Assembly: GCA_021796275.1 (NCBI GenBank)
Contig: JAJYOI010000030.1
Location: 1-35,221, forward strand
Length of the DNA: 35,221 nt
Origin: Bacteroidota bacterium
GTDB taxonomy: Bacteria; Bacteroidota; Ignavibacteria; UBA10030; UBA8401
Direction of reading: 5' to 3'
Part shown: in pieces, positions 1-35,221 of the stretch
Position numbering within the stretch: the stretch's first letter is position 1
Layout: the number at the start of each line of letters is the position of its first letter
Made by a program: the position numbers and the translations under genes
The notes under the pieces: model-generated
What the model was told of the DNA's origin: nothing
Databases searched by the model: none
The model's input: the letters and a program-made list of their open reading frames with translations, nothing else

Positions 1-11
1 CAGCCGGGAGA

Positions 12-2534
12 TTACCGTGATTTCGGTGTGGGAACAGGTTTCGACTGATAGAGATCGTTCTGTATATTTAACGGATCGTTGATGTACGAATTCTCCTGTA
101 ATGGATCCTGGTAATATGTTGACCAGCCGAATCTGCCGCTCGATGAAACCTGATATGTATAATTCACAAAACCTTGAACCCAGTCTCCGCGGTTTTTTGA
201 CAGTGAAAGCTCGAAGCCGCGAATATCTTCGTAAAGGTTCGGAACAGATTTTGAATAATCAATTTTCCCATCTTTGCTGATATACTCTGTCGTTGTCGCT
301 TCGTCGCTGACGTCTTTGTAATAGCCTGCAAGATGGAGGAGAAACTGATCGAACAGGTTTTGTTCGTAGCCAAGTTCGTACGCTACTGTTTTTGGTAGAG
401 GAGCGTTCGGGTCCGCAACACGGACGACTTGATTGTTATCGGAATATCGACGGATTAAATACAAATTTTCAGGCGTCGGCATCGAACGAAAATGTCCGTA
501 ATTAAAATACAGTTTGGAATTGTCGGTGATCGGGAATGATACTCCCAAGCGCGGGCTTAAATTCCAAATCTGCTTTGTTGGCACATGCGCCAGCAGGGTG
601 TCCATGCCGAGTGAGAGATCGCCGGTGAAGGCAGGATCGTACGTGCTGTAATTATACCAGTATCCGCCGGCATGAGAATAATCAAGACGGACGCCGAGGT
701 TCGCAATCATTCCCTGGAATTCGATTTTGTCCTGCACATAGGCAGCGGCACGTTTTGGATATGTATGCCAGTACGAACGGGAACGGCCACTTGGAAGGAA
801 TACGTCCACTGAACCATAGTTTACATTGTTATCAATATAGACAAATTCTGCTCCGGCTTTGAATTGGTCGTAGCGGTCAATTTGGCTTGTAATATCGAAG
901 CGGTTTGTCCAAACGGCGACATAACTTGTGTCGCGCGAATTGCTGAAGCCGACCCCCATGCGCAACCCGTTGATGCCTGTGCTTGGCTGCGGTTGATAAC
1001 CGAACGGCGCTTCGTCGACAGAGTCCGCGTTTCCAAATACATAGAGAGGAGTAATATTTCTGTTTCGCCCCGGGTCGGTATTATAATGAGTAGTAAAAAC
1101 GTTGGAAGCAACTTCATAGAAAGTTTCCGGCGTCAGCACCTGTGTGAATTTCGCGCCAAGCATATTCCTGATAATGGTAGTTGGCGCCCAATAATCCGTT
1201 GCAAAAATTCTGGCATCAATATAACTCACTTCATAAAGATTGCTCGCGATGCTTTGCGGGGATGTGAACACGCCAGCCAGTCCGGAGTTGTTGTTATTCG
1301 TTCCGGCAGATTGTCCATTCAATCCTTCGATGACAAGCTTCATCCCCGAGCCTATGTCTGAAGTTATTTTCAGTTGCGCATTGTAATCTGTATAAGCGTC
1401 TTTCGACAGCGGAACAAGATATTGGCTCGTTGTGCCACGATACGATGCGAAGAACCGCAGGTTCCCTAATGTCTCGCCGTACGGCACAGGTCCTCCAAAG
1501 CTTGCATCAATATCATAATCAGGTTTGTTGATGTCCAAGAATCTTCGATGCTGCCAGAGAAACAATTGCTGAGCTGCGGCCGGAGTGAGGTCGTTGTTCG
1601 GATTGTTGTCTACTAACGTAGCTGCCGAAACTGCATTCCAACCTTGGAAGTATGGATATTGATGACGTGTAAATTGATCCCACGGTCCCGGATTTTTATC
1701 ATCTCCGGTTCCCGTCCAAGCAACAGTGGGATCAACGAACGGTCGGATCCAGTATGAATTCGGATCGTTCGGAGATGGTCCGAAATGTTTTTGTTGCGGG
1801 GGACTGTACCGCCCAATCATGGTAAATGTATATTTTGAAGTACTTCCATCTTTTGTAATCACATTCACAATACCGGAGCGAATGTTTCCATATTCGGCAT
1901 TGAACCCGCCGGTCTGAATTTGAATATCCTTAACAGAACTGAGACTGATGCCGAGGTATGGTGTGTTATTTCGCTCATCGCGCATGATATTTCCATCCAG
2001 CATGAACGCCGTTTGATCGCCACCGCCGCCGCGAATTACAAGATCACCGGTCGTTGAATTGATTTGCACACCCGCTTGCAATCCCATGACATTGGAAATT
2101 GTATTGATTGCGGGTAGGTTTTGGATGTCGCTGGAAGAAAGGTTTGTCGTGCTTGCCGATACGTCTTTCTGGACGACCGGCCGCTGGGCAACAACCACCA
2201 CTTCTTTTGTGGTGATGTTTGCCTGTGTCATTGAGACATCTAAATTGGTCGTTTGGTCTATGTTGACACGAACATTTTCAATTGTTGTTGTGGCGTATCC
2301 CAACAAAGAGATACGAACTTTGTATGTCCCCGGAGGTACGTTAAGGATTGCATAATAGCCGTTGAGATCTGCCGAGGCGCCCATTGTCGTCCCTTCAATG
2401 AGCACATTGGCAGAAATCAATTTCTCTCCAGTCGTTGCGTCGGTGACAGTTCCTGCAATTTTTCCTGTCGTTCCGGCAAATACCAGACCGTAGGAGAGAA
2501 CGCAGGTCAGCACCAAAATAGTAACCACTTTCAT
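12..2534 (-). CDS. TonB-dependent receptor with N-terminal carboxypeptidase-regulatory-like domain (C-terminus apparently truncated)
   Basis: Start reset to 2534 (MKVVTILVLTCVLSYGLVFAG signal peptide, preceded by AAGGAGATCGTCATT on the minus strand). GKIAGTVTDATTGEKLISANVLIEGTTMGASADLNGYYAILNVPPGTY is CarboxypepD_reg-like; the plug region has VVVVAQRPVVQKDVSAS and IQIQTGGFNAEYGNIRSGIVNVITK; followed by beta-barrel-like sequence. Confidence 0.87.
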   Translation of the reverse strand: MKVVTILVLTCVLSYGLVFAGTTGKIAGTVTDATTGEKLISANVLIEGTTMGASADLNGYYAILNVPPGTYKVRISLLGYATTTIENVRVNIDQTTNLDVSMTQANITTKEVVVVAQRPVVQKDVSASTTNLSSSDIQNLPAINTISNVMGLQAGVQINSTTGDLVIRGGGGDQTAFMLDGNIMRDERNNTPYLGISLSSVKDIQIQTGGFNAEYGNIRSGIVNVITKDGSTSKYTFTMIGRYSPPQQKHFGPSPNDPNSYWIRPFVDPTVAWTGTGDDKNPGPWDQFTRHQYPYFQGWNAVSAATLVDNNPNNDLTPAAAQQLFLWQHRRFLDINKPDYDIDASFGGPVPYGETLGNLRFFASYRGTTSQYLVPLSKDAYTDYNAQLKITSDIGSGMKLVIEGLNGQSAGTNNNNSGLAGVFTSPQSIASNLYEVSYIDARIFATDYWAPTTIIRNMLGAKFTQVLTPETFYEVASNVFTTHYNTDPGRNRNITPLYVFGNADSVDEAPFGYQPQPSTGINGLRMGVGFSNSRDTSYVAVWTNRFDITSQIDRYDQFKAGAEFVYIDNNVNYGSVDVFLPSGRSRSYWHTYPKRAAAYVQDKIEFQGMIANLGVRLDYSHAGGYWYNYSTYDPAFTGDLSLGMDTLLAHVPTKQIWNLSPRLGVSFPITDNSKLYFNYGHFRSMPTPENLYLIRRYSDNNQVVRVADPNAPLPKTVAYELGYEQNLFDQFLLHLAGYYKDVSDEATTTEYISKDGKIDYSKSVPNLYEDIRGFELSLSKNRGDWVQGFVNYTYQVSSSGRFGWSTYYQDPLQENSYINDPLNIQNDLYQSKPVPTPKSR

Positions 2535-2809
2535 AATGACGATCTCCTTTTTTGCTGGGGGTAGAAAGGGTGTTGCATGAGAAAACTTTGGATTTTGCAG
2601 AGTTGATAAAAGTTGAAGAATCTGTTTCGTAGCTCGCGTAAATTTGGTAAAACTTTTCGGTATTGTCAAGTGAAAATTGTTTAAGAACATAAACTTAAAG
2701 CTTTCCTTGAGAACACAAGGAATTTTGTCATTTTATACGTTGAAATGAAGTGTTTCTTTTTTTACATTCGGTTAGTTTGTTTGAGCAAAAAACAATAACG
2801 AAGTTTTTC

Positions 2810-3580
2810 ATGAAAATTAACAATGGCGCTGTAAGCGATGCAAAATTGAAACACAGCGTGAAAGGAAAGATTGACGTCGCTATCGAAACGCTTGAACAAC
2901 TCCAGGGAACTCCTCAACAGAAACATCAACGCGCCGATCCGTTGGACATGCTCATCGGTACGTTGCTTTCTCAAAATACAAATGATAAGAACAGCCATCA
3001 GGCGTACATTCAATTGCGAAAGAAATTTCCAACGTGGAAGAACGCTGCGGAAGCTTCTGTCTCTGCAATTGCTGCCGCAATTAGAGTCGGCGGAATGAAA
3101 AATCAGAAAAGCCGCCGCATCAAAAAACTTCTGCATGAAATTCATCGGCAGTTTGGCGGATACAAACTCAAGGGGATTGAACGATGGGATAATAAAAAGA
3201 TCATTGAACGGTTAACTTCATTCGACGGCATCGGGTACAAAACGGCGGCATGCGTTGCGCTCTTTTCTCTGCGCCGCGAAATTTTTCCCGTTGATACTCA
3301 TATTCACCGAATTCTTAACCGTCTCGGCATCGTTCGCACAAAAACTCCTGACAAAACATTCGAAGCAATGCAAGGAAAAATTCCGGAAGGAAAATCATAT
3401 TCCTTCCACACAAATCTTATTCGTTTCGGACGAACGGTGTGCCTCGCACAGCGTCCGCGCTGCGGCATCTGCCCGTTGTTTGATGAATGTGCTTTTCCGG
3501 AGAAAGAAAAGTTCGCCGCCGCTAAGCTGCTTGCCGGTAAAAGACGTGATCCGAATTTCATGCTGCTCGATGAAATATGA
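2810..3580 (+). CDS. nth: Endonuclease III-like DNA glycosylase/AP lyase (HhH-GPD, FeS loop)
   Basis: LTSFDGIGYKTAACVALFSLRREIFPVDTHIHRILNRLG (HhH-GPD with catalytic Lys and Asp) and C-terminal Cx6Cx2Cx5C FeS loop (CLAQRPRCGICPLFDEC). Start set to ATG 2810. Confidence 0.9.
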   Translation: MKINNGAVSDAKLKHSVKGKIDVAIETLEQLQGTPQQKHQRADPLDMLIGTLLSQNTNDKNSHQAYIQLRKKFPTWKNAAEASVSAIAAAIRVGGMKNQKSRRIKKLLHEIHRQFGGYKLKGIERWDNKKIIERLTSFDGIGYKTAACVALFSLRREIFPVDTHIHRILNRLGIVRTKTPDKTFEAMQGKIPEGKSYSFHTNLIRFGRTVCLAQRPRCGICPLFDECAFPEKEKFAAAKLLAGKRRDPNFMLLDEI

Positions 3581-3700
3581 CGAAATCAGTTTTCGGTTTC
3601 GTTGATTCGCCTGAAGGAATTCCGTACCTTCTTCCATAATTCAAAGTGCGCGACAATCTTGTGAAAGAATTTCCAACGTATCTTCCAAAAAGCAAAACCG

Positions 3701-4744
3701 GTGTTTGTGGCTAAACCTGAAAGAATTCTCATAATTAAGTTGCGCGCGATCGGCGATGTACTCCTTTCCACGCCGGCAATTTACAATGTACGCCATGCAT
3801 ATCCCAACGCTACAATCGATTTTTTAACGGAAGAATTCGCCGCCGACGTCGTTCGTGGAAATCCGTGGGTGAATGATGTTATCGCTTTCAAAAAAAAACG
3901 GGACGGAAGCATCGGTCTTTTGCACACGATTCGTTCGCGCCGCTACGATTTCGTAATTGACCTTTTCTGTAATCCGCGCTCTGCGCTCGTGACAAGAATA
4001 AGCGGCGCACAAACACGTGTTGGATTTCCGTTCCGTGGAAGAAAATATGCATACAATATTTACGTTACTTCGCGCAGCGATTACGTCCATAATGTGGAAT
4101 TTAATCTTGATGCGGTGCGGCGGCTGGATATTCCAATTGTTTCTTCTCAGCCGTATTTTCCAATAGATGATGCTTCAAAAGTATTTGCAGATGATTGGGT
4201 GAAGAATAAACGGCTCAATGGCAAAACGATCATCGCACTGAATCCGAGCGGCGGCTGGGAAACTAAGCGGTGGGGGCTTGAACATTTTGCACAATTCGGA
4301 GATCGTGTTGCTGAAAAATATGGCGCCGAGATTCTCGTTGTGTGGGGACCGGGTGAAGAAGAAGACGCATCAGCAATTCAAACAATGATGAAACATCCGT
4401 CTCACAAAATTCCGCGGACTTCGTTGAAGCAGCTTGGCGCGATATTACAGCACTGCTCATTTGTTGTGAGCAATGATTCCGGTCCTATGCACATTGCTGC
4501 GGCGCTTGGTGTGCCGACGCTTGGAATTTTCGGGCCGACAACTCCGCGGCTTCAAGGTCCGTATGGCGACAAACATGCGTGGGTGAGGAACGAAGGGCTT
4601 GATTGCCTTGAGTGTAATCTCACCAAATGTCCGATTGGAAATATTTGCATGACAAACTTGGGTGTTGACCGGGTCGTCTCTGCGTTTGATGCGCTGGTGA
4701 AGAAGAATGAAGCTTACCGCAACGGCGCAATGAGAAATAATTGA
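3701..4744 (+). CDS. Glycosyltransferase family 9 (ADP-heptose:LPS heptosyltransferase-like)
   Basis: RILIIKLRAIGDVLLSTPAIYNVRHAYPNATIDFLTEE and SNDSGPMHIAAALGVPTLGIFGPTTP are GT9 hallmarks. GTG start (3701 or 3707). Confidence 0.9.
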   Translation: MFVAKPERILIIKLRAIGDVLLSTPAIYNVRHAYPNATIDFLTEEFAADVVRGNPWVNDVIAFKKKRDGSIGLLHTIRSRRYDFVIDLFCNPRSALVTRISGAQTRVGFPFRGRKYAYNIYVTSRSDYVHNVEFNLDAVRRLDIPIVSSQPYFPIDDASKVFADDWVKNKRLNGKTIIALNPSGGWETKRWGLEHFAQFGDRVAEKYGAEILVVWGPGEEEDASAIQTMMKHPSHKIPRTSLKQLGAILQHCSFVVSNDSGPMHIAAALGVPTLGIFGPTTPRLQGPYGDKHAWVRNEGLDCLECNLTKCPIGNICMTNLGVDRVVSAFDALVKKNEAYRNGAMRNN

Positions 4745-4754
4745 AAAACTAACT

Positions 4755-4780
4755 TGGCGTCATCGCGTCTTTGCGGTTAA
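4755..4780. repeat. Dispersed CGTCTTTGCGGT-type intergenic repeat (half copy)
   Basis: TTGGCGTCATCGCGTCTTTGCGGTTAA; same family as the GCAAAGACGCAAAGACGC inverted repeat at 17818-17895. Confidence 0.5.
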
Positions 4781-4820
4781 AAAATTCGCTCAGAAATTTC
4801 CAACAAAATAATTTTGTCTA

Positions 4821-5996
4821 ATGAAAAGCATAAATAAAAAATCGCACCGTCGAAAAAAATCATTCGCTATTTCTGATGGAACATCCCCTTGGGACTGTAA
4901 ACGCTTCACGGGATACAAGCCGTGCTTTCCCGGAACCGAGTGTTACAAGGAATGCGTGGACAATATTCCAATTGGAAAACGAATTCTCATCATTAATCTT
5001 GATGCAATGGGTGCTGTCCTTCAGACAACGGCATTGCTTCCCGCATTGAAGCGAAAATTCCCGCAAAGCCACATCAGTTGGATCACGCTGAAAAATTCTT
5101 ATCGTCTCCTCGACAATAATCCGTATCTCGATGCCGTGTACGTGTGGGAACCGGAAAGCTGGCTCGTTTTACAACAAATGAAGTTCGATCTCGTTTTGAG
5201 CGCCGACAAAACAAAACATGCGTGTGCGTTCGCCGCAACGCTCAAAGCAAAAGAAATGTTTGGATTTAGCATGAACAAGAACGGCGTCATTATTCCGTTG
5301 AACAAAGAAGCTGAATATAATTATCTGCTCGGACTTGACGATCATCTCAAATTCCATGTTAATCAAAAATACGGAACGCAAATTCTTCAGGAAACAATGA
5401 AGCTGAAATGGCAGCGCGATGAGTACGTTCTCAATCTTACAGACGAGGAGAAAAGCTTCTGCGAGAAATATAAAAAAGAAATGGGTTTGGCAAACGGTGG
5501 TCTTGTCGTCGGGTTTAATAGCGGCTGCTCGAATTTGTATCCGAATAAAAAGATGACGATTGAGCAGCACGAAACGCTTATTAATCGTTTGTCGGAAGTT
5601 GAAGGCATTAAGCTCGTCCTTGTCGGTGGACCGGAAGATACGGAGCGAAATGCAGAGATTGCCCGTCGCGTTGGCATCAAGGTGATCAACACACCGACAA
5701 CAGAAGGCGTGCGACGCGGATTCTGCTACGAGAACATCTGCGATGTGATCATCACCGGCGACTCGTTCGGCATGCACGCGGCAATTGCGTTGAAGAAATA
5801 TGTTATTGCGTGGTTCGGATTAAGCTGCTGGACGGAAATTGATCTGTACGAGCGCGGAGTAAAATTAATTCCCGAAGGACTTGAATGCGCTCCGTGTTGG
5901 AAAAAAGTGTGTCCCTATAATCTTGAGTGCATTCAAATGATTGATCTGGAAAGAATTGTTCAGGAGGTAAAACGGTACCGTCAAGTTACTAACTGA
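4821..5996 (+). CDS. Glycosyltransferase family 9-like protein with N- and C-terminal Cys clusters
   Basis: KRILIINLDAMGAVLQTTALLPALKRKFPQSHISWIT and ITGDSFGMHAAIALKKYVIAWFG. N-terminal WDCKRFTGYKPCFPGTECYKEC and C-terminal LECAPCWKKVCPYNLEC. Confidence 0.83.
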   Translation: MKSINKKSHRRKKSFAISDGTSPWDCKRFTGYKPCFPGTECYKECVDNIPIGKRILIINLDAMGAVLQTTALLPALKRKFPQSHISWITLKNSYRLLDNNPYLDAVYVWEPESWLVLQQMKFDLVLSADKTKHACAFAATLKAKEMFGFSMNKNGVIIPLNKEAEYNYLLGLDDHLKFHVNQKYGTQILQETMKLKWQRDEYVLNLTDEEKSFCEKYKKEMGLANGGLVVGFNSGCSNLYPNKKMTIEQHETLINRLSEVEGIKLVLVGGPEDTERNAEIARRVGIKVINTPTTEGVRRGFCYENICDVIITGDSFGMHAAIALKKYVIAWFGLSCWTEIDLYERGVKLIPEGLECAPCWKKVCPYNLECIQMIDLERIVQEVKRYRQVTN

Positions 5997-6176
5997 TGTT
6001 ACGCAGAAGTCGGTTTTAATAGCCCCGACATTTATGTCGGGGAAAAGGAGTGCCCACTTACTTTCGGGCTTTAGCCCCAAAAAGATTGCTTTTGGCTAAA
6101 GCCGATTTTGGTTTTGAACTCCTAAGTCCACGACCTGAAGGTCGTGGCAATTCTAAATTATATTCTTGCGTAACAT
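5996..6176. mobile_element. MITE/REP-like non-coding element: 10-bp terminal inverted repeats enclosing three hairpins
   Basis: ATGTTACGCA (5996-6005) / TGCGTAACAT (6167-6176). Internal palindromes CCCCGACATTTATGTCGGGG (6023-6042), GGCTTTAGCC..GGCTAAAGCC (6067-6103), CCACGACCTGAAGGTCGTGG (6128-6147). Flanked by direct repeats TTACTAA (5986-5992, 6180-6186). Confidence 0.65.
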
Positions 6177-6200
6177 GACTTACTAAGCTACAAAAGAAAA

Positions 6201-6307
6201 TGGATTGATGGATTAACCGGATTGTTGAATTACTGGATTAGTGGAAAGATGGAAGAAGGAATTCCTCATCATCAATCCATTTATCCAACAATCCAATAAT
6301 CCATCCC
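6201..6307. repeat. Imperfect palindrome built of GGATT/AATCC units between convergent genes
   Basis: TGGATTGATGGATTAACCGGATTGTTGAATTACTGGATT ... GGAATTCC ... AATCCATTTATCCAACAATCCAATAATCCATCCC; second copy at 18907-18993. Confidence 0.65.
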
Positions 6308-6308
6308 T

Positions 6309-8081
6309 TTATTCCGCCTTTACCACTGCTGTCCGTTTTCCAATCCCGCCTTCATTAAATGCTTCAATTTGAAAATAGTACGGAATATCTTTCGACATTC
6401 CGGCAAAGAAATATTCGTTCGTTCCGTACACCTGAATGCTGTTGTAAAGCTTGTTGGGCGAAGCGCCGAAGTAAATTGTGTAACCGATTGCATCGTCCGA
6501 TTGCGCCCATTTGATCCACGCATTTCGCCGTTCGCTGGAATTTATCCCGCTGTCAGCGGGACCTCGCAGCACAATAAAATTTTTCACTTCGTTCGCTACT
6601 TTTTTATGTGCGTTGCCGAAAACCCGGAATCCGCTCAACGCAAATTTTCCGGTTGGAACATGCACATTCACAATTTTCAAATAACGCGTTTCAACCGGCC
6701 GATTCAGTTCCACATAATCGTGGGGGACATCGGTTGTGTTTTTGCCCTTGTCAACGAGGAGATTCCATTGTTTTCCGTCGGCAGATTGGTAGATCAAGTA
6801 CCGATGGAAAATATGTAACTGCTTTCCCATCAGCTCTGCATTCTGGTCGGCATAATTAATTTGAATTGCGCGAACGGTGCATACTTCTCCAAGATCGCTT
6901 TCCAGCCATTCGCCTGAATCCGCCGTTGCCGCTGACCAATATGTTCTGATGTTTTCATCAACCGCGTAATTTGGTTCGTAACCGCCGAGCGTTGAAGAAA
7001 CGGTAACTGGTTTGTTGTAATTCAATATCATCCAGCCTGTAAAATCGTTTTGCGCATCTTTGCCCGGAAGGTAATGCGGAAAATCTCCGTACGAAGTATT
7101 ACAGTACAGTACGCCGTCGCTGTCAAAACCGGCGGGCCACAAACCGATGCGCCGTTCGAAATTATTTTTCACTGAAATTCTGATTGTCGAAACGTGCCAC
7201 CAGTTTCCGGACTTATCCTGAAATGTAGAGCCGTGTCCGGCGCCTTGACAAAATCCGCCCGGCTTGTACGAAAACGGATTGTGTGTTTGATATGTGAACG
7301 GTCCCAGCGGGTGATTGCCGATGTACACGCCGTCCGCATAACCGCTCTGTTCTGTTCCGGGCGCGCCATACTGTAAATAATATTTACCGTCATGCTTCGT
7401 CATCCACGAACCTTCGATGAAAGGGCGGAGGAATGTGTTGTCGTTATGTTCGCCGAATCGTTCCCAGCCGTGAATGTCATCGTGAAGTCGGATCAATTCT
7501 TTTCGTTCGCCGATCGGTTGAAATGTTATGCGGTCAATTTCCTGTCCGTAAATCGGATAGACATTGCTTGATCCGTAATAGAGATAGAGTCTTCCGTCAT
7601 CATCAAGAAAGAAATCCGGGTCCCACGCAGCAACCCGAAAAGAATCAACTGCCATTTTCCAGTCATCGCGCGTCGGGTCAGTGCTCATCCAAATTGGAAA
7701 ATCAGTTGTTGCTGTTGAACCGAAGAGCAGAAGCGTATCGCCGACGACTGCCGACGCCGGAGCGCACAGATCGTCATACACGTGATGATACGGCAGAAGA
7801 AAGCTGCGCGGCACGAAATTCCACTTCGACATGTCGTCGCTCCACCAGTAACCGTACTGATTTGTTGAGAAGAGAAAATAATGATTCTTGAACAGAACGA
7901 TAACCGGATCGGCAGCAGCCCGGTGCTTGCCTTGCTCAACGTATTCAGGAATGTTGCAATATGCGTAATCAATGTTAAGCGGATTGCAGTAAGTTTTTGA
8001 CTGAGAGAAAAGAGAGTTTGTGCAGAGTAAATTGACGGCAAAAAGAAGAGTAGGAATTGAGAAACGGGATGCTGGTTTCAT
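6309..8081 (-). CDS. Secreted glycoside hydrolase family 43-like protein with F5/8-type C (CBM32-like) and C-terminal Fn3-like domain
   Basis: Signal peptide MKPASRFSIPTLLFAVNLLCTNSLFSQS; CNPLNIDYAY...HRAAADPVIVLFKNHYFLFST; VSSTLGGYEPNYAVDENIRTYWSAATADSGEWLESDLGEVCTVRAIQINYAD (discoidin-like); C-terminal IKWAQSDDAIGYTIYFGASPNKLYNSIQVYG...YFQIEAFNEGGIG (Fn3-like). Confidence 0.82.
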   Translation of the reverse strand: MKPASRFSIPTLLFAVNLLCTNSLFSQSKTYCNPLNIDYAYCNIPEYVEQGKHRAAADPVIVLFKNHYFLFSTNQYGYWWSDDMSKWNFVPRSFLLPYHHVYDDLCAPASAVVGDTLLLFGSTATTDFPIWMSTDPTRDDWKMAVDSFRVAAWDPDFFLDDDGRLYLYYGSSNVYPIYGQEIDRITFQPIGERKELIRLHDDIHGWERFGEHNDNTFLRPFIEGSWMTKHDGKYYLQYGAPGTEQSGYADGVYIGNHPLGPFTYQTHNPFSYKPGGFCQGAGHGSTFQDKSGNWWHVSTIRISVKNNFERRIGLWPAGFDSDGVLYCNTSYGDFPHYLPGKDAQNDFTGWMILNYNKPVTVSSTLGGYEPNYAVDENIRTYWSAATADSGEWLESDLGEVCTVRAIQINYADQNAELMGKQLHIFHRYLIYQSADGKQWNLLVDKGKNTTDVPHDYVELNRPVETRYLKIVNVHVPTGKFALSGFRVFGNAHKKVANEVKNFIVLRGPADSGINSSERRNAWIKWAQSDDAIGYTIYFGASPNKLYNSIQVYGTNEYFFAGMSKDIPYYFQIEAFNEGGIGKRTAVVKAE

Positions 8082-8138
8082 TTTTTTGTGGTGAACCTTA
8101 AAAATAACTTGTGAAGTACAACATCTGTACAAACCACA

Positions 8139-8191
8139 CCGCAGTTTTTGCCGCTACCAAATGACAAATTATCTCGCGGCAAAGACTGTGG
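8139..8191. repeat. Imperfect 16-bp inverted repeat upstream of methylase gene
   Basis: CCGCAGTTTTTGCCGC (8139-8154) vs GCGGCAAAGACTGTGG (8176-8191), 14/16 complementary; followed by CCCTTTTCAAGAAAGGG hairpin and further 9-nt inverted matches to 8259. Confidence 0.55.
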
Positions 8192-8275
8192 AACGACCAC
8201 AAAAACCCTTTTCAAGAAAGGGAGTGTCGTGGTTTGTGCTCTTATGTGCAGTAGCGGCACGCATCGTTGTTAAAA

Positions 8276-8304
8276 TTGCATTTAGTTTTTCATTATCGTA
8301 TAAT
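8276..8304 (+). promoter_or_regulatory. Sigma70-like promoter for the methylase gene
   Basis: TTGCAT (8276-8281), 17-nt spacer, TATAAT (8299-8304). Confidence 0.6.
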
Positions 8305-8312
8305 TGAATGAA

Positions 8313-9200
8313 ATGAAAACGGATACAATAGCATTTACAGTAAAAGAGCAACTTGAGTTATACAAAGTTGAAAAAAACTTTGAAAAAGTTGTTTGTACTC
8401 CTTTCTTAAAATGGCCTGGGGGAAAAAGACAATTACTTCGGGAACTCCTCAAGCACTTACCCAAAGGATACAATAGATTTTTTGAACCATTTGTTGGCGG
8501 CGGTGCATTATTTTTTCGAGTTAAGCCAGAGTACGGATACATCTCAGATATAAACCCTGATTTGATAAATTTGTACGAAGTTGTTCAAAACAATGTTGAA
8601 GGACTTATTATAAGTTTGGAACAACATAAAAACACTGAAAAATATTTTTATGAACTGAGAAACGCGGACCGAAGAGAAGATTACAAATATTGGAGCAAGG
8701 TAGAGAAGGCAAGCAGATTGCTCTACTTGAACAAGACTTGCTTCAACGGATTGTATAGAATGAACTCTGACGGACATTTCAACGTACCATTTGGTTTCTA
8801 TAAAAATCCAAATATTATAGACGAACAAAATTTGATGGCTTGTAGCACTCTGCTAAAGAAAACGGAAATCTCACTGGCATCATTTGAGGCAGTGAAGAAA
8901 AAGGCGCGCAAAGGTGACCTTGTCTATTTTGATCCGCCTTATGTTCCGCTGAATAAAACATCCTCGTTCACTAAGTATTACAAAGATGACTTTGACCTTG
9001 ATGCTCAATTCGCTTTACGAGAACTTTGCGACAGTCTATCAAGTAAAGGTGTTTTGTTTATGTTGTCAAACTCATACACCGAAACGGTAAAAGATTTATA
9101 TAAGAACTACAATGTAAAAATTGTTAAAGCAAACCGAGCTATCAATTGCAAGGGCGATGGTCGTGGTAAAATCAACGAACTCATCATTACGAATTACTAA
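8313..9200 (+). CDS. D12-class N6-adenine DNA methyltransferase (Dam/DpnM-like, probable GATC specificity)
   Basis: FLKWPGGKRQLLRELLKHLPKGYNRFFEPFVGGGALFF (AdoMet site), DLVYFDPPYVPL (DPPY), NGLYRMNSDGHFNVPFGFYKNPNI and GKINELIITNY resemble DpnM/Dam. Start set to ATG 8313. Confidence 0.92.
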   Translation: MKTDTIAFTVKEQLELYKVEKNFEKVVCTPFLKWPGGKRQLLRELLKHLPKGYNRFFEPFVGGGALFFRVKPEYGYISDINPDLINLYEVVQNNVEGLIISLEQHKNTEKYFYELRNADRREDYKYWSKVEKASRLLYLNKTCFNGLYRMNSDGHFNVPFGFYKNPNIIDEQNLMACSTLLKKTEISLASFEAVKKKARKGDLVYFDPPYVPLNKTSSFTKYYKDDFDLDAQFALRELCDSLSSKGVLFMLSNSYTETVKDLYKNYNVKIVKANRAINCKGDGRGKINELIITNY

Positions 9201-9205
9201 TCTCT

Positions 9206-9706
9206 ATGGCAAAGAAAGTAACGAAGCCCCAACGCACGACCTCATCCGGTAATCTCCTTGAACAAACAGTGAAAACAGTTTGTAAGCAAAAGGGATTTAA
9301 AATTGTTAGCTACACCGAATGGGAGAAGAAAGCGGACAAATATGTCAAAGAACTTCTACTTACTAACGTGCCGTATAAAACAATCTATAAACACCAAGGG
9401 AAAACCGAGTTCTTATTAAAATCGGCTCGGTTTAACTTAGAAATCCGCATCGAATGTAAATGGCAACAAGTCGCTGGTTCTGTTGACGAAAAGCTTCCAT
9501 ACCTATATTTGAATAGTCTTGAAGCAATGCCAGAAAACCACATCGTTGTTGTCATTGACGGAAAAGGTTGGAAGGCCGGCGCAATCCCTTGGTTGAAAGA
9601 AACTGCCGCCAACAGAAAATACACAACCTCTGAAACTGCAAAGAAGAAAATTGAAATTTTGAGTCTTGCCGAATTTATGACTTGGGCAAATACCACTTTT
9701 AAATGA
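9206..9706 (+). CDS. PD-(D/E)XK-like nuclease, candidate restriction endonuclease partner of the upstream methylase
   Basis: SGNLLEQTVKTVCKQKGFKIV ... TEFLLKSARFNLEIRIECKWQ ... VVVIDGKGWKAGAIPWLKE; ExK-type core (IECKWQ); 5 bp downstream of the methylase stop, same strand. Confidence 0.7.
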   Translation: MAKKVTKPQRTTSSGNLLEQTVKTVCKQKGFKIVSYTEWEKKADKYVKELLLTNVPYKTIYKHQGKTEFLLKSARFNLEIRIECKWQQVAGSVDEKLPYLYLNSLEAMPENHIVVVIDGKGWKAGAIPWLKETAANRKYTTSETAKKKIEILSLAEFMTWANTTFK

Positions 9707-9966
9707 TCTTCACTTTCCGATTGTACAATTCTCCGTGCCGACATTTCGCCTAACAGTGAATATCCTTATTTCGCTTTTCCAGCAATCCCGGTATTAAAGA
9801 CAAACTAAATGCTCGTTTTTGTTTTCTCCTCTGCACCAAAGTAAATAAACTGCCCGCGAAGGTCAAGCAATGTGGATTTGAGTGTTTACTCTTTCTTTGT
9901 TGGGAGAGGAACAGCGCAAGGAAAAGAAAAAATAGAAAAATAGGCAGGAAAATATCACTTGCAACA

Positions 9967-10112
9967 CGATAATCCAATTTCCCAGTCGGATAATCGCATT
10001 TCCAGCTCGGCTAATCCTATTTCCCGGTCGGCTGGACCAATTTCCAACACGGCAAATCCTATTTCCAAAACGGATAATTGTTTCCCTTAACCGGAAAATC
10101 AGATTTTCGGGA
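9967..10112. repeat. Degenerate 21-bp tandem repeat (about 6-7 units)
   Basis: Successive units: cgataatccaatttcccagt / cggataatcgcatttccagct / cggctaatcctatttcccggt / cggctggaccaatttccaaca / cggcaaatcctatttccaaaa / cggataattgtttcccttaac / cggaaaatcagattttcggg. Confidence 0.8.
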
Positions 10113-10151
10113 AGTCTTGACGAATGGATTAAACGGAAAGCTTGGTCAAAT

Positions 10152-10664
10152 TTAATTGGCCCCTTTTTCTTTTAAGTAATCTTCAAACTTTGTATTGAGG
10201 TACCGGTTTTCGGCAATGTAGGAAAGAATGTTCGAAAATCTTCCGGCATCAACATAACCGGGAAGTGAAGTGATCGGGTTGCCGTCTTCTTTAAGAAAAA
10301 TTGTTGTCGGGTAGCCGTTCACGCCGAATGCCTGCGCCAATTTTGCAGCCGTATACGATTGTCCTTTATAGTGCACCGATTCGTCGCTTTCGGCATTCAG
10401 CCGGATTGTGACAAAATTCTTTTTGAGATAATCGGCAACGGAAGCGTCGGAATAGACATCCGAATCCATTTTTTTGCACCATGTGCACCAATCGGTGTAC
10501 ACGTCAATCAGCACTTTTTTATTTTCGTTGCGTGCCTGCTGCATACCGGAATCGAATGAATTCCACTTTACTTCTTTCGATTCGCGCATGACGGTCACAC
10601 CGTACAGCACCACAGCAATGGCGGCAGCGCTGAGCAGAATTGCGAGATGTTTTATTTTAATCAT
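10152..10664 (-). CDS. Membrane-anchored thioredoxin-fold protein (DsbD-C/thioredoxin_7-like)
   Basis: N-terminal TM MIKIKHLAILLSAAAIAVVLYGV; VLIDVYTDWCTWCKKMDSDVYSD (CxxC); FGVNGYPTTIFLKEDG (cis-Pro loop). Confidence 0.88.
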   Translation of the reverse strand: MIKIKHLAILLSAAAIAVVLYGVTVMRESKEVKWNSFDSGMQQARNENKKVLIDVYTDWCTWCKKMDSDVYSDASVADYLKKNFVTIRLNAESDESVHYKGQSYTAAKLAQAFGVNGYPTTIFLKEDGNPITSLPGYVDAGRFSNILSYIAENRYLNTKFEDYLKEKGAN

Positions 10665-10737
10665 AGGATGCTCCTAAAATTCGCGTTACAATAATCTTTT
10701 GAGACTGCTTCTTTGTCTCTTTAACATTAGATGCAGG

Positions 10738-11841
10738 CTACACCGTTCCGGATTCAGCAAGTCCGCCGAAGGCGGATTCAAATTCATCAATCATCCGTTC
10801 GCGCGTGAATTTCTCCTCAACGATCTGCCTTCCGCGCATGCCCATTGCTGCCGATTTTAAAGAATCGGAAAGGAGGAAACCAATCGCCCGTGCCAGCGCA
10901 TCGGAGTTTTTCGGCGGCACAAGAATCCCCGATTTGTCGTGTTCAACAATTTCAGGAATGCTGCTTGTCGCCGTTGCCACAGTCGGAAGCTTCGCCGCCA
11001 TCGCTTCGACGAGCACGTATCCGAATCCTTCCCACAATGAAGGAAGAACAAGCATTGAGCTTTGAAGAAGAATATTTGGAACGTCGCTGCGGAATCCAGT
11101 CAACACAATATTTTTTTGCAAATTATGTTTGGAAATGAATTGTTGTATTTCATTTTCCATTTTCCCTTTTCCAACAATGAAAAGCATTGCTTCAGGAAAT
11201 TCTGTATGCACCGAATGCCATGCTTCGAGAAGATAATGCAATCCTTTTCGTTCATCCAATTGTCCGACAAACGTGACAAGCGGAGCAGAGGAGGGCAAAT
11301 GGAATTCATTTCTGATGTCGTTCGTTGTTCCATTGTTGTAACGCGAAAGCTCGATTCCCTTGTAAATAATTTTTGTGCGTTTTGCATCGAGCCACGGCGC
11401 GCTGGCAAGAATAGTTTGCTGTGTCGCTTTTGAATTGACAACAATTTTTGTTGCAAGCACATTGTAAGCGAAACGGTAGCGGAGGGTGTTCTTCAACGGA
11501 TAATCTATTTCACGGCTTGGAACTATTCCGCGAACGCCGGCGAGCTTCGCGGCAATTCCGCCGAAGCGCAAATCTTTATCCATGTTCGTGCAAATGACAT
11601 CAACTTTTTTTTCTTTCATAATGCGTCGGGCATTCCAGATAACGAACGGATCGAAATCGCCGCCGATGCGGATGGTATGAACATCGAATCCCTGCGTCGA
11701 TGCATTCTGAGCAAGCTCAGTCTTTGACCTGCAAATCAGAGAAACAAAATGTCCCCGTTCTTTCAATCCCGACATAATGTCCAGCAGCCAGACTTCGCCG
11801 CCTCCCCACATTTGGATTGAGCTGATAAAGAGAATGTTCAT
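10738..11841 (-). CDS. Glycosyltransferase family 4
   Basis: MWGGGEVWLLDIMSGLKERGH; VTFVGQLDERKGLHYLLEAW; LPSLWEGFGYVLVEAMAAKLPTVATATSSIPEIVEHDKSGILVPP. Confidence 0.9.
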   Translation of the reverse strand: MNILFISSIQMWGGGEVWLLDIMSGLKERGHFVSLICRSKTELAQNASTQGFDVHTIRIGGDFDPFVIWNARRIMKEKKVDVICTNMDKDLRFGGIAAKLAGVRGIVPSREIDYPLKNTLRYRFAYNVLATKIVVNSKATQQTILASAPWLDAKRTKIIYKGIELSRYNNGTTNDIRNEFHLPSSAPLVTFVGQLDERKGLHYLLEAWHSVHTEFPEAMLFIVGKGKMENEIQQFISKHNLQKNIVLTGFRSDVPNILLQSSMLVLPSLWEGFGYVLVEAMAAKLPTVATATSSIPEIVEHDKSGILVPPKNSDALARAIGFLLSDSLKSAAMGMRGRQIVEEKFTRERMIDEFESAFGGLAESGTV

Positions 11842-11850
11842 TTTTTACTC

Positions 11851-11916
11851 ATCCAAGAAGGACACGAAGAGGCACAAAGAAAATATTTTTGGTGGAAGTT
11901 CGTGTCCTTCGTGGAT
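11851..11916. repeat. Dispersed CACGAAGGACACGAA-type inverted repeat
   Basis: ATCCAAGAAGGACACGAA (11851-11868) vs TTCGTGTCCTTCGTGGAT (11899-11916): 17/18 complementary. Confidence 0.7.
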
Positions 11917-11922
11917 CAATTT

Positions 11923-12960
11923 CTAACTGTGTTCCAACACCGATTTATACACTTCAAGCGTTTTCTGCGCAACATGTTTCCAGAGATAATTCGATTTGAT
12001 ATGCTGTTGGAGCCGCTTGTCTTTTGGTCTTTTCAGCGCGGTGAGAATTCCATTTCGAATTGAGTCTATCGAATTTGGTTCGACATATTCTGCCATGTCC
12101 TTAAAATACTCTTTTGTTCCCCCATGCGGTGTAATAACAATCTTTGCTCCTGCAAGTCCTGCTTCAAGCGCGGCGATGCCGGGAGTTTCGTACAACGATG
12201 GAAGAGCAAACACATCGCACGCTGCGTACGCTGAGGCGAGAAGTTTTGAATCATTGAGCAGTCCATCAATCAGAAGAATATTTTTATTTTTTGCCGCTTC
12301 ACGTACACATTCTTCTCCATCACGGCTCTTAGAAATCTTTCCAATGATCACCGCCGAGTGGTCAATTGATTTCAACGCGCGGATAAGACCGAGAACATTT
12401 TTACGTGCCGGACCGATATGTCCGACATTTAAAATAAAATCTTTCACTCCATATTTCTTTATAAAGAGGGACGGATTCCCCGACTGAAATCGTGATTCAA
12501 CTCCGTTCGGAACAACGCTGATTTTTTTCTCATCAATGCCAAGCCCATGAACAACGAGTTCGGCTTCTTCATGTGTATTTGGAAGAACCGCTTTTGACCA
12601 GTTGCAAATGTGCCGCGTGATGTTGTAATCGGAATAAATGCCGGCGCGGAATTTATTCAAAAATGAATTTACTGCAATCGCCGCGCGGATTGTTCGTGAA
12701 GAATGCTGCGTGAAGAAAATCGGAGAGACGATGAACGGAATGCCGGCAAGATGAAGATTTCGTGCAAAGTGAAATGTTCCGATGTTGGCAGAAAACAAAT
12801 GAACGAGATCGCAGTCAGATTTTGAAAACGGTTCCCACGGATCAAACAACGCGACGTTGACTCCAAGTTTTTCCAGCTCTTTTTTTGTCTGAAGAATCTG
12901 CACCAACGGTCCGCCGTGATTCATTCCAACCGCTTCGAAGCAAGTCATGACAATTTTCAT
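11923..12960 (-). CDS. Glycosyltransferase family 4
   Basis: ILNVGHIGPARKNVLGLIRALKSIDHSAVIIGK; LPSLYETPGIAALEAGLAGAKIVITPHGGTKEYF. Confidence 0.87.
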   Translation of the reverse strand: MKIVMTCFEAVGMNHGGPLVQILQTKKELEKLGVNVALFDPWEPFSKSDCDLVHLFSANIGTFHFARNLHLAGIPFIVSPIFFTQHSSRTIRAAIAVNSFLNKFRAGIYSDYNITRHICNWSKAVLPNTHEEAELVVHGLGIDEKKISVVPNGVESRFQSGNPSLFIKKYGVKDFILNVGHIGPARKNVLGLIRALKSIDHSAVIIGKISKSRDGEECVREAAKNKNILLIDGLLNDSKLLASAYAACDVFALPSLYETPGIAALEAGLAGAKIVITPHGGTKEYFKDMAEYVEPNSIDSIRNGILTALKRPKDKRLQQHIKSNYLWKHVAQKTLEVYKSVLEHS

Positions 12961-14516
12961 TGTGTCCTCTTATACCATTCTTCAAGCGCGTTAATTATTG
13001 GATGACGAAAATCAAACCTTCGTGTCCGGCTGATGTCTGTCGGCGGAGTATACTGCATCGTCCATCGCTGTTTATGCAATTTGGAAATTTGGATGATATT
13101 TTCAGCCGGTATAATCGTTTCTTGCTGGTTCGGGAAAAGAATCCGCCATCGCACGTCGTTTTCATTAGTTGGAGGAGAAAATGTGATTCTATCTTTTTCA
13201 TGATTGTAATTAATTGTCGAAGAGTGCGCGAGTCGTTTTTTCCACCACGCGGCATAACCGGAATATGAAATGTTTCGGATCCCGCGTTCCTTCAGAAGTT
13301 GAAACGCAAATTCAATCACATCATTATAATGATGCGCCGGATGGTGATAGAGATTGATAATTTCGCGCTCTGCGATTTTCTTTTCAATCACCGCTTGAAA
13401 ATACGATTTCATTTCATCGCGGGAATATGATGCGCGCCGAAGACCGCCCGGACAGATGGGGTGAATCGGAATTTGCAACACGCTAGACGGCGTTCCTTCA
13501 ACAAGCGGAAAAAGCGGGAAGTCATCGTAGTCGTAACTAAATTCTGACGAAAATGTTATTCCCATCTCGCTGAATGTTTTAGCAATTGCTTCATTCCAAG
13601 TGCCGTACGGCGCGGCAGCGCCCGATGCTGAGAGTCCGGCTCCGTGAAAAAGCATCTGCGCAATTGCAAAGTTGCGGAGGTTTTTTTCGCGTGAGCGATA
13701 CGTGCGATGATCATAGCAATGAATTCCGACCTCTTGATTTCCGAAATTCTGAAAATCTGATAACCATGTTTGATGACTTTTCGTGTCGAGAAACCACATT
13801 GCTGCAACATCATACCGCTTGCACACATCATGAAGCGACATAACTTCTTCGCGGTTTCCTTTATCGGAATCCACGCGAAATGTGAACATCGTTTGTGCAT
13901 CCTCCGGTAAAAACCATTTGTGTGCGAACGGCAAATTTCTTTTGTGGTGAAGAAACGCGAGTAAATCCATGAATAATCTTCGCAGCGTTCCTTTCGAAGT
14001 TCGTGCGACAACTTCTGAGGGAAGCCGTTCTTTCGTAAAATAGAAATTTTTCCTGCACGAACGTGTGTCGCTTACTGCTTTGCTAAAATCAATAGGCATG
14101 GCAAGGAAGAATCCTTTGCCGACGTTGCCTGACGAATACATCTCGGTCGTTTCAGTTGAACTATCGTTTGGAAAATTTTTCTCTTTGAATCCGGGCGCGT
14201 ACACATCAACCATATCGTGCGGAGAAAATTGAATGAAAATGTCCGGATGCAATGTCGTGTAAGATTTTTTTTGTCTTGAAGAATGAAGGAGTGATGAACC
14301 GCTGCCGTTAATGAAAAGAAGCGCCCCGCCGTTTTCGATGTATGACAAAAGAACACTGCGCTGCGATGATGTTGGCTCGCCGTTCACAATGACAGCAGAA
14401 TAATTTTCGGGAAGTATCTTGCGCTCTTCTGTAAGAAGCTCCCACGAAACGCCGATCTGTTGGAAAAGCACAAACCAGCCGTGATCAGAATTCAGAATTC
14501 CTACTGTCAGTCTCAC
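12957..14516 (-). CDS. Polysaccharide deacetylase-like (NodB-fold) protein with N-terminal extension
   Basis: MFTFRVDSDKGNREEVMSLHDVCKRYDVAAMWFLDTKSH...VGIHCYDHRTY...GAAAPYGTWNEAIAKTFSEMGI. GTG start 14516 overlaps the upstream TGA (GTGA); its stop overlaps the next ATG (ATGA at 12957-12960). Confidence 0.72.
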   Translation of the reverse strand: MRLTVGILNSDHGWFVLFQQIGVSWELLTEERKILPENYSAVIVNGEPTSSQRSVLLSYIENGGALLFINGSGSSLLHSSRQKKSYTTLHPDIFIQFSPHDMVDVYAPGFKEKNFPNDSSTETTEMYSSGNVGKGFFLAMPIDFSKAVSDTRSCRKNFYFTKERLPSEVVARTSKGTLRRLFMDLLAFLHHKRNLPFAHKWFLPEDAQTMFTFRVDSDKGNREEVMSLHDVCKRYDVAAMWFLDTKSHQTWLSDFQNFGNQEVGIHCYDHRTYRSREKNLRNFAIAQMLFHGAGLSASGAAAPYGTWNEAIAKTFSEMGITFSSEFSYDYDDFPLFPLVEGTPSSVLQIPIHPICPGGLRRASYSRDEMKSYFQAVIEKKIAEREIINLYHHPAHHYNDVIEFAFQLLKERGIRNISYSGYAAWWKKRLAHSSTINYNHEKDRITFSPPTNENDVRWRILFPNQQETIIPAENIIQISKLHKQRWTMQYTPPTDISRTRRFDFRHPIINALEEWYKRTQ

Positions 14517-15925
14517 ACTAACCGTTCTCTCAAAAACATCAGATCGCTTTTTGTCAGCTCTTTCAGCATGATAAGGCACACACAATAGAGTGCAACGCCA
14601 ACGGGAATTGCCGCCATTGCATAATTCCGGAGAGCAAAGACCGCAGCAACCATCACTAATGATGAAGCAAGCGTTGTGAAAACAAAGGAATAATTTTTTA
14701 GCGGAACGATTTTTTTCATTGCATTGAACATTGCCGTCATCATCACGCCTTCACCAAGCGCCATTATTGCAGCGGCGCCAATTGCATTCCACCATGCAGT
14801 TGCAGCAACTAACCCTGCTAGGAGAATCAATGAAATGCTTATTGTTATTGCCGAGTACCGTTTTTCTTTACCGCCGGCAATAAGAACGTACGCAAAAATA
14901 CTGTTAAGTATAGTGAAGAGAAAATAAAAAATTAAAATTTGAAAAAGAACGACAGCATCACTATAACTTTTGCTGAAGATAAAGTTGACAATCGGCTGCG
15001 CAAGAACGACACCGCCTGCACATAACGGCACGGCGGCTATCAACGTATATCTCACTGCGCGATGTACGTGTACCGGAACATTTTCCGGCGCGAGGCTGAA
15101 ATTCCGTGCGATGAGCGGATAAAAAAGAAAGTAAATTGCACGGTCAATTGCGAGGAGGAAGAAAACGATTTTTGAAGCGGCACTGTAATTTCCGATTTCT
15201 GTTGTCGTAGAAAAAATTCCAAGGAGGAAAACCGGAAGATTCAAAACGATCTGCGCAAGAATTCCTGCTGAACCGATGGGCAGCGCTTGCTTCAGTAGAG
15301 AGCGCCAGGAAATCGAACCAATACTTGAATTGGAAACAGCATCGGGAGTGTCAGGAAATTTTTTCATCGAAATAAAAAGTGCCGTTGCATTTACCAGTGA
15401 GCTTGCGAAAAAAGAAACAGGAACAATAAACAATGCCAGCGTTGAACGCGCAAATACTAAAATACCGATCGTGAAAACGGCGGTTGCAAGAAAACGATTT
15501 ATTCCTATCACATCAATTCGTTCTTTGCCTTGAAAAAACCATTCGATCTGAAAAGCAAACGGAAGAATGGATAACGCGTACAACATCACAACAAAACGCA
15601 GCTCGCTTTCATGAATGAAGAAGAATGATGCGCTTACCGTTGCTATGCATAATACAACCGCCAAAACGAATCTTACCGTGGTGATTTTTCTAACAAGAAA
15701 CGTCGCATCGCCGATTTTTTGGGAAATGAGCCTCGTCCCGACAATGTGAATGCCGGGGCTCGCAAACAAGATCATGAAAGAAAGAATTGCCATTCCATAG
15801 TTGATTGTTCCGAAACCGTCCACGCCAAAGACGCGCGCAATGTATGCGGACGCAACAAATCCCAGCAAACGATTTCCAAAATCATAACCGAACAGCGAAA
15901 GAATATTTTTGGAATGAGTTTTCAT
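14513..15925 (-). CDS. Oligosaccharide flippase / polysaccharide biosynthesis membrane protein (Wzx-like)
   Basis: LFGYDFGNRLLGFVASAYIARVFGVDGFGTINYGMAILSFMILFASPGI plus multi-TM pattern of Wzx/MVF proteins. Confidence 0.87.
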   Translation of the reverse strand: MKTHSKNILSLFGYDFGNRLLGFVASAYIARVFGVDGFGTINYGMAILSFMILFASPGIHIVGTRLISQKIGDATFLVRKITTVRFVLAVVLCIATVSASFFFIHESELRFVVMLYALSILPFAFQIEWFFQGKERIDVIGINRFLATAVFTIGILVFARSTLALFIVPVSFFASSLVNATALFISMKKFPDTPDAVSNSSIGSISWRSLLKQALPIGSAGILAQIVLNLPVFLLGIFSTTTEIGNYSAASKIVFFLLAIDRAIYFLFYPLIARNFSLAPENVPVHVHRAVRYTLIAAVPLCAGGVVLAQPIVNFIFSKSYSDAVVLFQILIFYFLFTILNSIFAYVLIAGGKEKRYSAITISISLILLAGLVAATAWWNAIGAAAIMALGEGVMMTAMFNAMKKIVPLKNYSFVFTTLASSLVMVAAVFALRNYAMAAIPVGVALYCVCLIMLKELTKSDLMFLRERLV

Positions 15926-16905
15926 CCACAGAGCCCGTTGATAAGTTCTTTCAATCGCCGCTCGCGCTGTTCAAGGCTGAAGCGCTCTATGATTTGGTTG
16001 CGGGCTTCCTTTGATTTCTCCGCGTGATTGTTCATTGCTTGTTGAATTGCCGTTGCAGTCTGTTCCATGTCGTTGCCGTTGACAAGAAATCCTGCATTGC
16101 CGATTGCCGTCGGAATGCCGCCTGTTTTTGTGCCGACCGGAACACATTCGCACAGCATTGCTTCGCACAATGAATTTGGCAAGCCTTCTCTGCGTGAAAA
16201 CTGGCAATACACTTTTGCTCGCCGGTAAAAGTGCAAAAGTTCGTTCTGAGAAGTGAACCCATGCAGTTCGACATTGTGCGGCAGCTTCAGATGTTGCTGA
16301 ACATGTTCCGAAATACCAACGGCGACAAATCTGAATTCAGGCAAGCATTGTGCTGCTTGAATGAATTGGTCAATTCCTTTGAGCTTGATGCGCTGTTCAT
16401 CAGGACAATTCGCAACGGTAAGCACGAGATTTTCTTTTTCCCCGTCAGGCTTCCAGCGCTCAGAATCATATCCTGTCGGAATTATGGAAATATTTTCCCC
16501 GCCGTAGTGTGCTAATTCTATTGCATCGCGTTTCAGCGAATCATCCACAGCAATCACCTTGGTTGCACGCGGGAGAGCATAACGCAAGAGCGCAGATTTC
16601 CATTTGCTGTTCCAGATTCCGTAACGAAGTTCTGGAATACGAGCGGCATCTCCACCGCCGAGAACAATGATAGATTTTTTCCTGAGTATTTTTGTCAATA
16701 GAATTAACAGCGACGAATAAACAGAGGCAAACCAGGAAAATGTAATGTCGGCTTTCAAAACTTGAGGAAAGAATTTCAGCGGTGCTGACCAACCGCGTGC
16801 GGTGCTTCGGTGAATGGAGAAATGTCGCTGAAGAATTTCAACATCTTCAGTGATGAATGGCGTGATGAATGTTGACGTGAACAGTATGTGTATGCGCCGT
16901 TTCAC
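15922..16905 (-). CDS. Glycosyltransferase family 4
   Basis: KGIDQFIQAAQCLPEFRFVAVGI; FSRREGLPNSLCEAMLCECVPVGTKTGGIPTAIGNAGFLV. Confidence 0.88.
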   Translation of the reverse strand: MKRRIHILFTSTFITPFITEDVEILQRHFSIHRSTARGWSAPLKFFPQVLKADITFSWFASVYSSLLILLTKILRKKSIIVLGGGDAARIPELRYGIWNSKWKSALLRYALPRATKVIAVDDSLKRDAIELAHYGGENISIIPTGYDSERWKPDGEKENLVLTVANCPDEQRIKLKGIDQFIQAAQCLPEFRFVAVGISEHVQQHLKLPHNVELHGFTSQNELLHFYRRAKVYCQFSRREGLPNSLCEAMLCECVPVGTKTGGIPTAIGNAGFLVNGNDMEQTATAIQQAMNNHAEKSKEARNQIIERFSLEQRERRLKELINGLCG

Positions 16906-16934
16906 CTGAAATTTACATTCGAAGGCGAAAGAAA

Positions 16935-17873
16935 TTAGAAACGAAAAATCAGAGAGAACGTATGCGTTGTGCCGATATTGTTCTTAAACGGTACGTAGGC
17001 ATAATCAAACTGAATCGGCGCATAGTGTACACCGAAGCCGGCGGAGAATCCTTTTTCGTCATATCCGAATTGATAGCCGGCGCGCAGAGCAAATGTATTG
17101 TCGTAACTTGCTTCGCCGCCAAGATGAATGCGCGTGCCGTTGTCGTTAAAGACTTTCACAACATCGGCATCGGTAACTGTGGCAATTTCATCCGAGAGAT
17201 TGTCGTGAAATGCGCCGCCGAGTCGCAGCATAGTCGGAAGGGAAGTCGCTTCGTAGCGCAAAGCATTCATCGAACCGAGATTCGAAAGAGAAGCACCTAA
17301 GTCGAGGAAAGAATTCATTCTATAAAAAGCGCCGAGATCGAATGCCGTGCCGCTTGCTTCATCAACATAGATTTTTTCGTACAAAAATTTTGCGCTTGCT
17401 CCGATGCCAAATGTTGAGCCGATGCGGTAACTTACGGTTCCATTAATCGCGGCATTTTGCTGGCTGAACGTTCCTTCGGCAGGTCCCGGCTTTTCACGAA
17501 TTTCTATTCCGCTGACTCCGGTTGAATTTAATCCAATGCCAAAAATGATATCTCCGCTATGAATGACTGAACCAAGATATTCACTGGTTGTTTGCACAAT
17601 CCATTGTTTGTGCATGAGAAGAATTTCATCTGACGGCGAGAATGCAAGAGCGCCGGGATTGTAGAACATCGAAGATGCGTCTTCAGCAATTGCTGTGTAC
17701 GCTTCGCCCATCGCAATGGAACGCGCGCCAACGCCAAGTTTAAGGAACGGCAGTCCGGTTGCTGCATTTGTTTGGGCAATGACCGGATTTGTGCCGGAAA
17801 GAAAAACAATAATTATAACCGCAAAGACGCAAAGACGCAAAGAGCATTGGAAAAATAATTTTAAAAAGTTCAT
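16935..17873 (-). CDS. PorV/PorQ-family outer membrane protein
   Basis: GLPFLKLGVGARSIAMGEAYTAIAEDASSMFYNPGALAF N-terminal signature; beta-barrel ending in FSLIFRF. Start set to ATG 17873 (signal peptide MNFLKLFFQCSLRLCVFAVIIIVFLSGTNPVIA). Confidence 0.85.
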   Translation of the reverse strand: MNFLKLFFQCSLRLCVFAVIIIVFLSGTNPVIAQTNAATGLPFLKLGVGARSIAMGEAYTAIAEDASSMFYNPGALAFSPSDEILLMHKQWIVQTTSEYLGSVIHSGDIIFGIGLNSTGVSGIEIREKPGPAEGTFSQQNAAINGTVSYRIGSTFGIGASAKFLYEKIYVDEASGTAFDLGAFYRMNSFLDLGASLSNLGSMNALRYEATSLPTMLRLGGAFHDNLSDEIATVTDADVVKVFNDNGTRIHLGGEASYDNTFALRAGYQFGYDEKGFSAGFGVHYAPIQFDYAYVPFKNNIGTTHTFSLIFRF

Positions 17874-17895
17874 TGCGGCTTTGCGCCATTGCGGT
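17818..17895. repeat. Dispersed GCAAAGACGCAAAGACGC inverted repeat overlapping the 5' end of a PorV-like CDS
   Basis: ACCGCAAAGACGCAAAGACGC (17818-17838) vs GCGGCTTTGCGCCATTGCGGT (17875-17895): about 18/21 complementary; same core at 4755-4780. Confidence 0.6.
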
Positions 17896-17927
17896 GGAAA
17901 GAGTTTGTGTGTGAAAATGCACATAAT

Positions 17928-18887
17928 CTAAAATCCGATTGAAAGTGTAATCATATGAAAAGAAGAAACGCCGTACGGCTCGATGACGTACGCATAATCG
18001 AGCGTGGGATGCCAGCCTTCGAATTGTTCTCGAAGCGAGAAGCCGAACGCCGGAGCGGTTTCTTTTCCAATAGCGCTTCCGTTTTTGTGTGAAAGATTGA
18101 AATTGTCCACGCCGGCTCGGAGAGAAAATTGTTCAACAAGATTGATTTCTCCGCCGAACCGGATAATATTTGTGCCCGTGCTGTTGTTTTCAACTTCAGC
18201 AGAAATGACACCAAGATTGTCGTTCAGCGAATAAGCAATTCCGATTTTCCGTAATGTCGGAAAAATTTCTTTCACACTGCTTCCTTGTTCACCGTAGAGC
18301 GGCGAAGAATCCCACGAGTATTTCGATCCGAGGTCCTTCAGAGCAATTCCGAGCGTCAGTTTATCTGTAACGTGGAGTAATGCGCCGAGATCAATTCCAA
18401 TGCTTGTTGAAGAAATATTCTCATACAGATGATAATAATAAATTTTGAGTGCTAAGCCAAGTGCAAGCTTGTTCGACATTTTGTTTGCAAAGGAAAATGC
18501 AAGCTGGTTTTCAGAAGTCGAAACAGTGCCTGTTTTGAATCCGTCAATGTCATACTCGTCAATATTTCTCACGCCGGAATTCAAAATTGTTGCGGCGAAA
18601 CCGGCGGTAGGTTTTAACGGAAGTGCAAACGAAAGTGCATTGAGCGAGCGATCGAGTGAGAGTATGCCAAATGATGCAGAAGCAGTTCGTTCGCTTAAAA
18701 AAGGAGTGACGGCGGGGTTATAATAATTTGTTACCGGTCCATCAACAACAGCAGTCATTGCATTTCCCATTCCTATTCCGCGCGCACCGCTTCCCATACG
18801 CGAAAATGCACCGGGCGTTCCGGCAAGCTGCGCGAAGGAAATAGAATAAGGGAAAATTAATAAAAGCAAAATAATTTTTAGGCGCAT
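17928..18887 (-). CDS. PorV/PorQ-family outer membrane protein (adjacent paralogue)
   Basis: AGTPGAFSRMGSGARGIGMGNAMTAVVDGPVTNYYNPAVTPF; beta-barrel ending in MITLSIGF. Confidence 0.85.
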   Translation of the reverse strand: MRLKIILLLLIFPYSISFAQLAGTPGAFSRMGSGARGIGMGNAMTAVVDGPVTNYYNPAVTPFLSERTASASFGILSLDRSLNALSFALPLKPTAGFAATILNSGVRNIDEYDIDGFKTGTVSTSENQLAFSFANKMSNKLALGLALKIYYYHLYENISSTSIGIDLGALLHVTDKLTLGIALKDLGSKYSWDSSPLYGEQGSSVKEIFPTLRKIGIAYSLNDNLGVISAEVENNSTGTNIIRFGGEINLVEQFSLRAGVDNFNLSHKNGSAIGKETAPAFGFSLREQFEGWHPTLDYAYVIEPYGVSSFHMITLSIGF

Positions 18888-18906
18888 ATTAACTAAATCC
18901 AAAAAA

Positions 18907-18993
18907 ATCGGATTGTTGGATTACCGGATGACTGGAATTATTCCCTCATTCATTATTCCACTTATCCACCAATCGATTCATCCAGTAATCCGC
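18907..18993. repeat. Imperfect GGATT/AATCC palindrome (second copy of the 6201-6307 family)
   Basis: ATCGGATTGTTGGATTACCGGATGACTGGAATTATTCC ... CTTATCCACCAATCGATTCATCCAGTAATCCGC. Confidence 0.6.
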
Positions 18994-18997
18994 AGTT

Positions 18998-20572
18998 TCA
19001 TTTAATCACGAGTATTTTTCCCCACACAGGTTTATTACTGCCGATAACAACCTGATAAAAGTATGGACCGTTTGCAACAATACGGTGCATGTCATCGGTA
19101 CCGTCCCAAATCTCATCATGTTCAATCGAACCGGAGCGGGCGGAATTGGAAATAACTGTGCGGACGAGGTTCATTCCGAAATCAAAAATTCTGATGGTCA
19201 CCGGCAAATCTTTCCCGCCGGTAGAATAATGAATGCGGGCAATTTCATTGTTCGGGGAAAACGGATTTGGATAGGCGTATGATTCGCTGCTGCTGCCGAC
19301 TTGTTGAAACGCATGCAGAACGTTCCACGTTTCGCCGAATTGATTTCCCGAATCGTACGTCACAGCAATTCCGTCGTCGCCGCCGAATAATATTGTATCT
19401 CCCATCGCCGCCGCTGAATAAAATTCCGGCCGTGCAATTTGTACTCTTGTTGATGTTTCGAATATGGTTCCGGCATGAAGCCACGTTGCGCCTTCATCTG
19501 AGGAGCGAAAAATCCCGTTGTCGGTGACGGTGTAAATTATTGAATCGCGCGATCCGAAATTATGCGGAAATTCATCGAGCAAGGTTGTTTTCCATGTTGC
19601 GCCGTAATCTTCGGAAAAGCTGACGCCGCGGCGTTCGAGCGGATCATTGGCATTGATAGTAGCTGCCCACAAAATATTTTTCCCTGCATACTGTTGATGA
19701 CGTAGTGCAACAACAAAATTCCCGGAAATCGGCTTCGCTTCATTTTGATGCGTAAATCTTCTCCATGAGCGCCCGTCATCAGTTGTCAGATTAATTCCAC
19801 CAGCAGTTCCAACCCACAGCGTAGAATCGTTTTCCGCAATGACAGAAAAAACGCGGTGATTGAAATTTCCTGTCAAGCCAAGTGAGCCGCTTGTCGGAGC
19901 CATATCAAAGCGAAGCGAATCTTCGGGGGAAATAGAATTGAGGTCGTCAGGCGGCAAGACTACTAAACTCCATGTTTTGCCTTTGTCGGTAGATTTTCGT
20001 GCCATTCCTGCGAAGGAAACAATCCACACAGCACTGTCAGTTACTGCAATATCGAACGTAATATTATCTATGGTAGTTGTAACTCCGAGAGCACGGATGA
20101 AGCTTTTAGGGTTTGTTGAATAAGAAAGAGTATCAACATCGAATGTATCAACGGGCTGTGGAATGACTTTCCACGTTGCGCCGCCGTCTGATGAGTAGCG
20201 GAGCCCGCTTCCTTCCTGCTGTGCTCCTTGATCTTTTGTCATCGTTGTGTGCCCTGTAGCAACCCAGATTTCTTTTCCGTGAACAGCGAGTGCGGAAACA
20301 TCTTCTTCAGCAAATTCCGGTGTTGCGTAAAAATTCTTCCATGTTGCCCCGCGGTCGGTTGAAAGACTCAGTCCTTTTCCGGTGCCAAGCCAAATTGAAT
20401 CGCCTGAAACCGCAATATCAGTTACGCTGTTGCTGAGCGGTGCAGAGAAGGAGGTTGAAGATGTTTTGGTCCGCAATGCGTACGACGAGGGACGCAAAAG
20501 CTGGCTCTCGCTTATTGTTGAGAAGAGGCAGATGAAAAATAAAAAAAGAAAAATTCGCCGGTAGGTTGTCAT
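18998..20572 (-). CDS. Secreted BNR/Ycf48-like beta-propeller protein with FlgD-like/T9SS type A sorting domain
   Basis: Repeated STDRGATWKNF, SSDGGATWKVI, STDKGKTWSLV, TTDDGRSWRRF, SEDYGATWKTT, SSDEGATWLHA; C-terminus YPNPFSPNNEIARIHYSTGGKDLPVTIRIFDFGMNLVRTV...GPYFYQVVIGSNKPVWGKILVIK. Confidence 0.87.
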   Translation of the reverse strand: MTTYRRIFLFLFFICLFSTISESQLLRPSSYALRTKTSSTSFSAPLSNSVTDIAVSGDSIWLGTGKGLSLSTDRGATWKNFYATPEFAEEDVSALAVHGKEIWVATGHTTMTKDQGAQQEGSGLRYSSDGGATWKVIPQPVDTFDVDTLSYSTNPKSFIRALGVTTTIDNITFDIAVTDSAVWIVSFAGMARKSTDKGKTWSLVVLPPDDLNSISPEDSLRFDMAPTSGSLGLTGNFNHRVFSVIAENDSTLWVGTAGGINLTTDDGRSWRRFTHQNEAKPISGNFVVALRHQQYAGKNILWAATINANDPLERRGVSFSEDYGATWKTTLLDEFPHNFGSRDSIIYTVTDNGIFRSSDEGATWLHAGTIFETSTRVQIARPEFYSAAAMGDTILFGGDDGIAVTYDSGNQFGETWNVLHAFQQVGSSSESYAYPNPFSPNNEIARIHYSTGGKDLPVTIRIFDFGMNLVRTVISNSARSGSIEHDEIWDGTDDMHRIVANGPYFYQVVIGSNKPVWGKILVIK

Positions 20573-21420
20573 TCAATATAAATCTTTTTTGAAAGTGTAT
20601 TGGATACCGCTCCGGAACGGTCTGTAGCGCTAAAAATAAAAGTTCGGTAAGTGTTACGTTGGGTTGTACTAGGGAGTGGAATTGTTAAGGTATATACTCC
20701 GTCGTCGGCAACTGCATCGCCGCTGGGGATTCCGAAGACCGGCTGATTCCCTGCACTTCCGTCATCGAACATCGGATATGTTGCAACAGTGCTTCCGTCG
20801 GGCCTTTGTGAAGTAAGTGTCACGGATGTGATGTCCGAGAGCCCTTCAGAATCTGCCACAGCAACTGAGACCTTCACGTTTACAGAGCCGCTCGCTGGGA
20901 CGAAAACTGTGTCGGGCATAACAAGGTTAAAAATCTGCGGCGCATGATTGGTCACGTTCACAAGTACAAGTGCCTTGCTAAGAGTGCTGCTGACGAGTCC
21001 GGATAGGTTTTCTGCTTGAATCTGGATGAGATTTGTTCCGATGCTTTCTGTTGTGACGTGAATCGATACAAAGGACGTATATATTTTTTCTCCTGTGACG
21101 GGATCAGGTGAAATTCCATTATCAGATAATACTCCTGTTGCAAGAATTGTATTTCCACCTTCGGAGATAATAGAGTAATGAACTGATCGGATGCCGCTGC
21201 TATCTTTCACGTACGCAGTAATGCCAATAGTTGTGTCTGTAGCTGCAGTTGGATTATTTGGAGAAGAAATAATTTTTAACGAGTCGAGCGAGGTTTCAAT
21301 TTTGGAAAGAAACGGCGGCGGCATTGGATCCGGTATTGTTTTTGTCGGAAAGTCGCAGCCGGTTAGCCATGAAGATACTATGACACAAAAGGCGAGTTCA
21401 GCTAAAGTTTTCATTCTCAT
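20569..21420 (-). CDS. Lipoprotein with Ig/cadherin-like extracellular repeats, unknown function
   Basis: Lipobox MRMKTLAELAFCVIVSSWLTGC|D; ITAYVKDSSGIRSVHYSI, VAVADSEGLSDITSVTLTSQRPDGS, DDGVYTLTIPLPSTTQRNTYRTFIFSATDRSGAVSN. Stop overlaps the downstream ATG (ATGA). Confidence 0.75.
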   Translation of the reverse strand: MRMKTLAELAFCVIVSSWLTGCDFPTKTIPDPMPPPFLSKIETSLDSLKIISSPNNPTAATDTTIGITAYVKDSSGIRSVHYSIISEGGNTILATGVLSDNGISPDPVTGEKIYTSFVSIHVTTESIGTNLIQIQAENLSGLVSSTLSKALVLVNVTNHAPQIFNLVMPDTVFVPASGSVNVKVSVAVADSEGLSDITSVTLTSQRPDGSTVATYPMFDDGSAGNQPVFGIPSGDAVADDGVYTLTIPLPSTTQRNTYRTFIFSATDRSGAVSNTLSKKIYIE

Positions 21421-21453
21421 AAAAAAACCGAGGACTGCTTCAGCCGCTCGGTT
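21421..21453 (-). terminator. Rho-independent terminator-like hairpin abutting the lipoprotein start codon
   Basis: Minus strand AACCGAG-C-GGCTG-AAG-CAGTC-CTCGGTT followed by a T-tract (TTTTTTT) then ATG. Confidence 0.7.
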
Positions 21454-21585
21454 GAATTTTTCCGCATGTGGCGGAATTATGCGCAGTCTTTTAGCGCTGT
21501 ATGCGCTCATTTGATGCGAAAAACGACAATCAACAGGGTAACAATTTGTTCGATAAGAAACTGCGCTCAAAATATTTTCAAAGCC
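21422..21585 (-). ncRNA. Candidate structured RNA (independent sRNA or cis leader)
   Basis: Promoter TTGACT-N17-TATCAT upstream; long stem AAGAAACTGCGC (21555-21566) / GCGCAGTCTTTT (21481-21492); TTCCGC-CACAT-GCGGAA hairpin; ends in a strong terminator with 7 U. Confidence 0.45.
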
Positions 21586-21591
21586 AGCATT

Positions 21592-21620
21592 ATGATACCA
21601 AAAACCGCTTCGAAAGTCAA
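21592..21620 (-). promoter_or_regulatory. Sigma70-like promoter TTGACT-N17-TATCAT
   Basis: -35 at 21615-21620 (revcomp TTGACT), 17-nt spacer, -10 at 21592-21597 (revcomp TATCAT). Confidence 0.6.
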
Positions 21621-21641
21621 ATGCGTTTTTTGCATGGCGCT

Positions 21642-22589
21642 TTAGGCGCTCATTGAGATTGAAAACGGTGAGGGCGAAAATGAAAGGAGAAACAGAAGAA
21701 ATGCAATCCAACCGATTATTGTGCGTGCATTGTCTAACGGCTCTTCATTCTGTACTGGCGGATGATCGAGCTTGACGAAAAAAAACAAAATGATCCCCCA
21801 AAATATCCAGCCGGTCCATCCGAACGGAGGTGTAACTCCGATCAAAGGCAGGAAACCGAGCAGTCCAACGATTATCATAAGTCCGAATGTGATGCGGGAA
21901 ATTATTTTGTGCTTGTCGCCGAACATTGTATAGGAAATATGACCTCCGTCAAGCTGCCCGACCGGCAGCAAATTCATTGCGGTAACAAAAAGCCCGAACC
22001 ATCCCGTGCACAAGAAAGGATAGTGATACATTTCACTCATCGGCGGAACAAAATGGTGCAATGGATCAGTGAGGAGAAATGCTAGTGTATCATAAAGTGC
22101 TGTGTGACCAAATGCGAGATCGATCCCTGATGCTGTTGTTTTAACCGGTGAAAAATAGTCCGGATGAATGCGCAGGATAAATTCTTTTCCGGGAAGATTC
22201 AGAAATCCATACACCAACACTATTAATGTTGCAATAAAACCGGCAATCGGCCCGGCAACACCGATATCGAACATTGCTTTCTTTGATGGAATTGGAGAAC
22301 GTGTTCGGATGACAGCGCCCAAAGTTCCAAAATTTAGAAATCCGCTCATCGCAGGAAACGGCATGTAAAATGGTAATGTCGCATCGACTTTATGATAACG
22401 CGCGGCAAAGTAATGACCGAATTCATGACACGAAAGTATAAACAAAATGGAGATAGAATACGGTAGCCCCAATGAAAAATTGCTGAGATCAAACGGATCA
22501 AGATTGAGCCATTGAACTCCTGCAACAGTGGTCGTAAAAAAAGTTACGATGAAGAGCAACGAGTGGAGAACTATCTTTTTGGCTTTCAC
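21642..22589 (-). CDS. Site-2 protease family (M50) membrane metalloprotease
   Basis: ILSCHEFGHYFAARYHKVDATLPFYMPFP (HExxH) and NLLPVGQLDGGHISYTMFG (NxxPxxxLDGG). Confidence 0.9.
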   Translation of the reverse strand: MKAKKIVLHSLLFIVTFFTTTVAGVQWLNLDPFDLSNFSLGLPYSISILFILSCHEFGHYFAARYHKVDATLPFYMPFPAMSGFLNFGTLGAVIRTRSPIPSKKAMFDIGVAGPIAGFIATLIVLVYGFLNLPGKEFILRIHPDYFSPVKTTASGIDLAFGHTALYDTLAFLLTDPLHHFVPPMSEMYHYPFLCTGWFGLFVTAMNLLPVGQLDGGHISYTMFGDKHKIISRITFGLMIIVGLLGFLPLIGVTPPFGWTGWIFWGIILFFFVKLDHPPVQNEEPLDNARTIIGWIAFLLFLLSFSPSPFSISMSA

Positions 22590-22699
22590 TTTGCAAGTCG
22601 TATTGTTTTAGAAGATACCAATGAAGCATGTCGCAGATAGCGCTGCCCGCGACAGCGCCGTAGGAGACACTGAAATAAGATAATAAAAAACAGCTCAAG

Positions 22700-22741
22700 A
22701 AAAAATAAAAGCTCTGAGATGTTTGAAAAACATCTCAGAGC
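22700..22741 (-). terminator. Rho-independent terminator for the repeat-protein gene
   Basis: Minus strand GCTCTGAGATGTTTTTCAAACATCTCAGAGC (perfect 14-bp stem region) followed by TTTTATTTTTT. Confidence 0.8.
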
Positions 22742-22791
22742 CGCGTTGAAGCTTTGTAGAATATGGCGCTACAAGCGACAAGGAAAAATAT

Positions 22792-23226
22792 TTACTCCAC
22801 AGCCGGAGGCGGAGGAAGAGGATATGAGCCTTCACCGCTTGCTAATGCTGGTGGTGGAGGAAGAGGATATGAGCCTTCACCGCTTGCTAATGCCGGAGGC
22901 GGAGGAAGAGGATATGAGCCTTCACCGCTTGCTAATGCCGGAGGCGGAGGAAGAGGATATGAGCCTTCACCGCTTGCTAATGCTGGCGGCGGAGGAAGGG
23001 GATATGAGCCTTCACCGCTTGCTAATGCCGGAGGCGGAGGAAGGGGATATGAGCCTTCACCGCTTGCTAATGCTGTGGGGGAAGGAGAAATTGAGATTGA
23101 AACGTCACTGCTATTAACTAAATTATATTTTGTATCTGCGTGTGAAATAGCGAAGTTCGTTGCAAGTACCAACAACATTGTAATAATGATGGCGCGTATT
23201 TTTTTGAAACTGATTGTTGGATTCAT
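22792..23226 (-). CDS. Small secreted protein composed of six tandem 15-aa repeats (ALASGEGSYPLPPPP)
   Basis: Signal peptide MNPTISFKKIRAIIITMLLVLATNFAISHA; AAAGGA upstream of ATG; six repeats in one frame; stop TAA 51 nt before a minus-strand terminator. Confidence 0.68.
   Translation of the reverse strand: MNPTISFKKIRAIIITMLLVLATNFAISHADTKYNLVNSSDVSISISPSPTALASGEGSYPLPPPPALASGEGSYPLPPPPALASGEGSYPLPPPPALASGEGSYPLPPPPALASGEGSYPLPPPPALASGEGSYPLPPPPAVE
22803..23072. repeat. 45-bp tandem repeat, six full copies
   Basis: ccggaggcggaggaagaggatatgagccttcaccgcttgctaatg x6 (22803, 22848, 22893, 22938, 22983, 23028) with only a few substitutions. Confidence 0.97.
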
Positions 23227-23286
23227 GATAGTAATCCTTTGGTTTCATGGGTAAATGAATAATTAAATAATAACTCAATAGAGTTG

Positions 23287-23301
23287 CAGATTCGAAATCT
23301 G
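23287..23301. repeat. Short palindrome CAGATTCGAAATCTG (REP-like) in the divergent intergenic region
   Basis: CAGATT-CGA-AATCTG, extended by GAGTTG on one side and adjacent to ACTC-AATA-GAGT hairpin. Confidence 0.45.
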
Positions 23302-23777
23302 TCACCACGGATAGCATGAATGAAAAAAAGTGTTCATTCACTCACTTCGGATTTTAATGCAAGAATTTTTCATTATGAAGTTCCCTTCTTTAATTGTTAG
23401 CGAAATTAAAACAATTTACAGGTTTGACTTTGTGAATCGGATGGAATCCATGCTTTTGTCAGAATATGCTCTACCTCCTCATTGCAGCCCACAGATTACG
23501 GTATACATTTTCTCTTTCGCCGTGGCAGACCGTCTTTTGTTTCCGCTCCCTCAAAGAGCAAATGGAATATACGGAATTGGATATAATTCTTTGTCTGTGC
23601 GTTACATCACCTGCGAGCTATGTAACCAAAGGGGGAGTGTCACTTTTTATTCGTGGAAATGTATGGAAATTGTACGGTTTTGTCAATAAGATTCTTTAAA
23701 TGCCTGAAAAACGCTTAAAATGCACATTTATATAGTTTGGTATTCAAAAAAAATGTCGGGAATTGCTTGACAAATAC

Positions 23778-23806
23778 TTGACAAGAGAAAAAAATATTCA
23801 TATCAT
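23778..23806 (+). promoter_or_regulatory. Sigma70-like promoter TTGACA-N17-TATCAT
   Basis: TTGACA 23778-23783, 17-nt spacer, TATCAT 23801-23806; 10 nt upstream of ATG 23817. Confidence 0.6.
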
Positions 23807-23816
23807 ACTTCCCAAT

Positions 23817-24953
23817 ATGGCTGTAAGGCAAAAAATATTGTTGAGTTGGGTCGTGGTAGTAATTGCTATTGCGAGCGCAACGTTCATACTAAACACAAAA
23901 ATCTCATTTAGTCTTTTTGCTACAGATTTGATCGCTATTTTGATTTGTTTCTTATCGCTTGCGTTAATGAAATATGAGCCAAGCAAAAAAAACAAACCAC
24001 TCTTTCTAAACTTCGCTATTTTCTTTTCCCTTTCCACTCTTACTCTTATTTTTAACTTTGTAGTGCCTTATTTAGCGAATATCAATGCTTATCTCCCTTT
24101 GGTTGTAGCGCAATATTTAAAAGGAATTTATTATTTCGCACTTGCTTTTTCTGTAGTGTATCTCGTTGTTGATTCATTGTTTCGTGACATTCGTATACCC
24201 GCAAAATATATTGCCACTTCATTTATCACCGGTCTTTTTTTCGTTTTATACTTTTACAATTTTATTTCCAATCCGAAGTATGCATATGCTACAGACGATG
24301 TGAAAGATTTTATTGCCGTGAAGAACGTTTATGCCCAATTGTCGGCAAATTCAGAACGTGAAGCATCGCCTGAAGAAATCGCGAACGTGCTGACACTGAA
24401 AGCATGGAAAAATAACGAAGCGGTTGGAAATTTGTACCCCGACAAAAACCTTACTAGGATCAAGGAGTTATATCCATACCTTGAGGGCACAAATTACGGC
24501 GTTCTTATCTATAAGCCAATTAACATGTACATGGTAAAGATGAATGTCTTTGTGTGCTTCTTTATTATTCTTTTCTTTGGCTACCAGTATAAGAAGGACC
24601 CGCCCCAAGGTGCCTATATTGATAAGATGATGTTTTTGATTCTCCTTTTCAGCTCGCTGGAAATTCTTCATGCATGGTCGTACATTTATACAGTTGAGTG
24701 GAATAAGTTCACGCAAACGTTGAACATGGGACAATATCTTACTATATTAGTCCTATTATTGTTGGCGGGCGTGCTTAATGCCCGCTTGCGGTTTGTAACG
24801 TCTGCATCCGGAGAATTTTATGAAAGCCAATTGGTTTCTGGCTCTCAACATATTAGTCGTTGGCGTGATTGGGTTGATAATCTTATTGTATTTAGTTTTT
24901 TTAACACGAAAGCGATTGAAGGAATTTTATTTTCACAACGAAGAAAAAAATAA
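23817..24953 (+). CDS. Polytopic membrane protein of unknown function
   Basis: Many hydrophobic segments (ILLSWVVVVIAIASATFIL, LFATDLIAILICFLSLALM, FLNFAIFFSLSTLTLIFNFVVPYL, YIATSFITGLFFVLYFYNFI, MNVFVCFFIILFFGYQ, MMFLILLFSSLEILHAW, YLTILVLLLLAGVL). Start set to ATG 23817 because the ORF-track TTG start lies upstream of the promoter. Confidence 0.7.
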   Translation: MAVRQKILLSWVVVVIAIASATFILNTKISFSLFATDLIAILICFLSLALMKYEPSKKNKPLFLNFAIFFSLSTLTLIFNFVVPYLANINAYLPLVVAQYLKGIYYFALAFSVVYLVVDSLFRDIRIPAKYIATSFITGLFFVLYFYNFISNPKYAYATDDVKDFIAVKNVYAQLSANSEREASPEEIANVLTLKAWKNNEAVGNLYPDKNLTRIKELYPYLEGTNYGVLIYKPINMYMVKMNVFVCFFIILFFGYQYKKDPPQGAYIDKMMFLILLFSSLEILHAWSYIYTVEWNKFTQTLNMGQYLTILVLLLLAGVLNARLRFVTSASGEFYESQLVSGSQHISRWRDWVDNLIVFSFFNTKAIEGILFSQRRKK

Positions 24954-25020
24954 CAAGAGTATTCGTGCTTTAATTAAAAAAATATTTATGCCCTCGCATG
25001 AGGGGAGGAAAAACAAATGA
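24820..25020 (+). CDS. Small single-TM protein, out-of-phase overlap with upstream gene
   Basis: GGAG 6 nt before ATG; MKANWFLALNILVVGVIGLIILLYLVFLTRKRLKEFYFHNEEK (TM plus basic tail); TGA overlaps the next ATG (ATGA at 25017-25020). Confidence 0.65.
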   Translation: MKANWFLALNILVVGVIGLIILLYLVFLTRKRLKEFYFHNEEKNNKSIRALIKKIFMPSHEGRKNK

Positions 25021-26021
25021 AAAACAATAATGGTGTAAAAAATATGCAATATCCGATCGTTGGAAAAAGCAAAGCCGTAGAAGAACTTCGCAAGCAGATT
25101 GCAAAATATGCGCGAAGCCGCAAGGACCTCATCATCATTGGCGAATCAGGCGTAGGCAAAGGTGCAGTTGCGCGAAATGTTCATCACCTTAGTGCGACAA
25201 ATGGTAGCGAAATCCCCATGGCTTCAATTAACCTTTCCGTTGTTGATGACAAGGAAGTTGAAGCGATGCTTTTTGGTTTTGATCGCGGTGCTGAAAAATT
25301 ACCGTACACTTCTAAGCGAGGAATTTTTGAATTGGCAAACGGCGGCACGGTGCTTATCGAAGAGCTGGAAGAGGCGTCGTTCCGTAATCAAATGAAGGTA
25401 TTAAACTTCATCAGCACAAGAGCAACCCGCCGTATCGGTGCAACGAAAGATATTCCTGTTGATGTTCGCTTGATCATTACAATGAAAGAGAGTGTGAAAA
25501 ATTTGCAAGAACGCAGGAAACTGCTTCCGGAGTTAGCGGAAAAGCTTGCAAACGTTGATGCAATTTCTGTGACACCTCTCCGAACACGACCTGAAGATAT
25601 TCCGCTACTGGTAAAACATTTTGTGAATGAAATCAGCCAGGAACTCGGTTTGAATGACATCGTTCTTGATATTAATGCTATTGATGTTTTGGTCCGTCAG
25701 ACATGGCGGGAAAATATTCGGGAACTGAAAGCGGTTGTTGATAAATCTGTGCTTTTCTCACAAGATGGCCGTTTTGCTTTACCGCCGGAATTAGTTGATG
25801 AGAAGACAGAAGTTGTTAAGATGATCAACAATATTATGAGCGGTCAGGAATTCGTTCTTAATCACTCGCTCGACAAAATTGAAAAAGGCATCATCGAACG
25901 GGCGCTTGATCGGTTCGGATTGAACCAATCAAGGGCAGCACAGTTTCTTGGAATGACTGAGCAAACATTGCGCTACAAGTTGAAGCGACTTGGTATTGCA
26001 AGTGTGCACAGCCGTCCGTGA
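25017..26021 (+). CDS. Divergent sigma54-activator-like AAA+ protein with Fis-type HTH; no recognisable GAFTGA
   Basis: IIGESGVGKGAVARNVHH (Walker A), FELANGGTVLIEELEEA (Walker B position), DIPVDVRLIITMKESV, PLRTRPEDIPLLVKHFV, WRENIRELKAVVDKSV, C-terminal IIERALDRFGLNQSRAAQFLGMTEQTLRYKLKRLGI. Confidence 0.87.
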   Translation: MKNNNGVKNMQYPIVGKSKAVEELRKQIAKYARSRKDLIIIGESGVGKGAVARNVHHLSATNGSEIPMASINLSVVDDKEVEAMLFGFDRGAEKLPYTSKRGIFELANGGTVLIEELEEASFRNQMKVLNFISTRATRRIGATKDIPVDVRLIITMKESVKNLQERRKLLPELAEKLANVDAISVTPLRTRPEDIPLLVKHFVNEISQELGLNDIVLDINAIDVLVRQTWRENIRELKAVVDKSVLFSQDGRFALPPELVDEKTEVVKMINNIMSGQEFVLNHSLDKIEKGIIERALDRFGLNQSRAAQFLGMTEQTLRYKLKRLGIASVHSRP

Positions 26022-26043
26022 TGCAAGAGTGATGTTGTTCGGT

Positions 26044-26077
26044 AAAAGCCCGCTTCTTATTTAAGAGCGGGCTTTTT
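26044..26077 (+). terminator. Rho-independent terminator
   Basis: AAAAGCCCGCTTCTTATTTAAGAGCGGGCTTTTTT. Confidence 0.85.
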
Positions 26078-26091
26078 TATTTGGCAATAAG

Positions 26092-26961
26092 CTAAAAGTT
26101 GATGAGAAAGCCAAGCGCGGTGTAATGCTCTTGGACATCGAAGTATTCACCGTGGATGCTGTATCCGGAAAAATAGGACACAAAAAGATTTAATCCTCGT
26201 CCGTTGTATTCTCCAATTTTTATTCCCGCTTGAGCATTGTGTCGTACCGAAGCCTTGTTTATTTTCATCAATGTTGCTTGGTAGGCGATGTACGGTGTTA
26301 TCTTCCCGTGAAAAATAAGGGACAATTCTCCTCCGGCATATCCTGATAATTTTGGAATCCATCGCGGATCAACATGAAACATGTATGTCGCGCCGACGTA
26401 CCCTCGGAGCGGTAATGACAGAGCACGAGGCTCGTAACTGCACACTGCGTCAACAAATTCCCGGCTGTAGACGATCGGATTTCGATTATCGCGCCATGAA
26501 GCACGTGTGCCGTCATAATGGCCATCGACAAAATGAGCACTGATGTGGCTGATGCGCAAGCGCGCAGAAAGCATCCCGTTGCTAAGTTTTTCCTTGCCGC
26601 ATACATTGATCCCGAAAAAATAATCGGCCGCATTGACCGGGAAATGAAAATGCTGCTCGCCACGCAATTGTGTGAAGGTAAAAAAATCTGCGCCGAGTGA
26701 CATCACGGTGCCTTTTTCTGTGAAGCGATATTGAAGCAGATCGATTGAGTTACCGATATCCAATCGCAATAAATTGTTGTTGATTTCAGTCTGCAATCCT
26801 ACCCGTGGTTCGAATGTATTTGCAACAAGCGGCTTGAACAATAGCCCGGAAGTGACAAACGATAATTCCAGTTGTGATTCAGCGGACTCTGCTGCATACA
26901 CATCAAATCGAATGAGCATGAGTATGATCGACGAAGTGAGAATAAAGAAAATCTTTTTCAT
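26092..26961 (-). CDS. Outer membrane beta-barrel protein, possibly DUF1207-like
   Basis: Signal peptide MKKIFFILTSSIILMLIRFDVYA; amphipathic beta pattern, RLRISHISAHFVDGHYDG, ends YTALGFLINF. Confidence 0.6.
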   Translation of the reverse strand: MKKIFFILTSSIILMLIRFDVYAAESAESQLELSFVTSGLLFKPLVANTFEPRVGLQTEINNNLLRLDIGNSIDLLQYRFTEKGTVMSLGADFFTFTQLRGEQHFHFPVNAADYFFGINVCGKEKLSNGMLSARLRISHISAHFVDGHYDGTRASWRDNRNPIVYSREFVDAVCSYEPRALSLPLRGYVGATYMFHVDPRWIPKLSGYAGGELSLIFHGKITPYIAYQATLMKINKASVRHNAQAGIKIGEYNGRGLNLFVSYFSGYSIHGEYFDVQEHYTALGFLINF

Positions 26962-26970
26962 AATGCCTCG

Positions 26971-28581
26971 CTACTGCTCAAGCCACACAGGATTTGTGTG
27001 ACAAAACCCGTTTTCGTTTATACCCGCGCCGTTGTGCGTGTATGCTTCTATGCGGAAGTAATGCGGTATGTTGCTTGGTGAAAAATCAAAGGCACGGTTG
27101 AGCTCAAAACTGTACTCATCGTTCAACGGGATTTCCCATAGTGCAATTTCAGCCGCATCTCCTGTTTTTCCGACATAAACGACACTGCGATTATAAGCAC
27201 CGAATTCATTGGTTGAAATTCCCTTAATTCTAATTATCAGCGATTGTGCTGTCGATAAACTTTTTGCAATGTCGTTTTTTTTCTCTATGCTAAAGGTGAC
27301 AATTGGGCCGTTAGTGATCACAGTTCTGCCCGATCGTAATGCTTCTACTATTGTCGTTTCCGAAATAGTTTCGCATTGAACAGCCGTTCTCATCCTGCCA
27401 AAAAGTTGTTTATCCGCTTCAATAATTTTTAAGAAAGGAATCTTGATTTGTTTGAAGCGATTAAAATTTCCATGGGCGTCGTTTCCGGCGGCGATATAAA
27501 TTCGTTTTCCTTCGAGCAAAAGTTTTTTCCATGCCGACAGTCCTTGCTCAAGTGCAATGCCTGTTTCGCCGTTGAGAATCTGAAGCCCGGCTAATTTTGT
27601 GCTGCGCATATCGTCGAGCGTCCATTCACCCCTGCCGATGAAGAGGCGCTGTAGTAAAGGCGCCGGTTCGGCAGGATGAGCGGCATACGCAACCGTCGCT
27701 GGCTCTTTTTTATCGAGCACATCACTGATAGTATGTTCGGCATTTGTGTGAAACCATCGTTCTGCGCTGTCGCCGGAGCCGTGGAAAAAAGTTCTCGTTC
27801 CCCATAGCAACAAGTGAACATTGTGTAGAGCGTGATTCCAAACTGAAACTTCCTCGCCGCGAACGACGGCAAAATTGTCTTGCGAATTGTTGAACTCGTC
27901 TATTTCATTCTGCTGTAATTTCCATTTTGGTAACTGAGGATCGTTAACAAGATAATTGTCAATGCGGTCGTCTAAATCATATGAATGATCTGTGACGCAA
28001 AAAAAAGAAAGCCCCATTGCCTTGCAAAGCTCGACAGAAGCTCCGATCGGAGAACCGAATTCTACTTGATCATTTGTATATGAAGAATGCGTGTGCGTAT
28101 CACCGAGAATCCAGCCGGGAAATGAGGGAAGCGGGTCAGGAGAGCGAAAGACACAGTAACTGCGTTTTGACGCCGTTCTGTAGTTATCGTTTTTACATCG
28201 CCGAAGTTTATTGTTGATTTTGTACTCAAAGTAAATGTCGACGAAAAAAGCGCCAAATGATTTTTGAAACGTTTCGTCCCACGGCACGTGAACGACTTTC
28301 CACCAGAGCGGTTCGTTAACTGAGGCGCTATCAGTAAGGATAAGTTGTGAAAATTGCCTGCCGGTGGTTTCATGACGAAGCGAAATTGAAACAGACATTA
28401 TCTCGACTGGATAGTGATCAGCGTCTTTGACAAGCAGTAGAATCGGCAGTTCCGCTGTCGGCTCAAGACGGTGTGGGAGGTCGGCAAGAATTTCCGGTTC
28501 ACGCTTCTTCAGGAAACTGAAAAAGTATTTGAACCGGTAATGCGTTTCTGCATACAAAAATATCGGAAAGAAAATCGGCAT
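26971..28581 (-). CDS. PHP-domain metallohydrolase, CehA/McbA-like
   Basis: GWILGDTHTHSSYTNDQVEFGSPIGASVELCKAMGLSFFCVTDHSYD; VVRGEEVSVWNHALHNVHLL; AAGNDAHGNFNRF. Confidence 0.83.
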   Translation of the reverse strand: MPIFFPIFLYAETHYRFKYFFSFLKKREPEILADLPHRLEPTAELPILLLVKDADHYPVEIMSVSISLRHETTGRQFSQLILTDSASVNEPLWWKVVHVPWDETFQKSFGAFFVDIYFEYKINNKLRRCKNDNYRTASKRSYCVFRSPDPLPSFPGWILGDTHTHSSYTNDQVEFGSPIGASVELCKAMGLSFFCVTDHSYDLDDRIDNYLVNDPQLPKWKLQQNEIDEFNNSQDNFAVVRGEEVSVWNHALHNVHLLLWGTRTFFHGSGDSAERWFHTNAEHTISDVLDKKEPATVAYAAHPAEPAPLLQRLFIGRGEWTLDDMRSTKLAGLQILNGETGIALEQGLSAWKKLLLEGKRIYIAAGNDAHGNFNRFKQIKIPFLKIIEADKQLFGRMRTAVQCETISETTIVEALRSGRTVITNGPIVTFSIEKKNDIAKSLSTAQSLIIRIKGISTNEFGAYNRSVVYVGKTGDAAEIALWEIPLNDEYSFELNRAFDFSPSNIPHYFRIEAYTHNGAGINENGFCHTNPVWLEQ

Positions 28582-29753
28582 TAGGCAGCCTGCAATTGTG
28601 AAAGAAAATCAGCAATCACTCTTGCCAATTGCGATTCTGTTGAATTGTTCGAAACAAAACCTGAAAATGCCTTAGCTGCCTCAAGAGCATAGTGCAAATC
28701 AAATTCTGCCTGGCTCATTGAAAAGCAAACCTTCTTCTCATGAAAATGTTTTGCTAAATACTCTTGCTCTGTTTGCCCCGGCGTCGGAACAAAAATTGCC
28801 TTCTTGCTGAGTGCGGCTAAATCCATAATCGTGCTGTATCCGGGTCTCGAGAGTATGATTTTTGATGAAAGGATTTCAGAATTAAGCTCAGCGGCAGTGA
28901 GCATGGAAACCATTGTCAGCGTAGGTGAGATGAGTGTGTGTTGATTCGCTTCAGGAATTCCTTGAACAATTAGAGTTACGAGATTCGTACGCGAAAGCTG
29001 TTCGACAAGTTTTTTTTCGAGCACAGTTCGTTGAGGTTCAGGGCCGGACAAAATTACCAAGACATCATGTTGATTCTTCTTTCCAGCGCTCGCACTGAAG
29101 CGGCTGAGCGGGCCAATGAACTTGGAATTCTGTGGCAAAACAAAAGAGTGCGAGAGATTGCCGGAGAGATTTCTTTCGCCGCCATAATCCGGTATCCAGC
29201 ATTCTGTGTAACGCATGATGATATGCCGATGAATGTAATATACAAGCCGCTCAAACATTCGCAGCCACTTAGGCATAAGAATTCGAATCTGGTGCACAAG
29301 ATAGATTGTCGGAACATGCGAAGAAAATAATCCGAATCTGCTGTCGGAAATAATTGCATCGATGGTTGCTTCCCGTATCAGCCGTTCGACTGCGGAATGT
29401 TCTGTAATTGTCGCTTTGAGAAGTGCAGGCAATTGGCGAAGCAAGTGAAATGTGCCGGCACCTTTTTCGTGATATGTTGGGGCAAAGCCCGGAAGGCGGT
29501 GAAATTCGAGAGAGTGAAACTCCTTTTTCAGCAAATCGTACGGACGACCGTCTGCTGCGACTACAACCGTACATCCCTGCGTGATCAGTTCTTGTATGAT
29601 TGGCATGCATCGCGTCGCATGGCCAAGGCCCCAATTGAGGGGCGCCACGAGTATTCGTTTTTTAAATAAAATGGACTTCACTTTCGGAGCGGAGTCCATC
29701 TTCTTTTTTCGCTCGCTTGGGTTTTTAATACCGTCGTCCTTTCCAGATAACAT
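28581..29753 (-). CDS. MurG/GT28-like glycosyltransferase family protein
   Basis: RILVAPLNWGLGHATRCMPIIQELITQGCTVVVAADGRP; KIILSRPGYSTIMDLAALSKKAIFVPTPGQTEQEYLAKHF. Alternative start 29699 (MDSAPKV). Confidence 0.82.
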   Translation of the reverse strand: MLSGKDDGIKNPSERKKKMDSAPKVKSILFKKRILVAPLNWGLGHATRCMPIIQELITQGCTVVVAADGRPYDLLKKEFHSLEFHRLPGFAPTYHEKGAGTFHLLRQLPALLKATITEHSAVERLIREATIDAIISDSRFGLFSSHVPTIYLVHQIRILMPKWLRMFERLVYYIHRHIIMRYTECWIPDYGGERNLSGNLSHSFVLPQNSKFIGPLSRFSASAGKKNQHDVLVILSGPEPQRTVLEKKLVEQLSRTNLVTLIVQGIPEANQHTLISPTLTMVSMLTAAELNSEILSSKIILSRPGYSTIMDLAALSKKAIFVPTPGQTEQEYLAKHFHEKKVCFSMSQAEFDLHYALEAAKAFSGFVSNNSTESQLARVIADFLSQLQAA

Positions 29754-30828
29754 CGCCGCCCCAAAAAACCGCGAAAGGTAAAGCTACAACGGTGAGGAAA
29801 AAATATAATTCAAACACAAAAAAATATTTCAGTTGATTGGTTTGCTGAACTCTCCGTAGCGGAATAAGAATAAGTGAAAGGTCAAGCACCAATTTCAACA
29901 GTAATCCGGCAAGAAGGAAAGTCGCATTGATCCCGATGAATAAACCTCCAAGCAGAAGAACATGCATGAAAAAACTCACAGCCATAATCAACATGCCGCT
30001 GAGGCGCATATCTTTTCCGCCGACTCCCCAGCGGCGCTTTTGTCTATAAAGGTCCTTTGCTGTGTTGCATGGCGTACTCAACACTAGCGTTTCCTTATCG
30101 AGCGGATATTTGTAATTCCATTTGCCGCTGCTGGTGATAGCTTTGAATAAAGCGTAATCTTCCGTTACACTGAATTTGATTCCGCGATATCCGCCGACTT
30201 CGTCATACGCTTTTCTTCTGAAGGAAAAATTATTGCCGATGCAGCTTAATGGATGTCGCAGCGCCATTGCAGATGCTGCAATCGCGAGAATGTATGACCA
30301 ATCTACCGATTGCATTCCTCCGAACCACGAAGTGTAATGAAGCAGCGTCAATCCGGCGACAACTCCGGTTTCTTCATCAAAATATGACGTCGTTGCTGTA
30401 ACCCACGAAGGCGGTACGGCGCAGTCTGCATCCGTCATCATAATAATTTCACCGCTGGAATTGTCAATGCCTTGTGCAATCGCATTTGATTTTCCGCGTA
30501 AGTGGCTTTCAGATGGCTTTGCAGTCATTGTGCGGATGAAAGGGAATTGTTGCGCGTATCGCTGCATGATACGTGGTGTAGCATCGGTAGAACAGTCATC
30601 CACGATAATAACTTCCAGTTTCTCTTTCGGGTATTCAAGCGCGGCAAGCGATGCAAGTGTGCGTTCAATATTTTTTTCTTCATTTCTTGATGCGACAACG
30701 ATTGAAACCTGCGGCTTATAGTGAGAGACTTCTTCATATTGCGCACGTGCAGCGCCGTAAATTAAACGAATTCCTTGAAAGGCGTACAGTGCGCACGCAG
30801 CAAGAAATATGGAATCAAGTACTGTCAT
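29725..30828 (-). CDS. Membrane glycosyltransferase family 2
   Basis: VSIVVASRNEEKNIERTLASLAALEYPKEKLEVIIVDDCSTDATPRIM; MMTDADCAVPPSWV; KRRWGVGG (QxxRW-like); C-terminal TM segments. Confidence 0.9.
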   Translation of the reverse strand: MTVLDSIFLAACALYAFQGIRLIYGAARAQYEEVSHYKPQVSIVVASRNEEKNIERTLASLAALEYPKEKLEVIIVDDCSTDATPRIMQRYAQQFPFIRTMTAKPSESHLRGKSNAIAQGIDNSSGEIIMMTDADCAVPPSWVTATTSYFDEETGVVAGLTLLHYTSWFGGMQSVDWSYILAIAASAMALRHPLSCIGNNFSFRRKAYDEVGGYRGIKFSVTEDYALFKAITSSGKWNYKYPLDKETLVLSTPCNTAKDLYRQKRRWGVGGKDMRLSGMLIMAVSFFMHVLLLGGLFIGINATFLLAGLLLKLVLDLSLILIPLRRVQQTNQLKYFFVFELYFFLTVVALPFAVFWGGDVIWKGRRY

Positions 30829-31445
30829 GACAGCACACCAAAGCTGAAACCGCGGTCACGAATGCGTTCAATGCATTCGGTGAGAAGGGGAGAGATTTTG
30901 TCTTTTGTCAGTTCATTGTCGTGGAACACAAGAATTGATCCGGGCGATAGATTTTTCATTGTGTTTTCAATAATCTTTTGATTCGCCCATGGGCGGAAAT
31001 CACCCGTGAGCACCGTCCACATCACAAGCTGATAATTCAGTTCACGAGCAGCACGGATTGTATTCCAGGAGAAAAATCCAAATGGCGGCCGGAACAAACG
31101 TGATTGCATCGGGACAACGCCGCCGATTTCTTTTTCCGTGCGCTCAATCTCTTTTTTTGAATTCTCAAATGAAAGCGCAGAGATTCGGGTGTGATTGAAG
31201 CCGTGAATTCCAATCGCGTGGTGTTGTCCGCTGATTTCTTTTACGAGCGAGCGATTTCGTGCCACATTCATTCCGCTGAGAAAAAAAGTTGCCGGAACCT
31301 GATATCGTGAGAGAACGTCTAAAACCGCCGGAGTCGCTTGGGAGTGAGGTCCGTCGTCAAATGTCAAAAAAATATGTTGCGAAGGGATTTTCCACACGAG
31401 TGAGGGAAAAAGCAGCTGATGAAGGCGTCCGGTGTGAGAAATCAT
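30825..31445 (-). CDS. Polysaccharide deacetylase (NodB homology domain)
   Basis: IFLTFDDGPHSQATPAVLDVLSRYQVPATFFLSGMN; HAIGIHGFNHTRIS; LFRPPFGFFSWNTIRAAREL. Confidence 0.92.
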   Translation of the reverse strand: MISHTGRLHQLLFPSLVWKIPSQHIFLTFDDGPHSQATPAVLDVLSRYQVPATFFLSGMNVARNRSLVKEISGQHHAIGIHGFNHTRISALSFENSKKEIERTEKEIGGVVPMQSRLFRPPFGFFSWNTIRAARELNYQLVMWTVLTGDFRPWANQKIIENTMKNLSPGSILVFHDNELTKDKISPLLTECIERIRDRGFSFGVLS

Positions 31446-31484
31446 AGTGACGCAAAAATTCTTTTACATTTCAATGCCGGTACG

Positions 31485-32534
31485 TTATAGCGTACCGACA
31501 TTTTCAATTTGAACAGGAATTTTCGACGACTGAACTGCGGGCAACGGCACAGAACCTGCAGATTTTGTTACACCGAGAATTTCTGCAAAATATGGCTGGA
31601 TGGCTCCAAATGCTTCCGATACGGAAGTGAACGACGACGTTGCGAAATATTGATACCACCCGCAATGTTTGTCGCAGCTTGTCATCACATTACGAAGCTT
31701 TTGCGCATTCTGCGTGCGGAGAAATGCCATCAACGGGGCTTCAGTTAAGTTGATTGTTTTGTACGGAAGCACACGGCAAGGGTAAAACAACGAGCCGTCA
31801 GAATCAATTACCAATGACGACGACGAACAGCTTCCTTGTTCAATGTTCTTAAAGAAATTATTCGGCGTGATGATCACATTCGGATATTGTTTTTTCAGAT
31901 CGAGCACCTTGTCGCGAAAGCTGAAAAATTCAGGGTAATTATTTTTTGTTCCTTCAAGATGAACTGCGGGCATAATAACAATTTTTGCTCCCGCTTCTTT
32001 GCAGCGCCGCACTTTATAATCGAGCCTGTCAATATCCTTGTTTGTTACAACCGTTTGCACGCAAACACTTGTGCCGAAGGCAACGTATTCTTCCAACTCG
32101 TCGAACATTTCAAGATTCACATGTCCTTCATCAATAGAGATATGAAGGAAGTCAATGTATTTGCAGTACTCGCGCATCGGATAATTTGTCGTCATCCCGC
32201 GTTCGCTTGTCGTTACCATCAAATAAAACGGCTGGCGGTGTGTATACTGAAGAACTTCCAAAAAATCCGGGCGAAGAAGCGGTTCGCCTCCTTCCATACT
32301 CAAAAGAAAAATGCTCGACTTTCCAAGATTATCAAGAATCTTAAAAACTTCAGTCGTCGGCAATCCCGGCGATTGTTCTTGCCAGAGATTACAAAATCGG
32401 CATTTGAAGTTACACGTTTGATTGATCTTGAACGAAGCGTAAAAAGGATACGTGACACCCTGCTCTTGATGGCTATAATTATACCAGAGATATTTCAGTG
32501 TTTGTGCGTACTTTGAAGGAGACAGCCAGCGCAT
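31485..32534 (-). CDS. Radical SAM protein with C-terminal Cys-containing (SPASM-like) region
   Basis: FKINQTCNFKCRFCNLW (CxxxCxxC), LLSMEGGEPLLRPDFLEVL, VIDSDGSLFYPCRVLPYKTINLTEAP, SCDKHCGW. Confidence 0.88.
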   Translation of the reverse strand: MRWLSPSKYAQTLKYLWYNYSHQEQGVTYPFYASFKINQTCNFKCRFCNLWQEQSPGLPTTEVFKILDNLGKSSIFLLSMEGGEPLLRPDFLEVLQYTHRQPFYLMVTTSERGMTTNYPMREYCKYIDFLHISIDEGHVNLEMFDELEEYVAFGTSVCVQTVVTNKDIDRLDYKVRRCKEAGAKIVIMPAVHLEGTKNNYPEFFSFRDKVLDLKKQYPNVIITPNNFFKNIEQGSCSSSSLVIDSDGSLFYPCRVLPYKTINLTEAPLMAFLRTQNAQKLRNVMTSCDKHCGWYQYFATSSFTSVSEAFGAIQPYFAEILGVTKSAGSVPLPAVQSSKIPVQIENVGTL

Positions 32535-32699
32535 GATTTTCTTTCTTCTTGAAAATTGAATTGTAAAAAGATAGCATATTTGAAATACTATTGCAAGGAA
32601 ATCGCATTTTCATTCATTGAATCTTCAGTCAAAAATTTCTATATTCCCTTCGCACCTGCCTGTCGGTATGCAGGGCAGAAACACATTTCGATTTTTAGC

Positions 32700-32725
32700 A
32701 ATCCCCGCGCTGAGGGATTTTTTTT
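32700..32725 (+). terminator. Terminator-like hairpin in the aspS leader
   Basis: AATCCC-CGCGCTGA-GGGATTTTTTTT; 6-bp stem with T8. Confidence 0.5.
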
Positions 32726-32769
32726 CAGCCTAAGGCTGACCAATTTCGACAAGTGCCCAAAGGCATCCC

Positions 32770-32788
32770 TCCCAAGGGGATGTTCCAT
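32770..32788. repeat. 19-nt sequence repeated (inverted) inside the GT9 gene at 4876-4894
   Basis: TCCCAAGGGGATGTTCCAT is the exact reverse complement of ATGGAACATCCCCTTGGGA at 4876-4894. Confidence 0.9.
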
Positions 32789-32813
32789 TTGGGAGAAGGA
32801 CTCTGAACTATTT

Positions 32814-34577
32814 ATGACTTACAAAAAGCGAACACATACCTGTGGAGCGTTACGAAAAGAAGACATCGGCAAAACAGTTACATTAACCGGCTGGGTGGAT
32901 CGCCGCCGTGATTTAGGCGGCGTAATTTTTATTGACTTGCGTGACCGCTACGGCAAAACGCAAGTGGTTTTTGGACCGCAGCATAATGAAGAAGTGTATC
33001 AGCTTGCGAAAGAGTTACGAAGCGAGTTCGTCATTTCAATAACCGGTAAAGTTGAGCAGCGCCCTGAAGGCACGGTGAATCCCAGCATTGCAACCGGCGA
33101 AATTGATGTTCTTTCGTCTGAATTATCAATTCTCAATAAAGCCGACACGCCGCCATTTCCGATTGAAGAGCGCGTGGAAGCGAATGAAGACCTTCGCCTC
33201 AAATACCGCTATCTCGATCTTCGGCGCGAACCAATGCAGAGGAACCTGCTCACACGCCACCGCATGTATCAAATTGCTCGGAAATATTTTGATGAGAACG
33301 GTTTTATCGAAATCGAAACGCCCGTGCTGATGAAAAGCACGCCGGAAGGCGCGCGCGATTATTTGGTGCCGAGCCGCGTTCATCCCGGAAAATTCTACGC
33401 CTTACCGCAGTCGCCGCAGACGTACAAACAAATTCTTATGGTTTCCGGATTTGACCGCTATTTTCAAATTGTGAAATGTTTCCGCGACGAAGATTTACGT
33501 GCTGACCGTCAGCCGGAGTTCACGCAAATTGACGTGGAAATGTCTTTCGCCGATGAAGGCGATGTTCAAACAGCTACGGAAGGAATGATTGAAAAATTTT
33601 TCGCCGAAATTCTTGGCGTTAAAGTCAAACCGCCGTTTCAGCGTTTATCATACAAAGACGCGATGGAAATGTACGGCAGTGACAAACCCGATCTCCGTTT
33701 CGGACTGAAGTTTTCAAATTACAATGAGATTGTCGCAAATGCCGGCTTCAAAGTTTTTTCTGAAATTGTTGCAAAGGGAGGTGCAGTTGCTGGCTTTACT
33801 GTCCCCGGAGGTGCAAGTTATACCCGCAACCAAATGGATAATCTCGTTGATTTCACAAAAAGTCTCGGCGCCGGCGGCTTGGTGTATATTAAAGTCACTG
33901 AAGCAGGAGCGGAATCTGCAATAGAAAAATTTGTCGGTAAAGATGTGCTTACGAAAATTGCGGAAAAATCTCAGGCGAAAACCGGCGACCTTATTCTTAT
34001 TGTATCAGACCTATGGCAAAAAGCATACACGATTCTTGGAACGCTCCGGCTTGAAATGGCGAAACGCCTTAACCTTATTGATGAATCGAAATACAATTTG
34101 CTGTGGGTCGTAGATTTCCCAATGTTTGAATATTCGGAAGAAGAGAAGCGCTACGTTGCAATGCATCACCCGTTCACATCTCCAAAGCCGGAAGATTTGC
34201 CGCTGCTTGATACCGATCCTTCAAAAGCAAGAGCGCGCGCTTACGATTTGGTGTTGAACGGTAACGAAATTGCCGGCGGCAGTATTCGTATTCATACTCC
34301 GGAATTACAAAGCAAAGTATTTCAATTGCTCGGCATAGGACCAGAGGAAGCAAAAGCAAAATTCGGATTTATGCTCGACGCGTTTCGTTACGGCGCACCG
34401 CCGCATGGTGGAATTGCATTCGGCTTCGACAGAATTGCGATGCTGTTGACAAACTCAAAATCTATCCGCGATGTGATTGCATTCCCGAAAACCAGCAGCG
34501 GCATGTCGCTTATGGATGAATGTCCATCTGATGTTGACAAAAAGCAATTGGACGAGCTTCATATACGATTGAAATAA
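32814..34577 (+). CDS. aspS: Aspartyl-tRNA synthetase
   Basis: MTYKKRTHTCGALRKEDIGKTVTLTGWVDRRRDLGGVIFIDLRDRYG; LRLKYRYLDLRR; FRDEDLRADRQPEFTQIDVEMSF; GGIAFGFDRIAMLL. Start set to ATG 32814. Confidence 0.97.
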   Translation: MTYKKRTHTCGALRKEDIGKTVTLTGWVDRRRDLGGVIFIDLRDRYGKTQVVFGPQHNEEVYQLAKELRSEFVISITGKVEQRPEGTVNPSIATGEIDVLSSELSILNKADTPPFPIEERVEANEDLRLKYRYLDLRREPMQRNLLTRHRMYQIARKYFDENGFIEIETPVLMKSTPEGARDYLVPSRVHPGKFYALPQSPQTYKQILMVSGFDRYFQIVKCFRDEDLRADRQPEFTQIDVEMSFADEGDVQTATEGMIEKFFAEILGVKVKPPFQRLSYKDAMEMYGSDKPDLRFGLKFSNYNEIVANAGFKVFSEIVAKGGAVAGFTVPGGASYTRNQMDNLVDFTKSLGAGGLVYIKVTEAGAESAIEKFVGKDVLTKIAEKSQAKTGDLILIVSDLWQKAYTILGTLRLEMAKRLNLIDESKYNLLWVVDFPMFEYSEEEKRYVAMHHPFTSPKPEDLPLLDTDPSKARARAYDLVLNGNEIAGGSIRIHTPELQSKVFQLLGIGPEEAKAKFGFMLDAFRYGAPPHGGIAFGFDRIAMLLTNSKSIRDVIAFPKTSSGMSLMDECPSDVDKKQLDELHIRLK

Positions 34578-34587
34578 TTTTTTGAAA

Positions 34588-34935
34588 ATGAAAACATTAC
34601 GCACATTACATATTCCTGAGATCGAAAAGAAAGCGATACGGTTGTTTTCAACAGAAATCAAAAAAAAACTTGGGAAACAGATTCTTGAATTCAAGCTCTA
34701 CGGCTCAAAAGTTCGCGGCAATTGGAATAAAGATTCTGATATTGACATTTATTTGGTTGTAAAAAAGAACAGCCGCCGTAAAAGAGACATTATCTTTGGT
34801 GCAGCAGAAAAAATTTTCTGGAAATATAATGTTGATTTAACGCCTGTGGTGTGGACTGAATATGAAAGAAAAATCAACTTGCAGCTACGTTCGCCATATT
34901 TTGAATCGGTGGCAAAAGAAGGGATAAAAATTTAA
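34588..34935 (+). CDS. MNT-type nucleotidyltransferase domain protein
   Basis: EFKLYGSKVRGNWNKDSDIDIYLVV (GSxxRG...SDxD). Confidence 0.85.
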   Translation: MKTLRTLHIPEIEKKAIRLFSTEIKKKLGKQILEFKLYGSKVRGNWNKDSDIDIYLVVKKNSRRKRDIIFGAAEKIFWKYNVDLTPVVWTEYERKINLQLRSPYFESVAKEGIKI

Positions 34936-35221
34936 TGGCAGAAATCAAGCTTGAACTGGTCCGGTATCAGATCGAAAAAGCATATTCAAAACTGTCTGTC
35001 GCGCGTGACTTAATTCGTACTAATCATTTTGCGGATTCTGTCGGTGCAAGCTATTATGCCATCTTTTCTGCTATTCGCGCCTTACTAATGTTGAAAGAGA
35101 TAAATACGAAGACACATGAAGGTGCGATTACAATGTTTAACAAATACTTTGTGCTTGATAAAAAGTTTCCTCCCGGAATCAATAAGCTGATTCGCGACGC
35201 TAAAGATATCAGAGAACGGAT
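34935..35221 (+). CDS. HEPN-domain protein, partial (runs off the window end)
   Basis: Open frame without stop: MAEIKLELVRYQIEKAYSKLSVARDLIRTNHFADSVGASYYAIFSAIRALLMLKEINTKTHEGAITMFNKYFVLDKKFPPGINKLIRDAKDIRER. ATG overlaps the MNT stop (TAATG). Not in the ORF track because no stop is present. Confidence 0.8.
   Translation, partial: MAEIKLELVRYQIEKAYSKLSVARDLIRTNHFADSVGASYYAIFSAIRALLMLKEINTKTHEGAITMFNKYFVLDKKFPPGINKLIRDAKDIRER

Follow-up and report, generated by a model that had tools for sequence, protein, structure and literature searches.

Multi-copy precursors of proline-rich antimicrobial peptides exist, an example being the apidaecin precursor of bees. In fungi, Kex2-processed repeat proteins (KEPs) are secreted as tandem copies, and their repeats are highly diverse between genera (PMC7329392). 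In the pheromone production of Gram-positive bacteria, an M50 protease (Eep/RseP) cuts the remnants of signal peptides (PMC10202637), and multi-core RiPP precursors such as those of the microviridins carry a leader and several cores in one polypeptide (PMC5934393). Peptide signalling in bacteria of the Gram-negative type is poorly known, and no bacterial precursor which repeats the same linear signal peptide many times was found described in the open-access literature.

We identified a gene in the window (the whole stretch of DNA that was analysed, 35,221 nucleotides) which very probably encodes a multi-copy precursor of a functional short peptide. The gene and its surroundings comprise the following features:

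21642-22589, minus strand: M50 site-2-type protease, flanking gene (Pfam Peptidase_M50, 1.2e-20)
22710-22742, minus strand: intrinsic terminator of the precursor gene, a 15-pair stem followed by a T-run
22792-23226, minus strand: probable multi-copy peptide precursor gene, 144 aa, ATG start (from the ORF, the AAAGGA Shine-Dalgarno sequence and homologues)
22804-23073, minus strand: six core units of ALA plus SGEGSYPLPPPP, 45 bp each, with synonymous differences only (TRF)
23137-23226, minus strand: leader/signal peptide, residues 1-30, FKKIRAIIITMLLVLATNFAISHA, conserved in the family alignment
23235-23240, minus strand: Shine-Dalgarno sequence AAAGGA of the precursor gene, read from the sequence
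23658-23686, minus strand: predicted sigma70-type promoter of the precursor gene, TTGACA-17-TACATT
23778-23806, plus strand: predicted sigma70-type promoter of the 8-TM gene, TTGACA-17-TATCAT
23817-24953, plus strand: 8-TM membrane protein, candidate receptor, with a predicted extracytoplasmic domain of about 70 aa
25017-26021, plus strand: AAA+ regulator of the sigma54-activator type with a Fis-type HTH (Pfam Sigma54_activat 7e-33, HTH_8 4e-13)
26092-26961, minus strand: DUF1207 protein, other flank of the cassette, which adjoins the M50 gene in genomes without the cassette

The listed TTG start of the 8-TM gene (23763) lies upstream of the gene's own promoter, and the ATG at 23817 is therefore the likelier start.

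The precursor appears to be a bacterial counterpart of the yeast pheromone precursors that hold many copies of one peptide. As in alpha-factor and the KEPs (PMC7329392), a signal peptide is followed by tandem identical short units, basic residues lie between the copies in most members, and the peptides are likely to be linear and unmodified. The dibasic KR, RR or KK sites of KEPs are absent, however, and a single K or R in most families and AxA in that of the window stand instead. A further difference from alpha-factor and KEPs is that the gene is bacterial and that its partners in the cassette encode an unrelated 8-TM protein and an AAA+ regulator; the likeness is one of architecture and no homology is claimed. 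With the Eep/RseP pheromones (PMC10202637) the system shares an exported precursor, a short linear peptide and an M50 gene that is often adjacent. Those pheromones are cut from the signal peptide, whereas the variable part here lies downstream of a conserved signal peptide, is present in many copies, belongs to a diderm lineage and has no obligatory link to M50. Multi-core RiPP precursors (PMC5934393) likewise join a leader and several cores in a single chain, but the cassette has no gene for a modifying enzyme or for a dedicated transporter, and the leader here is a Sec-type signal peptide.

The protein encoded in the window consists of a signal peptide, about 21 aa, six copies of ALASGEGSYPLPPPP and AVE before the stop codon. 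An earlier note on this DNA had described the ORF in nearly these terms (signal peptide, about 20 aa, six identical 15-aa units, AVE-stop), and both re-reading and TRF agree with it. TRF recovered the near-identical 45-bp units as an array with a period of 45, 6.0 copies, 95% matches and zero indels, the strongest tandem array of the window; a second tandem repeat lies at 9962-10078 (period 21/42, about 70% matches). The 45-bp unit occurs at a single place in the window, and the sole match of a 435-bp query in the genome is the precursor locus itself. The AAAGGA before the ATG and the terminator hairpin with T-run (22742-22710, minus strand), from which the note had argued for the minus strand, are both present as listed. 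The note counted all three plus-strand frames as open throughout the array; this is true of two, but the third contains 12 stops. In a comparison of 41 homologous genes the claimed minus-strand frame had the lowest pN/pS (0.06) of the six frames, and the coding strand is therefore the minus strand, as proposed. Secretion is likewise supported: signal peptides were assigned by eye, and members have N-terminal basic residues, a hydrophobic stretch and an AxA-type end.

To find relatives, 60 related genomes were searched, followed by a profile search in 98 genomes of the order and a search of 391 genomes of the class. An HMM search with leader plus repeat had been suggested in the earlier note, and homologues were indeed found in at least 40 of these 98 genomes, the order being one of uncultured Ignavibacteria within the Bacteroidota. 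Beyond the order, credible members among the 391 genomes of the class occur in family f9 only; the f9 member has one core, YASGNTMLPDSPHP, with an acidic tail and the same neighbour genes, and one locus within the order (L061) likewise has a single-copy core. The carriers are metagenome-assembled genomes of uncultured Ignavibacteria/Bacteroidota, chiefly from groundwater, fen and sediment. Weak single matches in G185, G216, G223 and G294 were taken as chance (that in G294 is a PorV-like protein and that in G216 lacks the neighbours), and eight of ten weak-match loci (L080-L085) are not family members. A contig labelled Candidatus Nomurabacteria (L143) carries the cassette with core KTAIGQSTGDVRP in four copies; since its regulator is 67% identical to that of the window, it is probably a misbinned Ignavibacteria contig. 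Searches with the precursor in Pfam, NCBIfam and PDB gave nothing usable, in keeping with the note's remark that no known family is recognised (no Pfam or NCBIfam match above the curated cut-off), and no description of the family was found in the open-access literature. The precursor family in Ignavibacteria is thus undescribed.

The consensus of the leader is about KRxRSLVITxxxVxATNxAISxA, and Asn24 in its hydrophobic stretch is invariant in the alignment (36 of 36 leaders). The cores differ between species and are the same within one gene. Copy number is 2 to 9 in 41 of 42 genes and differs between species. The 39 distinct cores are 11-14 residues long, contain no Cys and have a net charge of -1 to +1 (mean 0.23), and 38 of them terminate in P-x-P. 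Examples are TLASGTTSNPLPPPP in seven copies (G001), AFVSGEGSSPLPPP in at least four (G002, where the array runs into the contig end), IASGEIGLPPGPRPETF in four (G012), FAADAVIFQPAPRPSKT in five (G004), KMGVGVRPESPRP in four (G046), KAGIPILPDSPRP in four, in two tandem genes (G060), KSGVMNIPDPPRP in four and two (G030 and G035, respectively), KSTVPLLPDSPRP in four (G042), RSGGPIAPSDIPRP in nine (G040) and KSGVAHMPDSPRP in four. Predicted core peptides include SGEGSYPLPPPP, SGVMNIPDPPRP and STVPLLPDSPKP. The first copy often directly follows the presumed signal-peptidase site, the final copy mostly terminates at the stop codon, and the mature part is frequently just 25-60 aa long. In most families the units are set apart by a single Lys or Arg, at times with a few extra residues; in the family of the window the separators are AxA-like (ALA/S, TLA/S, SIA/S, TFA/A); judged by sequence, ALA/S resembles a signal-peptidase-I site. 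Between sister species one residue is changed in all copies, with synonymous sites still specific to each copy, as in the pairs STVPLLPDSPKP vs. STIPLLPDSPKP and AGIPTLPDSPRP vs. AGIPILPDSPRP.

Two loci show more than one core. In G076 (L067) two tandem precursor genes have the same leader and the cores SGPTAPEPPRP and SGPTAPPPPIP, respectively, and the last copy of the second gene is the core of the first. In G040 the ends of two contigs (L079 on C14 and L247 on C5), which overlap at 83% identity, differ in their core alleles (SGGPIAPSDIPRP in nine copies vs. mostly SSGPLAPSDIPRP), indicating that two lineages were binned together.

Wherever a member locus is covered by enough sequence, the precursor gene is divergent to the 8-TM gene, which is followed by the AAA+ regulator gene. 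An 8-TM orthologue is present in 39 of the 40 precursor genomes of the order, and in the 40th the locus is interrupted by a contig end; G052, G081 and G089 have the 8-TM orthologue without a precursor match, and their contigs end on that side. In genomes without the cassette the M50 gene lies directly beside DUF1207 or 26971, from which it follows that precursor, 8-TM protein and regulator form one unit of gain and loss. The f9 cassette occupies the same genomic place as in the order, which suggests old presence and repeated loss. The conserved neighbours are M50, 8-TM, AAA+ regulator and DUF1207; no gene for a dedicated transporter or a modifying enzyme is among them. This fixed linkage bears on the possibility that the mature protein stays uncut and serves as a structural or binding repeat, its Pro-rich units forming an extended polyproline-II surface, a periplasmic linker or a multivalent ligand of envelope proteins. 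The proline content itself, a weak Drf_FH1-like match far below the cut-off and some linkers without an obvious cut site (D or PAIDR; L063, L067) agree with such a role. A core kept even at one copy (L061, f9), a mature part of often only a few dozen residues, a core changed in all copies between sister species and the company of an 8-TM protein and a regulator do not, and although it fares best among the alternatives we consider it unlikely. The wall or adhesive peptide envisaged in the earlier note is similarly disfavoured by a species-specific core in 1 to 9 copies within such a cassette.

The 8-TM protein had no match in Pfam, NCBIfam or PDB, and no relatives were found outside Ignavibacteria in 395 genomes sampled across the phylum. 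Its AlphaFold2 model (mean pLDDT 87, pTM 0.85) has eight long helices and a domain of about 70 residues between helices 5 and 6, which the positive-inside rule would place outside. Foldseek returned nothing significant for the model (best E 0.22, TM-score 0.36), and a relationship to GPCRs (7-TM) was rejected on these values. By mean pairwise identity the outer domain (34%) is less conserved than the cytosolic loops (72%) and the C-terminal part (58%), as would be expected if the protein were a receptor whose cytosolic partner stays constant. The distance between cores tracks that between 8-TM proteins after removal of regulator distance (partial r 0.30, p 0.002, by a statistic that ignores phylogeny); this co-variation is weak, and for the outer domain alone it is not clearly seen (r 0.16, p 0.08, again ignoring phylogeny). 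In G046 (L015, 1893-2830) the 8-TM gene is split across two frames, which may reflect a frameshift, a pseudogene or an assembly error.

A variable core and a partly co-varying membrane protein would also fit a toxin and its immunity protein. The cores would then be bacteriocin-like antimicrobials, the 8-TM protein an immunity or export factor, and the regulator would control production; tandem copies and PRP motifs are indeed shared with precursors of the apidaecin type, which show that multi-copy Pro-rich antimicrobial precursors exist. Unlike cationic Pro-rich antimicrobial peptides, however, the cores are neutral and free of Cys, and unlike those of apidaecin-type precursors they vary together with a regulator cassette. 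Further arguments against a toxin, which we regard as improbable, are that the cassette encodes neither a transporter nor a modifying enzyme, that the 8-TM gene stands ahead of the regulator and that 8-TM paralogues occur away from peptides.

The cassette encodes no processing protease. The M50 gene is usually downstream of the precursor gene, which it adjoins in most, not all, loci, and it is found in 74 of the 98 genomes of the order, including genomes without the cassette. As it lies apart from the precursor gene in G028 and G042 and is conserved where the precursor is absent, M50 was rejected as an obligatory partner; on account of the two unlinked loci, the protease is only a possible candidate for the processing enzyme. 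Asn24, invariant within the hydrophobic part of the leader, would be in keeping with a substrate of M50. Taken further, the leader could be the working part, cut by M50 as a reporter of intramembrane proteolysis, and the repeats would merely report export or folding status. Asn24, the adjoining M50 gene in most loci and the cutting of signal-peptide remnants by Gram-positive M50 proteases in pheromone production (PMC10202637) speak for such a reporter, but it leaves the selection for identical cores unexplained, and M50 is unlinked or absent at some member loci and conserved in genomes without the precursor. We give it as little credence as the toxin.

Comparison of the copies within genes supports the reading as a peptide precursor. 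Over 213 unit pairs, 1249 synonymous vs. 3 nonsynonymous changes were counted, with units anchored on the modal unit, a procedure that favours identical units. Permissive matching (50% identity, at most one linker residue included) gave pS 0.49, pN 0.03 and pN/pS 0.06 over 41 genes. The mean nucleotide difference among copies reaches 20-27% in many genes, with an amino acid difference of mostly 0-5%, and one core Ser position is encoded by TCN in one copy and by AGY in another copy of the same gene. Copies that have diverged synonymously yet are identical in amino acids indicate that selection, and not a recent origin, keeps them alike; as far as sequences can tell, this is the work of selection itself, of repeated partial conversion under selection, or of the two together. 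Purifying selection on each copy, the leader/core architecture, the linkage of the cassette and the co-occurrence of its genes could be shown at the level of sequence, and synonymous divergence combined with amino acid identity is the signature of a multi-copy peptide precursor rather than of a repeat that is young or has a structural role only. The array in the window differs by 30 synonymous and 0 nonsynonymous changes over 15 unit pairs (2.2% of nucleotides between copies), and recent amplification or homogenisation, as proposed in the earlier note, is possible for this array; it does not hold for the relatives, the copies of which differ by up to about 25-27% in nucleotides and encode the same amino acids. 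Neutral amplification of a young VNTR in a small secreted ORF, its repeat sequence having no function, would account for the low divergence in the window but is contradicted by the pN/pS over the 41 genes and by the diverged copies of the relatives, and can practically be dismissed.

The regulator has no receiver domain and aligns to the NtrC-family structure 4l4u. It has the AAA+ and HTH domains of sigma54 enhancer-binding proteins but lacks GAFTGA, the loop reading GVEGLPx or GAEKLPY, and its Walker B motif is IEE; it therefore probably does not drive sigma54. Of the 35 intergenic regions compared between homologous loci, 26 contain TTGACA-N16-18-TATATT-like sites (shuffle mean 0.09). A -24/-12 sigma54 promoter was considered for the divergent region and rejected, no enrichment being found (mean best score 3.1 vs. 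2.8 shuffled). An element ATTTGCGA-N5-CTTGACA upstream of the 8-TM gene occurs once per genome in five f3 genomes, with an additional second match in G038, and by its sequence fits a local operator. A CRP/FNR-like palindrome, GTGA-N6-TCAC, occurs at 16 of 35 intergenic loci (shuffle mean 0.18) and is absent from the window. The predicted promoter of the precursor gene in the window stands some 430 bases ahead of the ATG, leaving a long 5' UTR (23227-23657) unlike that of most other families; no match near the cut-off was found in Rfam for the locus.

We infer processing of the precursor, a receptor role of the 8-TM protein and a signalling output from these results. The signal peptide would export the precursor, and cleavage would then free several copies of the same short, Pro-rich peptide (about SGEGSYPLPPPP in the window), which would most likely be a lineage-specific extracellular signal. 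The divergently encoded 8-TM protein would sense it and in response modulate the co-transcribed AAA+/Fis regulator, which may control the divergent promoters and perhaps other genes. On balance we favour this whole chain, from secretion of a peptide signal, through its sensing by the 8-TM protein, to control of the regulator, by a small margin of belief. More tentatively, and with slightly less than even confidence, we propose a diderm peptide pheromone with a tandem multi-copy precursor, for which an 8-TM receptor family signals to a regulator without GAFTGA, in lineage-specific types. If true, this would be a new class of bacterial cell-cell communication, and the 8-TM proteins linked to the precursors would constitute a family of receptors not known before. 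As nonsynonymous differences are near zero, the mature peptide is directly predictable for some 40 uncultured species, so that synthetic peptides could be tested at once.

About eleven genomes have a second, diverged 8-TM/regulator pair. In four f3 genomes this paralogous pair lies divergently to one or two ORFs that encode small secreted proteins with an oligo-Pro C-terminus, one of which ends in GPPPPPPPPPTY before the stop codon; ends beside paralogues include PPPPPPPPPTY, PPPPPPPPIK, PPPPDSLR and PPPPPPPQPVK (L123, L124, L125 and L126, respectively). These ORFs may, from their sequence, represent a second peptide type. Other 8-TM/regulator paralogues lie beside metabolic genes, with no adjoining peptide gene.
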